DNA of 64,000 nt from Phanerochaete sordida (Eukaryota > Basidiomycota > Agaricomycetes > Polyporales > Phanerochaetaceae): NCBI GenBank assembly GCA_019973155.2, contig BPQB01000055.1:154566-218565 (forward strand), given 5' to 3'. Of the stretch, positions 1 through 64,000 are shown piece after piece. The first letter of the stretch is position 1, and every line of letters begins with the position of its first letter. The notes under the pieces were generated by a model. That model worked only from the letters and a program-made list of their open reading frames with translations, was not told the DNA's origin and ran no database searches. Position numbers and translations under genes: made by a program.

Positions 1-1860
1 TCAAGAACATAAAGAGTAGAGGGCGGTGTTTTGTCACGGTACGTCGCGCTTTGAATAAGTCTATGCCTGTGAGCTAAAACTAGGGTGCAAGCAGGCCAAA
101 GTGTGAACACTTGGCGGGTACGATTTCTTCATTCTTCTTTGAACCACCCCAACCATCCATCTGTATAGATAGCTACTTGTATAAGCTGATGAACTCATAA
201 AAATTGTACGGTTCTTGCTTCAGGCACAGCAGGGTTTTTGTTTGTAGTGTATAGTGCAGTGTGCATGATTTTTCAGTCATCAAACCATTGTAAGCAGCTC
301 TGCAATGCAGCCTCTGGTGCAGCAACTTTGCATATGGTGACCAGAGGTGTGATCTCTCGACACAGGCACTCAATGCAGAAGCATAAGTCACAACTGCTCA
401 AGAGTTGGGACAAGGCCCCTCGACATGCACAGTCACTTCGAGATACAGCTCTGAGGCGTACACCGAACAGCTCGAAGATTTGGGAGCCCCGAGATAGGCT
501 AGAGGTCTGAGACATCCAAGGCTCTGAGCACAAGCACCTTGGGCACTGCACAGTCCCTCGGCAGTTTCCAAGTGGCTGTAGTACTTGAATTGTGCCTCAG
601 CATATTGAATAAATAGACTCTTCTACCATGAAATACAGAGTTCTCTGAGTGCAACTGTGCAAGCGAGCACTTTGTCGTTTCAGCCCAGCCCAGTCCAGTC
701 CAGTCGAGCCCAGTCCAGTTTAGCTTCAGTCTCGTCTCTGAGAGGCTTCATGTCACCTGAGGAGCTTTTGTCGCGCTCAAGGCTATCTTCTCTTGCATTT
801 CAGTTGCAGTTTTGTTTCCTCCTATCGTCTCAATCACAGTCTCATCTCAGTCCTTGTTTCTCGGGCCTCATACATATCTATCCCTTAACATACATCACTC
901 AACCTGACTCTCCCTTGCATAGAGGAACCTCCACTGTTTCTCAATGCTCTGCCTAACTCTAACAGCAGTCACACATTGTGTCAAAGCTGGGCATAATTGA
1001 TATATTGTGGTTTGGGATCTTGAAGTCAGAGACAAAGATTGAAAGCGGACTCAATGTAAAACTGCACCCTTAGCAGGAGATTCAGAGTTTTCCCTCGAGT
1101 AGCCTTCAGTTTTGGTATGCTGCAACGAAACTGGGCTTAGCCCACTGTGGCAGAAGGTCATGTGGTCAAGACTCTCTACAGGAATACATTTCTTTGGCCG
1201 AAATGTACATTCTCTGTTATTGTAAGTTTAGTGTATAGCTTTGGTGTATACACCTCAGTGCTTGAAATTAGCGCTGCTATTTGTTATGATTTTTGAGAGG
1301 GCACACAAAGGCCTGACTCATGCACTCTGTCACCAATATTTTGAGCTGTATATCAAGGCTGAGAACAAGTTTGATCACTCCGAAATCAACAGAGATTTAC
1401 CAGTATCAGGTACACAGTATGTCTATGCTCAGGCGCTCCAAAGCAGAACCTGAGCTTGCTGAGAAAGCCAGAGCAGTCTTGCGCGCTAAATAAGCGCTCA
1501 ATGAGCGTCTAATTCTCCGAAAGGCGCACACTCCAAACACTTCCCTACAGCTTCAACAAATTTATATCATATATATTTTTACATGAGTTGAATTCTATAC
1601 ATGCGCTCTATACAATGAGCGTGTACAAACATAGATGTTTTGCATTTCTAAATGTTATGTTCCCAATTGGGAAGGTAGAAATTGATTTAAAGCGAATTAT
1701 GCCTCCTGATGGCTCAAACTATACAATTTGATAGTTCTGATGTTATAGATCCTGTTGATAGTGTATAGAGTATGTGTATACCAAGTTTCATGGAAATCCA
1801 CCCAGTAGAAAGCTCGGGGCAGAAAAAAGTCTCAAAGTGAAAAACCCCTCAAAGTGCTGG
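1..1860. other. No supported gene
   Basis: Relatively AT-rich sequence with only short, unconvincing reading frames on both strands. I see no domain, no intron-exon structure and no RNA gene. A short CCAGT-rich tandem stretch lies at about 680-718. The region may be decayed transposon sequence, but nothing in it is recognisable. Confidence 0.5.
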
Positions 1861-2080
1861 TCTGAATTGGAACGATGTCTTCACTTCATTCAGAAATCGT
1901 AATGTCGAAGTGCTGCCCGGGTTACTTTCGCTGGGCTTCAAGCCCTTTGCAGAACCCCGAGTTTGTACAGCCTGCCGACATCGACGTCAGCACATATCAG
2001 CACATCTCTGGCCAACGCCTCTCTTGGCAGCCTAGGCAGTACATCCTCTCCCCGTCCTCCTCCGCCGACAGTCCCCTCAT

Positions 2081-4057
2081 GGCCAACGACGAGCCGCCAA
2101 GGAAGACACGCCGGGTCAACAAGAAATGTGCGAGGAACATGAAGAGAAGCGACTGCTGGCACCAAGGTGGCTGTACCTGCCATCCGCTTCCACCTGGCTT
2201 CGTCCCCCAGTCTGCGTCTGCTGTTCCGCCTGCTCTGGTCACGGCTGCTTCCTCAGCTGCTCCGGCTACCTCTGCCACTGGCCCTGCTGGATCTGCAGCC
2301 TCGGAAGCGACCTCGGAAGCCGCAGGCCCTGAATCTCGTCGTTCCGCTGGTCTTGGGCTGTCTGGTTCCGATGCACCTTCTGTCGCCGAGCAGCAAGTAC
2401 GATCCTCTCAGGAAGAACACCAAGGTGTACCTCTGGGCTCTCGTGGGCAACGTGAGTACTTGCAGCACTGCTTCAGCATCCCAAGCCGTCTAACCGCTGT
2501 TGACTATTCAGTACATTCGTCGACCTCAGCACCTGGTACGTCATCTTACACGCTGCTCCTCACATTTACTCAGTGCTCTTTCCCTCAGCGGCACTGTCCT
2601 CTACTCAGCAGCCCACCGCCCGCAGTCAGGCAGATGCGATGGTCGGCAATCCAAATTACGCTTCACACATCGCCCCCATCTTCACCGCAAGCCGTGCCGA
2701 GACTATCCAGCAGCGCGCTGATCAGCGCGCAGTCGACGCACAGCTCCTAGCCCGCAAGGCAGAGAAGACGAGGTTTGTCTGGATCCATGTCCTGCTCAAG
2801 GTGAGCTGCCGTCTTCCTATCTCTTTCACTCTGGCTAATACCTGGTGTAGGACGAAGGCGAGGCGGTGATCCACCGCTGGACGCATCCGTTCTCGCCGTG
2901 GCCGTTTGTAGTCTTCAGCCGGGAGGTCTTGGTCGAGCTTGGGCTGTGTTCTGATCTGGGGGCACATGGGACGTTCTCGTTCTTCGCGTTCAACGACAGT
3001 CTCAACACCTGGGTTCGCACGAAGGAGGGCAGCTCTATGGAAGTGGCTACTGGGCAGAAGGTCTATCTGCGCGCTCTCGACTGCCCCAGACCTGCAGTGT
3101 TTCCTCCTATCTCCGCTAGTTCTTCGCCTCGTGTTCTTGGCACCTCTGCGGCCTCGCCTCATCTTCGGTTCAACCTAGCTGGTGAACGAGCTTCAGTGCG
3201 CCAGCAGCGCCACGACGCCCTGCTCTCGCCGAACGCGCTGCCTAGTGCTAGCCCTAGTTTCACTCCTCTTGGTCTTGCCAGCACATCCACGTCTTCTCAG
3301 CCTACAGTACCGTCTCAGTCGCCGCGCCCTTCAGATCATCCTCAGCCTAGGGCGCAGCCGTCCTTTGTTTTCCAGCCCCAGATCTGCCCGGCGCCTCGTC
3401 CACCTCCAGCTTCGTCTCCGTCTCCGGCTCCGGCTCCGGCTTCGTCTCCATCTTCACCGACTTCCACTCAGCAAGATCCCCCCTCTCCTGTTGCCAGCAC
3501 CAGTCGCCCTCCGCCGACTCTACACCGCAAGGAGCCTGATGACATCATAATCATCACCGACAGTTCCGATGACGACCTCCCGTCTATTCAGGCTATCATT
3601 GCTGAGCACAAGAAGAAGAGACAGGTCAAGATTGAAGACCACTCGGAGACCCCTGGTAAGTCGTATTCGGTTCTTATCAAGTGCCTCTCTGATGTTCGTC
3701 GCTGCAGACTTGACTGTCCCTGCATCCTCGTCTTCCCCCCCGGCCTGGCCATCTCAGTACCATGCAGTAGACATCAACAACCTATTCCTGGCTGCTGCTA
3801 GGGAAGGTCGTGCTGGTGCAGTCTTCGCTGCACACTTTCCTGGTGTTCCCTTTGCTCCAGCGACATTCTACAGCCATAGAGAGCGTTGGTTGAAGGGTGA
3901 CGGAGCCACGGAGGACTTGCGTTCCCGCTTTGTTAACTACGGGCGCACAGACCAGGGCCTTTGGCAACGCTTCATGGACATCGTTCCCGACCCTCGCGCA
4001 GCTCTTCGTAACGTAGGCAAGAAGAACAAGCGGGCGTCCTCGAAAGAGGAGGCTTAA
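2081..4057 (+). CDS. Unrecognised multi-exon protein, possibly broken
   Basis: I do not recognise a named family. The start at 2081 opens a basic, Cys/His-containing N-terminus (MANDEPPRKTRRVNKK, then SDCWHQGGCTCHP). Later exons carry a W-rich segment (FVWIHVLLK, then VIHRWTHPFSPWPF and STWVRT-like residues), a Ser/Pro-rich linker with an acidic run (DSSDDD), and a well-formed C-terminal segment (AVDINNLFLAAAREGR... FYSHRERWLKG). Clear introns are 2452-2511, 2536-2573 (or a later acceptor at 2588), 2801-2850 and 3656-3707. The stop is at 4055-4057. One problem: the frame that fits the N-terminus differs from the frame that fits KYDPLRKNTKVYLWALVGN just before the first intron, and no obvious intron lies between about 2360 and 2400. 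That suggests a frameshift or a missed splice. Proximity to the KDZ transposase raises the possibility of a mobile-element accessory gene (inference). Confidence 0.5.
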
Positions 4058-4090
4058 TTCTGTTCTTTTCTTGCAGTATCTTACATATTT

Positions 4091-4156
4091 CCCTCTAGTT
4101 TTGTAATCACTCGAGATAGTGTACCCTCTAGTTTTGTAATCACTCGAGATATTGTA
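4091..4156. repeat. 33-base tandem duplication
   Basis: Two adjacent copies of a 33-base unit beginning ccctctagttttgtaatcac, at 4091-4123 and 4124-4156, differing near the end (tagtgta versus tattgta). They lie just 3' of the preceding gene, in its presumed 3' untranslated region. Confidence 0.85.
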
Positions 4157-4157
4157 C

Positions 4158-5600
4158 TTTCACTGGTAAAATACGACGACGCACCGCCTGCACATAAGAC
4201 GATGGCTCCCACCTGCAACACCTGGGTTAGGGTTTCGTGGCCGCGCAACCCCTGGGTTCACTAGCCGCTTTCTCTTGCATCCACCACCACCATCTCTATG
4301 TCCGCCTGTGTGTCAGCTCGAGTGGCCGCTGCGTAATAGAGCAAGAAAATCATCGCCCACGCGTGCACGACCACTGGAAGCATTGACAACGACACCCACC
4401 CCGCCCGCGTCAATGCCACGTCATCGACTTGGTACGACATCGCACAGCAGCGCACCGCTAATGACAACGGCTGCGCGCGTTCTCGAGGCGTGAATGCCGC
4501 CTGCAGGTGCCGTGTCCATCGCGTTCCGCTCAGCGAGGTGTCTGCTGACCAGTGCGTTTCGCTTTGCAGGAACGACTGCGGACGACGACGAAGCATGTGC
4601 GCGACCGGCCACGTCGACGAAGCATGTGCATACGAAGTGCGCAGCGACACATGCGCGCGGCGACTGCGGACGCATGCGCGCGACGTGACGGCGTCCGCAG
4701 GCTCTCGCGCGGGACGTCGGCACCGCTGGACGCGCAGCGCAAGATCTCCGCGTGGCTGCGGTCGTCGGAGTCGCGGCAGGACGGTGCGCAGCGTTTTATT
4801 TGAATCTGCACGAATCGCGGTTCTGACGCTTTCGCAGCGACGGCTTGAGAGACGGGGAGGCGGCAGGAGGTCGCGAGGAGGGGCGGCTGGGCGGCAGCCG
4901 GACGGTCCAGGGAGGCGGCGACGGTCCTGGACGTATACGGTCGTCAACACGCGCCGCGGAAGAGCAACGAACGTAGATTCTCACCATCACCACCGCCCAT
5001 GCGCCCCGCGGCGAAGGCCAGCGCCGGCCGCCGTCGTCTTCCACCGCCCGCGCGCCCCTCCCTTCGCGTCACGCGCGGCACAGAAGCCGAAGCTGCCAAA
5101 CCTCACCCACCGTCGCCGCCGCTCCCAAGCCGCCGATACGGAGTCCGTGCACCTCGCGGGCGTGCGTGCATCCGCAGCGCAAAGTCGTCCATGTCGCTTG
5201 GCGGCCGCGCGCGCGTGCGCCGCGACGCCAGAACGCCGTCCGGTGAGCGCGCCGCCCGGGCAGCACCAGTGTGCGTCTCTGTCGCGCGGCATCACCCAGC
5301 TCCTCCACGCCCCACCGTGCACGCTCGCCGAGCACGGCGCCGCCGTGGCTGCCATTCGGCACGACGAGGTCGTTGCTGCACATCGTCAGCATCGGCTCGC
5401 GGATGCGGAGGGCGGCGTACATGACGGCATACGGCATGCGCGCGTGGTGCTGCGGGTCGAGCTGCGGGTCGAGCGCGTCCGCCCCGCGATCGTTAATTAC
5501 ATTAGATATCCACATGTCACTATATATATATTCTGATGCCTTCAGATATCGCTCCTGTGTGCATACATTCCATATTCTGAGAGGCAACCCTTAGTAAAAG
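4158..5600. other. GC-rich stretch without a supported gene
   Basis: Long open frames exist on both strands (for example 4490-5536 plus and 5069-5587 minus). They are arginine-rich, low-complexity and mutually overlapping, as expected from high GC content. I see no domain. A stretch near 5370-5500 read on the minus strand (DALDPQLDPQHHARMPYAV) looks slightly more protein-like and could be a gene remnant. An AT-rich run (tatatatatattc) lies at about 5521-5533. Confidence 0.4.
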
Positions 5601-5630
5601 ATCCCCCGGCCGCTGTGGTGGATCCAATAT

Positions 5631-7851
5631 TTACACCCAATATCCTGGCTCCTCCCCCTTCGCCGCCAATGTGTCCACGGTCTCGCGGTTCTTGCGCATG
5701 ATCATCTCGTCGAGAAAGAAGGTGTATCGATCTGCTTGCATTTCCCTGCAGATTGAGTTGTAGCCTGCAAGCCAAACATTGGTTTGTTCCGCAATTGATG
5801 AGTTGAAGTACCATTTTCCGTCGCCCTTCAGGAGCTCTGGATAACGGACCGGGTTGCAGAACTGCTGGCAGGTAGTGTCGTTCTCACTGTGTTTGGTTTT
5901 GAAGTGAAATACGTCCACGGTGAGGCGAATATTGGTCCACCATGGGTCACCTGTGTTCTGCACATGTGCCAAGAGCTTGCAATTTGTGTCGTAGAAGAGG
6001 TGGGTAGGGACAAATGTGGTCCCGAAGTACGTCCGCTTGACAAGCTCCTATATTCCATGAGGCAGGAGAATATAAGCAAGTTGTCATATGACTACCGCAC
6101 AGTGAGTCTTACCGCAGCACTTGGAAGTGTTTCGGCGCCATAGCACACTGCATGGTTGATGATTACTCCACAGGGTGCCACAAGTACTTGTTCGTTGTGG
6201 GTACGCTTTCGGGCAACTTGAAGGCGTACTTTGGTAACAGGCGCAGATGGGCGAGGCGCATCTGAGGTAGATGCTTGAGGTGCAGGACGGGGCACGACAT
6301 CTCCAGCAGCGGCAGTAACAGTAAACTCTTCCTCATGCAGCTCCGCCAAGCTGTTGGCGTCCGTCGAGCCTGCCAAACGCGCACGTTGGAGACGGTCCTG
6401 CAGTTGGAAGCGTGACTGCCTGCGGAGCTCATAGAGGTCGTATGCGCTCTGGTGTTCTGGGTGGGAGCATACACGCTTGTTGGGCTGTGCACGCTCTTGA
6501 CAGCCGACTACAGCGCAGATAAACTCTTGCTCATGGTGCTCAGGGCAGAAGTGATCCGAATTGCTGAGAAGCGGAACCTTGCAGTTGTGAACGCCGCAAC
6601 AGGGGTGGCCAATGGTCACACCGTCCATGACGACGCAAGAGACTAATGCTGATCAGGGAATTTGTACAGTACCATGAGCGAATGGAAGGCATGAAAGCGA
6701 ATTAAAACGTACTTAGCTGTTCATCAACGTACCACTCTCGCACGCACTTCTTGCACCGGTGTGGCAGCTCAGGCTGGCCAGCGAGCTGCATGTGTGCATT
6801 GCGTTCTTGGACGGCGGCAGTGAACCGATGCTCCTGTAGCCCGGTATGCGGCACACGAAGGATCATGTCCCTCTGCTCGCAATCTTCGAGAAGGCAGAAA
6901 ATGGTGAAGCTGTCCCAGACGTGGATGACAGAGATCTGTGGCTGGAATGGCCAGTCCTCTGGGAAGGGAAAAGGACCTTTGGACAGCTGTTTGTTGTATG
7001 TGTTCATGCATCCAGTGGCTGACACCCTGTACCACGTTGAGCGAGGGAGCACCGGGGTTTGTCATAATTCTGAAACATACCACGATGCAAGCATCCCCTG
7101 AACCCATAGCTCTATGAGCCGGCGTTCGACAAACTGATGTTCCCCGGCTTGTACAACATCAGGGACCCCAGGGTAATATTCGCGCATGCCATTGCGAACA
7201 AGAAATTGATGCTTGTAGCGAGTGTGGCACTCTGATAGCAGAAGCGTACAAGTTAGACACACGTTCCAGAGGTAGAAATGGTAGTGATCTCACGAGGGCA
7301 GTATAGATGTACAGACCACGCAGGCAGGGACCCTTTGTCCAACGTAAACAGGACAACCTGGCGCTGATCTGCACGACCAAGCTGAGATTGCCCTGGCTGC
7401 GCTTTTGGACAGTCCAGGGTGGTACAGTGAGTATTTGGCGGGTAGAAGACTTTGCCAGCTACGAGAACATGAGCAAAGATAGCGGCCAGATACTAGAGGG
7501 CGTACCGATGCCATAGCGAAGGCCGTACTTGTGAAAAAGCTCCAGCGGATCTTCATGAAGCTCGGCAATGTGGTCTTCATTCCAGATGAGAAGATTTAAT
7601 GAACTCCACAGCCAAGTAACGACATCGTCTCCCATGTGTAGAGACTCGCTCAGAAATGCGCGAAAGGAGTCGGAGAGGTGCTCAGGGGGCAGGCTGATGT
7701 CCTTGTAGATGTTGACAGGCTGTGCAGTGATTATTTCTCGCTTGAGTGTGGCGCAGAAGAAGATAAAGCGGTTGAGCTGGTGAAGTCTGAGCTGCGATGC
7801 AAGGTCTGGGCGGTCTGCCATGACCTGCCAGATGGCTACCATGGAGTCCAT
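5631..7851 (-). CDS. KDZ-type transposase with CxC5/CxC6-like cysteine cluster
   Basis: This is read as a transposase of the Kyakuja-Dileera-Zisupton (KDZ) class, which moves fungal DNA transposons. From the N-terminus the pieces are: a leader beginning MDSMVAIWQVMADRPDLASQ; a cysteine segment near 7300-7420 (CTTLDCP ... SLPAWSVHLYC); a following ECHTRYKHQF ... REYYPGVPDVVQ block; a second Cys/His cluster at about 6440-6628 (HPCCGVHNC ... FCPEHHEQEFICAVVGC); and a C-terminal part (VDVFHFKTKHSENDTTCQQF ... SSIAEQTNVWLAG ... RYTFFLDEMI) that is strongly conserved in this fungal family. One intron is clear at 6048-6112. Others between 6630 and 7560 are needed but I did not fix each boundary. The stop is at 5631-5633. 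Terminal inverted repeats and target duplications were not found by eye, so the element limits are unknown. The start is a best guess. Confidence 0.75.
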
Positions 7852-8028
7852 GGTGGTGGTACGAGAAGAAGCGGCGTGTCGAGCGAATTATTGCATGCGG
7901 ACATTGCCTGCCCAGATTGTGTGGCAACAGGCGCTCGAGGGCCCTTCCTTATTGGGATATCCCGCCACATTCCAAACGTAGCTGTCCCGCTCGATTACAT
8001 AATTAGGCGCCCCACGTGCCAGGCGCCC

Positions 8029-8063
8029 GGCACAGACGGCACAGACGGCACAGACGGCACAGA
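8029..8063. repeat. 9-base tandem repeat
   Basis: About four tandem copies of ggcacagac, in the spacer between the KDZ transposase and the HET region. Confidence 0.9.
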
Positions 8064-8469
8064 GGCACAGAATGCCCAATTCCCGAACGTCCTCGGCGGA
8101 CTTCAATGAGAGCTTCGTTCGCGAGGAAGCCTTTCTGAGATGTTCCTGACTTCCAACGGTGCACTGGCTCTGTTTCTTATTTTATCTGATGCCTTCTTGC
8201 TTTGCTGTGCCCGTCGGCGCAGAGCACCAATTTGTCGGGTCAAGCTGGCCCTCCGAGGCGCGGTTCATTCACAGCATCAAGCGCCGCAGCAGCTGCCACG
8301 CCTGTCCAACTCGACGAGTCCATGAAGTGCCCTGTGCGTTTACGGCCTGGATCGTGACCACCACGTTGTGAGCACTTCGACTCTGCCATAGCTCGTCGAA
8401 GTGAACATCGACCATGGACAGTGAGTTCTGGTGCTCAGAGCCTGTTAATATACTCATCATGGAGAAGGC

Positions 8470-9440
8470 CGATATCGCAGGAAAGCGGAGGCCGTACTAA
8501 TGCTGGATCCGCCTGCCAAAGTACGTTACATCGCTCGCTAATTGTCTGTGCACTGCCTCCATGTTGATATGCTTGTCCACAGCGTAGCTCTCATCTCGCC
8601 GCCAGTGATTCCGAGTGCATGGCGACAAGCGGTCCCGATGAGCTTACAGAGTCGGTTGTAGACGGTGAGCCCTCGACACGGTAGACGGGATACTGCACTC
8701 GGTCTGATGTATAAGGCCAAGCGGCTGTCTCCGCAGTTCCAAAACCAGACGATCTGCTGCATGGGCCTGAGGTGCGTCATACTCAGCGGGAACACGAGCT
8801 TCATAAATTGAGATACCTTTAGCTCGTCGAAGATTACCTCCCCTTTCCTAGCGAATATCTCAATGGTGGGTGCCGATGTCGAGTGATCTGCTGGCGCAGT
8901 TGCTAATCTATGCTCAGAGCCTCTTCATCCCACACGACCAAAGCGTCTGGAGTATTCGAGTGCTTATAAAGTGCTGAAGGTACGTTTTACCGGTCGGGCA
9001 GCGGAACAATATTAGTCATATTATTACCCAGCAAATGAACGACTTTCTCGATGCCCATCAACATGTAGAGTTCATAAATTGTTTGAAAGAACACTACCGA
9101 GCGCTCGAAGAGTTCATGGATAAGGTCTTCTCGAGGCATCCAGATGGTTTGTTCGCAGAGGTTCAGTGATGGTGCACCGAATGTTGAAACATTGCCTGCA
9201 GGACGCACTCCATCTGGCGGACTAAGGTGGACTGTGCCTTCTCTCCTCAGTGACAAGGTGAGTGAATGCGTCTTATTTGTTAATGATACTCACGCTAGCC
9301 ATAGGACGCTCTTTATGATGCTGTACCTGCGACTTCCTTCCGCAAAATATTCGGCTCAGCAGAAGCGCATTTTTGTGAGTGTGGACGGTGAATTGTAGCT
9401 GAGTTCGGCACTGACTGCTGTGTATCAGCGGTCCGTAATA
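8470..9440 (+). other. Probable upstream exons of HET gene 1, partly decayed
   Basis: Plus-strand segments bounded by plausible splice sites can be read here. They include ISHIITQQMNDFLDAHQ at about 9005-9135, GRTPSGGLRW in the stretch 9165-9257, and DALYDAVPATSF after 9301. The motif TPSGG-x-RW recurs in the upstream exon of the second HET gene (TPSGGQRW, minus strand near 52230), which supports these as true 5' exons. However, the segment 8710-8880 reads well only through an in-frame TAG, and the join near 9140-9165 needs an intron of about 34 bases or a frameshift. The 5' part may therefore be damaged. No start codon was settled. Confidence 0.4.
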
Positions 9441-9500
9441 ATCAGGTGAATGATGTCCTGTCTATTATTACTGCGCTTGCTGAAAAGAGGTCTACTGCAG

Positions 9501-11513
9501 CGTCCCTCCCTAGTCGTCTTTGGAGCGCACCTGATAGTTCTACAAGACCCACCCTGGGGCTTACCGGCGTCCACACCACGTCATTTCGTCCTTCCCAGGC
9601 ACCCGATCAACGAGCAACCGCCTGCGAGGAGCACTGACAAGAGCTGGTACATCAGATCATCTATCAACCGTCTTCACAACTGGGCACTGCTCGAGCTGGC
9701 ATCCTCAGGCGTTTCTGAGAAGGAGATCTTTACCTCATCCCGTGTAGGCCACAAGTTTACCTTGCGCCCTAAGCCTCGGTCGACCATCCCATTCCAGTGG
9801 GTCCACATTGGTGCACAGGCCATTTCAGATACCCTTGCGGACACACCGTGCTCTTCCATGAGTGCTGAGCAACTGCTCTGGACCCTGAACGACGTTCTGG
9901 GTGGAGACGTCCAAATTCACAGCCCTGGTGTACGGGACTGCCTTTCATACTTCGTCAAAGGATCCGTTGCTATCCGTCCTCAACTTGACGATGAAGACAC
10001 ATCCGCAGATCACCCTCGCGCATTGCATTCTGTCTCTCCTATGGATTTCGGACAGGCCTACGCCCACTGGCGGACTGTTAAGAACGCCGACTTCACGGAC
10101 TTTCTTCGCACTCTTGGCAACTGCCGCATTGCAGACGACGAGATGCGGCGGAATGCCGTCCAGGGCACGTACATCAGCAATGCACAGCTGCCTCCACGAC
10201 GGGTCTGGGACTTATTCAGTAATCGCGTTGTTCCGTCCTATCTCGTTCCCAAGAACCTTCAGAACGACATCCCCAGGTCTATATGGACCGTCTCTCACGG
10301 CTGGTGCCATCCTACCCATCGCCACAGCATCGAGACGCCGATTAATGCCTACCAGTGGCCTGTTCCAATTCCAGGAGCACCGGAAGGTTCCCAAGCTTCA
10401 CAAGACCCTGCCTTGGCAACGACCCTCGAGCACGTTCGCGTGGAGCTGCTCAACCATGGCGCGGAATACGTCTGGCAGGACATTCTCTGTGTACGACAGG
10501 TGGGAAGTCCGGAGAACGAGGCACTGCGAGCGGAGGAGTGGAGGACGGATATCCCCATGATTGGCCGCATATACAACGCCGGTCTTCCCTGCGTCACCTA
10601 CTTCAATGGTCTCGGCCTTCCACTCAAGCTGGACGCGGCGACTCTACGCTCGGACAGACACTGGCTCAACCGTGTCTGGACACTGCAGGAGGGGACCGGC
10701 GAGTGGCTTTGCGGCGGCGCAACAGCGACTGCGTTGGCGACAAGGGAGGCAGAGATCTTTTTCCAGGAGACCCTCGGAAGCTCAGTCTCACGGGTATTCG
10801 GGCAATGTCACATCAAGGCCATCCAGGAGCGCCATTGTACCTCGGAGCTGGACAGGGTGCACGGCCTCGCATATGTCGCCGGCTGCGATACACACCCGAT
10901 CTACGATCTGGACATGACGCCTGACCATGCCTGGGTGCTGCTCCTTAAGCATCTGGGCTCCGAGACCCGAGGACGCATAGCGACGTTGCACACGCTGAGT
11001 AACCCTGACAGCACTTCCTTCCTTCCATCGTTCGAGGAGTTCAAGAACTGCGTCACTGTTCCCGGGGCACATCCATGGGTCCTCGAGCCCTACAACCCAA
11101 TCTCAATCATTGACGAGCTGTCTCTGGGAGATAGCAAGCCCGGGACATACTTCCACAGTTCCAAAGCCCTGGGAACACTCTCAGTATTGGAGGCAATGTC
11201 CGGTGGCGATCAGTCTCTTCACCTCAAGTTGTCCTTCACTGTCGATCCCGACATGTTTCGCATCTACGGTCAATATTGCCCACACACCGAGTATGACGTC
11301 GTTTCCCTTTCCACACGTGCATCCGTAGTCGTCGAGGTTGTGGGAAAGATAATGATAGAGGGGAAAACAGCTCAAAAAGTGGTCAAGCGTGGCTGTATCC
11401 ATTGGAATGAGTCCGTCCGGCAAGCATATACTCCCTATGTTCGCGAGAAGAAGCCGATTGTGTATGTCCCATATTCCGACGTTGACAAAGCAGTTTACAA
11501 TGTATATGATTAG
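9501..11513 (+). CDS. HET-domain (heterokaryon incompatibility) protein 1, main exon
   Basis: The main exon opens after an intron at 9445-9500 (donor gtgaat, acceptor ctactgcag), because the frame upstream is closed by a stop at 9447. It begins RPSLVVFGAHL, which matches PCLVVFGNNL in the second HET gene of this window. HET hallmarks in order are WTVSHGWCHPT, EYVWQDILCVRQ, a trailing EEWRTDIPMIGRIY, and NRVWTLQEGTGEW, followed by a long C-terminal part with EYDVVSLS. HET-domain proteins trigger cell death when genetically different hyphae fuse; that is family knowledge and not proof of function here. This exon alone encodes about 670 residues. The stop is at 11511-11513, after NVYD. The upstream exons are uncertain. 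Confidence 0.85.
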   Translation, partial: RPSLVVFGAHLIVLQDPPWGLPASTPRHFVLPRHPINEQPPARSTDKSWYIRSSINRLHNWALLELASSGVSEKEIFTSSRVGHKFTLRPKPRSTIPFQWVHIGAQAISDTLADTPCSSMSAEQLLWTLNDVLGGDVQIHSPGVRDCLSYFVKGSVAIRPQLDDEDTSADHPRALHSVSPMDFGQAYAHWRTVKNADFTDFLRTLGNCRIADDEMRRNAVQGTYISNAQLPPRRVWDLFSNRVVPSYLVPKNLQNDIPRSIWTVSHGWCHPTHRHSIETPINAYQWPVPIPGAPEGSQASQDPALATTLEHVRVELLNHGAEYVWQDILCVRQVGSPENEALRAEEWRTDIPMIGRIYNAGLPCVTYFNGLGLPLKLDAATLRSDRHWLNRVWTLQEGTGEWLCGGATATALATREAEIFFQETLGSSVSRVFGQCHIKAIQERHCTSELDRVHGLAYVAGCDTHPIYDLDMTPDHAWVLLLKHLGSETRGRIATLHTLSNPDSTSFLPSFEEFKNCVTVPGAHPWVLEPYNPISIIDELSLGDSKPGTYFHSSKALGTLSVLEAMSGGDQSLHLKLSFTVDPDMFRIYGQYCPHTEYDVVSLSTRASVVVEVVGKIMIEGKTAQKVVKRGCIHWNESVRQAYTPYVREKKPIVYVPYSDVDKAVYNVYD

Positions 11514-11906
11514 GCTCTATTTTACCAACCGACGCTGCTTCCTTATGTACTGTATAGCAGCTATGCGTCGACGCGCACTTCGGCAGGCAAGCATACATGC
11601 GCATCGCGGGTACAGGTATGTCTGTAAGAGACGGTGCCGTGCGCAGCTGGAAGACGATGGCGCCGCCTCTGTCTGGCAAATGTCCCGCAAGGGAGTTGTA
11701 GCTGTCACAACTTCGCGATGGCGAAATCGACCGGCGGGCAGATAACCAGTTGGTCTTATTGAAGGACGTTCGTTCAAGGAGTAACGGGTGAGGTGCGAGG
11801 TTCAATGGGCACATTCAGGTCCTGCTAGATGTGATGGCAAAAGAGCTTTAGTGCGCTGCGTCACCGCGTATCGAGCTGCGAAGAAGCCCGAGGTCGTCCG
11901 GAGACT
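11514..11906. other. Spacer, nothing recognised
   Basis: Short frames only; no feature supported. Confidence 0.5.
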
Positions 11907-12540
11907 TCAAGAGTCCGACGAGGTGGTTGGTGCCGTCCGCTGAGGAGCGAGATAGGTGGGCTTTGAGGCTGCGCAGGCGGGCGCACGGGAAGAGCCAGAG
12001 CCCGCTCGAGTGCGATGCTGGAGATGCACAGGTATGTCAGCTGGACTGGTGCGACTTATAATCGCGGACTGGCCAGCATCGGCGGTGTTCTGCACGCGCC
12101 AGGACGAGTCCAAACGGAAGTCCAGTCGGGGCGCCAGGAGCTGCGCACCCGAGGCATCGAGAAAGTGCGCGAGCGGCGGGACCTCGTCCCGCGCGACCAA
12201 CGTCCTGAAGCGCGTGAGCGGGACCGCGCCCTCCTGTGCGTTCGCCGCGGTGACGGCAGCCCAGAGCCAATGCATGCGTGGCGCCGGAAACAGGTCGCCG
12301 TCCAGCGCGCGCAGCCGGCGCAGGCTCTGGCCGAGCACGGCCCTCGCGGGCTGCGCCTCTGCGCACGGCTTCCAGGCGAACAGGTCATCGTCGTATGTCC
12401 TGAATTGGAGGATGCGGAGCTTCGCTTTGTTCAAGTTCGCAGTTGCGGAGAGGAGCCGTTCGTCGGCCGCGGGGCTGCTGAGGGAAGTGATGGACCGTGA
12501 TAGCTTCGGCATCGCGATTGGGGCATAGAATGTGGCGCTT
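11907..12540 (-). pseudogene. F-box family fragment: central body only
   Basis: The minus-strand frame reads ADERLLSATANLNKAKLRIL ... AVLGQSLRRLRALDGDLFPA ... LLAPRLDFRLDSSWRVQNTA. It is closely similar to residues about 120-250 of the intact paralog at 28392-29593. The N-terminal F-box and the expected second exon are missing or scrambled: after the usual intron donor position the sequence can be followed only briefly, in shifted frames. The copy is truncated at both ends, so it is a remnant and not a gene. Confidence 0.75.
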
Positions 12541-12653
12541 CTCCAACGCCCCGACGCTTTAGCACAACTTCGCACCCAAGCCTCCTCTCCCTCCAGCCTC
12601 TCACCGCCGGCCGGGGCCCAGCACAGTCCACGTCGCCCTCCCGCCCTCGCGCC

Positions 12654-12965
12654 TCAAACGCCTCCGCACGCAGCGCCAGAGCGCGTCGACGAGCGGATCT
12701 TCCCACGTCCGCACGCCGCACGCCTTATGCTCGGCGCGATCCGCCGGTTCACGCTGCGTAGCTGCGGCAGGCGCGCCATGCGCGCGTCGAGCGCGTGCAG
12801 CGCTTCGGGGACGCCTCTATAGGCGAGGGAGTCCGCACGGAGGGGTTCGACGATGATGCTGAGGTGTTTTGGGGAATACTGGGTCACAATGACGGCGGAA
12901 AAGATTGGCGACAGCGAGGGTGAACCTGGAGAGGGCAGTCGTCGCTGAGCACGGGCTCTGTGCAA
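12654..12965 (-). pseudogene. F-box family fragment: C-terminal exon piece
   Basis: The minus-strand frame includes LSIIVEPLRADSLAYRGVPE followed by ALHALDARMARLPQLR. This is the family's C-terminal exon signature (compare VPEALGALDARMAALPRLRR at about 27728-27787). On the minus strand it lies 5' of the central-body fragment at 11907-12540, the reverse of the gene order. The two pieces must therefore come from different copies or from a rearrangement. Confidence 0.7.
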
Positions 12966-13216
12966 AGGTCGGCACTAGTGCTGCAGATGTGCAGTGGCCC
13001 AAGAGCTTGTACTGAGCTCCACGCTCCCCCACGATGCTCCGACGGAGGAAAACCCTCTTGCTCGATGAAAATCGCGACCATAGGGCGAGAAAACTCTACT
13101 GTCATCGAGGTCAGAAGGAAGGAAGGAGGCGAGGGGCAGAAGAGCCCTCACCTGTCTTTCCGATTGCGGAAACGTACACTTGCACATCGAGATGGACGCC
13201 TCCACCACGTGCCATC

Positions 13217-14430
13217 TCATGTGTTCAACCCTGTCCATGTCGTCTTGATTCTGTTACTTTGCTGAAGGCGAGGTAGATGTTTCTTGAGCATGTCGACGGT
13301 AGAGCTGATGTCATTGACACGGCTAGGCAGATGTGCGAGCAGATCGCTTGGCGCCAGTACCAGATCTACGCGCTGCACATGGGGCAAGTTTAGCATGCTC
13401 TGTTCCAGCGTGTTAAACCGTTCCACGACGCCAGGAGTCTCGAAGCATCGGTCGAGGAGGTTGTCGATGATGATTACAACATCTTCGAGCGCCGTGTTCC
13501 TCGCCGCAGTGCGAAGGAGCGCTGCGCCGACCGCAATGTTGCTGCTCTCAGGGCGCGACGGGGCGTCCAGAGAAAGCGTGAGGGTTCGCAAGCTTCGGCA
13601 GGATGACAGCGAGAAGCCGGTCCTCTGCAGCGCTGGAACGGATGGCGATTAAAGTTGGCTGGACGCTCGTGAAGCAGTGACTGACCCTCGGCGGCGTCCT
13701 GCTCCTGCCAGGAGGAGTCGACACGCAGGTCCAACTGGAGAGCCCGAACATGCGCGCACGATGATTCCAGAAAACGTGCAAGCGGCTCGACTCCGCGCCT
13801 GTGGAATGAGGTCCCGAACTGCAGGAGTGGACTTGCGCCTTCTTGCGCCTTAGCAGCGGTCACGGCTGTCCAAAGTGTTTGCATGCGCGACTCGGGAAGC
13901 AGGTCGCCCTCGAGTAGCTGGAGCCGGCGGAGTCCGCGAGCAGATACGCTTCCCATGGGCCTCGTTGCCACGCTTCGCAGCCAGCCGTACAGACGACTCT
14001 CAACCGTAAGGTCTACATCGCGAAGGTTCTCCATGTTCGCGATTGCCGACAGAAATCGTTCGCCCAAAGCGATGTCAGCGGAAAGGAGGTAAATGAGCTG
14101 AAGCACCCCCATATCCTTCTTGGGAGCAAAGATAGACAACACCTCCAGGTTCCCCAGGTTCTCCAAAAGCCCCACAAACTCGTCGGGCTTCAAACCTGCT
14201 TGGCTGGATACCACGAGTACGTGAACAAGCCCGGGTGTCTTCGAGAGCGCTTCAAGAAGGAGGAGAGTGCGTAATCTGTTGTTCCAGTCGATAGTTATGG
14301 CGTGAAATAAATTGTAGCGTGCTCTCTGACGCCACGACTTGCAGACCAAGGCGCAGCGAACGAGAGCTGGTCGATTGCCGCGCAGGCTGTCAAGGACATA
14401 CTCTTGCAGTTCTAATGGGATTTGAGACAT
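13217..14430 (-). CDS. F-box/LRR-like family protein B
   Basis: Two exons, 14430-13686 and 13632-13217, with a 53-base phase-1 intron (donor gtcagt, acceptor gttccag). The start at 14430 gives MSQIPLELQEYVLDSLRG, matching the start of every paralog; an upstream in-frame Met was rejected for that reason. The F-box covers about residues 4-45 (LVCKSWRQRARYNLFHAI). The rest is an LRR-like body with the repeated family blocks GLVHVLVVSSQAGLKPDEFV, LENLGNLEVLSIF, GERFLSAIANMENLRDVDL and LRRLQLLEGDLLPESRM. The C-terminal exon carries GFSLSSCRSLRTLTLSLDAP and LPHVQRVDLVLAPSD. F-box proteins usually link substrates to SCF ubiquitin ligases through SKP1; the substrate is unknown. This is the most divergent intact member and is oriented opposite to the main array. 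Confidence 0.85.
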
Positions 14431-14735
14431 CTTCCCTGGAGCTATCTGTTTGCTACAGGTTGATTGACATGGATATGATAGGCTACCGTCAGGTAGCACT
14501 CGTACCTGTGTCGTGGTGGTAGATGACAAGGACCGTTCGAGAGCACTTTCCATTCTGGGATGCGTTCAAAGCCTCCGCGGTTCCGGGGTCCGTGAAGATT
14601 TGTCGAGCCGAGGCTCACGTGATTTACCGCGAGCCCTGCCTCCTGCTTTCATCAGCCAGGCTTTCTGCCTCCTCTCGTCTCGCTTTTCTCTGCTCCCTGT
14701 CTATCTGCTACATCTCATCCCACACAAACTCTACC
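14431..14735. promoter_or_regulatory. Shared divergent promoter region
   Basis: A 305-base spacer separates the F-box B start (minus) from DPH3 (plus), so both 5' regions lie here. The C+T-rich run ctgcctcctctcgtctcgc just before DPH3 is typical of fungal promoters. No specific factor site is claimed. Confidence 0.4.
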
Positions 14736-15095
14736 ATGGGTGCCTACTACGACGAAATCGAGATCGAGGACATGGCCTGGGACGAGGTCAAGAAGGTCTT
14801 CCACTACCCATGTCCCTGCGGCGACCGCTTCGAGATCTCGCGCAAGCAGCTGAAGAACTACGAGGACATCGCTACCTGTCCCAGCTGCAGCCTCATCATC
14901 AGAGTCATCTACGATCCCGTGCGTGGCTACATCTTGTCTCCCAGTGCTCATACTGACGCCTGTGTGTAGTTGGACTACGAAGACGACCCGGACACGGACG
15001 AAGAGGAAGAAGCCGGCTCTGAAGAGTCTGACGAGTCCGAGTCTGACTCCGACGACTTCCACGACGCCATCGACAACCTCCGTATTTCCGAGTAA
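14736..15095 (+). CDS. DPH3: Diphthamide biosynthesis protein 3 (CSL zinc finger)
   Basis: A 102-residue protein in two exons, 14736-14918 and 14970-15095, with a 51-base phase-0 intron (donor gtgcgt, acceptor tgtgtag). It starts [13 protein letters not shown] and carries the CSL-type zinc-finger cysteines: [12 protein letters not shown], then [16 protein letters not shown]. It ends with a long acidic tail ([20 protein letters not shown]). DPH3 (Kti11 in yeast) supplies electrons to Dph1-Dph2 for the first step of diphthamide formation on translation factor eEF2. It also takes part in Elongator-dependent tRNA wobble-uridine modification. The length, both CxC/CxxC pairs and the acidic tail all fit the family. 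The gene appears intact. Confidence 0.95.
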
Positions 15096-16916
15096 AGGAC
15101 ATGCGCTTAGCTGTCTCTGTGACTCGTCCTCGGAAGTTCGAAGACGCCCACACCCTGGGAAATACGCTGCGCTGAGCATGGGCCTGTGCCGAGCGTCCTT
15201 TTTGCCGCACACGCACACCTGCGAGTCCAAGCCTGGCTGCGTGCCACGCAGCTGTCCGAGCGGATGGGTCCGACGTAGCTGCGCTGGGGCTGCTACCTCG
15301 GCGCCCTGCGATCTCCTGTGGCAGTACTCCGCAGGAGCGTCGAGAATTCGCTGCAGGCATATGGTCTATCAGCAGTGTGGGCAGGATGGGATGCAGGATG
15401 GCTGTGGAAGCGGGAGATATCGAGATGCATGTGCGAGGGTGCGGCACGCCACATGTTCCTCGGCTTGCTCTTCTAGTTCTAACGGGCAAACCGTTCGTGC
15501 TGGTGTGTCAGAACTGATCGTATTTTGTATAATAACATTCCCCTTTGCGACCTAATCGTTGTGCGAAGTGCCACCTTTACGATCATAACTCGCTCCTGCT
15601 GCTTCCATGCCCAAAGTGCCTGATGCACGCCAGTCTGGCAGGCCCACCGCACAAATATCGGACGAGACGGCGCCGTCATTCCTCAGAAGAGGGGCAGCGC
15701 CTCACGCCTTCGCAGCGCCACATCGGGCGAGAACGTCGCCCATGCCAATCTGCAGCGGGTCTCGCGCACCGCCTCTGCGGCACATGCGCATCCCTGCAGG
15801 GCGCGCCGCGCGTGCCGAGCGAAAGCTTAAAGCACGCCCGCGCCGGGGCAGACGTGCACTAGCCCGTGCAGGCGCGACGAGAGGGGCACGGGAGGGGCCC
15901 CGCGGCGGACCCTGGCGCGAAGCACCGCCCCGGCGCGCGCCGCAGGGACGGCCGCCGCGCGCTGGGCCTGGATGGGCAGCTGCCCTGCCGCCTGGAGGGC
16001 GCGGCGCGGGGGCCGGTGCCGGCAGGCGGGGCCTCGTGGCGGTAGCTTTGCGGCGTGTGCGGAGGGTCCAGAGCGCGAGGCCACAGAGAAGCAGCCGGCG
16101 AGGAGAGCGCGGCGCGTGTATCAGTATCAGATAAATGGAGAGTCGATTGGTGAGATAGACAGATGCACTCGCACGCGCGCGACAGCCCAGGCCCTCGTCA
16201 GGACCAGGTGCGTGCGGAGATACGACCGCAGCGGTCGTCGTGGGATGAATGTGCTGGCGCGACAACATGAGGTCTGTCGCAGCGTCGTTCCGTGCGCGCC
16301 GAAGTATGCGGTCCCGCTGTTCGCGTCCCGCGCCGTACCGCCTTCCGCTTGTGCAGATCGGTGGAGTAGAGGCGGGCGGAAGCACGAAGTAGTAGTTTCG
16401 CGGGCGAAGTACGGCTGACATCGTCACCTCGGGGATGATAGACTCGGGACGCAGGCGATAAGGCACGGGTTGCAGAAAGAACGGGTGTAGATAGGGCGAC
16501 TGTATGGACGACCACGCATCTGGATCGCCCGAGCGCGTCCTAGGAAAGGATGATGATGTCATACCCTACACCTGTTCGCGCAGCGCGGCGTCAGGATCGC
16601 GACTGCTGAGACCGCGAAAGTACACGGACCGTACACGCGCGCCGTCCGTGACCAGAGCACTTGACACGCCTCAACAGGAATAGGCGGCGCAGAGCAATCG
16701 ATACGACGTGTCAATGCACGCGACGTGCCTGCAAAGGAACTTGGACCCGGCGGATAGGCAGCCAGGGTCGCTGGGTGGTCCTATGAGCGGGTATGATGCT
16801 CAGCATATGGCGCACGGCACGGATGCCAGAGGCTGACGCACCGGTGCACGCCGGAGCGCGTGTGCAAGCGGCGCAAAGGGAAGCGGGATCCCATATCGAC
16901 GTTCGCGTCGAGCTTT
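15096..16916. other. GC-rich spacer, no supported gene
   Basis: The longest frame (15702-16562, minus) is Pro/Arg/Ala-rich low-complexity sequence with no domain, and frames on the other strand overlap it. I see no splice-consistent gene. The segment 15840-16100 is extremely GC-rich. Confidence 0.45.
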
Positions 16917-17548
16917 TCAAAAGCTGAGGTCATTGTTCGCCCGCGGTGCTGGCTTGTTATCGATCTTCCAGACGTTCTTGACTTCGCCTGACGCGTCCCC
17001 CGTTGGAGAATTTGCGGGATCCTCGACGCCGTCTGCGGAGCCGGCGGGGCCGCCTGCACGTAGGGTGGGCCGGACACCCAAGGTTGCGCAGAGTGCTTTG
17101 TAACGGGAGCGAATTTGACGGAAGAGCTTCGGTATGTCGAGCTCGGTCTGCTCGGAAGCTGACGGATTGATCTTGGGGAATTGCGCGATGAGGTCGAGCA
17201 GGTGTTTTATGTTGCTAGATGCCCGACTGGCTCAACGGCGGATCAGTGTATGTGCAAAAAATAGAGGACGCGCATCGTACTCGTCTCGCCTCCCTTGCTT
17301 TTCGAGAATGGAGGCCCACATGCGCGCAAAGCCTTCGTAGAACCCGAGTTCCTCCCACATCTCAAAGCCTTTTTCGCGACCGAGGGCCCTGCCCTCGATG
17401 AGCCCATGTATGCGGCCATGCGCGTGCCCGTCCCGATAGCCTTCCTCGTAAAATCTACGCGTCAACGTCAGCAAATTTTCCTAAAAGACCATGAGGAACA
17501 TCTTCACGTTTGTTCAACGTGTACGAGCTCTTCCAGGTCGAAATCCAT
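16917..17548 (-). CDS. LTO1: LTO1/Yae1-type protein
   Basis: Three exons, 17548-17508, 17454-17281 and 17214-16917, with introns of 53 and 66 bases, encode 170 residues. The start gives MDFDLEELVHVEQTFYEEG. The diagnostic Yae1/LTO1 N-terminal pattern of spaced glycines is clear: FYEEGYRDGHAHGRIHG, then EGRALGREKGFEMWEELGFY, then GFARMW. A C-terminal exon has IPKLFRQIRSRYKALCATLG, matching the conserved tail of LTO1. In yeast the Yae1-Lto1 complex recruits the ABC protein Rli1/ABCE1 to the cytosolic Fe-S machinery, so the gene serves ribosome recycling. It is divergent from the WHI2-like gene with a 183-base spacer. No damage seen. Confidence 0.88.
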
Positions 17549-17731
17549 GGTGAACGAGATGGTGAAAGTCAGGGTCAAGGACGGGCACGGCGACTTTGAG
17601 CGTCATTCATCCCTGCGCCAAATGCCGGTTGGGCGTCTACGGGCAACGTTCGAGAGTTCCTCGAGCCTCACTCCCGCCGTCGACCTCGCCGACCTCCTCA
17701 CACCCATCGCCCCTCACCGCCGGCAGCGAAC
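17549..17731. promoter_or_regulatory. Short bidirectional promoter (LTO1 / WHI2-like)
   Basis: Only 183 bases separate the two divergent start codons, so the core promoters of both genes must lie here or overlap the 5' exons. No TATA box is evident. Confidence 0.5.
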
Positions 17732-18919
17732 ATGGCGACTGCGACGATGAACAACTCGCCCATCACGCAGGTGTCGCAGACACCTGTGCAGACGAATCTC
17801 CAGCCGCAGCTGCTCACACGGCTCCTCCTTGACCTGCGGGGAAAGCGGTTCTCGGTGGACCGCGAAACTATCATGAACCTGCCGGAGTCTGTCCTGCTGT
17901 GCCTGTTCCCGAATGGACTCGTCCTCAGCCGCCAGAGCGCGGCCCTTTCCGACGGCGGAGACAACGATGACTACGAGGAGCTGTACGGTGTTGATGTGCG
18001 CACGCCTCGCGTTGTTCACGTTGTTCGTTGCTGACATTTGCCCATAGTTCGATCCGGACTGTTTCTCATATGTCTTGAACTTCTTCCGCAAGGCCTCTGA
18101 AGACTTCTATGGCTCGCCCAGCTCGCCTGGTCTTCTCCACTACCAGTCGCATCTCATTGCCGAAGGCGGGTCCCCAACGTCCGACTACGGCTCCTCCCAG
18201 TCTCAGAACCCGCTACTATCGAAACAGGCGATCATCGTGCTGCGTGAGGAACTCGAGTACTTCTCCATTCCCCCCAAAGACGGAAAGGCGTCGACGGACG
18301 GGAAGGGGATCGCGAATGAAGCCCTGCTGGAACTGAAGCGCAAGTGCGGGAACTTCTTGCTGCACAAGCGTAACATCTTCACCGCGCTGCAACGGAACGT
18401 GAACAAGGAGAATAATATCGCTGAGCAGCACCTCATTGACATGCTCTGCATGAGGTGCGTGGCGTGCTGCTGCCGCATGATACCGACTGAATAGGCTACT
18501 GTGCAGTGGCTTCGACCGTGACGACGAATGGGGATACCGCGCGCTGGAGCCGTCCCGGTGCTGCATATCCTCGATCGCGCTGGTCCTCCTGAAGACTGGC
18601 ATCAATCATACCATTGACGCTAACGGCGACCGGCGGGTGAACGTCGACTACACGCAAATGTCCACTGCGCAGAAGCTCTTGCTGTTTTGGCGGAAGCCAG
18701 CTGTAAGCCTCAGGCAACTATTTCATCAGACCATTACTCACGTCGTCTATAGCGCAAATGCTGGTGGGATGGCGTCGAGGTAGACCTCGCGGACGAAGGC
18801 GAGCCCCAGACCGTGAAGCTCTGGGCGCGCAGGGTCTGGACATTGGAATTGAGCTTGGTACGTCCAATCTCTTGGCACTACATGAGATACTTCTCGCTCA
18901 CGCAGGGCTGCAGGTTTGA
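17732..18919 (+). CDS. WHI2-like BTB/POZ phosphatase activator
   Basis: Five exons: 17732-17995, 18048-18454, 18507-18702, 18753-18857 and the two-codon exon 18914-18919 (325 residues). Introns are 50-56 bases. A BTB/T1-like fold begins at about residue 30 (LLDLRGKRFSVDRETIMNLP, ESVLLCLFPNG) and continues DPDCFSYVLNFFRKASEDFY. Then come REELEYFSIPPKDG, FLLHKRNIFTALQRN, GFDRDDEWGYRALEPSRCC and LWARRVWTLELSL. In yeast Whi2 pairs with the Psr1/Psr2 phosphatases and takes part in the general stress response and in TORC1 control by amino acids. The 3' end is a choice: splicing 18858-18913 gives ELSLV followed by stop. Without that splice the frame runs on to 19106 through unconvincing sequence. 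Confidence 0.8.
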
Positions 18920-20145
18920 TCTACCCCTATCAGCGCGACACGCTTCGTCACGCTGCATGTATTCATATACCCTTTCCTCCCTCCCATCATTCTCGTGTCA
19001 TAGGTCCGGATACCCTCTAATATTACTTCTTTGTGTGTTACTTATCCGCATCATCCGCCAACTGACCAGAGCGCAGTTGTTCGCCACCCTTTGCGCGTGC
19101 AGCTAACCTGCATTTTTCTACCAGGAACAAGGCACATGCAAGGATGGATGCTGTCAGCGCATCTGTCAGGGTCCTCGCGACGACCACGAAACTGTGAGAC
19201 GCTCAGCGCTCCGTCGAACGGGCCAGCCACTGCCGGCAGTCATGCGGCCATTTGGCGAGATTCCATCGCTTCTCTCCTGACTTTCACCGCCCTGTGCCTC
19301 GAGTGTAGATCGCCTGGGTTTCCTCGCCTCAATGGGGACTCTGACGCGGGAGCGTTCTGCAGGCACTCGAAGATAGCTGCAGTGCTGACCTCGCCGGGCG
19401 CACTTTGCACGCGGTGCCATTTAGTCCGGGCCCGTCGCGCCGCTGGGGTCGGTCGCGTCGTCCTCGGCTCGGGAGACGACTGCCCTGCGGTCCGCTGCGC
19501 CTCTGTGCGCGAGGCTGTCCATCGCCCGTCCCGTTCCCGAGTTTTCTGCGACAGGCATAAACCATTTGCTCGCTTGTCGAGAATGGAGAAGGCTGGCGCG
19601 GATGATGAGTGCGTGATTGTGGGCACACGGGGCGCTGGAGCACGATCGCGCACGCATCGTCGCATCGATCTTCCACCCAGCTCCCTGGCACAAGCAGGCC
19701 GCTCCGCAGAGCGAGCGACCGTCCGGAGAGGGGGCAGATCGCATGAAGTTGGTACGACGAGCGTCCGTGCTCGTCGCGGAAGTAATTCGAGCGGGGTGTG
19801 GGTGCCGGCAAGGGCCCGTCGTCCGATCGCCCGCCCACTGAGGGCACGGCATGTGCCATCAAGCTTTAGCCGTTTAGTAGTTCGCGTTTCTTGGGTTGTC
19901 GCATTCCTGCTTTGCACACAGCAGGTCTCGGGTTCGCCCCCGCGTCTCGCCTGGCATGCTGTTTTCGTCCAGCAAGTCGAAAGTCCGACTTTGGGCCAAA
20001 TGCTGCCCGCCGCCGTCCCTTATCTCCTCCTCCTTCCGTTCTCTTCCCCGCTTTGCGCCTCGCCATCGGCCTGGTCACGTTCCTTCGAGCCCCGTCTCGC
20101 CTGGCGCAAGGCTAGCTCCGTCCATGTCTTTGTGCTAATCCCACA
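18920..20145. other. Spacer upstream of the MED25-like gene
   Basis: Long arginine/serine-rich frames occur on both strands (19031-20212 plus, 19240-19917 minus) but show no domain and overlap each other, so I treat them as chance. A possible tRNA-like remnant lies inside, at 19870-19951. The CT-rich run at 20025-20060 probably belongs to the promoter of the next gene. Confidence 0.45.
19870..19951 (+). other. tRNA-like remnant (possible tRNA-Ala pseudogene)
   Basis: Contains cctgctttgcacacagcagg, which resembles an anticodon arm with a TTTGCAC loop (anticodon TGC would be Ala), followed by ggtctcgggttcgccccc, close to the T-arm/B-box consensus. The anticodon loop appears to carry extra bases, the T-stem is imperfect and no matching 5' acceptor strand is visible. 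It is not a functional tRNA as read. It could be a decayed copy, part of a SINE, or chance. Confidence 0.25.
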
Positions 20146-22502
20146 ATGGCCGCACACTCTTCGTACTCGTTCGCGTCCCCAGACTTTCCTGGGGACGCCT
20201 GCGTTGTCCTAGTTCTCGTAGAAAGCCATCCAGACATGGCGAACTACTGGCCAGACCTCAAGGAATATTACTTGCCCGTGATACTTGGGGCTCTTCAGGA
20301 AGGCACCCCCGACACCCCGGTAGGCCCCGTCTCGACGTGCATACCCTTTCGAGCTCTGATTTCTCCCAGATACACGTCTATTGGCAGATGACTGCAGATC
20401 CGGACAACCTCCAGCCGACATACTCGAATTCGTACACGAACATCATGGACCTGCCCTTTGACGCGGTCGTCCCGCTCTCGCTGGCGTCCTTGAGCCGCGC
20501 AGTCGATGTAATTTGCGCCTGCGACCGTGGTTCTGATTCGATGCTGATTCCGGTTTAGACTGTGCACGCTGTCGAGCTAGTCGGACGCGCGACACGGCAT
20601 CTGCTCGTCATAGCCGCAACCCCGCCGCACGATCCCGCACGTTTTCTCGCGAGCGAGAGTCACAGCCCTGATGCTGCGACACGAGAGTTCGTGATGACGA
20701 CGTTGCGCCAGGTTCGTGCCCGGTCCGCTGCCCTGTTTCCCACACGCGTGCTGAAGCAGGCCCGACGCCCCCAGGAGCGGATTCGCCTGCACATGGTCCT
20801 TTCGGCGAGCCCTCGTCTGCAGGCCCTTCGTGATTTCTACAGCCACCTGGTAAGCAGGGCCATCTTCGTTTCGGAGATCAAACCCTAACATCGCCCGCGT
20901 AGTTGCGTGTGCAGATTAACGTGGAAGTTCCGGCGTGGTTCCAGGTGGACTCGCGAAAGTTCACGGTCCACTTGGCGGCGAGGTCCGCCGCGTCCGAGAG
21001 TGGAGACGGAGGTGCGTCAGGGTGGCGGAGCGGCGGCGATGTTTAATCAAGCTTCTTTAGCAGCCCCGCTTCAGACGCATGGCGCAGCCAGCCTTGTTCC
21101 CAGGAGTGGACCGGTAACACCCACGTCAACGGCCGCGGCCCTTCCGTATGCATCGCCCTCTCCGCCGGGTGCCAGCCCGCAGGGTCAGGGGGTCGCCTCG
21201 ACGTCTCCGGCACGCCGCGCGACTCGGCACAAGGGCAAGGACGCTGTCGTGCCCACGATGGACCCGCAGGGGCCTGGGCTCGTCAATTACCTCAAGCAGG
21301 TGCACGGCCTCACGAAGCGCAAGGGCGTCGCGAGCAAGGGCGGCAAGCGTGCCCCCGCAGGCGAGCCGTCGCGCACGCACAGTCGGCCCATCCTTCCACG
21401 CCTCGAGCTCCCTGTCGCCGGCCTCGCAGTGCCGCTCGGTCCCGAGCGGTCGCCTACAAAACCTGCGCAGGGCGCGGCCCCGCCGGGCCCGCCTCCCCAG
21501 CACGCAGGGACCGCGGTACAGAGCCAAGTGCCAACGATGGGTGTGCCTGCCGCGCTCGCTATGACGCCTCCTGCTGATCAGCGTCGCCTGCCAGGCCGTG
21601 CGTGGCCGTGGATCCAGCCTGTCCCGGTGACCGCACCGGCGTCGGTGCCCAACCTCTCTCCAACGGCCAACGCGGCGCTGCGCAACCTGACACGCCTCGC
21701 GCCGCGCGCTCCGCTTCCTGGGGCCCCGGGTCCGCGCGCAGGCAGCAGTCAGGTGCCCATGCATCACGCAGGAGCCTACGCCGACGCGCTAGGGAGCTCA
21801 CCCAGCCCCGTCGCGACAATGGCGCCGCCGCGCCGCCAAGACCCGTACCAGCAGTACGCGCTCGAATCCTCGTCTCCGCCTCAGCAACTCCAAGGCCCCT
21901 CCTCGTCTCCGCCATATCACCCGGCGGTCGCCGTGCCTTACGCGACAGAAAGCCCCTCTCCGCCGTACCAGGCGTCCCTCGCGCACGATGCGATCCCGCA
22001 CACGCCCGTGTACGCCAACGGCGCGTACTACACCAACGCGTACCCCTACGCGATCTCGCCGCACAACAGCGACCACTCGAACCCGTCGCCGCCGCTCCCG
22101 TCGCCCGCGATGTCCGCGCCTGCACACAGCCACGGCGCGCACGTTGCGCACGGCGTGCACGTCGGGCACCCGCAGGGCGCACACGCGCAGGTGCACGCGC
22201 GCGGCGACACCTCCGAGGACCAGCCGTTCATCGTCACGCCCGAGTACGAGGCGCTCGCGAACGCACGCTTCGCGGCCGCGGTGCGCTCGGGCGCCGTGCA
22301 CGCGAACATGACGCCGAGCATGCTCTCGCCGGCCGCCGCGAGCCCGTCCGCGGGCTACTTCGCGTCCGCGCCCGCGCACGCGCCGCACGCCGCACCCGGG
22401 ATGCCCGCCGCGCCCGCGGGGCTGCCCGCGCCCGAATACGCGTACGCGCCGCACGACGCGCACTTCGCGGGCGATCCGGCGCAGCACGCGCACTACTACT
22501 GA
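20146..22502 (+). CDS. MED25-like von Willebrand A domain protein with disordered tail
   Basis: Five exons: 20146-20319, 20370-20507, 20559-20849, 20903-21011 and 21061-22502. All phases agree and the protein is 717 residues. The N-terminal 235 residues look like the Mediator subunit 25 vWA domain: ACVVLVLVESHPDMANYWPD, LKEYYLPVILGALQEG, FDAVVPLSLASLSRAVD, HLLVIAATPPHD, and VEVPAWFQVDSRKFTVHLA. The remaining 480 residues are Pro/Ala/Ser/His-rich low complexity with many PSP and YA(P/T) runs, probably disordered. MED25 links activators to Mediator at RNA polymerase II promoters. Basidiomycete proteins with this vWA domain are usually annotated only as hypothetical, so the Mediator role is inference. 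GC content rises sharply in the last exon. Confidence 0.65.
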
Positions 22503-24173
22503 ATCCGCCCCCGCCGTCTCGTTCCACGTTCTCTCCTCCCGCCGTCCGCCGCGCGCGTCGCTGGCACCGGTTTCCATCTGCATGCATCTTCTGGGCCGGA
22601 CGGACTGCTCGGTCATATTTACTGTCGTATACCAGGGTCTAGTCGCTATCGCACACCTCCGCTAATGCCAGGCCGCGCACCGCCACGGCGCGCCGCGTGC
22701 GCTGCCGCCGCGGTTCGCGCTGCTGTACAGTCCACGCTATGTATTTTCGTGCGTTCCTGACGCGCCTTCTCCGGGAACTTACGCCGCCCTGTCGGACGCG
22801 GTGCCAGCCGCCGCGCGCGAAATAGGGTCCGAGCGGCGCACGCAGCGCAAAATGGCAGGTGTAGTGGTGCGCCTGTCCGCAGGTGCCCCGGCGGGCGGCC
22901 GCGTGTGGGGCGCGGGCAGGCCGTGCCTGGGCTCGCTGCAAGGAGTGGGGGTCAGCTGGACGCGCGACGCACCGCGGCAGCGCTGCTGTGAGAGAAGGGT
23001 CGCGGTCTGGGTCCCAGAAATCGCGAACACGCGTTATCCGTCAGCTTTTAGTGTGCTCGTTAGTGGCGAGAACTAGAAGCGTCAACGTTCGCTGAATGGC
23101 TAGGGGGAAATGCCTCGCATGAACTGGACGTACGCTGATAGAACCTGCACGCCCATTGGACCCTTGTAGGCTGTTGCTGAACGTGCGCTTGCATCTGCGA
23201 GGGAAGGCTTCGCTTCGAGGAGAACCTTGTTCGATGCGACTATCGCTTCCTTGTCCTGGGACACAGAGTAGATGATATGCAGCGTAAATTCGCATGACGC
23301 AGTGAACAGTCAAGAAGATTTCTACCTACCAGAGGTTTCCATGGGAGAAGCTATCATCGGTGACAGGCCCACCGGGAAGCGACGTTAATCATACAAAATA
23401 TTTTCGAGCGGATCACGAAGAGATGACCGTGGGTTCGGTGGGAGTCCACGTTTCCGCGAGACCTGTGCGCGCCGACGGCGAGACGGACTTCTGATAAGCG
23501 TTAGCAGGTGGTACGAGCAGCGCAGTCGAGGTGGCGCTATCCTGAAAAGCAGCCCAGGAGGTGTATTATCGCGTGTCACATGAGATAAACGTGGCCTTAC
23601 CAGCGGCGGGCTGGAGTGCAGCTGGCAGCGGTGGTGGCAGTCGGAAGCAAACCCCGACGCCACCAAGGTCATTGCCTTTTTAAGCTCTTCCCGATTGGCT
23701 AGGAGAAGGCCAGCCAAACAGAGATTGGCGCTTCCTGGCAGACGCCGAGCATATTTTCATCTGCGAATTTAGGCTTTTCCTCCACCGACATATCCTCTAT
23801 CCTTTCGAGTGACGGGGAGCCTAGCGGGAGCACCGGCGACCATTATATCACGCTGAAAATATGGCAGACAAAGGGGCAAAATCAAGGCCAACATCACTCA
23901 GTCGGACCATAGCAGCCGCGACGACGTCTACGACGCAGTGGCCGCGAATCCCCATCGCGCGGACCTTTAGTGGGTGCTGGAAAAATAGCGAGAGCTTCTA
24001 TCTGACCATGTAGGAGGCACGAGAGGCCAGCATTACGAACCTTCTTAAATTGCGACGAGCAGCGGTAAAGTACATCTTATTTGAACGCGCAGGCTTACAT
24101 CTAGCAGAAGACAAGTACGAGATATCGACGCAAGATTCAGACGCCACTTCAGCTGAACGACTCAGACGACACT
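22503..24173. other. Spacer, no supported gene
   Basis: Short overlapping frames only. I looked for splice-consistent exons, tRNA and transposon ends and found none. Confidence 0.5.
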
Positions 24174-25292
24174 TCAGCTGAACGAATACTCCTCCGGCGG
24201 CAACCCCGTCGCGAGCACCTCCACCTCCGCCGGCAAGCCCGCCTCGCGCCACGCCTTATACCCGCCCACGATATCCGTCGCGCTCAACAGCCCCAAATCC
24301 CGCAGACTCGCCGCCGCGAGCGAGCTCGTGTACCCCTCCGAGCAGAACACGATCACGCGCAGGTCGTACCGGTCCGCGACCGGCAGCCGTGCGTCGGAGC
24401 GCGGGTCGAAGCGCCACTCGAGCACGTTCCGCTCGACGACGAGCGCGCCGCCGAGCGCGCCCTCTTCCTGCCGTTGGGCAGCCGGCCGGATGTCGACGAG
24501 CACCGCCGGCGCCGCGCTCGCGGCCTCCGTGAGCTCCGCGTACGCCGCCTGCGGCGTCAGCCGTTCGAGCCGCGCGCGTTCCAAGGCCAGGCGCGCGGCG
24601 ATGCCGACGCTGCCTGGCGGCGGCAGCAGCGGGTCGACGGGCGCGCGCGCGGCCTTGCGCACGACGTCCCAGAGCGCGTCCTCGTCGAACGGGCGCGCGC
24701 CGAGCTCGGCGACCTGCGCCAGCCAGCGGCGCCCGTCGGGCGACGCGCGCGCGCCGGGCGCGATGCGCGCGGTGAGCTTCGCGCACGCGAGCGCCGCGGC
24801 GCGCGCGAGGAGGTGCGGGTCGCTGGCACAGAGGAGGAGCGGCGCGGGGGCGGCGGCGCGCGGGGCCGCGCCGAGCGCGAAGAGGTGCTGCGATGTGAGG
24901 AGGCGCGCGCGCAGCTTGTCGGCGATGCGCCGGAGGAAGGCGGGGTCGGGCGACGCGGCGAGCGTGAGGACGACGCCGACGCGCGTGCCGTCGACGGCGG
25001 CGCCGCGCGTGAGCGCGCGCACGGCGATGCTCTCTGCGACCTGGTCGCGCACGGCGTCGAGCGAGAGGCCTGTGCCGGCGCGCGGAGAGGCGGTGCTCGA
25101 GGCGGAGCGTGTCGGCGTGCGCGCGCCGGAGGAGGAGCTGGAGGGCGCGGGGCTCTGCGCGAGCGCGGCGGGTGACGCGGTGAAGGGCTCGTCGAGGACC
25201 GCGCGGCGCGGGAGGACCTCGCCGTAGCTGAGCGAGGACGAGCCCGCCGAGACACGTTCGTCCCGGCCGCTGTCGGTGTCGGACATGATCAT
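24174..25292 (-). CDS. Rhodanese-domain protein with unassigned N-terminal region
   Basis: A single-exon gene of about 372 residues; Met at 25292 or 25286 are both possible. Residues 1-80 are Ser/Pro/Ala-rich. Residues about 95-185 form a small alpha/beta-looking block (VGVVLTLAASPDPAFLRRIA, LLLCASDPHLLARAAALACA) that I cannot assign. Residues about 260-360 are a rhodanese fold: PAVLVDIRPAAQRQEEGALG, then VIVFCSEGYTSSLAAASLRD, then VGGYKAWREAGLP. The active-site loop C-S-E-G-Y-T-S keeps the catalytic cysteine, so sulfur- or phosphate-transfer activity is plausible. Extreme GC bias at third positions explains the long shadow frames. The protein ends PPEEYSFS. Substrate and location are unknown. 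Confidence 0.75.
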   Translation of the reverse strand: MIMSDTDSGRDERVSAGSSSLSYGEVLPRRAVLDEPFTASPAALAQSPAPSSSSSGARTPTRSASSTASPRAGTGLSLDAVRDQVAESIAVRALTRGAAVDGTRVGVVLTLAASPDPAFLRRIADKLRARLLTSQHLFALGAAPRAAAPAPLLLCASDPHLLARAAALACAKLTARIAPGARASPDGRRWLAQVAELGARPFDEDALWDVVRKAARAPVDPLLPPPGSVGIAARLALERARLERLTPQAAYAELTEAASAAPAVLVDIRPAAQRQEEGALGGALVVERNVLEWRFDPRSDARLPVADRYDLRVIVFCSEGYTSSLAAASLRDLGLLSATDIVGGYKAWREAGLPAEVEVLATGLPPEEYSFS

Positions 25293-25909
25293 GGTCGATG
25301 CGGCGTAGTCTGCGCTTGATTGTCAGGTCTGGCCGTTGGTTTACGTGTGGAGACGAATAGCGTACCGGTGAGATGGCGGTTTGGCTCAACGCCGATAGGG
25401 CGAGCCACTGGGCTGTGCGATGCGACGATCTGAAGTACGCCTTGTGGAACTGCGACGATAGACTAGTCTGCCGCCACTTTGCAACGTCTAGCCCTATCGG
25501 AGGCGAATCTACTGGCGGAGGTCGAGTGCAACCTCCTGAAACGCTCAGCCCGGTGATAGCGCGCGGTAGTGGCGTGCTCGGTGTTTCTCACGAGGGCGGT
25601 ATGCGGCGATTATTCCTCGAATCAACGACGGCACCGTGCCTGCTTTCTGGGCTCGACTGTGACACCGAAAATCTCGGAGGTAGCTCTACCAGAAGTCTAG
25701 AACTCACACAAGAAGCAGTTGAGCGGATATTGCAAGGCACATGATAAGTTGGATTCGTCGCAAAAGCGTGCAGGTAGCGATTGATTATGCCATGGTTTAC
25801 ATAGGGCGCATGGTGTGTAGCGTATGGGGGTATCATAGACAGCAGTTCAGAGCATTAGAGCGAGTCGTGGAGGTCATGAGGTGTCGTGATGGTGCGGGTG
25901 GCTAGCGGC
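25293..25909. other. Spacer, no supported gene
   Basis: One plus-strand frame (25373-25744, 123 codons) has no domain and no codon pattern like its neighbours. It probably holds the 5' region of the rhodanese gene and the 3' region of the small membrane peptide. Confidence 0.45.
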
Positions 25910-26252
25910 TTAGTACGTCGCCGCCGTTGATCCATACCCGCGACGCCCTCCTCCGAAGCGATATCTGTGGGTGCCCGTGCGACGTCTGCGTCCGCCGAAG
26001 CAGTTGCAGCAGAGGATGTCGAGGATGACGTCGATGATGGTGACGATGACCTGGAAGGCGAGTCAGACGTTGAGCTGCAAGGAAATGCGGGAGTGTACGC
26101 ACCGTTACAATCGCAGAGATGATGGTCATGATGACGTTCGCGATGGCGGAAATGACAGCGTTGATGCCGCCGCCGATAGCAGAGACGATGGAGCCCTGCG
26201 AGGGGGGTCAGCGCGCCGCAGACGGGCAGGTCGCTGCAGGTCGACTCACCAT
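25910..26252 (-). CDS. Small single-span membrane peptide, three exons
   Basis: This gene is too short to stand out as an open frame. Exon 1 is only the ATG (26252-26250), followed at once by gtgagt. Exon 2 is 26195-26103 (31 codons) and exon 3 is 26050-25910, with introns of 54 and 52 bases, both phase 0. The 78-residue product starts MGSIVSAIGGGINAVISAIA, continues through one long hydrophobic stretch (NVIMTIISAIVTVIVTIIDV), then a palmitoylation-like ILCCNCFGG and a basic tail (GRRRRTGTHRYRFGGGRRGY). Similar short peptides with a hydrophobic helix, a CC-x-C and a basic end are common but uncharacterised in Agaricomycetes (recollection, not a search). A TATA box lies about 110 bases upstream. 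Function unknown. Confidence 0.75.
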
Positions 26253-26363
26253 TGTGGTTCGTGGGTGTGTGGAGGTATCTAGACGGGTGGTGTTGGGTAT
26301 ACGGAGTGGTTGTATGCGTGTGGGTGGCTGAATTCTGGAGGAGTGGGCAGGCACCCGCGCGCG

Positions 26364-26370
26364 TTATATA
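26364..26370 (-). promoter_or_regulatory. TATA box of the small membrane peptide gene
   Basis: Minus-strand TATATAA, about 110 bases upstream of the ATG at 26252, in a GC-rich setting where such a motif stands out. Confidence 0.6.
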
Positions 26371-26713
26371 GGCCCCTCGGGGCTATGACGTCGGCTGTGA
26401 AAAGCGGAGAGGCACAGGGCTCTGGGCGATGATGAGGAGCGTGTCATCCTGGAGAGTGCTCGACAGGTGGCGAAGCTTCCACCCAGCGCCGCGTTGTGGC
26501 ACCGTCAGTGGAGCGGACAAGAGAAAGTGTGGAGTGGGAAGACGCGCGTCGGGAGGGGCACGTGGGACGGTGCCGCGTGCGCTCGATAACCGCCGGCCGT
26601 TGAACGTTGAACGTTGAACTCTATCTATGTTACTTACCCCCAGCACAACGAAGGTAAGGCACACTCCATATTTGCTGCTTCCTTCCGCTAATTATCGGGC
26701 GTGAAACAGAGTA
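26371..26713. promoter_or_regulatory. Divergent spacer: small peptide gene / F-box array start
   Basis: Contains gacgcgcgtcgggaggg (about 26541-26557). The core of this, cgcgcgtcggg, recurs upstream of other array members (36446-36458 has cgcgcgtcggggg; 28230-28239 has cgcgtcggga). Confidence 0.4.
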
Positions 26714-27937
26714 ATGTGCAGCCTTCCGCTAGAGCTGCAAGAGCATATCCTAGATAGCCTGCGGGGCGACCGACGCGCGCTCGTCCGCTGCGCCTTGGTC
26801 TGCAGGCCATGGAACCGGAGAGCACAGTACAACCTCCTCCACACCATACGTCTCGACTGGTACGAGAGAGCACGTACTCTCGTCCTTCTTGACGCGCTAC
26901 AGGGGTCCCACGACGTCGTGCACGACCTCACAATCTCGGACAAGGCAGGCCTCGAGCCCGACGAATTCGTGACGCTCTTGGAAGCCTTGGGGAACCTCGA
27001 GGTGGACCCTCTCCATTCGCGCCCCCAGCGCTATGTCAGGAGTGCTTCCATATCTTGTTTCCCTTACCGACGACGCCGAGACCGGCGAGCAGCTCCTCCT
27101 CGCCATAGCGAACATGGAAAAGCTCCGCATCCTGGATTTCACGGTGTCTTACGGCGGGCTCTACTCCTGGATGCCCGGCGCAGGGTCGCAGCCCGCCAGC
27201 GACGTGCTCGGTCGCGGTCTACGCCGGCTGCGCGCCCTCCACGGCGACCTGTTTCCGGCGCCGCGCATGCACAGGCTCTGGGGTGCCGTCACCGCGGCGA
27301 AGGCGCAGGCGGGCGCGGTCCCGCTCACGCGCTTCGGGACGTCGGTGGCGCGGAACGGGTTTGCGCCCCCCGCGCGCTTCCTCGAGGCCTCGGGCGCGCC
27401 GCTCGAGACGCTCCAACTGGACCTCCGCGTGAACTCGTCCCGGCGCGAAGACAACACGGTCGCTGGTACGCCCGCCGCGCCATCGCGCACCGCTCGCGCT
27501 GACACATCTTCTCTGCGTCTCCAGCGTTCCACGCGAGCCGGCTCTCGCTGGCCGCGTGCCCGCGCCTGCGCTCGCTCACGGTGCATCTCGACGCGCCGTG
27601 GCGCGGCAGCGTCGACAACCTCCCCGTCTGTGCCGCGCTCCTATGCACGGCGCCTCCGACCTCCGCCCTCGCGCACATCGCCATCATCGTCGAGAACCTC
27701 CGCGCGTTCTCCGCCGCGGTGCACGGCGTCCCAGAAGCACTCGGCGCGCTGGACGCACGCATGGCCGCGCTGCCGCGGCTGCGGCGCGTGGACTGGAAGC
27801 TGGTCTCGAGGATGTCGCGCGCAGGCCCGGAAGACGACATCACGGACCCGCTCGTCGACGGGCTCAGGCAGTGCTTGCCGCTCCTCGCGCTGCGCGAGGG
27901 CGTCGAGGTGACGTGGACTATGCGGAATCGACGGTGA
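26714..27937 (+). pseudogene. F-box family member C with a 4-base frameshift
   Basis: Two exons, 26714-27465 and 27525-27937, separated by a 59-base intron (gtacgc ... ctccag). It starts MCSLPLELQEHILDSLRG and has a full F-box (LVCRPWNRRAQYNLLHTIRL) and body. At about 27005 the frame shifts: after NLEV, four extra bases (gacc) precede ctctccattcgc, where the paralogs run straight on as NLEVLSI. Removing the four bases makes exon 1 exactly 748 bases, the same as paralogs D, F and K, and joins the two open frames. The rest is intact, ending LREGVEVTWTMRNRR. The break should remove the C-terminal two thirds, so this is a young pseudogene unless the insertion is a sequence error. Confidence 0.85.
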
Positions 27938-28244
27938 GATGGTGGAGAGAAGGCAGGTGTGGGTGTGTGCATCTTGCGCTCGAGCGTCGCGGCGGAGCGG
28001 TGAGTACTAGTACCCACCTGCTCGCGTGGTATCCCTCTTCTCGCCCACGCGGTGCCCAGGCCGCGTCCGCGAATCGCTGCGAAGGCCATCCTAACGGTCG
28101 CCTTTGAGCACGCCGACGCTCCAGGGCGAGTACAGCGTTGTGAAGTCTACAGTGAATGCGGCGCTGTGATACATTCATGGAGTGGGCAAAAGTGTGTGAG
28201 AGATGAGTTGGGACAGCCCGCTTCAGACACGCGTCGGGAGAAGA

Positions 28245-28261
28245 CCGAGATAGGAAGGCGC
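28245..28261 (+). promoter_or_regulatory. Array promoter element, copy D
   Basis: ccgagataggaaggcgc, 147 bases upstream of the D start codon. It matches the elements before genes E, H and I at nearly every base. Confidence 0.5.
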
Positions 28262-28391
28262 GCTGAACGCTCAGCGCTCCGCCTGGAGGCTGGAACGAGG
28301 CACTACGTCGCCAACCGCCACCATGAGGTTTGTCCAACACGCTTTATACCTTTTTTCGCCTCCTGCTAATCCTCGAGCATGGAACAGGACA

Positions 28392-29593
28392 ATGTTCAAT
28401 CTTCCCCCAGAGCTGCGAGACCATGTCCTTGACTGCCTGCGGGGTAATCGACGAGCTCTCTTTCGCTGCGCCTTAGTCTGCAAGCCATGGTACCACAGAG
28501 CTCAGCGCAACCTGTTTCACACCATACATTTCGACTGGTGCCATCGGGCACGCACTCTCAGCCTCCTCGAAGCGCTACAGGGGTCCCATGCACTTGTTCA
28601 CGAGCTGACGATCTCGTTCAGTCACACTATGGAACCCGACGAGTACGTGACGCTTGTGGAAACCCTAGAGAACCTTGAAGTCCTCTCCTTCTACGCCCCT
28701 ACCGCGATGTCGGAGCTGTCATTGTCCATTGATGCCCTCTTCGGCAACGCGACCGACGAACGGCTCCTCTCCGCCATTGCGAACAAAGCGAAGCTCCGCA
28801 TCCTCAATTTCACGCTGTACGACGGCGACCTGTGCGCCTGGGTGCCCAGCGCAGAGGCGCAGCCCGCGGGCGCCGTGCTCGGCCAGAGCCTGCGCCAGCT
28901 GCACGCGCTCGACGGCGACCTGTTCCCGGCGCCGCGCATGCACCGGCTCTGGGCCGCCGTCACCGCGGCGAAGGCGCAGGCGGGCGCCGTCCCGCTCACG
29001 CGCTTCGGAACGTCGGTCGCGCGGAACGGCGTCTTGCCGCTCGCGCGCCTTCTCGATGCCTCGGGCGCGCAGCTGCTGACACTCCGGCTGGACTTCCGTG
29101 CGGACCCGTCCTGGCGCGTGCAGGACACCGCCGATGCGGGTATGCCCGCAGCTCTCGTTCACACCACGTCGGCTGATATACCTCTACACCTCCAGTATCC
29201 CCCTCGAGCGCGCTCTCGCTCTTCCCGTGCGCCCGCCTGCGCAACCTCAAAGTCCATCTGTCGGGCCCCTCGGCAGACAGCCACGCGGGCCTCCCCGTCT
29301 TCGCGGCGCTCCTCCTCACCGTCCCGCCCTCCCTCTCGTACCTCAGGATAACCATCGACAGCCTCGCCGCGGACGCCTTCACGGTGCCTGGCTTTCGACA
29401 CGCGATGGCCGTGCTGGACGCGCGCATGGCGCGCCTGCCGCAGCTGCGGCGCGTCGACGTGCGGCTGGTGCCGGGCGAGCGGCGCACACTGCCGCGCGCC
29501 GCCGCGTATCGGCTCGCCGACGCGCTTGGGCGGTGCCTCGCGAGGTGTGTGCGGCGCGAGGGGCTGCGCGTGACGTGGCGTGTGCTGAGGTGA
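28392..29593 (+). CDS. F-box/LRR-like family protein D
   Basis: Exons 28392-29139 and 29196-29593 with a 56-base phase-1 intron. The start at 28392 gives MFNLPPELRDHVLDCLRG; a farther in-frame Met at 28323 was rejected by comparison with paralogs. The F-box is residues about 3-45 (LVCKPWYHRAQRNLFHTIHF). The body shows VHELTISFSHTMEPDEYVTL, DERLLSAIANKAKLRILNF, LRQLHALDGDLFPAPRMHRL and TRFGTSVARNGVLPLAR. Exon 2 has SALSLFPCARLRNLKVHL and LDARMARLPQLRRVDVRL. It is the closest intact relative of the minus-strand fragment at 11907-12540. The frame is open throughout. Confidence 0.88.
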
Positions 29594-30558
29594 GGGGGTG
29601 GCTGGGGATGGGGGGCGTATGGACGTCAGTGAGAGTGTCATGTTTTCGACCATGGGACGGCTACTGTGAGAGGGCGTTCGTTGCTCGCGTTTACTCCTAT
29701 ATCTGACTTCGAGAAACAGGGGATGCATTGACATGAGACCGCGCCTGTCCCCAAGGCGGACCAGTGGGTCAGCGCGTTTGCGCCCAAAAAACAGAAACGC
29801 TCGCACGACTCCGAATCCTGGAGCCTTCAGGCTCTCATTTTCGGCCTGCTAGGCACCGGTGGCCGTGCGAACTCATGGTCGACCTGGAAAGTCCCTCAAA
29901 GAAATGCAGGTTTACACTCCCCCTTGTTTCTTCCAGCGACGAACGGTCACCGGCGCAAGCACGCTCTTCGTCGCGGTCCTGCCCTTGGCGTCAGTCGAAC
30001 CTACCATCTCCGCAGACCGATCCACCTACCCAGAGCGGCTTCAAGGCCCCCGCGTCACTGCTGCGGTGGAGAAGTTAGAGGGCATCTTGACGAGCCGCCC
30101 TGCGTTGTGGCGCGTTGGCTGCACCTCGCAAGAGTGATGGGAGGCGCAGAAGGCACGCGTCGTGGAAAGAAGTATTTCGTTTGTCCGCATCCTACGCGCT
30201 AGCCTCGTATCGCCAAACGAGCCGATGTCGAGGAGGAGTCGGACGCACCGTGGCTTCCTGCAGTTTGGCCCATGTCAATTGTTGCTGGGAACGATCTGGG
30301 AATATTATCCCTGTCGTTGCATGCCGCTGGAATTTAGCACAGGCGCATCCGCAGGATATCTTTACTGCATGGTATAGCGGTACCTCCCCTGCTCGCTGCG
30401 AGCATCACGTGAAATGACTTCGTCTCCACCGTGACATCCGAGAAAGGAAAGCGCATTAATTGGGCATGGCAGCTGGCCGCTGAACTCTGTTTTTGTCACA
30501 TACCACTATGGCGACAGCGTGAGTCGCTTGCTTTGCTTCCACTTGTATCCGGTCTCAA
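29594..30558. other. Spacer between F-box genes D and E
   Basis: No gene supported. Contains the array promoter element near its 3' end. Confidence 0.5.
30438..30454 (+). promoter_or_regulatory. Array promoter element, copy E
   Basis: ccgagaaaggaaagcgc, 121 bases upstream of the E start. Confidence 0.55.
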
Positions 30559-31800
30559 ATGCGATCTAGTGCTTCACGCACGGTCCCGACAGAGCTGGAA
30601 GGCCATATGCTCGACTATATGCGGGGCAATCGACGAGCCCTGGTTAATTGCTCCTTGGTATGCAAGTCGTGGCACAAGAGGGCGCGCGAGAATCTGTTCC
30701 ACACCATACACATTGACTGGACCGACAGACGGCGCACGATGCTCCTCCTCGCGGCGCTGAAAAACGCATATATGCTGGTCCGCGAGCTGACGATTTCGGA
30801 CGCGGCAGGGCTCAAGCCCGAAGAACTCCTCGAGCTCTTGGAATCGCTTGACAATCTCGAGCTGCTTTCCGTCGACGCGCACGCGCAGCGCATGGGCGCG
30901 CTACAGCTCATAATCTGCATCACGACCTACGTTGACCTCGGAGAACGGCTCCTCGCTGCGATCGCGCGCATGGGCTGCCTGCACACTATCGAGTTTTCCT
31001 CGCATGGCTCGCTAAGCGGCTGGATGCCTCTCGAGAACGACCCAGTACCCGGCGCTCTACCCGCTTGCAGACTCCGCCGTCTCCAGGTACTCGACGGCGA
31101 CGTTTTTCCCCCGTCGCAGACGTACAGGTTCTGGGAGGCGCTCACAGCAGAGAAGGCGAATGACGACGCGGCCCCGCTGTTGCACCTGAGCACGACGATG
31201 GCGAGGAACGGATTTGGACCGCTCGCGCGCTTCCTTGAATCCTCCGGCACGCAGCTGCAGAGCCTTCGCTTGGACATACGCATGGTGCCTTTGTGGCAGG
31301 AGGGCACCCTCCACGGTAAGTGCATACCTCTCTCATGCACCCGCGCTTGCCGTTACTTAGCCAGAAGTTTAGCATTCCACACGAGCGGATTCTCCCTCTC
31401 CGTCTGCAAGCACCTTCGCACGCTCACCCTCCTTCTGGACGCGCCACACCCGCAAGACACGCACAACATCGCCATCTGCGCGGCGCTCCTCGCCACGGCG
31501 GCGGCCGACGTGCCGCTCGAGCACGTCGAGCTCGCGGTCTATCACCTCCACTGCGCGACCTTCGATTCGCCGCACACCGCAGACATGTTTGACGTGCTGG
31601 ACAGTACGCTAGAGAATCTCCCGCACCTGAAGAGCGTGGAGTGGCATCTGAACCACGTCGAGCCGCCTGGCATTCCCCACATGCGGCAGTCGCTCATTCA
31701 CGTCGTTCGGCAGCGCATCCCACTGCTGGCGCGGAGGAAAGGGGTCGATTTGACGTGGAGAGTGGCGCGGATGATGGGCCGGGCGAGTAGTAATATTTGA
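30559..31800 (+). CDS. F-box/LRR-like family protein E
   Basis: Exons 30559-31315 and 31373-31800 encode 394 residues. The 57-base intron is a multiple of three, so the gene also reads open without splicing; the paralogs and the sites cacg/gtaagt and tttag/ca show that it is spliced. N-terminus MRSSASRTVPTELEGHMLD, F-box LVCKSWHKRARENLFHTIHI. The body includes LVRELTISDAAGLKPEELLE, GERLLAAIARMGCLHTIEF, LDGDVFPPSQTYRFWEALTA and LARFLESSGTQLQSLRLDI. Exon 2 has FHTSGFSLSVCKHLRTLTLL and LENLPHLKSVEWHLNH. It resembles pseudogene I more than the C/D/F/K group. Confidence 0.88.
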   Translation: MRSSASRTVPTELEGHMLDYMRGNRRALVNCSLVCKSWHKRARENLFHTIHIDWTDRRRTMLLLAALKNAYMLVRELTISDAAGLKPEELLELLESLDNLELLSVDAHAQRMGALQLIICITTYVDLGERLLAAIARMGCLHTIEFSSHGSLSGWMPLENDPVPGALPACRLRRLQVLDGDVFPPSQTYRFWEALTAEKANDDAAPLLHLSTTMARNGFGPLARFLESSGTQLQSLRLDIRMVPLWQEGTLHGKCIPLSCTRACRYLARSLAFHTSGFSLSVCKHLRTLTLLLDAPHPQDTHNIAICAALLATAAADVPLEHVELAVYHLHCATFDSPHTADMFDVLDSTLENLPHLKSVEWHLNHVEPPGIPHMRQSLIHVVRQRIPLLARRKGVDLTWRVARMMGRASSNI

Positions 31801-32151
31801 CGGGAAGAGAAGAAATACGAAGAGTAGTTCGCGTGTGATCTTGTGTCTCAATATTCATAGGCAAATTGCCGAGCACTGGTCGTTGTGACGCTCTCGTCGC
31901 ACACGCGCAGGAAGAAGGGGCAGTCGAGGACTGTAGTTGGCCGAAGCGAAGCCCATCTGCTCTTAGACGCGCGGCGGGATTCAGGAGGGGCACGTCGAGC
32001 GCCGCGGCATCTGCGAAGACGCGTTGGAAGAAGCGCGGGCCGTAAAACCCGTTCCGACGCTATCCACTTGCCATCCACCACCACGAACAGGGTACGGGAC
32101 ATTTTCCGCCTTTGATTTCTTTCCGCTGATTCCGATGAATACAGTAGAGCT

Positions 32152-33439
32152 ATGTTTGACTTCCCTTTGGAGCTTCAAGAATATGTCCTCGATTGCCTGC
32201 GTGGCGATCGACTATCTCTCGTCCACTGCGCCTTGGTCTCCAAGTCGTGGCATCAAAGAGCGCGACACAACTTGCACCATACCATACGCATAGATTGGGT
32301 CCATAGAGCACGCACTCTCATCTTCCTCGATGCGATTCAGGGGGCCCACATGCACGTTCACGATCTGACGATCTCGTCCAAGGCCGGTCTTGAACACGAC
32401 GAATTTGTGGCGCTTTTGGAAGCCCTGGAGAACCTAGAAGTGCTATCCATCCATGTCCCCAGTCCGCGCTCTGGGGTGCTCCCATTCATCTCCACCCTCA
32501 CTGATGACGCAACATTCGGTGAACGGCTCCTTTCCGCAATCGCAAACATGGACAAGCTACGCGTCCTGTTTTTCGATGTGAGTTACGGTGGGCTACACTC
32601 CTGGTCGCCCAGCGTTGGATCACAGCCATCTGGCGCGGTGCTCGGCCATGGGCTGCGCCGGCTGCACTCTTTCCACGGCGACATGTTCCCGGCCCCGCGG
32701 ATGCACCGCCTCTGGGCCGCCATCACCGCGGCGAAGGCGCAGGTGGGTGCCGCCCCGCTCACGCACTTCGGGACGTCCATGGCGCGGAACGGATTCCAGC
32801 CCCTCGCTCGCTTCCTCGAAGTTTCGGGGGGTCAGCTCCAGACCCTCCACTTGGACCTGCGCGTCGCTGCGTCCTGGCGCGAACACAATACTGTTGAAGG
32901 TGGGCTCGCAGTCGTGGTACGCGCCGGGCACTCAACATATCTCTTCTACGTCTACAGCGTTTCATTCAAGTGGACTGTCGGTATCGGCCTGCAGGCTGCT
33001 GCGCAAGCTCACGGTCGACCTGTATGCTCCCTCGCGGAGCTGGATCTGTAGCAACATCCCTGTCTTTGCCGCGTTCCTCCTCACGACAACCCGATGCACC
33101 ATGCTTGAGCACATTGAGATTAGCCTCGACAATCTCACCACGGAAGCTTTCGCAGTCCCTGGGGTCCCGGAGGCACTCGCGGCGCTAGACGCGCGCATGG
33201 CCGAGATGCCCCAGCTGCGACGTGTAGACTGGCTGCTCGCCCCGAGCGCAGGGCGCGGGCTATTTCCAGGCGACGTCAATAGCGTGGAATCCCTGAGTAG
33301 AATACTCAAGCAATACTTACTTACGATTGTGGAGCGCAAGGAGGTCGAGGTGACCTGTTTTGCATTCAGGAGGTGGCCGAAACCAAGAAAGCGCATAGGT
33401 GTGGACAATCCCATCTCAATCTCGCGGCACCGAGAGTAA
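32152..33439 (+). CDS. F-box/LRR-like family protein F
   Basis: Exons 32152-32899 and 32958-33439 with a 58-base phase-1 intron (gtgggc ... tctacag). It starts MFDFPLELQEYVLDCLRG. The F-box has LVSKSWHQRARHNLHHTIRI. The body has VHDLTISSKAGLEHDEFVAL, NLEVLSIHVPSPRSGVLPFI, GERLLSAIANMDKLRVLFF and LRRLHSFHGDMFPAPRMHRL. Exon 2 starts FHSSGLSVSACRLLRKLTVD and holds LDARMAEMPQLRRVDWLLAP. The protein has a longer basic C-terminus than its neighbours (KPRKRIGVDNPISISRHRE). Nearest relative by eye: gene K. Confidence 0.88.
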
Positions 33440-34273
33440 GGTGAGTTCCTCTGTCGCTCGTTTTTCTCCGCTCTGACCTACGACTGCAGAGGACGTGTCG
33501 AATATGAATGGAGTATGAAAATCACGCTGGAAGCCTCAGAGCTGCTCGAAGGGCTGCCGCGTCCGGCCCACTGGTCTATGGGACGTAGATCCAGTGAGCT
33601 CGGTACACCCTGTCCCTCAAGATGTACCTTCACCGGCCGGTGAAGCGCGCAGCATCCGACTATTCAATCATGATTTGGCATTGGGAATCCGACCCGGAAA
33701 TTTGTGCGCCCACCGTCACATCACCAAGGCGAGTTAGATAGGCTATTGCGCGACGGCTCAAACGCCGAGCTCGAATATTTGGCACCGTGAGAACCGCTCA
33801 CGGTACTGTATAAGCATAGCCCACAATCTTTCCCAGATCGCTTGTCAGCCACGCCTCATGCATATTCAGTCTGAACGGGGCCTCGAAGAAGGTCAGGCTG
33901 TTTGAGGACTCGGGACAGAATCTCAGTAAAATAGTCGGGAATTAGCGCTGCGCAGGCCCGTTATCAAGGGCATGGCGTACATCGAATTTGCTGCGACTAG
34001 CAGGACAGCAAATTAAAAAGATTTGCGCTGCAACCCTGGGTGAATAGACCAGGACGTCCGCATGTCCAGCTGGGGCTGCAGAACGAGGCATCGAACCAAG
34101 TGCCGCAAACGGGCAGCGTGAGCATCACGTGACGCAGCACGGCATCCGCATCCCAGAATAGAAGGTGTGGTGGAACCTATCTTTGTCAGCTACCACCACG
34201 ACTAAGGTGCGAGGCTATCACCACTGTGCCCTCTGCTCTCCGTAACCAATGCGCATTGGAAATACAGCGGTAC
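33440..34273. other. Spacer between F-box genes F and G
   Basis: No gene supported. Near the 3' end, agctaccaccacgact (about 34188-34203) resembles the CCACCACGA stretch found 5' of several paralogs. Confidence 0.5.
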
Positions 34274-35514
34274 ATGCGAACAATACCCGTAGAGCTACAA
34301 GACTGCGTGCTCGACAACCTGAGGGGCAGCAGAGCCATTCTCGTCAACTGCACGCTAGTCTGCCGAGCATGGCGGCGTCGGGCTCGCTTCAACCTCTTTC
34401 ACACCATACAGATCGACTGGGCAGAGAGGCGGCGCACCACTCTCCTTCTCGAGGTCCTACTGGAGACTCACAGCCTTGTTCGCGATCTGACGCTCACGAG
34501 CGCCGCCTACATGCAGCCTGAAGAGCTTGTAGGGCTGCTCGAAGCGCTTGAAAATCTCGAATCGCTCTCTATCCTTGCACACCGCCGCAATTCCGGCCTG
34601 CTGCACCTTCTGTTCGTCATCAGTGCTCATCCCGTGCTCGGTGAGCGGCTGCTCGCCGCGATCGCGCGCATGGAGAAGCTGCGCGCCCTCGACTTCACTC
34701 CGCGCGGCCTCCTGTACAGCTGGGCGCCGCAGAGCACACTGCGCGAAGACGGTCCGGCGCTTTCGGGGACGGGACTCAGCGCGCTGAGCCGGCTCGACGG
34801 CGATATGTTCCCTGCGCAGCGGGCGCACCGGCTATGGACGGCGATTGCGGCGGCGAAGGCGCTGGACGGGGCCGCGCCACTCACGCACTTCGGTACCGCG
34901 GTGCACAGCCTACAGCCTCTCTCGGGGTTCATCGCGGAAGTAGGCGCACAACTGCAGAGTCTTCGATTGGACCTTAGGGCGATATTCCTTGCGGGTGAGG
35001 ACACCATCTCGAGTGAGTGCAGGTCAATTTCTGCGGCGTCGTTCCCGCTGACGTAGCTGTATTCTCAGGCTTCCGCACAAGTGGGCTTTCACTGTCTCAC
35101 TGCAAGAATCTACGAACCCTTACGATGTACCTCGAAGCCCCTTCCACACGGGATAACGGTAATATCAATGTCTGCGCCGCCCTGCTCTCGACGGCAGGGG
35201 AAGACGTGCCCTTGGTGCGCATCAACATCACGCTCTACCATCTCTCCCGCAAGTTCTTCATGCTTCCGAGCATCGCCGAATCCGCCGAGGCCCTGGACGA
35301 GAGCATCGTGGGGCTGCCGCACCTGAAGCGCGTGGACTGGCATTTGGCGCACTGCGTTCCGGACGATGACGCGACGTCCCACGGCGGCAAGACTCAGCTG
35401 GCAGACATGTTCGCAGAGCTCTTCCCAGAGCTTGCGACGCAGACGAAAGGGGTCAAGGTGAACTGGAAGAGCGACATGGAGAAGACGAGAGGTCCGCAGA
35501 TAGGAGCTGCATAG
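34274..35514 (+). CDS. F-box/LRR-like family protein G
   Basis: Exons 34274-35012 and 35069-35514 with a 56-base phase-1 intron. The start at 34274 gives MRTIPVELQDCVLDNLRG; an in-frame Met 16 codons earlier (34226) cannot be excluded. The F-box has LVCRAWRRRARFNLFHTIQI. The body has LVRDLTLTSAAYMQPEELVG, GERLLAAIARMEKLRALDF and LDGDMFPAQRAHRLWTAIAA. Exon 2 has FRTSGLSLSHCKNLRTLTMY and VGLPHLKRVDWHLAHC, and ends with a Lys/Arg-containing tail. It belongs with E and I in sequence type. Intact. Confidence 0.87.
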
Positions 35515-36605
35515 ACGCGAGTGAGCCCGTGAAGTTGGCGAAGGGAAATTCCCGCCTGCACAAAAAGGTTAGACGGCCATCTCTTCGCTTTCTGCTTGGC
35601 CGCTGACTCCTCGCGATGTAGCGTTACTCCGTCCGATAGAAAAAACAACAATTGGGCATCATCGTATGGACTTACAGGCTCTACCGCCTCGAGCATCGCG
35701 CGCTGCAGATGCGACTCTGGAGGACATACATTCCAACGAATATATAAACTAAAACGTTGGCTCCCGACGCTCGATCCATAATATCATCGGCCGCAACATA
35801 CGCGCGACCTGACATCGCCGGCCATCGTTCACATCTCAGTTGAGGAATCCTGCCCATCCATCTCTCACACCGCTGGCTTGGTTCTGTGCGAATCTGTCGT
35901 AGGACCACTTCTGCATTTCCTATACGCCTTTGCGATACGATTCTCAGACACGTCCCTTATGCACACGTTCGTCCAAGCAGCCTGTACGCCGCGCTCAGTA
36001 CGAGTGCGGTGGGCATACTCACGGCGTACGTGGACGTTCAGCAGTACCTGGTAGTGCTATCCTGCGCGAAAGACCAACACGCGAGCTGGTATTGCCATGA
36101 AGAGACTCTCTTCCCGTCTGACGCGTGCGTGAGGGCTTACCTGGCATGTTAGGGTGTCCGCGTGGTGTGTCGCGAAGGCAGACTCGAGTGATCTGCCGGA
36201 GACCATTATGCAATCTGCTATTTTGCGATCGTATGAGCGATTACAAAGTACGCTTTTGTGGAAAATTGCGTGCTTCATTGCTCTTCTAAACCTGGCACGC
36301 TCACTCCAGGCTGTGGCGCCGTTTGCCTCGCGTGGTTTTCCAGGTGCTTACAGCGGCTTTCTGTTAGTTGGCGTGCTCCTTGAAGAGCAGCCAAAACGTC
36401 TTTTCAGACCAAAGACCATTTGTCTCGTGAGCCGACTGGTCCACTCTTTGAGACGCGCGTCGGGGGCTGTACGCGTCCGAGAAAGGAAGGCGCGTTGGAA
36501 GCCGACTTCTGTGCCGCCAACCACGACCATCACGAGGTAGGTAAGATGCGCTCCGGACGTTTTCCCCTATTACTGACTCTCAGATCACGGTCATATAGAA
36601 CAGTC
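35515..36605. other. Spacer between F-box genes G and H
   Basis: No gene supported; short frames only. Includes the array promoter element and an upstream cgcgcgtcgg box. Confidence 0.5.
36477..36493 (+). promoter_or_regulatory. Array promoter element, copy H
   Basis: ccgagaaaggaaggcgc, 129 bases upstream of the H start and about 20 bases after cgcgcgtcgggg. Confidence 0.55.
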
Positions 36606-37830
36606 ATGCGAAATATTCCCGCAGAGCTCCAGGAGCATATCCTAGACAGCCTACGGGGAAATCGACCCGCTCTCCTGCGCTGCGGCTTCGTCTCCAAGTC
36701 GTGGCACCGGAGAGCTCAGTACAACTTATTTCACACCATACATCTCGATTGGGACGACAGAGCGCGCACAGATCTACTCCTCGAAGCGCTTTCGTCTGCC
36801 CATAATCTTGTTCGCGAACTGACAATCTCGTCGAAAGCCGGGATACAGCCTGGAGAGTTCGTGACGCTTTTGCAAGCCCTTGAGAACCTTGAAGTGCTCT
36901 CCGTCCACGTCCCTAGCCCAATTTCACCGGTATTGTCATTCATCGTGTCCATGACTGGCGGCCCAGAATTCGGAGAACGCCTCCTTTCCGCGATCGCGAA
37001 CATGGAGAAGCTCCGCGTCCTCGACTTCGTGTCCCACGGCTCGCTCTACGCCTGGATGCCGAACGCGGGGTTACAGCCTGCGACCGACGTAGTCGGAGGC
37101 GGACTGTGTCGGCTGCACTCGCTCGACGGTGACATGTTTCCTGCGCCGCGCACACACCGTCTCTGGGCCGCGCTCACTGCAGCGAAAGCGCAGGAGGGGG
37201 CTGTACCGCTCACGCACTTCGGAACATCGGTGGCGCGGAATGGGTTCCAACAGCTTGGTCACTTTCTCGACGTCTCAGGCGCGAATCTGCGAACGCTCCG
37301 ACTGGACCTTCGAGCAATATCGTTCTTGCGCCAACACAACACCATTAATGGTACGCAATGTCCGTGTTTTGCACTACTTCAGGTGACATTTTGACGTTTG
37401 ACTATCAGTTTTTCGTTCGAGCGGGCTCTCTGTATCACCGTGCAAGAGCCTGCACATGCTCGCGATTCACCTGGACGTTACGTGGCGGAGCACTGGGAGC
37501 GACAACCTCTCAGTCTTTGCTGCCTTGCTCTGCACAGCGGCTCCAAACACAGCTCTAGAGCGCATCACCATCACTCTCGATAACCTCCGCGCGGAGTCAT
37601 TAACAATGACGGGCGCCCCGGAAGCCCTAGACACATTAGACCGGTGCATGGCGAACTTTCCGCGACTGCAACGCGTTGACTGGCAGCTGTCGCCGAGCAT
37701 GCGGCACGCACATCTGCCTGTCGACATCGCTGGCACAAGTCCGCTTCTCCATCTACTCGAGCAACGCCTTCCGAGGCTTATGCGGCGCGAGGGACTGCGG
37801 GTGACCTGGACTGTGCTGAGCCGACGTTGA
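36606..37830 (+). CDS. F-box/LRR-like family protein H
   Basis: Exons 36606-37350 and 37409-37830 with a 58-base phase-1 intron (gtacgc ... actatcag). It starts MRNIPAELQEHILDSLRG; the frame is open 62 codons further upstream, but paralogs fix the start. The F-box has FVSKSWHRRAQYNLFHTIHL. The body has LVRELTISSKAGIQPGEFVT, GERLLSAIANMEKLRVLDF, LHSLDGDMFPAPRTHRLWAA and LRTLRLDLRAISFLRQHNT. Exon 2 has FRSSGLSVSPCKSLHMLAIH and CMANFPRLQRVDWQLSPSM, ending TVLSRR. Intact. Confidence 0.88.
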
Positions 37831-38220
37831 GAAGGGGTTGAGGGCGAAAGGCGCGTGAGCTCGAGCGGGAACGTGTTGTCCTCGACTACCGTGATACAAA
37901 GGTTAGGGAGGTTTTTTGTTTTTATCTCCTCCCGTCTGACATCCAAACATAGACGAAGTCCTGAATAGCAACATATTGATGTTGATAATTGCTCACAGTT
38001 GTCCCCCGAAAGGAATTCAAGAATCATGAACCTTTTCATTTAACTCATCTGAGAGCTCGGGTCCTTTGTTCTCCCCTCGCACACAATGCGAAGATGGACA
38101 TCGCGCCCGCGTATTAATCGGGTAGGCGGACGCTGAAGGTAACGACTATCAGAGATAAGTAAGAACAGTGTACGCACTGATTCGTAATGGGCTCGGTGCG
38201 AAGCGGTGCAATCTTCACAT

Positions 38221-38237
38221 CCGAGAAAGGAAGGCGA
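38221..38237 (+). promoter_or_regulatory. Array promoter element, copy I
   Basis: ccgagaaaggaaggcga, 130 bases upstream of the start codon of pseudogene I. It differs from copy H only at the last base. Confidence 0.55.
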
Positions 38238-38710
38238 GCCGGGATTTGGACGCTAAACTCTGTCTTTGTCCCCAACCACGACGACGTCTGCGTGAGTGGC
38301 TATGTTTTTTTCCACCTCCATTCGACTCATTACTCGCGTGTCTAGAAACTATGTGCCACCTTCCGACAGAACTTCGAGACCACATCCTAGATCACTTGCG
38401 GGGAAGTCGACGAGCCCTCATCAGCTGCGCCTTGGTCTGCACTTCGTGGCGCCCAAGAACGCGCTACAATCTCTTCCACACCATCCATCTAGACTGGACT
38501 CGCAAGAAACGCACAGTGCTTCTACTCGAAGCTCTACGAGAAGCATACATGCTGGTCCGCGAGCTGAAGATCTCGGAGGCGGCAGGCTTGCAACCCGAAG
38601 ATCTCGTTTCACTTTTGGAATCTCTCAACAATCTGGAGCTGCTGTGGATCGACAGAAACGGGAAACGCAGGAGGGCATTGGACCTCACAGCTTCTGCCTC
38701 GAACGACCAA

Positions 38711-38715
38711 TTCCT
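38711..38715. repeat. Target site duplication, left
   Basis: ttcct immediately 5' of the element; a single copy in the empty site encodes the Phe-Leu of the F-box gene. Confidence 0.88.
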
Positions 38716-38941
38716 TATTGATTTTTCTGGACTGTTTCGAGCTCGGACTCACCGCGCCCTCGCGGTATTTGTTTGTTCGTATTTATTCCGACCGTATGTA
38801 CCGAGACTGCTTGTAACTACGGCTCGCGCGCGACCCGAGACACCTTGTAGTGTACATAAGGACCCGGAAATCGTAGGCGAACGCTAGCGCGTCTGCTCCT
38901 CAGCCGACGTACTTCGCACCGCGCGACCTCGATTTCTGACA
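38716..38941. repeat. Terminal direct repeat, left
   Basis: 226 bases, starting tattgatttttctgg and ending tttctgaca; same length and sequence as the right copy. Confidence 0.92.
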
Positions 38942-39049
38942 CAAACGCGCTGCTCCCCGTCACCCTCATCGTCGTCGTCGCTCGCATCGTACCCCTCGTC
39001 GCTCGCCACGTCCTCGCCGCCCGCTGCCGCCGCGCCCGTTGTCGTCGTC

Positions 39050-39345
39050 GATGCCGCCGTAATCGCCCGCTGGGGCCGAAACCAGAACCGCCGCCGCCGT
39101 CGTTGTCGTCGTAACCGCCCGCGCTGGGGCCGAAGCCAGCACCGTCGTCGTATCCGCCACCGGGGCCGAAGCCGGGACCGTCGCCGCCGTCGTCGTATCC
39201 GCCCGCTGGGGCAGAAGCCAGCACCGTCGTCGAGTTTGCCACCGGGGCCGAAGCCGGGACCGCCGTCGTCGTCGTCGTCGAAGCACATCGCCGCCGGGGC
39301 CGAAGCCGTGCACACCGCCGCCGGGGCCGAAGCCGCGCACACCGT
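39050..39345 (-). repeat. Glycine/aspartate-coding tandem repeat inside the LTR element
   Basis: Imperfect units built on ggcttcggccccggtggc and tacgacgacg. Read on the minus strand they encode GFGPGGG and GYDDGAGFGPS in several shifting frames, so the repeat has gained and lost bases and no single frame spans it. It may be the captured tail of a host gene or a structural repeat. Confidence 0.6.
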
Positions 39346-39731
39346 GACCGCCGCCGTTGTCGTTGTACCACGCCGAGCCGTCGCCGCCGCCCCCACTGCC
39401 GAAGAAGAATCACGAGGAGTTGACCGTCGTCGCCGTCGCGCCGCCCGTCGAATCCGCAAGCGCACCCGAGACACGTACCCGAACCACGCGCGCATCGCCC
39501 GCTACGCCCGCGCGAGACCCACCGAGCCGCGCGAAGTCTCGCACCGCCGTCGCAAACGCTATCATCGCCCACGCCGCCGCCCGCATTGCCCGCATCGCTG
39601 CCGAGGCGTACACAACGTTGTCCCCACTCCCCGTCGCGTCGAGCAACCCCTTTGAAGTCCCACAGGTTTCGTAGCTTAAGGGGGTGCATTTGTAAGCTTC
39701 CGCGCCGTTTCGTCCTTCGCTCGCGGGGGTG

Positions 39732-39957
39732 TATTGATTTTTCTGGACTGTTTCGAGCTCGGACTCACCGCGCCCTCGCGGTATTTGTTTGTTCGTATTT
39801 ATTCCGACCGTATGTACCGAGACTGCTTGTAACTACGGCTCGCGCGCGACCCGAGACACCTTGTAGTGTACATAAGGACCCGGAAATCGTAGGCGAACGC
39901 TAGCGCGTCTGCTCCTCAGCCGACGTACTTCGCACCGCGCGACCTCGATTTCTGACA
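39732..39957. repeat. Terminal direct repeat, right
   Basis: 226 bases, identical to 38716-38941 by eye; the reading frames through both give the same residues for their whole length. Confidence 0.92.
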
Positions 39958-39962
39958 TTCCT
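39958..39962. repeat. Target site duplication, right
   Basis: ttcct immediately 3' of the element, matching the left copy. Confidence 0.88.
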
Positions 39963-41106
39963 AGGCCGCCGCCTACTCTCCACACTCATGCGCATGGAAC
40001 ACCTACGTGCTGTCAACTACGCCCCCTCCAGCCTTTTTGGCAACTCCTTAATACCTCTGCCTTTACCTCCGTACATTGGCGACCTGCCCACCTCTCGGCT
40101 TTACCTCCTCCAATCGCTCTGCGGCGACATCTTCCCCCCGCCTCACATGTACAGCTTTTGGGAGGCGATAGGCGAGGCAAAGGCACAGAAAGGCGCAGCG
40201 CCACTCCTGCACTTCGGGACAGCGGTGACGGGGGCCGGCGTCAAACCCCTTGCTCGCTTTCTTCAAGGCTCTGGTCTTGCGCTGCTGAGCCTCCAGCTGG
40301 ACGTACACTATATACCCTACTCTCCAGAAGGGACCGTCGATGGTGAGTGCATCGCGCCATCTCCCAGTCGAACACCCTTCAGTTGTCCAATTTGTAGCTT
40401 TCCGTGCCTGTGGCCTTTCCTTGGCCATTTTCAAGGGCCTGCGAAAGCTCGCGATACGTATAGACATGCCAATTGCAGACAGCGTCAGCATCGCAATCTG
40501 CGCGGCGCTGCTCGCTACCGCGACCGCAGAAGTTCCATTGGAGCACCTCGTGATCGCCGTCTTCTACCACTACAATGAACCTTCCGCACTCCTCCGCATC
40601 TCAGAACAGTTCGACGAACTGGACTAAGGCTTGTCGTGTTTTCCGCACTTGAAGACCGTAGAATGGCATCTTCACGACCTCTGCAGCAAATCTTCACGCG
40701 CACCCTTCTTTGGACAACCTCTCATGTACGTCGTCCGTAAACTTGTCCCTCGGCTTACGCAAAGGGAGGGTGTCGAGGTGTTGTGGAGAGTGGTGAGAAA
40801 ATGAGATAGCGGCGAGGAAGCTGAGGAGCGCGGGCAGATGCACATGCGGAAGGCTCAGAGTCGCCCTGTGGACCTTACTCTTTTGTAATCGGCCTCTGTT
40901 CTCTTTGAGCTTGCGATGCGCTGTATTTTTGCACGCGCCCGTCACAATTTACGCGTGCACGTAGGACATGTGCGGGCCAGTTTGAAGCGTTTGTTACCGC
41001 GAAAAATTACCGCTGTATATGGCGCTAGCCCGGATACAGAAGGTTGGTAACTTACTCGCGGCTTGCTTCTGTCACTGACCGGCCCTTTCCGTCAACGTCA
41101 CAGAGC

Positions 41107-42295
41107 ATGTCGAGAGTCCCGCTAGAGCTTCAAGACCATATCAACGACAGCTTACAGAGTGACAGACAGGCCCTCTTGTCTTGCGCCCTGGTCTGCAGGG
41201 CGTGGCATAGGCGAGCCCGAAGTAACCTGTGCCACACGATTTGTATCGACTGCCAGTGGACGGATGAAGCACGTAGCCTCAGACTCTTTTAAGCCCTAGT
41301 CGAGACCAGTGGTTTCGTCCGATGCCTCACGATCTTGCGTACAGGCGGAATCGGCCACGAGGATCTCGTCCGGCTCCTCGAGGCATTGGCCAACCTGGAG
41401 TCTCTCGTCGTTCGCCCTCATCATGGAGATCCAAGCTCGCTCTACATCATGCACAATATCGCCTGCAGCTGGAAGTTGGGAGAGCGGTTGTGTTCCGCTA
41501 TTGCGAACATGGAGAGGCTCCGCCACCTAGAATTTGCAGATGGCGGTATAGTGGACGGCCGGGGTACCGGGGGCCGGCCACGCGAAATCGTCATCATGGC
41601 GCCCGGCTTGTAAAACCTACCATCGCTAGATGGCTATCTCTCTCCTCCTCCGCGCATGCACGCGCTTTGGGCCGCCATCGTCGCCGCAAAGGCGCACCAC
41701 GGTGCCCTGCCGCTTCTTCACCTTAAGGCGTCAACTGACTCCGTCAATATCATACCCTTGAGAAATCTCCTCGTGCAGCTGGGCGCGCAGCTGCGTAGCC
41801 TGCATTTGAGTGTACACCGTGAGTTTGTGCCATCCTTTTCAGGTCCTCTTGCTTCTTGCTTACATGACGGTTGAAGGGTCCCGCCACGAGCGCTCCCTGG
41901 ACCCGTGTGCGGGCATACGCAGGATTTCCGTCCGCGTAGACGGCCCGAACAATATAGCTGCTGGGACTCTCGCACCATGTACCGCGCTCCTGGCCACGCT
42001 GCCGCGGGAGGCGCCGCTCGAGCATATCGCCGTCACGATAACATACTTCGGAAAAGAGTCCTTGCACAGTTGTCAGTTCGCGGTGGACGCTAGTACGCTG
42101 GACGAGCATCTAGCGGGACGCGAGACCCTGCGTCAAGTCGATTGGAGCCTGGTCTACGCTGGTAGAGGCGATGGAGATGTGCTGAAGGATCCGAGCGATG
42201 CCATCGGTCTATTCTTGCCGCATCTACCTCAGCTCGCTGAGCGAGCGGATGTTAAGATGGCGTGGGTAATTCGGGTAATTCCAGGCCTAGAATAA
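41107..42295 (+). pseudogene. F-box family member J with two in-frame stops
   Basis: It starts MSRVPLELQDHINDSLQS with F-box LVCRAWHRRARSNLCHTICI. The frame hits TAA at 41290-41292 (after RSLRLF) and again at 41611-41613 (after APGL), yet stays in register on both sides: RTGGIGHEDLVRLLEALANL, GERLCSAIANMERLRHLEFA, then LSPPPRMHALWAAIVAAKAH. The second exon (about 41880-42295) carries CAGIRRISVRVDGPNNIAAG, PLEHIAVTITYFGKESLHSC and RETLRQVDWSLVYAG. The splice junction near 41820-41880 is not clear. Two point nonsense changes without frameshifts suggest fairly recent inactivation. It is the most divergent plus-strand member. Confidence 0.82.
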
Positions 42296-42501
42296 CGCAT
42301 CCGGGCGAGAAGTGTCTTTCAATCGTGCTAACTCAAACATTAATTTTGTTTTGGCTTAGGGCCGATCCACCGTACCCGAGGGAGACACGCTTTGCAGAGA
42401 TGCGTACAGACGACGAGGCTCGATCGCTCGCTTTGTGAGAGGTCACGTCATATTCTTCAATCTTTGTTGGGCAATCCAGCACGCCTGAATTCCTATGATA
42501 C

Positions 42502-42553
42502 AGAAATCGGATGCGCGTCGCGCGAGTATTACGAGGTATAAATAAATAGTGTT
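42502..42553. repeat. 52-base direct repeat, left of amidase
   Basis: agaaatcggatgcg ... aggtataaataaatagtgtt; matches 45299-45350 with about six differences. Confidence 0.8.
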
Positions 42554-42666
42554 ACGTCAATCAAACGAACGGATGCGGGAAGAGGCGCGCTCGCTGCGGA
42601 CGAGATAGAGGAGGATGCATTCTCTGGGGGAAGGAAAGCCCAGGAGGAGCAAAATGCTACTACAGA

Positions 42667-44803
42667 CTATTTCCCAACGATATCCGCAAGTTGAGTCTTC
42701 GGGATGGCCTCTGCAAACGCGAGCTGCTGCAGCCGGGTGTGCGTCGCCTGCTCGTACGCGAACGCAAAGGATATCAACGTGAACTCGCTGAACGCGGTGC
42801 CCATGAACGAAAGGCCGAATGGCTGGTTTGGTCCGCTCGAGCGAGTAGGCTGCGCAGGAGAGAGCGTAGTGTTGGGCGGCTGGAAGCCGAGAGGAACTAC
42901 GGGCTAATTTAGAGGCAGTCATCCAATTCCATGTCAGCCACTGACCTGTGACGATAGGATAGCCTGCGATAGCTGCAGGACGGGGAGAGCCGCTGCTGGG
43001 CAAGATCAAGGCGTCGAGGTTGAACATCTCGAGGGTGGCATCGATACCGCGAGTTTGGCCGAGATCCTTATCAGCCGCCAATGCGTCGAAGTAAGCTTGG
43101 TCGACGGTAGTGTTTTCGGAAGCAATGAACCTTGAAGTCATTCGCTAAGTTAACACATAAAATTTATGCATTGACAGAGGCTTACCTCGATTGAGACGTC
43201 CAAAACGGTTCGACCAACTCTTGGTCAGCATGAGCGGTGTTGAATGCTATCAGGTCTGCCAGAGTCTTCACGCCCGTAGGGACATGCACGAGCCCCGAGA
43301 TGTAGTTCTCCACATCAACCTGGAAGCCGAAACAGCAATCAGGATGTATCTGACTGTCGCAGTGTAAGAAGTACTTGCCTTGAAGTCAGTTAGCAACACC
43401 AGAGTCTCATTGTTGCTAGCCTCGAGCTCCGCAAAATCTGGGAAATCGGCCGGGTCGACGATCGCCGCGCCCATCTTCTCCATAAGAGCGATCGACGCGT
43501 TCAGCGCTGCGATGACATTTGCATTCTTGCCTGCGAACTGGCGCGCGACGCCAAGGCGGGCACCGCGGAGCGCATCTTTGTCGAGAGCCTTCGTGAAGTC
43601 GGGAACGTGCAGCGGCTGCGAAAGCGTGAAGTTGTCGCGAGGGTCGCGTCCCGCGATGATCGACAGGATCGTAGCGGCGTCGGTGACGGAGCGTGCCATG
43701 GGCCCGACCGTGTCTTGGTGCTTAGATATAGGCACCACTGTGTCTTTAGTTAGCACACGGCCCTCTAGCTCATGCAGAAAGACACCGACCTCCTGCACGC
43801 GAGGTGAGCCCCACCGTCGGCTTGATACCCACGAGGTTGTTGATCTCGCTCGGGGATATAATCGAGCCATCCGTCTCCGAACCCAAGGAAGCAGCTGCCA
43901 GGCCAATCGCCGTCCCGATGCCGCTTCCTGAGCTCGAGCCCGACGGGCTACCGAGAGGGACGTACGGGCTTGACGACTGCCCCCCACGACCAGAGAAGCC
44001 AGACGGGCACCCGCGGAAGTTGGCCCATTCGCTGAGGTTCGCTTTCCCAAGGAGAATTGCCCCTGCCGCGCGGAGCCGCGCAGCGACCCCCGCGTCTCGG
44101 GGCACGACCGACCCCAGAAGTGCGAACGACCCTGGCACGCGTGTATCAGCGGCCGGTGTACAGAGGATGTCGCACAGTCGTACCAGCGGTCGTATTCATG
44201 CCTGGCAGCGCAGGTGAGTTTCACGTGTGGAATGCGATGTTCTGCAGCGCACCTTCAGAGTGCAGCGTCGCAATGTTGTCCTTCAGCAGAATCGGGATGC
44301 CATGCAGAGGCCCACGATTACCAAGAATCCTGCGCTCAATGTCCAGCGCTCTCGCTTGTGCGAGCGCGCTCGGGTTCGTCTCGATGACGGCGCGCAGGGT
44401 GGGACCCTGCAGGTTCACCTCTTCGATCCTGGCAAAATACGCCTGGACGTCCTATGAGCAGGTACCCTTAAAGCTCAAATGGCCCACGGACTTTGACGAG
44501 GTCTTCGCTCGAGAAGAGCTCCTTCGCGAGCCCCTCCTGGAGCTCCGCGATGGACGCCTCGTAGAGGTCTGGGAACGTCATGGCGCGCGCAGCAACAACG
44601 CCCGCGTCTGACGCGGACGAGAAGAGGCGCGGCGAGAGGCACAAGCTCAGTAAAGCGGCCTGCACGGCGAACAGGGAGAGCGCGAACGACACACGGTGCG
44701 TGGTCACGCAATGCCACAAGCGAGACACGTCCTGAGCGTTCTGTTGTGCGTCAACCGCCAGAGCCGGCGAGCCTTTATGCTGTCCGGGTGCCTTCGACGG
44801 CAT
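42667..44803 (-). CDS. Amidase-signature family hydrolase, probably secreted or membrane-anchored
   Basis: First exons: 44803-44492, 44451-44253, an 18-base microexon 44201-44184, then 44131 onward; later introns were not all fixed. The stop at 42667-42669 follows LADIVGK. The start at 44803 precedes a hydrophobic stretch (VSFALSLFAVQAALLSLCLS), which fits a signal anchor. Amidase-signature residues: GIPILLKDNIATLHSEG with the catalytic lysine; MNTTAGSFALLGSVVPRDA; the Gly/Ser loop GSPSGSSSGSGIGTAIGLAA with the bridging serine; and GSETDGSIISPS with the nucleophile serine. The C-terminal part reads DTVGPMARSVTDAATILSI, FNLDALILPSSGSPRPAAIA and NQPFGLSFMGTAFSEFTLI. Enzymes of this family release ammonia from amides; the substrate is unknown. 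The gene lies between two 52-base direct repeats. Confidence 0.88.
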
Positions 44804-45298
44804 GGCTCGTCTGCGGGAGGGAGCCACGATCGATAAGCCGCAGTGAAGAGGCGAGGAGGTCACGGACGCAAGACGTACCCTGCGCGGGACGCGCGCTCGG
44901 ATGATCTGCCCACGGCGGGCGCGCGGGAACCTCTTACCTCGATCGGATATACGTATGGTTGCGCGTCCCGCGGGAGCTGTAAGGGAAGCGATAAGGTGCG
45001 ATATGTGCAAGGAAGACGCGACGTCCAAGACGCCTGGGATACGGTTCATACGTAAGATGCTTGGAAGCCCCAAAGCCTCAGAAACACGCCGTTCTTCGAT
45101 CCTATCCTGACCGTGTTCGATGCTATCCCGATCCATTAAAAACGACGTCCAGTAATCGTACCAATACAAGGTTAAGTCACCATAGTTCAACACGACTTGC
45201 GACCTCAGTCCATTCAGGGGTGAACTAGGACCTTGACTGGAGAGAGACAGGTCAGAACGTACGTCCGTGCTTTCGCCTGGATATCGACTCACTTTCGG

Positions 45299-45350
45299 AG
45301 AAATCGGATGCGTATCGTACGAGTAATACAAGGTATAAATAAATAGTGTT
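45299..45350. repeat. 52-base direct repeat, right of amidase
   Basis: Second copy of the repeat at 42502-42553, in the same orientation, ending tataaataaatagtgtt. Confidence 0.8.
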
Positions 45351-45604
45351 TAATTTCATACGCTCGGCCGCAGTGGGCCAGACGATGTACCACCTGGCAA
45401 TCGCCACCTCACTTCACGAGATGATGCCCCGATAGGTCATTATTTCGTCATTGTCCGGCCCTCTCAATCTGCGAGCCTCCAGCCTCAATTTATTACAATA
45501 CATGGGGGAGCCAGTGTCACCTCGGGGAATTACATGACCTATTTGTATTCATCGTCCACTCCCTTTTGAACATTAATCTCAGGAATATATATGATCCGTT
45601 GGTC

Positions 45605-46660
45605 TTAAATTTGCACGGAGACCTGTATGATTCCCATCAGGCGGATCTCGAACTCGATGTTACGGTACTGGTAGGACATGTAGTCGAGGATGTACTCTGC
45701 GAGATCTATAAGCGTCACGAAGCAAAGCACAGAAACTGAGCAAACGCATCATAATTCGCAAGAGTGCATACCGTCTACACCACTGAGCGGCGCGCACGGA
45801 CGGCGTGGCTACGACAACCATCACGAAAATTGGTGTGCTTCCACAGGAGGCCGGCGTTCTTCTCGTGACTACAGATGGCATTGTTGACGATGAACGCGGT
45901 ACCGTCGTGCTTGAAGAACGCGCCAGGCTACGCCGTCGCTAAAGATCAGCGAAGACGCCTGAATCGGATGTATGAATACTGACCAGATAGTGAATCTGGC
46001 CAGGGCAGCCATAGACCAGTGTATGCTCGTGGAACGCCAGCAGCCGAACATCAGCCAGTGCCCTAACCCGGTCACTGAAACGCTCACAGATTTGCATGTT
46101 CCACTTCTGTCACTCGAGCTTGGAGTCCTTAAGCCTGTCCTCGGGCTGGACGACATGTAGCGGCCTGATATCGTCACGCAGCTTGTGCGTCTCCCCCTTC
46201 TGCTGAAGCCTCACATCGATGAGGTCGTGCAGCCAATGGTGGCGGTCGAGCGGCCGCAGACGGACGTCACGACCGCGTCATCTGCGAGGGTCGCTTCTTC
46301 TTCGCGGACGAAAAGTCGACGGACATGCCCGCAGCCATGTAGTTGCCTTTCGCGGGCCCGGTGTATGCGTGCGGGGACTTAATGCCCAAGCTGATACCAC
46401 ATCGACGAACTGAAGATACGCAACTCAGCGTTTATAAAGATGCAGATCGACAGAAGTACGCACGTCGGCGTCGGACTTCCGCACTATGGTTGGTTTAGGC
46501 TCAGGATCCTTGCCGAGGAACGCGAGGACGTCACGCCTGGGCGATGGTAGGAGGCATTTCGTGATGAGGGGGATTACTTTCGTATCCGCCTTCTCTAGTG
46601 CATACCGCCACAGAGCAAGCGTGGCAGCGATGATCTCTGAGTCCTCTGAGGGACTCAACA
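45605..46660 (-). pseudogene. Copper amine oxidase pseudogene
   Basis: Decayed, shortened copy of the intact gene at 54813-57492. Recognisable pieces on the minus strand are IIAATLALWRYALEKADTKV and PSPRRDVLAFLG (second exon), followed by fragments matching later exons, down to EYILDYMSYQ and EIRLMGIIQV. Compared with the intact copy it lacks roughly 465 bases (between the equivalents of about 56585 and 57050) and another roughly 170 bases near 46030. The intron donor after the TPQ tyrosine (LANY) is changed from GT to AT, and a stop ends the frame soon after IIQV, so the C-terminal half is gone. No first exon was found. Confidence 0.85.
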
Positions 46661-47749
46661 TACATGCCGTCTTGCTCCATTGTTGGGTATAGACGGGCCA
46701 GACCACATAGCGTCTTCTGGTTCTTGTGAGCAGATATCCTAGACCTTGCGGTGGCTGCTGGAGTCGCCGTTTAAGATCATTGCTGAAAGACGTGGCCTCC
46801 GGACAGTCTGCTCTCTTGCTGAATGGGTGTGCACATGCTGATGGTGGTGTTCGTACTAGGCCCGGGCCATACACGCGTTCTAAGACGATCAGCTGCCGTC
46901 AGGGGCAAGAGGAGAGAATCACACCCCCCAGAGCCGCTGAAGTACCGTCCTCTCAAAGAAAAACTCGCATCGACCTCGCATCTCGACGACAGATCTTCAA
47001 CTGCATTCCATGGTCATGTCCGCGGCTCTGGGCGAATATCAGCGGCTCGACAGGCTGTACAAATGGATCCACGCACCGCAATACTTTAAATGGCGTAATA
47101 CTTGGCGAGACGCACAGATCCGAGCGTATGTTGTGTGATAGTGAGAATGATCTGGAGTTCAGCGATGAAATCTGCTTCGCAAGGCACTCCTCTCATACGT
47201 GGAGGCCCCGCCGGCATTCCTCATGAAAAAGCATGCCTGCGTGCAAGGCAAGTACTTGAGATATTCGAGCTTTTAGAAAATGGCTTGAATCAGCTTATCG
47301 AGCAGACCACAGAACATCTGCGCGCGCACCTGTTGTGCTCTTGTCCCGTTGACACCCTCCGCGTTAAATCGCCGCTCGCACGCTTCCCGGGTGTTTGAGA
47401 CGCGGCATAAAGCTATACTTAAGCTAATGCAGGAAGATTTTAACTCGTAGCATAAATAAATAAGTCGCACATGCAGAAGAAGAAGGAACAGTCATGATTG
47501 AGATACTTGGTAGGAGCGAAGCCCATCCGCCCTCAGGCGCGCGTCGGCATGAGCCCGCGGAGCGCCGCCGCATGCGTATACCGGAAAGGGAGGTATGCTG
47601 GAACCCGGAGCGCGGGCCGTCGAGCCCCGTCCGCGCCGCCGCCGTCGCGGCCACTTGCCATCCACCACCACGATTCAGAATTTCAGAGGGTACGAGCCAA
47701 TTTATTCCCTTCGGCTCCCTCCGCTAATTCTCAAGCACGGCATAGAGCC
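46661..47749. other. Spacer before F-box gene K
   Basis: No gene supported. The upstream part may hold further amine-oxidase remnants. Before K, ccggaaagggaggtatg (47581-47597) is a weak version of the array promoter element, and catccaccaccacgatt (about 47661-47677) resembles sequence 5' of gene F (catccaccaccacgaac at 32080-32096). Confidence 0.5.
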
Positions 47750-48982
47750 ATGTGTAGCATACCCTTAGAGCTTCAGGAACATGCCTTAGATTGCTTGCGT
47801 GGCGATCGACGAACTCTCGTCTGCTGCGCTTTGGTTTGCAAGGCGTGGATTCAAAGAGCGCGACACAACTTGCTCCATACCATACACATCGACTGGGAAG
47901 ACAGAGCACGCACACGCCGCCTGTTCAATGCGCTGCAGGGAGCCCACGCACATGTTCACAACCTGACGCTCTCGTCCAAAGCCGGTCTACAGCCTGAAGA
48001 GTTCGTGGCACTCTTTGAAGCCCTGGAGAACCTCGAGATACTCTCCATTCATGTCCTCAGTACAACTCCGGGGATACTCTCATTTATATCCTCCCTCACG
48101 GGCGATGCTACCACTGGCGAACGGCTGCTTTCCGCAATCACGAACAAGGCGCAGCTCCGCGCTCTAGAGTTCACGATGCCCAGTCGCGCGCTCTACGCGT
48201 GGACTCCCAACACAGGGCCGCAGCCCTCGAGCACCGTGCTCGGCCATAGTCTCCGCCGGCTCCATTCGTTCCACGGCCACATGTTCCCGGTGGAGCGGAT
48301 GTACCGCCTCTGGGCCGCCATCACTGCAGCGAAAGCGCAGGAAGGTGCCGTCCCGCTCACACACCTCGGAACGTCGATGGCACGGAGCGGGTTCCAGCCG
48401 TTCGCACGCTTCCTCGAAGCTTCGGGGACTCATCTCCAGTCCCTCCACTTGGACATGCGCGTCGTCGCGTTCTGGCGCGAAGATAACGCTGTCGATGGTA
48501 CGCACGCTGACTCTTTTCCGCGCTGCGCTAGTTGACACACTGGTACTGCACTTCCAGCTTTCCACTCAAGCGGGCTATCGCTATCGGGCTGCCGGCAGCT
48601 GCGCAAACTCACGGTCGGCCTGCACGCTCCGTCGCGGCGCTGGAGCTGTAGCCACGTCTCCGTCTTCGCCGCGCTTCTCTGCACAACAGCGCGGTGCGCA
48701 CCACTAGCGCACATCACCGTCATCTTCGACATCCTCACCACGGAAGCCTTCGAGATCCCTGGCTTTCCAGAGGGACTCGCCGCGCTGGACGGGCGCATGG
48801 CTGAGATGCCTCAGCTGAGACGCGTGGACTGGCTGCTCGCCCAGAGCGGCGGGGGCCGCCAACAATCGCCAGACGACGTCAATAGCGTGGAGTATCGGAG
48901 CGGCATGCTCAAGACGTATTTTTGTGCGGTTGCGCGACGCGAGGAGGTCGAAGTATCATGGAGGGCGCTGAGGAGAGATTAA
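47750..48982 (+). CDS. F-box/LRR-like family protein K
   Basis: Exons 47750-48497 and 48558-48982 with a 60-base phase-1 intron. Exon 1 is 748 bases, as in D and F. It starts MCSIPLELQEHALDCLRG; the frame is open far upstream, but paralogs fix the start. The F-box has LVCKAWIQRARHNLLHTIHI. The body has VHNLTLSSKAGLQPEEFVAL, GERLLSAITNKAQLRALEF, LRRLHSFHGHMFPVERMYRL and THLGTSMARSGFQPFARFLE. Exon 2 has FHSSGLSLSGCRQLRKLTVG and MAEMPQLRRVDWLLAQSGGG, ending WRALRRD. It is very close to gene F in both exons and intact. Confidence 0.88.
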
Positions 48983-49774
48983 GAAGGTGGCCGAGGACGG
49001 GAGGTGCATAGGCGCAAGCGGAAGCATCATATGCTTGACCAGCATGACAACTGGTATGTAATCACCTGCGTTTCTCATAAAGCTGCCTTCATGTAGCTTC
49101 AAGACGCAGAGGATAGCCCGAATATAATACGCGATTTTTTATCTCGTCATCGATGGCCTCGAACGCAAGTAACGGGTCCACGTGCCCTTCGCCTCGGTCT
49201 GCAGGTCATAGCGTCGGTTAGTCCTCTGCAGTCCATGCCGCGCCATGGCATAGCCCGGACAGACGCGGTGCATACGTCTTTTCGCACGTGGCTCTAGTAT
49301 CTCGAGATCTGACACTGCGAGTCCAGCCGCCGCCACGCTCGCTGTGGGCTATTTGAACCATGCGCATACTCATGTTCGCACAATGCGCCGACTACTGGCA
49401 CCTACGGACTCAGAGCGATGCAGCACAAGGTGCAGGTTATATATGCGAGCTGCTCCCGCTGCAATCGGAGCGCTTCGAAAGCTCATGGTAGCCCTGCAGA
49501 GCACAGGACGAGAACTGAGCAGCCCACCTCGTGAACCACCAGAGACGTTCTACGTGTCAAGAATGCTCACCAGAGACCGTGCTCGCCGCACCGGCTCGTC
49601 TCGCACAGTTAGCGGATGTCTGGCTCAGCTACAGCTTGGGAGACGCCTGCAACGGGAATCCCCTGGACGTGACAGAAGTATGACTTCGGCTATCCCAGGA
49701 TGCCAGCGATTCTCTCTCAAAGGTTGTATTTCGGTACGAAAGTGACAGGCTGATATGATTGGACAAACACATGC
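48983..49774. other. Spacer, nothing recognised
   Basis: Only short frames; this is the 3' side of both F-box K and HET gene 2. Confidence 0.5.
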
Positions 49775-52063
49775 TTATCGATATACGTTGTACGGTACCC
49801 TTTGGACATTGTAGTCTTGAACATACACGATACGTCTTTCTACCCACTGGCGTATGTGGCCCGGCAACCAAGCGCCATAGTATACCGCCGAGCCCGACCA
49901 CTCGATCAAGCCACATTTGACCACCCTCTGTACCGTTTGGCCATCTACCTCCATCTCTCCTACAACTTGGACAACGAGGGAAACGTCTCGCCCGAAGGAA
50001 ACGACGTCGTACTTGATGCCTGGGTTGTATCGACCGTAAATACAATATTTCGTTGAGGTGTTTTTCCATCTGAAGTGCTCCAGCAATGGTGTGCACACCT
50101 CGAGCTTGTGGGTATGGTTACTCAGCGCAAACTGTGATACTGAGAGTTCACCAAGATGTATAACGTCCTGGAAGTAAATCCCAGGCTCGCTGTCGCCTAG
50201 GGACCGTTCGTCGACGAGGTGCACCGGTTTTGCTAGGTTGTAGTAGAGCATGGGTATCCGCTCAGGGTCAGAGAAGCTCTGATTGTAGCTGCTGTACTCC
50301 TTGTACTCCTCGAGCGACGGAAGTAGCGAGGCGCTTTGCGGGTTGTGCTTCAAGTGCAGCCCAACAATTTCTCGCCGGAACTCGGGGTCTATATGCTTGA
50401 GCAGCAAGACCCACGCTTCATCGGGTGTCATGTTGAGATCGTAGATCGGTAATGTGATGCAGCCAAAGACGTATGCAAGACCGTGCACCCTGTCCAAGTC
50501 GCTCTCGCAGTGGCGCTTCTGGATGGCTTGCACGGCGTCACTGCGTTGACCCTGGTATCTCTGTAGGATGGCATCCGAGAGAGACTCTTGGAAGAAGGCA
50601 CACGCTTGGCTGGTGGCAAGAGTGGCTTCTGTCGCGCCACCAAGCAACCATTGCCGAGTTCCTTCTTGTAGCGTCCAGACGCGGTTAAGCCAGTGCCTCT
50701 CGGAGTGTAATGTGACCTCGTCCAGCTTGAGAGGAAGACCCAAGCCGTTGAAATAAATGACACAGGGCAGCTTGTGGCTGTATATGTATCCAATTGTGGG
50801 TATGTCCGTTCTCCACTCCTCCGCTCGCAGGGCTTCGCCCTGTGGGTTTCCGCGCTGTCGTATACAGAGAATGTCCAACCAGGCGTATTCAGCGCCATAG
50901 TTGAGCAGCTCCACGCGGACATGCTCAAGAGTTGTCATGGTATCAGGATCTTGCGTTTTCTGGTCATCATCCAGGACTCCTGGAACGGGTACAGGCCACT
51001 GGTAGGCATTGATCGAAGTCTCAATGCTGCGACGGGCTGTGGGATGGCACCAGCTGTGAGAAACTGTCCAGATGTTCGGAGGAATGGGTCCTTCGGAGAC
51101 AAGATGAAATGGAACAATGCGATTGCTGAGGAGATCCCAGAGCCGCCGCGGGGGTAGTTCTGCGTTGCTAATATATGTGCCATGGACGGCGTCCCGCCGC
51201 ATCGCCTCGTCTGCAAGGCGGCGATCCTCGAGAGTGCGAAGAAAGTGCGAGAAATCTGCGTTTTTCACCGTTCGCCAGTGGGCATAGGCTTGCCCAAAGT
51301 CCATCGGGCGGACGGACTGCATTGTGTTGAAATGTTGCGTTTCATCGTCGATCCGGTGCAGTGCACGTCCAACAATGGATCCGTTGATGAAGTATTCGAG
51401 GCATTGCCGAACTCCTTTGCCGTCCAATTGGACATCGGTGCCCAGCACGTTGTTAAGGATCTGCAGTAGTCTCTGCACTCCCATGAACGAGCATGGCGTA
51501 TCCGCAAGGTCATTTGGGATGGTCTGCGCACTAGTATGAACCCATTGGAAGGGAATGGCAGATCTAGGTTCGGGCTGTAGGGTAAATGTCTTGCCTGTGC
51601 GTGAGGATGCGAACAGTTCTTGCAGCTCTTCCTCAGGAATGCCTGAGGATGCGAGTTCAAGCAGTACCCACGAATAGAAACGGCGATTGCGATCGTTCAA
51701 TATCGTGTTGATCGCAAATGTGGGGAAAGCAAATACTCGCTGGCCTTCTTCTAGGAAATCGAAAGGTGATCTTGGAACCCAATTGGACTCGTCCGAAGTT
51801 GAAGTTGAGTTCCTGTCTGGATGACGATCCCAAAAAGCGGAACGTCGCTCCCACAGTGGCAGCCTTTGAACCTGCATCAGGTTATTACCAAAGACGACCA
51901 AACAGGGCAGCTGGAATGGGCACGTTGCATCATAATAAGTATGCAATAGTGCATCAGTCATTTGAAGAGATGACCCACTGCTAAGCGCCTCTTTTTCAAT
52001 ACGGGATAACGCCCTTTTTGTATGCAGTAATGAGTCCGTGCATAGGCAACAAATGGCTGTCAA
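49775..52063 (-). CDS. HET-domain protein 2
   Basis: One long exon of about 760 residues. It is similar along its length to HET protein 1: SSGIPEEELQELFASSRTG, IPFQWVHTSAQTIPNDLADT and FGQAYAHWRTVKNADFSHFL. HET motifs are WTVSHSWCHPTARRSIETS, EYAWLDILCIRQRGNP, EEWRTDIPTIGYIY and NRVWTLQEGTRQWL, with YDVVSFGRDVSLVVQ near the end. The stop is at 49775-49777. An upstream exon near 52190-52480 reads RRITPLDFLKSERTKIGDYI and STPSGGQRWNVDFPT across an intron, so the true start is probably beyond 52500. Because those 5' exons were not resolved, the coordinates cover the main exon only. Confidence 0.85.
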   Translation of the reverse strand: MTAICCLCTDSLLHTKRALSRIEKEALSSGSSLQMTDALLHTYYDATCPFQLPCLVVFGNNLMQVQRLPLWERRSAFWDRHPDRNSTSTSDESNWVPRSPFDFLEEGQRVFAFPTFAINTILNDRNRRFYSWVLLELASSGIPEEELQELFASSRTGKTFTLQPEPRSAIPFQWVHTSAQTIPNDLADTPCSFMGVQRLLQILNNVLGTDVQLDGKGVRQCLEYFINGSIVGRALHRIDDETQHFNTMQSVRPMDFGQAYAHWRTVKNADFSHFLRTLEDRRLADEAMRRDAVHGTYISNAELPPRRLWDLLSNRIVPFHLVSEGPIPPNIWTVSHSWCHPTARRSIETSINAYQWPVPVPGVLDDDQKTQDPDTMTTLEHVRVELLNYGAEYAWLDILCIRQRGNPQGEALRAEEWRTDIPTIGYIYSHKLPCVIYFNGLGLPLKLDEVTLHSERHWLNRVWTLQEGTRQWLLGGATEATLATSQACAFFQESLSDAILQRYQGQRSDAVQAIQKRHCESDLDRVHGLAYVFGCITLPIYDLNMTPDEAWVLLLKHIDPEFRREIVGLHLKHNPQSASLLPSLEEYKEYSSYNQSFSDPERIPMLYYNLAKPVHLVDERSLGDSEPGIYFQDVIHLGELSVSQFALSNHTHKLEVCTPLLEHFRWKNTSTKYCIYGRYNPGIKYDVVSFGRDVSLVVQVVGEMEVDGQTVQRVVKCGLIEWSGSAVYYGAWLPGHIRQWVERRIVYVQDYNVQRVPYNVYR

Positions 52064-52189
52064 AGCTTACGAAGTGTTATGCGTTCTGTGATATCGGTCA
52101 AGGAAGCTACATATGGGCTGACATATATTCCCTCCTATTACTACTGTCAGGGATAGATACACCCTTGTATAATTTCATATTCTACTTAC

Positions 52190-52480
52190 GCCGTACGCTG
52201 TAGGAAAGTCCACATTCCATCTTTGTCCTCCAGATGGAGTGCTACCTAAATACAGACAGTGAGTCTCATCATTTGAATATATTCAAGTTTCTCCAAGCTT
52301 ACCATTTGGCGGCCTTACAAAAATTGGATTTATGTAGTCTCCTATCTTTGTCCTCTCGCTCTTTAGGAAATCTAGAGGTGTGATCCGACGTTCGGCCAGC
52401 ATTTCGAAGCGCTGTAGTGCTCTATGGTGAATGCTACATATCACATAGAACAGTCAGACAAACCTTGAGTACTGAAAACC
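52190..52480 (-). other. Probable 5' exons of HET gene 2
   Basis: Minus-strand reading gives RFEMLAERRITPLDFLKSER, continuing to IFVRPPNG, then an intron beginning gtaagcttgg, then STPSGGQRWNVDFPTAYG before gtaagt. The TPSGG-x-RW motif matches the segment upstream of HET gene 1. Exact ends and the start codon were not determined. Confidence 0.5.
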
Positions 52481-52499
52481 CGTGTTCGATCGGCCGCAG

Positions 52500-53860
52500 C
52501 TCAGATCCCTCGATATAGGCGTAATCTATGTCGAAGACTTAGCAATTTCACAACACACTCATGCAGATGATAGTTTACCGTTTGTGAGCAATGTAGTATT
52601 GCACGTAACTGCACTACGTCGATCGATCTCGCTCCAGTCAGGAGAAGAGGGGACGGAACCACGGCCATCCATTTGCTGGAGGTACTGAATCCCAGAGGAC
52701 ACACAGGTTTTTGACATACTACTCACGCTGGAAGCAGGTGATAGGGGGGAAAGTGTAAGTGCAGTAGAGGCAGCAGCATGGCCTACATGTGCAACAATGA
52801 GCGCAAGTGTTTAATTATCCTTAATTCGAACTCACTGTCCTCAAGATTGCTCATAGTCTCATGAACGTTGCTTGTTGACGTACTTTCAATGTCCCTGGTA
52901 GCAAGGAGAGGGGTACGCTGGGAACGCCAAGATCCGTATGTGCACAGAGAAGGAATAGATCGTGGGATACACAACGTACTTCGTTCGCTGCCGGTGCTGA
53001 TATAGCTGTCTTTCGTCTACAGGGAAAGCACTCTGCATGAGATAGAATCAGCGATTCATGTCGCCCTCCAATATGTGGCAACTCACGGCCCATGGCTCTT
53101 GGTACTGGAGAGACGATAGCTGTGGCACAGTCGAGGTGTTCGCAATGCGGTAGCTGAGAGACAAGTTGCGAAACGTGTGAGTACCGTGTATCTGTATCAT
53201 GAAACAGGCCAGTAGTTCCCACGAGAAGAGGTGCAACTGACGCCGCGAATAAAGTGCATTCAGCAGGCGCAATCCGCGCGGCCCGATAAGTCATCGATCA
53301 GCGTCACATTGCAACGCGAGGCAAAGAAGCAAAAGATAAGAAGCAGGCATAAAGCCAGCACGCCGACAGCGTGTTTCAAGACGGACCTTTGTCGCTAGAA
53401 GCCCACATCAGCATTGCTCTAGAGGCCGATGCATAAGGGAAGCATGTATCACTGTGAATCACCAAGTGTATGGTTCGTTTATTGTCATTCATATATTCTG
53501 CGAAACAGGTTCATGGATGTACTGCATTGAATTTATATCCAGTGGTGACACGATCCTTTGCGGCAGCCGTGACATGTGTGGGGCGAGGCGAGGGTGAGCG
53601 GGAACATGTCTGAATCTGATCCCCGGATTTTTGCTGCAGAGCCATCCGAGGAATAGAAGAGCCCCTACAGCATCTGTACACCCACCTGTCGCAGCGCTCC
53701 TACCGTTATCCTCCCTTCGCTGGCACATCCATCGGGCCCTTGATCCATAGCACATCTACATATGTATACTACGGGTCATAAAATAGCTGCGCGCCTGAGC
53801 GCACTTCAAGAGGAGAGCGTTACACGGCGAAAGGCTGGCATATAGCTACTAGTCGGAGAT
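52500..53860. other. Spacer with no supported gene
   Basis: Minus-strand frames at 52851-53294 lack domains. The stretch around 53255-53295 (ttcagcaggcgcaatccgcg) resembles 58915-58935 (ttcagctggtgcgattcgcg), which hints at a shared decayed sequence. Confidence 0.4.
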
Positions 53861-53864
53861 CTCC

Positions 53865-54225
53865 CTAGGCCCGTGCACGGGCATACGAATGATTTTCGTC
53901 CGCTTGGATGGTCCGAATAGAATAAATTTTGAAACTCTCGCATCATGCGCCGCGCTCTTGTTTGCGCTGCAGGAGAAAGCATCGCCCGTGCATATCGTCG
54001 TCACAATGACATACTTCGCACAAGAGTTCTTGCAGAGCTGTCAGTTTGCGGTGGACGCTAGTGCGCTGGACGAGCATCTAGCGGGCGGAGGGACACTGAA
54101 GCAAGTTTATTGAGACGTGGTACGCGAGAGGAGACGGCGAAGATGCTTTGGGAGTTACGAGCGATGCCATTGGCCTACCCTCGCCGCATTTACCTCAGCT
54201 CGCTGAACGAGCAGATGTCAAGACC
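53865..54225 (+). pseudogene. Isolated C-terminal exon fragment of an F-box J-like gene
   Basis: Reads MIFVRLDGPNRINFETLASC, continuing IVVTMTYFAQEFLQSCQFAV, then DASALDEHLAGGGTLKQVY and a TGA at about 54112. It matches exon 2 of pseudogene J (VRVDGPNNIAAGTLA ... TITYFGKESLHSCQFAVDAS). DNA similarity continues past the stop (cgagcgatgcca and ctcagctcgctga in both). No F-box or first exon precedes it. It lies in the same position and orientation relative to the intact amine oxidase as J does relative to the ruined one. Confidence 0.85.
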
Positions 54226-54439
54226 GGGTGGGGGATTCGAAGACTTCCGGGGCTGTGATTATGGATCGGCAGTGAGGATCATCGTGCCTTCGTGGTATCC
54301 CATCTGTTAAATTTGGCTTGGTGCAGGACCAACTCAACGTGCCGGAAGGAAACGCATGCTCGTTCGGAACGCACCCTTGTGGCAGCAGGGCAGAGTCTAG
54401 CAAACCTCCACCCTACAATTATTTTCACAGTAGCCTTCA

Positions 54440-54652
54440 TGTGCTCAGCTGCGCCGGCATATTATGCTATTGCGTCCACCATGAGATTATTATGTTCCAA
54501 TCGACGGTGGTGGTAGAAGAGGAAAAGGTACTCACGGATAAGCTGCGTTAGTAGCCGTAGTAAGCAAGATAAGAAACGACAGCTGATCCCCGCGTGTGGC
54601 CCTATATGATAGCGAATAGCCGATTACTGATGGGACTACGTATCGCTTACTA
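54440..54652 (-). repeat. Inverted repeat, left arm, flanking the amine oxidase
   Basis: The reverse complement matches 59026-59265. The core shares ggctattcgctatc, tttcttatcttgcttact and, farther on, aatctcatggnggacgca. By eye the core 54541-54652 is about three quarters identical; the distal part is patchy. Confidence 0.7.
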
Positions 54653-54812
54653 TCTGCTGTAGCCAGGTGCTCGTCAGACCTCCCACGCACATGACAACGC
54701 TGTCACCTCATGCCAATGGTCAAGTACACGGAGCAACAATTATACATGTGTTCATCTGCAAGCCCCCGAGATATCTAGTGTACATTCATGTTCGATACAT
54801 AGCGCAGCTGCG

Positions 54813-57492
54813 TTAGTGCGAATTTGAGCAGCAGCTGTCCCCGTTGGGGAACGCTGCAACGCTGCGCTGGTCATTCGCTGCGGGCACGTCCATCGCCGGG
54901 CTCTGCTTGAAGAAGTTCACTGGTCGGAAGAGCAGGTTGAGGTGCTCCATAGGCATGCTACAAAGCCAGTGAATAAGTATCGTCCGATACAAATATGGGT
55001 GACACTTACACCGGCCAGTCCTCAGGACGCGGAATGTGCGTAATGCCCATCGTGAGGTAGAGCAGCACATCCTGGCCCTCGAGGCTCTCCGTGCCCTGCG
55101 CCCACTTCGTGACCGAATCGGGGTTCGCATCGCGCGAGCCCGGCACGTACTTGCCGCTCGGCCACACGCGTGAGCCGTGCGCATCCTCGACGTCGCGCAC
55201 GACCCACAGCGCGCGCTCCGCCCAGCGCGCGCGCTTCGCGACCCACGAGTCGGGCCGCGCCATGAGCGGTGTGATGCCGCCCTTGCCCATGATCGTGTAC
55301 CCCGTCGGCTTGCCCGTGACCGGGTGCCGCCGCGCGGGGTTCGTGATCGCCCAGCGCCGGTCCGTGGCGAGCTCGAAGTCGCGCGCGCCGTCGCCTGCGG
55401 TCGCGACCGGGCGGGACTTCGTCGTGAAGCCGTTCCCGGCGTGGTTCTGCGGGGAGCCCGTCGGCGCGTCGACGCGCACGATGTCCGTCTCGACGACGGT
55501 GTTCGCGAGGCCGTCGACCATCGGGTCGAGGCGCACGGAGAACATGTGCTGGTGGTACTGTGCGCTAACGCCGGGTGCGACAGTCGTCGCGAATGGGCTC
55601 GTGCTCGGATTCTTCGGGTCCTCGGCGTAGACCTGGACGATGCCTGTCAGGCGAATCTCGAGCTCGACGTTTCCGTCCTGGTAGAACATGTAGTTGAAGA
55701 TGTACTCTGCGAAGTTCATAAGCGGCGCGAAGCAAAGTGCAATAACCGAGTCGGCGCACCGTAATTCGCAAGAGTGCAGATCATCTGCACCACCAGGCGG
55801 CGGGCACGGACGGCGTGACTACGACCACCGACACGGAAGTCGGTGTGTTTCCACAGAAGGCCAGCGTCCTCCTCGTGGATGCAGATGACGTTCTTGATGA
55901 TGAACGCGGTACCGTCGTGCTTGACGAATGCGCCGGGCTACGCCGCCAAGGATCAGCTGAGAATCCAGAGTCAGATGGATGAATACTGACCAGATAGTGA
56001 ATCTGGCCAAGGCAGTCGCAGCCCAGAGTGAGCTCATTCGCCATCGTGCCCATGCCGTACTCGCCAGAGTCGAAAGCGAACTTGCGCGGGTGTGGGTGTT
56101 CGGGCGCAGCGTACGGGACGACCATCTCCGCCAAAGAAAGCCGGTAGAAGACGGGACGCACAACGCCGTCGTCGTTGTACGTCACAGTCGAGATGGCGAT
56201 ACCCTCGCGGTGGTGGAACGCTAGCAGCACAGGATCAGCCTGAGTTGCAACTCGGGTAAGCAAAGTAACCCACAGATGTGCATCTTCCACTTCTGCCACT
56301 CGAGCTCGTGGCCGTTCATCTTGAAGCTGACGCCCTCGGGCTGGACGACGTGCAGCGGCTTGATATCGTCGCGCAGCTTGTACGTCTCGCCCTGCTGCTT
56401 GAGGTTCTCCTCGATGAGGTCAGGCAGCCAGTCGTGGCGGTCGAGCGGCGGCGGGATGCGGCCGCGGCCGGACGCCGCGAGCGCGTCGTCTGCGAGGGCC
56501 GGCGGCGTCGTCTTCGCAGATGAGAGGTCAACGGGCGCGCCCGCGGCGGCGTAGTTGCCCTTCGCGGCCTTCGTGTATGCGGGCGGGAAGTCGATGTGGA
56601 TGACCTTCTGCGTGACGGAGTCGACGACGGGGATGAAGTCGAGGGGGTGCGCGTACAGGTTCTCGTGCGGCCCGAGGCGCGCGAAGAGCAGCGCCTGCTG
56701 GATGCGCTGCTTGTGCGGGAAGCGTTCGTCGTAGCCGATAGCCCAGCCGTCCGCGCAAAGCTGACTTGTCTCGATGCCTGGCATGCGTCAGGCCTCTGCG
56801 TTGTGCAGCTGGAGCAAGCGCACTCACCGACTTCCTTCGCAAGCTTCTGCACCCGCTCGTCCGCACGAATGATATCCTCGCACAGCAGCAGCTCCTCGAC
56901 TGAGATCTGCGGCTGCTGGCCCTCTGGCAGCTTCTCAATCGCTTGCACTTCCCAAGATTCGCCCTTGAGCGCTAGGATGGCGTTGTATGATACGCTGGCA
57001 CAGCCGGTGAGATCCAGTACGGGAGCATTACGAGATGAATCTGCTTACCCAGTGACCACATCGACGAACTGGAGATACGCAGATCAGCGCTTTGGAACGT
57101 GCGGATCGACAGAAGTACGCACGTCGACGTCAGACTTCCGGACAATGGTCGGTTTAGGCTCAGGCTCCTTGCCGGTCTCGAGAGGAATGCCGAGGAACGC
57201 GAGAACGTCGCGCTTGGGCGGGGGCAGGAGGCATGTCGTAATGAAGCGTATTGCCTTGATATCTGCCTTCTCCGCAATATACCGCCTCAGAGCAAGCGAG
57301 ATAGCTACAATCTATGGGCCCCAGTAGGTTCAGGAGACGATACGACGTTGTACGACGGGAAGCACTCGCCTCCTCTGGAGTCAGTGGATCCAGCGGGTGC
57401 TTGTATCCCGACAAAGCACCGGGCTTGGTCTGTTGCGCTGTGGCCGTTCCGGGCACTCCATTAACGGTCTTTGCGACTGGTGCGGCAGACAT
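54813..57492 (-). CDS. Copper amine oxidase (TPQ-dependent)
   Basis: Nine exons: 57492-57370, 57311-57123, 57068-57049, 56994-56828, 56777-56274, 56220-55991, 55937-55760, 55706-55010 and 54957-54813. Their sum is 2,253 bases, giving 750 residues, normal for the family. It starts MSAAPVAKTVNGVPG, then HPLDPLTPEE. Later blocks are KADIKAIRFITTCLLPPPKR, GWAIGYDERFPHKQRIQQAL, SFKMNGHELEWQKWKMHI, GEYGMGTMANELTLGCDCLG and CIHEEDAGLLWKHTDFR. The cofactor motif L-A-N-Y-E-Y keeps the tyrosine that becomes TPQ, and the copper-ligand region has HQHMFSVRLDP and GITHIPRPEDW. Such enzymes oxidise primary amines to aldehyde, ammonia and H2O2. No signal peptide is evident, so cytosol or peroxisome is likely; the C-terminus, SNSH, is not a clear PTS1. 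Intron 1 has a GC donor (gcgagt). Confidence 0.93.
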
Positions 57493-59632
57493 GCTTGTGC
57501 TTGCTATGTGTTATAGACCAAGTCGGCCGAGCGTGAGAGCCGAATTGGGTGTCCTGATACTGCAGAGGCGTCCTGTATTTATACTGAAAGCATTACGAAG
57601 GTACGCATGACTCGGCTGACCTCGACCGCTGCTTCCCTAGCGCTATCAGGGCTCAGTGGAACGTGCCCTTGTGCTTCCGTCCGCTCCTCCAGATATGCAA
57701 ATTGACTCTCCCGCCGAGTAGCGCGTCGAGTAATGGAGTGATCGTTTGGGGAGGTTAATAGCGCCAGCCACAGCTCGTGATAGGATGTGAGAGTCGGGAG
57801 CAAGAGCAAGCAAGGTCCTCATTGCCATGCTTGAGTCTCAGGTGCAAGCTCGCGTCTGTAACTCGTCCCGAAACCCGGTAGCTTCATGGGAAAATGCAGC
57901 CCTGCATGTGATTTGCCCAAGCAGCCACGAGATTATACCATGATCTCCCCCGAATGGTTGATATTTAGTAGGCAAAAGCCGCGCGTCTGCACAAGCGCTC
58001 ACTAAGATTCGGGCAAATATCAAAGTTCAGGCGTGCTCGCAACGCGCCTATCGACCCCATGTCTCACGCATCGCAGCGAAATAGTCGATGCTTTGGAGCC
58101 ATGCACACCGATCTAGAGCTCCGACGGCCACCCGGACAGCACGCCGGGAATTTTCATCTGTGGAATTTTTATGATATGAGGGGGCATTTGCTATCGGAAG
58201 TCGTAGAGAAACGCGTGCGACATAAGGATGTCGTAAGTCAATTGGGCGACAGCAGCCAGGAACGTGTGGCGTTCACTATCAGCGAAAGCCCAGTGGGACA
58301 GGGTCGGCAGTTGCGGGGAAGCCCGAGGGGGAACGGAGTAAGCAGAAACGTGATCAGCCTGCATGCTGAAGATGAGCATCCCGCCTTGACTCCTTGAGCA
58401 TTTTCGACGCGTCTCGAGCGGAAGGACCTGAGAAAGAAACGTATGACAATCTGCCTTGTAACCTAGAGGTTGTAATTATCTGAGCGGCGGGACATCGGAT
58501 GTGGCGCTTCCTTGGGGGTGCGCAGATCCCGGCTTCACTCGACTTGCCTTCCGCCACCGTCCTGTCTTCGATTTGCTAACGAGTCGAGCTACACTTACCA
58601 TCTTGCGGAGGAGGCAAGACACAAGGATTCTCACCTAGCGTTCCGGGCTCTCCGACGCGTCGAGACGCGCAGCGTATAGTACTGCGCTACGCCGGATGCC
58701 GCGAGCAGCGCGGTGCGCGCACGCGAGGAAGATCCAGGCGCGGGCAGCTTCATGTGCGTGGGGGCTGATTTATGCATCTCAGGGCAAGCTGAACGTACGA
58801 CCATCGCGAGCACGAGGTCGACCACTTCGTGTTCGCCAGTGCGAGCGACGCGTTCGCGCAGGCTGGGTCGATATGAAGATCTGACGAGTACCTCGTCGCA
58901 GCAAATCGAAGACCTTCAGCTGGTGCGATTCGCGTGACCCGATGGTGCTCTGCCGTTTGGCAAGAGATCTGCCCCAGCCAGGGGCTGGTTGTGCCTAGAT
59001 ACAGAGTGCTCGTCATTGATCAGGGTTATAGAAAGCGATACGAAGCCCCATAAGTAATTGGCTATTCGCTATCTTATGCCATCAGACCCGAGGATAAGCT
59101 TTTGTTTCTTATCTTGCTTACTTCGGCTATCAGTACAGCTTGTTCACGAGCATCTCCGTCATGTTGACCGTTCCCTCCCACCGCTGTCGGTTCAAGCACA
59201 ACAATCTCATGGCGGACGCAGTAGTCCAAGATCTCAGCGAAATTGAGCACACAAGTGCTATGACGAGGACGATGATAGGGCGAAGATTAAGAGTCGTAAG
59301 ACCCTCAATCCTCTCGTGCGATTGTCGTCTGACCCGCCTGGTTCCCGACAGATGAAAGGCCCACCGAAGACAATTTTCAGCAGATGTCTGTCGCCTAGAC
59401 TAGGGGCATCTGGGCGTGTTATCACCTGAGCGGGGCAAAGCGATATCCGGCGTGGCGTCCATCACGACGACGGCGTCTGCGCGTGAGTCCTTATCAGCGA
59501 ACAGAAGGCGGTCTCCCCCTCATGACTGTGGAAATTCTCAGCCGTTGGAGTCTATTCCGCAGATGATAAAGCTGCTGCGTGCGGCGAGTGGTCGCCCGCA
59601 CACTCCGTTCTCTCCTCGACCCTGCGGCGACC
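57493..59632. other. Divergent spacer, amine oxidase / permease
   Basis: About 2.1 kb separates two divergently transcribed nitrogen-metabolism genes. No gene is supported; frames at 58631-59016 (minus) are short and lack domains. The right arm of an inverted repeat lies at 59026-59265. Confidence 0.45.
59026..59265 (+). repeat. Inverted repeat, right arm
   Basis: Matches the reverse complement of 54440-54652. Shared pieces include agcgatacg, ggctattcgctatc, tttcttatcttgcttact and cggacgca-like sequence. The two arms enclose about 4.4 kb holding the whole amine oxidase gene. Confidence 0.7.
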
Positions 59633-61936
59633 ATGAGCAGAGACGCAGCACACAGCGCCGAGGTCGGCACGCTCTCGTCCGCGACGCGCGAAGACGCGGA
59701 CGAGGCGGAGCTCGCGCGCATGGGCTACAAGCAGGAGCTCAAGTAAGTCTGCGCAGCTTTCTCCCGCGCATGACTCGAATTGTGCTCAGAACTGGCAATC
59801 TGTAGACGAGACCTGGGTCTTCTCCAGGTGTGCAGACCCGCGGAAGGCTTCTGCACAGCTCAATCATGTTGACCCTGCTTTTCCCAGAACTTCGGTGTCT
59901 CCTTCTCCATCATCAGCGTCATCACCGGCGTACCATCACTATTTGCGTACGGACTGGTGCGTGTCCGGCGATGAGGATGTTCTGCCGCTGGCTCACGACC
60001 CTTGTAGAACACTGGAGGTCCAGTTGTGATGGTGTGGGGGTTCGTCGTCGTGTGTGCGTGAACATCAATCTTTATGTCTCGCGCGCCACGCTCACCTTTC
60101 GCCCCGTGCCATGTAGCCTGCTTCACCATGCTCGTAGGCCTGGCCATGGCGGAAGTCTGTAGCGCACATCCCACGAGCGGAGGCCCGTACTTTTGGGCGG
60201 CTATGCTGTCCAAGCCTGAGAACGCCGCGTTCGCGTCGTGGGTATGTGGGTGGTTCAACCTGCTTGGGCAGGTAGCGGTCACGACCGGAATCAGGTGCGC
60301 CTTGCACCATTCGCGCTGTCGTCCGCACAGCCTAACCTTGGCACAGTTATGCCGCAGCGAACTTTATCTCGACCGCGTGCACGTTCGACACCGGCTTCGA
60401 GCCATCTGCCAAGACGACTATCGGCATCTACGCTGGCGTGCTGATCCTGCAGGGTGCGCATCGCCCGCGACTCCTTGACTGCTCCGCCGTAACCTACGTG
60501 TAGGTTTGATTAATACCTTTGGTGTCCACCTGCTGCGCCAGATGAACAACGTTTCGATCTGGTGGCACGCTGTGGGCACGACTGTGCTCGTCATTGCGAT
60601 TCTGGCGAAGGCGCCTTCCCACCAGAGCGCGAAGTTCGTCTTCACCCAGTTCATCGACAACACGGGCACCGACGGCGTTGGCTGGAGTTTACGAGCCAGC
60701 CCTGCTTACTTGGTAGTGGTGAGTATTGTTTTGGTCCTGTTCCTCCACGAATCTTGACTGATTATAAACACAGGTCGGCATCTTGTTCTCGCAGTATACG
60801 CTGACAGGTGAGAACCTCGAATGTGCTCTTCGCAAACGTGGTTTGACTGCTTTCATACAAAGGCTTCGACGCCAGCGCACATGTAAGCCATTGAAAACAG
60901 CTGCACTCGGTCAGATGAACTAACGTCGTACTAAGATGACAGAAGAGACGCATAACGCTGCCATGGCAGGACCTTTGGGGATTATCATGGCCATCGGCGT
61001 GTCAGCAGTGCTTGGCTGGTACCTGATTCTCGGCCTCTTGTTCTCGATACAAGACCTCGACAGCACCATTGCGACTCCGACCGGTCAGCCTGTCGCACAG
61101 ATTTTGCTTGACACCGTTGGAGAGAAGGGCGCGAGCGTTCTCATGGTCTGTTTTTGTCAGTTCGATTATTGACACGCCCTGACTGCGAACGTGATAAATT
61201 CCACAGGTCATCATCATCGGCGCCATGTTCTTCTGCGGCACCTTCTCCGTGACGTCGAACAGTCGGATGATGTACGCGTTTGCCCGCGACGGTGGCATCC
61301 CAGGGCACAAGTTCTTCCACAAAGTCGACGCGAAGCGCAAGTCGCCCGTCCGCACAGGTCCGTCGGCCTCGCTCCTCACCTCACCCCGCATCTGACGCTC
61401 GCACAGTCTGGCTCGCGTGCACGCTGAGCTTCTGCCTGGGGCTGCCGAGCCTGGGGAGCGCGGTCGCGTTCAGCGCCGCGACGTCGATCGCGACGATCGG
61501 GCTGTACATCTCGTACGGGATCCCGATCGCGCTGCGCGTCGTGTACCGCGACCGCTTCGTGCGCGGCCCGTTCCACCTCGGCCCGTTCTCGTACCCCGTC
61601 GCGGTCGTCGCCGTGCTCTGGATCGGCTTCATCTCCATCGCGTTCATCCTCCCGACCGCGAACCCCGTCGACTCGCAGACGCTCAACTACACGATCGTCG
61701 CCGTCGGCATCATCCTCACGTACTGCCTCGGCTTCTGGGTCCTCAGCGCGCGCAAGTGGTTCACGGGCCCGATAAAGCAGATGGAAGGTGCGTGTCGTCG
61801 TCGGCGACGGGACTCTGAGGCGTGTGCTGACTGGGTTTCTCAAGCGGAACGGATGGGTATCGACGTCACAAATCCCGCAGAAATGGATAAATTGGACAAA
61901 GAGCAGGCGGACGTGAAAGAGATGGAAGCGAAGTAA
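59633..61936 (+). CDS. APC-family amino acid/amine (GABA- or choline-type) permease
   Basis: A multi-exon gene starting MSRDAAHSAEVGTLSS with a short hydrophilic N-terminus ending MGYKQELK/RDLGLLQ. Transmembrane segments follow in APC order: NFGVSFSIISVITGVPSLFA, GGPVVMVWGFVVV, HVACFTMLVGLAMAEVCSAH, PTSGGPYFWAAMLSKPENAA, WVCGWFNLLGQVAVTTGI, YAGVLILQG, INTFGVHLLRQMNNVSIWWH, VGILFSQYTLTGFDASAHMT, EETHNAAMAGPLGIIMAIGV, IIIGAMFFCGTFSVTSNSRM, and YAFARDGGIPGHKFFHKVD. The E-M-A-S-x-x-PT-S-G-G-type motif appears here as EVCSAHPTSGGPY. The late exon at about 61405-61785 holds the last four helices, and the final exon ends DKEQADVKEMEAK. This is the fungal GABA/choline permease subgroup. It is divergent from the amine oxidase, so joint amine use is plausible. 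Confidence 0.88.
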
Positions 61937-62363
61937 CTCAGCGAACAGCTATATCTCTCGACGCATCTGTATAATATATCTGCTATAGAACTGCCGATGA
62001 ACTGCTGGAGTTGCGAAATCAGCCTGTACACCGACAGCCACGTCTGTCATGTATCAGGAACCGAACGCAGACCAGAGATGCATCCCTCACGCGGTAGTGA
62101 GTTATATGCCAGTCGGAGCGCATCGCAATTAATGTCGGCGGCTATGATGCATGAACTCGAGTGGCATTCATACGAGACAGCAAGTTTCCCCTCCTTAGCG
62201 TCATGCACATACCGCCGTACAACATTACAACACGAATGATAGATTTGGTGGTATATAGATGAACAAACCATTAATGATCACAGTCCACCGCAAGCTACAG
62301 ACAGCAACAAAATGTCCAAATGAGAAACCGCGGCCGAAGAGTACGCAACTAATAACGAATCAC
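61937..62363. other. 3' spacer between convergent genes
   Basis: AT-richer, no gene; 3' ends of the permease (plus) and the GPI protein (minus). Confidence 0.6.
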
Positions 62364-63234
62364 TCAAAGGACGAGCGCGAACATCAGAGCCACGCCGAAA
62401 GCCGCGGCGGCAGATGCACCGCCCGCCACCCTCGCCGCGCCGTTCCCCAGACCGAGGGTGGGCGTGGGGTTCGAGGCCGCGCCACTCTGCGAGCTGCCAG
62501 CCGTGTTCGACGGGCCGGGGGCGGTGTTCGTGTTCGAGGCCGCGCCGGCGGTGGACTTCGCGCCGGTGGGCGCCGCGGCGCCGCTCGACGAGAAGAACAC
62601 GGCCTGCGAGCTGCTGCTCGCGAGCGGGAGCGAGAGGCTGTCGCCGCCGCTGCCCACGGCGGACGTCGGCACGCTCGTCGCGCCGGAGACGGTGAAGGAC
62701 TGCACGGGGTCGCCGGCCTCCGAGCATCCCTCCTCGAGCTCTGCGTGGGAGTCAGTGGGGCGTGCCGAACGCTATCGCGAGTGACGCACGCTCGAGGGCC
62801 TCCTGCGCCTGTGCAGCCGTGTCCGCGTCTGGGGGTCCGTCGACGCTGATGGCACAGCTCAGGCAGGATGCAACGCTGCCCATGTTGGTGTTCGTGCACA
62901 CCTCGAGGCACTTGGTCTCATCCGTTTCGCAGTCCTACGGCGTGAGAGCGTGAGGGCCCGAACATGTGTCGGGAGTGGGATCGGCTACTCACGTTGTTCA
63001 CCTGGACAAAGGTCGCGCATGCGCTTTGGCATTCGGGCGCGATGTCGCCGGGGCTGATGGTGCCACCCTGGCGCGCCTTGAGCAGCGTCCTGAACGCGCC
63101 GTGCCTAGAGACGATGGCGCTAGCCGCGACTGGGGTCGTCGTAAGAATTCAATGCGTATACCACGGGGGATGGGGGACACACCTTCGCTAGCAACAAGGA
63201 CGAGCGAGAGCAGGGCAAACTTGGCGGCGACCAT
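62364..63234 (-). CDS. Secreted cysteine-rich GPI-anchored protein
   Basis: Four exons, 63234-63183, 63129-62993, 62934-62790 and 62740-62364 (236 residues), with introns of 53, 58 and 49 bases; all phases close. The signal peptide is MVAAKFALLSLVLVASEVAA. The mature N-terminal half has eight cysteines: ECQSAC, DCETDETKCLEVC, SCLSC and a later EEGC. A Ser/Ala/Pro/Gly-rich stalk follows (TSAVGSGGDSLSLPLASSSS, APTGAKSTAGAASNTNTAPG), and the gene ends in a hydrophobic tail (AGGASAAAAFGVALMFALVL), the usual GPI-attachment design. Spacing is not a textbook CFEM domain. The protein is probably a wall or plasma-membrane surface protein. A TATA box lies about 90 bases upstream. Confidence 0.85.
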
Positions 63235-63323
63235 GATGAATGAGCAAGGACAACGAGATGAGCTGAAGAAGGAGAAGCGAAGGTGAGCTGGAGCCTGGCT
63301 CCCACCACCACACCCACCTCTTC

Positions 63324-63330
63324 CTTTATA
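63324..63330 (-). promoter_or_regulatory. TATA box of the GPI-protein gene
   Basis: Minus-strand TATAAAG within gggtataaaggaagagg, about 90 bases upstream of the ATG at 63234. Confidence 0.65.
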
Positions 63331-63464
63331 CCCACGCGTGTCGCATGGCTGTTGCTGATGTTCATTGGACCAGCCCGGACCCTGACAGCACCCGCCAAGC
63401 TGCCAATGATCTTGTCGCACTTAAAGACGCTTTGGTGGTAGGGGTATATCCGAGGTTGACCCCG

Positions 63465-63497
63465 GTAGCCGCCCTGTAGCCGCCCTGTAGCCGAGGT
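63465..63497. repeat. 11-base tandem repeat
   Basis: gtagccgccct twice, followed by a partial third copy (gtagccgaggt). Confidence 0.85.
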
Positions 63498-63578
63498 CTG
63501 CCGGTGGCGGAGCTCAAATCGAGAGATTGCATGCACTCGCTCAATCGATGCGAGGATTGTGCTTGCGCAACCCTCACG

Positions 63579-63914
63579 ATGAGCCTGTGGAGGAAGCCAA
63601 AATCAGACGAAGAGCTCAAGGGAGACCTCATCAAGCTCGACAATGTACTAGAGTGCCTGAAAGGAAATGAGCTGCGGCTTGATTATTTTTTATTCCTGCT
63701 TTTTGTGTACAAGGACTGTAATGACAAGAAGATACAGCGGAGCGCGAGGCACAGACAAATGGTGGTCGCAATCATCAACGGTTCGAACGAGTACACAATT
63801 ACCGATGTCGTCGAAGCTATGTACTCGACCGCGACGGCCTACAAGTACAGGCACGACGATAACACGATGCCTGCATCTGGAAAAATACTTTCGGTCAGAC
63901 CACTCAGCCAGTAG
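63579..63914 (+). CDS. Unrecognised small protein
   Basis: An open frame starting MSLWRKPKSDEELKGDLIKL (an in-frame Met at 63504 is also possible), about 111 residues, ending GKILSVRPLSQ. It has ordinary amino-acid composition and moderate GC, unlike the shadow frames elsewhere: charged N-terminus, then LDYFLFLLFVYKDC, then a polar C-terminal part. No domain recognised. It could be a gene, an exon, or chance near the window end. Confidence 0.35.
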   Translation: MSLWRKPKSDEELKGDLIKLDNVLECLKGNELRLDYFLFLLFVYKDCNDKKIQRSARHRQMVVAIINGSNEYTITDVVEAMYSTATAYKYRHDDNTMPASGKILSVRPLSQ

Positions 63915-64000
63915 TCCAAAGCATGGTGTACCATATGTACTGGTATAGAGCACGGCAGGTATTCTATAGATAGTCTATACCAATACATACCCGAGCGCTT

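Follow-up and report, generated by a model that had tools for sequence, protein, structure and literature searches.

A short, very probably copia-derived LTR element in an F-box gene of Phanerochaete sordida, its gag-bearing relative and a candidate self-priming site

In the basidiomycete Phanerochaete sordida, a gene within a cluster of F-box paralogs is interrupted by a 1242-bp segment with the outward form of a complete LTR retroelement. What this segment is, where it came from and how it could be copied are the questions raised by the locus, which lies in the window analysed here, a stretch of 64,000 nucleotides (contig BPQB01000055.1, positions 154,566 to 218,565 of the forward strand). 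The following features, given in window coordinates, were recognised at the locus:

38351..38715 (+): 5' portion of the disrupted F-box gene, left target-site duplication (TSD) included; the first 121 aa match PF12937 at E 1.2e-6, above the cut-off
38711..38715 (+): left TSD, ttcct, read from the sequence
38716..38941 (+): 5' LTR, 226 nt, ends TA...CA, from self-comparison and the family LTR alignment
38852..38859 (+): TATA-like box GTACATAA in U3, a putative promoter element
38885..38895 (+): predicted 5' end of R, TAGCGCGTCTG; 10 of 11 positions pair with the primer-binding site (one as a wobble), with one mismatch
38942..38952 (+): predicted primer-binding site (PBS) CAAACGCGCTG, abutting the 5' LTR; its first 9 nt are invariant in all five complete elements
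39043..39366 (+): GC-rich leader with degenerate repeats every ~82-88 nt, core GGGGCCGAAGCC
39399..39674 (+): likely remnant of the 3' end of gag, an open frame lacking an ATG here and ending SNPFEVPQVS*
39715..39731 (+): polypurine-type tract (PPT) of 17 nt, CTTCGCTCGCGGGGGTG, identical in all five complete elements and presumably used as such
39732..39957 (+): 3' LTR, 226 nt, identical to the 5' LTR by self-comparison
39958..39962 (+): right TSD, ttcct, read from the sequence
39963..40342 (+): F-box gene downstream of the element, as far as a possible donor, read by eye, of a putative intron

The coordinates agree with the original prediction of two 226-base repeats (0 differences in 226, hence 100% identity), a 790-base interior (38942-39731) and ttcct on both sides. 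When the element is excised and one ttcct kept, an open frame starting at 38351 and containing ...NDQFLGRRLLSTLMRMEHLRAVNY... is obtained, and this frame aligns to the F-box paralogs straight across the junction, with gaps elsewhere and none at the junction, so that the predicted restoration of an F-box gene is borne out. The element is an LTR retroelement that interrupts a coding exon, the frame of which is exactly restored on its removal. With the element in place, the F-box frame runs into the LTR and terminates after 178 residues at a stop at 38887. By tblastn, the restored frame has nine paralogous places in the window besides itself (13864-48319), the nearest of them at 30583-31140 (54% over 188 aa); the place at 41107-41676 carries two stops. 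Across the whole genome, at least 148 F-box-like matches were found among the best 150 of 687 candidates, which were the ones scored.

Searches of the genome with the whole element, the LTR and the interior, in which the best candidates were scored, so that the family counts are lower bounds, found both the full elements and the solo LTRs for which a genome search had originally been proposed: at least five complete elements of 1.19-1.69 kb and at least 25 further LTR places, falling into two LTR subfamilies, A and B. The complete elements are listed below by contig of the source assembly (C-numbers; C55 is the window copy), with LTR/interior/LTR lengths in nt, TSD and number of differences between the two LTRs:

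C55 (window): 226/790/226, ttcct, 0
C70: 227/793/227, cgggt, 0
C133: 225/741/225, agtac, 2
C95: 229/753/229, ccttc, 0
C145: 230/1232/230, cggca, 1

All five have a perfect 5-bp duplication; because four further loci show the same build, every one flanked by its own perfect 5-bp duplication, the observation stands far above chance. The LTRs end in TG..CA in four of the five, and the window copy has TA..CA: its LTRs start with TA (38716-38717, 39732-39733), the remaining aligned LTRs are TG...CA, and its TSD is still perfect. Since both of its LTRs start with TA, the change was either present in the template or copied from one LTR to the other. The C70 and C133 elements, too, interrupt long stop-to-stop frames, of 500 and 491 aa once the two sides are joined, with F-box matches below the cut-off (E 0.055 and 0.12). 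A target preference for F-box genes was considered and rejected: 4 of 16 insertions lie in frames of at least 390 aa, no clear excess over the 16.6% seen for 960 random positions.

At least 11 A-type LTRs have no partner. A script found a perfect 5-bp TSD around 7 of the 11, and the solo LTR on C39 becomes an eighth once its start is shifted by one base by eye; those on C4, C47 and C17 have none. Searching with the C145 LTR added at least 14 further B-type places, of which three or more are partial (C108:26498, C59:1-126, C166:25685). Exact PBS matches, and PPT matches with up to two mismatches, are absent next to all 14, which are therefore taken as solo or broken LTRs; they enter no alignment, and a fragment on C90 was also left out. 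The piece at C59:1-126 corresponds to LTR positions 1-126 at a contig end (100%) and C166:25685-25809 to positions 106-230 (98%); the two may be one LTR split between two contigs, hiding a further copy. The PPT pattern occurs exactly in all five complete elements, nowhere else in the genome at zero or one mismatch, and at six other places at two mismatches, and the PBS pattern has eight other exact genome matches, counted as bare pattern matches. Kimura two-parameter (K2P) distances are 0.01-0.31 within the A-type LTRs and 0.52-0.70 between A and B. From these distances the family looks old, with complete copies whose LTRs are near-identical and other copies surviving as single LTRs.

The interior of C145 reveals a lineage. 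It encodes a 281-aa Gag with a copia-type gag domain (PF14223, E 2.5e-29) and a zinc knuckle (zf-CCHC, E 4.7e-6), which over its full extent shares 99% identity with PsYK624_165980 of Phanerochaete sordida. Residues 6-245 match PDB chains named Copia VLP protein (E 1.2e-12), chains that we take to be from Drosophila. C145 contains gag and no pol between its LTRs, and the other four complete elements lack the capsid region. LTR elements that carry gag only are known as TR-GAG. C145 resembles them in its LTRs, leader, copia-type gag and lack of pol, and the window copy, from which the capsid region is absent, falls outside that class; the TR-GAG literature that we found concerns plants, by title. 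Elsewhere in the genome, relatives of this Gag include one of 40% identity on C15 and eight, 24-25% identical, whose frames measure 306-308 aa. Gag-like frames of 306-322 aa were noted at nine places (C15:435228, C78:63706, C51:74190, C2:186232, C56:205321, C118:64343, C36:81835, C98:53977 and C190:186); they are too short for pol and hence may represent further gag-only families.

The tail of this gag is clear in C95, which retains the last 35 codons of the C145 gene (83%, tblastn), and fainter in C55, C70 and C133, where tblastn with the C145 Gag finds none. For the window copy, the likely homology is drawn from a DNA match of 59 nt to the gag of C145 (76%, E 8e-5), from the interior alignment and from a clear relation between its interior and that of C95 (70% over 153-497, 345 nt, E 7e-59). 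The leaders of C70, C133, C95 and C145 are likewise related to its GC-rich leader. Changes at codon positions 1, 2 and 3 number 6, 3 and 10 in the residual frame of C55/C133, and 5, 2 and 1 in the gag tail of C95/C145, where all six changed codons are non-synonymous; changes are few in both comparisons. Of the two frames of the window copy scanned for domains, the sole match is a sub-threshold one to DUF2397 (E 0.002), and the residual frame has no protein homologs at E 0.01. The predicted lack of coding capacity for transposition is thereby supported, with the qualification that the interior is not anonymous, being related to a copia-type gag element. An antisense frame (38817-39689, minus strand, 290 aa) with GFGP/GGYDD repeats and no Pfam match is probably a by-product of the GC-rich leader.

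The relation of the window copy's interior to a gag-bearing element could also reflect a single internal deletion that a larger copia suffered at this very site, which would leave no mobile miniature. The interiors of C70 and C133, however, match that of the window copy at 96% and 85% at other loci with different TSDs; unless those loci are artefacts of the assembly, the short form was thus itself copied, and we consider a one-off deletion very improbable. The plainest history that we infer from the alignments is that a gag-bearing element lost its capsid region and that the short form then spread by copying. Similarity between C55 and C70 is mosaic (interior: 96-100% over nt 200-700, 95% in the final block and 89% over the opening 100 nt; LTR: 90%), which suggests template switching between lineages. 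Copia-type gag, whole in C145 and as a tail in C95, places the family in the Ty1/copia lineage. As judged from these homologies, the window element is a non-autonomous Ty1/copia derivative, TRIM-like in build, that exists beside a gag-only relative.

A source of Pol was looked for in the assembly, which has 12 copia RT matches. At these loci, examined with 1.5 kb on each side, no similar LTR was found except on C157, where a family LTR (4845-5071 of the extracted locus) lies between two pieces of a broken copia RT. No pol-bearing member with the same LTRs or PPT was found in the assembly, either at the RT loci or with the PPT pattern, so that the larger autonomous partner with the same ends that had originally been envisaged did not appear within this range. 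In the 361 bases upstream of the gag on C118, where an ordinary copia PBS was sought, there is no recognisable LTR end. The helper may be absent from the assembly, or its LTRs may not be those of the family. That the window element is copia-derived and trans-mobilised is very probable.

The predicted assignment to TRIMs stands in part. Like TRIMs, the window copy has two short LTRs (100-250 bp in the class), a place for a PBS, a PPT and no proteins for its mobilisation; unlike them, it measures 1.24 kb, above the strict limit of <1000 bp stated in the passages of PMC6934838 and PMC10886601 on TRIM size, and has a related gag-bearing element in the same genome. As to the tRNA-directed PBS of TRIMs, the window copy has a 10-nt internal match to a tRNA-Arg-like tRNA, and no PBS for a tRNA 3' end was seen in an unsystematic comparison of tRNA 3' ends. 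The accompanying view that TRIMs are poorly described in mushrooms needs amending, as basidiomycete TRIMs are in print: those of Boletales are tabulated in PMC5689174, and the Helenus section of PMC10886601 includes Agaricomycetes (Agaricus and Coprinopsis). No report of the present family was found in the open-licence literature, searched mostly by title.

The age of the insertion is less constrained than the identical LTRs might suggest. At the fungal rate used in the dating part of PMC5689174 (1.05e-9 per site per year), 0 differences in 226 give a 95% upper bound of 6.3 My, and the point ages of C133 and C145 are 4.3 and 2.1 My; at such rates, identical LTRs date an insertion only loosely. 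The original description as very young is therefore compatible with the identity of the LTRs, which allows a recent insertion, and is bounded only at 6.3 My. No empty allele was found in the assembly, where the 411-nt upstream flank matches itself and five places of 66-75%, all on the same contig. Alternatively, LTR identity could stem from gene conversion or assembly collapse. All five elements show only 0-2 differences between their own LTRs, yet K2P distances between LTRs of different complete elements are 0.07-0.66; in addition, the P. sordida YK-624 genome (41.2 Mb) was assembled with SPAdes from Illumina MiSeq reads (PMC8530024), and the B-type LTR cut by a contig end on C59, with another piece on C166, points the same way. 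On the other hand, the differences that persist in C133 and C145 mean that collapse was incomplete, and the perfect TSD of the window copy and the otherwise open frame around it favour a young insertion. We hence regard conversion or collapse as improbable.

How reverse transcription of these elements is primed can be approached from the site beside the 5' LTR, where CAAACGCGC is found in all five complete elements. Its complement, GCGCGTYTG with small variations, lies within the LTR. Counted from the initial T of the TATA-like box, it begins 31-32 nt on in every one of the 20 LTRs that have a box (32 nt in 18, 31 nt in 2); 21 LTRs were examined, 16 of them distinct and ten of them the paired LTRs of complete elements, C162 was left out as having no TATA-like match, and the TATA pattern was composed after the alignment had been viewed. 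Over 16 LTRs (the 3' LTR of each complete element and all 11 A-type solo LTRs), GCGCGTTTG ranks 6 of 218 windows in conservation. Set against the opening 11 nt of the PBS, the 11 nt of the predicted R start are fully paired (11 of 11) in C70 and C145 and paired at 10 of 11 positions in C133, C95 and C55. Predicted folds include this R:PBS helix, with R-U5 lengths of 57, 57, 56, 57 and 57 nt in the five elements.

The strength of the match varies among copies. Of 2000 shuffled LTRs for each copy, none attains the exact match for C70, 3 do so for C145, 6 for C133 and 50 for C95; in the window copy, whose LTR site has one mismatch, the exact match is unremarkable (437 of 2000). The exact match in the 5' LTR of C145 is 7 nt long, interrupted by a G-U wobble. 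Over the five sequences 94.5% of cells pair, versus 16-58% for slid partners. Column shuffles reach that percentage in 85 of 500 cases. A single pair is altered on both of its sides between the subfamilies; the shuffles yield such a change in 263 of 500 cases, and a slide of +3 has two of them, so that covariation alone offers no support.

The same PBS could instead be served by a tRNA truncated at its 3' end, the mode of Drosophila copia, Ty5 and fungal Helenus. It would then pair with D-arm and anticodon-stem sequence in a tRNA-Arg-like tRNA, the LTR match being coincidental or secondary; priming from the anticodon region is known for copia elements from the account in PMC10886601. A tRNA gene at C6:544495-544578, called Ser-CGA by ARAGORN and read by us from its stem and loop as an intron-bearing Arg-UCG, contains GTAGCGCGTTTG, complementary to the PBS over 12 nt in C70 and C133, 10 in C55 and 9 in C95 and C145. 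Exact matches to the tRNA and to the LTR are 10/7 nt in C55, 12/11 in C70, 12/10 in C133, 9/9 in C95 and 9/11 in C145, the tRNA being as good or better in four of five. Other tRNAs may match the PBS, as the best 63 of 833 tRNA candidates were scored. However, GTAGCGCGTTTG has nine exact matches in the genome, and the five that were read comprise two family PBSs, the C6 tRNA and two places that are not tRNA by ARAGORN; at least three other tRNA genes carry GTAGCGCGTCTG, which the PBS mismatches; and the 3' end of the primer would fall in the anticodon stem of the gene as we read it, not in the loop as described for Helenus. Priming by a tRNA also leaves unexplained why the LTR site is conserved and why it keeps a set distance from the TATA-like box. 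We favour priming by the element's own RNA, in the manner of Tf1, because it alone explains the site and the spacing: self-priming appears reasonably probable from the sequence pattern, and a truncated tRNA primer somewhat unlikely, though a rival to be taken seriously.

A further variant of tRNA involvement, a Helenus-type TRIM with tRNA-like sequence in its LTR, would fit the 5-bp TSDs, copia-like PBSs and presence in Agaricomycetes that PMC10886601 gives in its description of fungal Helenus. ARAGORN found no tRNA in 16 family loci, and a comparison of 38600-40050 with Rfam gave nothing at E up to 10; this identity was accordingly rejected and we give it hardly any weight.

Under self-priming, the element mRNA would start ~32 nt past the TATA-like box at TAGCGCGTYTG, and its first 11 nt would fold back onto the PBS adjoining U5; following RNase H cleavage as in Tf1, the folded-back end would prime minus-strand synthesis. 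The Gag of a relative and the Pol of another copia could then package, copy and integrate the element. The scheme resembles that of the self-primed Ty3/gypsy elements Tf1 and sushi: in Tf1, from the part of PMC7175516 on self-priming, the first 11 nt of the mRNA are complementary to a PBS abutting the LTR; unlike these elements, the present family has a copia-type Gag, and its priming is a prediction. Copia elements of the plant TAR lineage (Houba, Osr-1) are likewise predicted to self-prime in the relevant portion of PMC6317226, and differ in their plant hosts and in having polyproteins. The fungal copia GalEa has a hairpin in place of a tRNA PBS, a palindromic sequence for which its authors, in the hairpin passage of PMC5445492, report no U5 complement, whereas in the present family the partner sits upstream, inside the LTR. 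The open-licence literature, searched mostly by title, yielded no account of self-priming by a fungal copia or TRIM.

The boldest reading, to which we assign a probability of roughly 0.45, is of a two-tier parasitic family in this wood-rotting basidiomycete, with two deeply diverged LTR subfamilies and no autonomous partner found in the assembly, in which a gag-only copia relative and a capsid-less miniature would both be self-primed by a Tf1-like R:PBS fold-back, amounting to self-priming in fungal Ty1/copia.

For the host, the insertion is a natural knock-out within a tandem F-box cluster. For the family, the presence of gag-bearing and capsid-less forms in one genome shows how a miniature element can arise, and its priming site is directly testable. 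If self-priming is true, a mechanism shown in the Ty3/gypsy element Tf1 would operate in a copia lineage of fungi as well.
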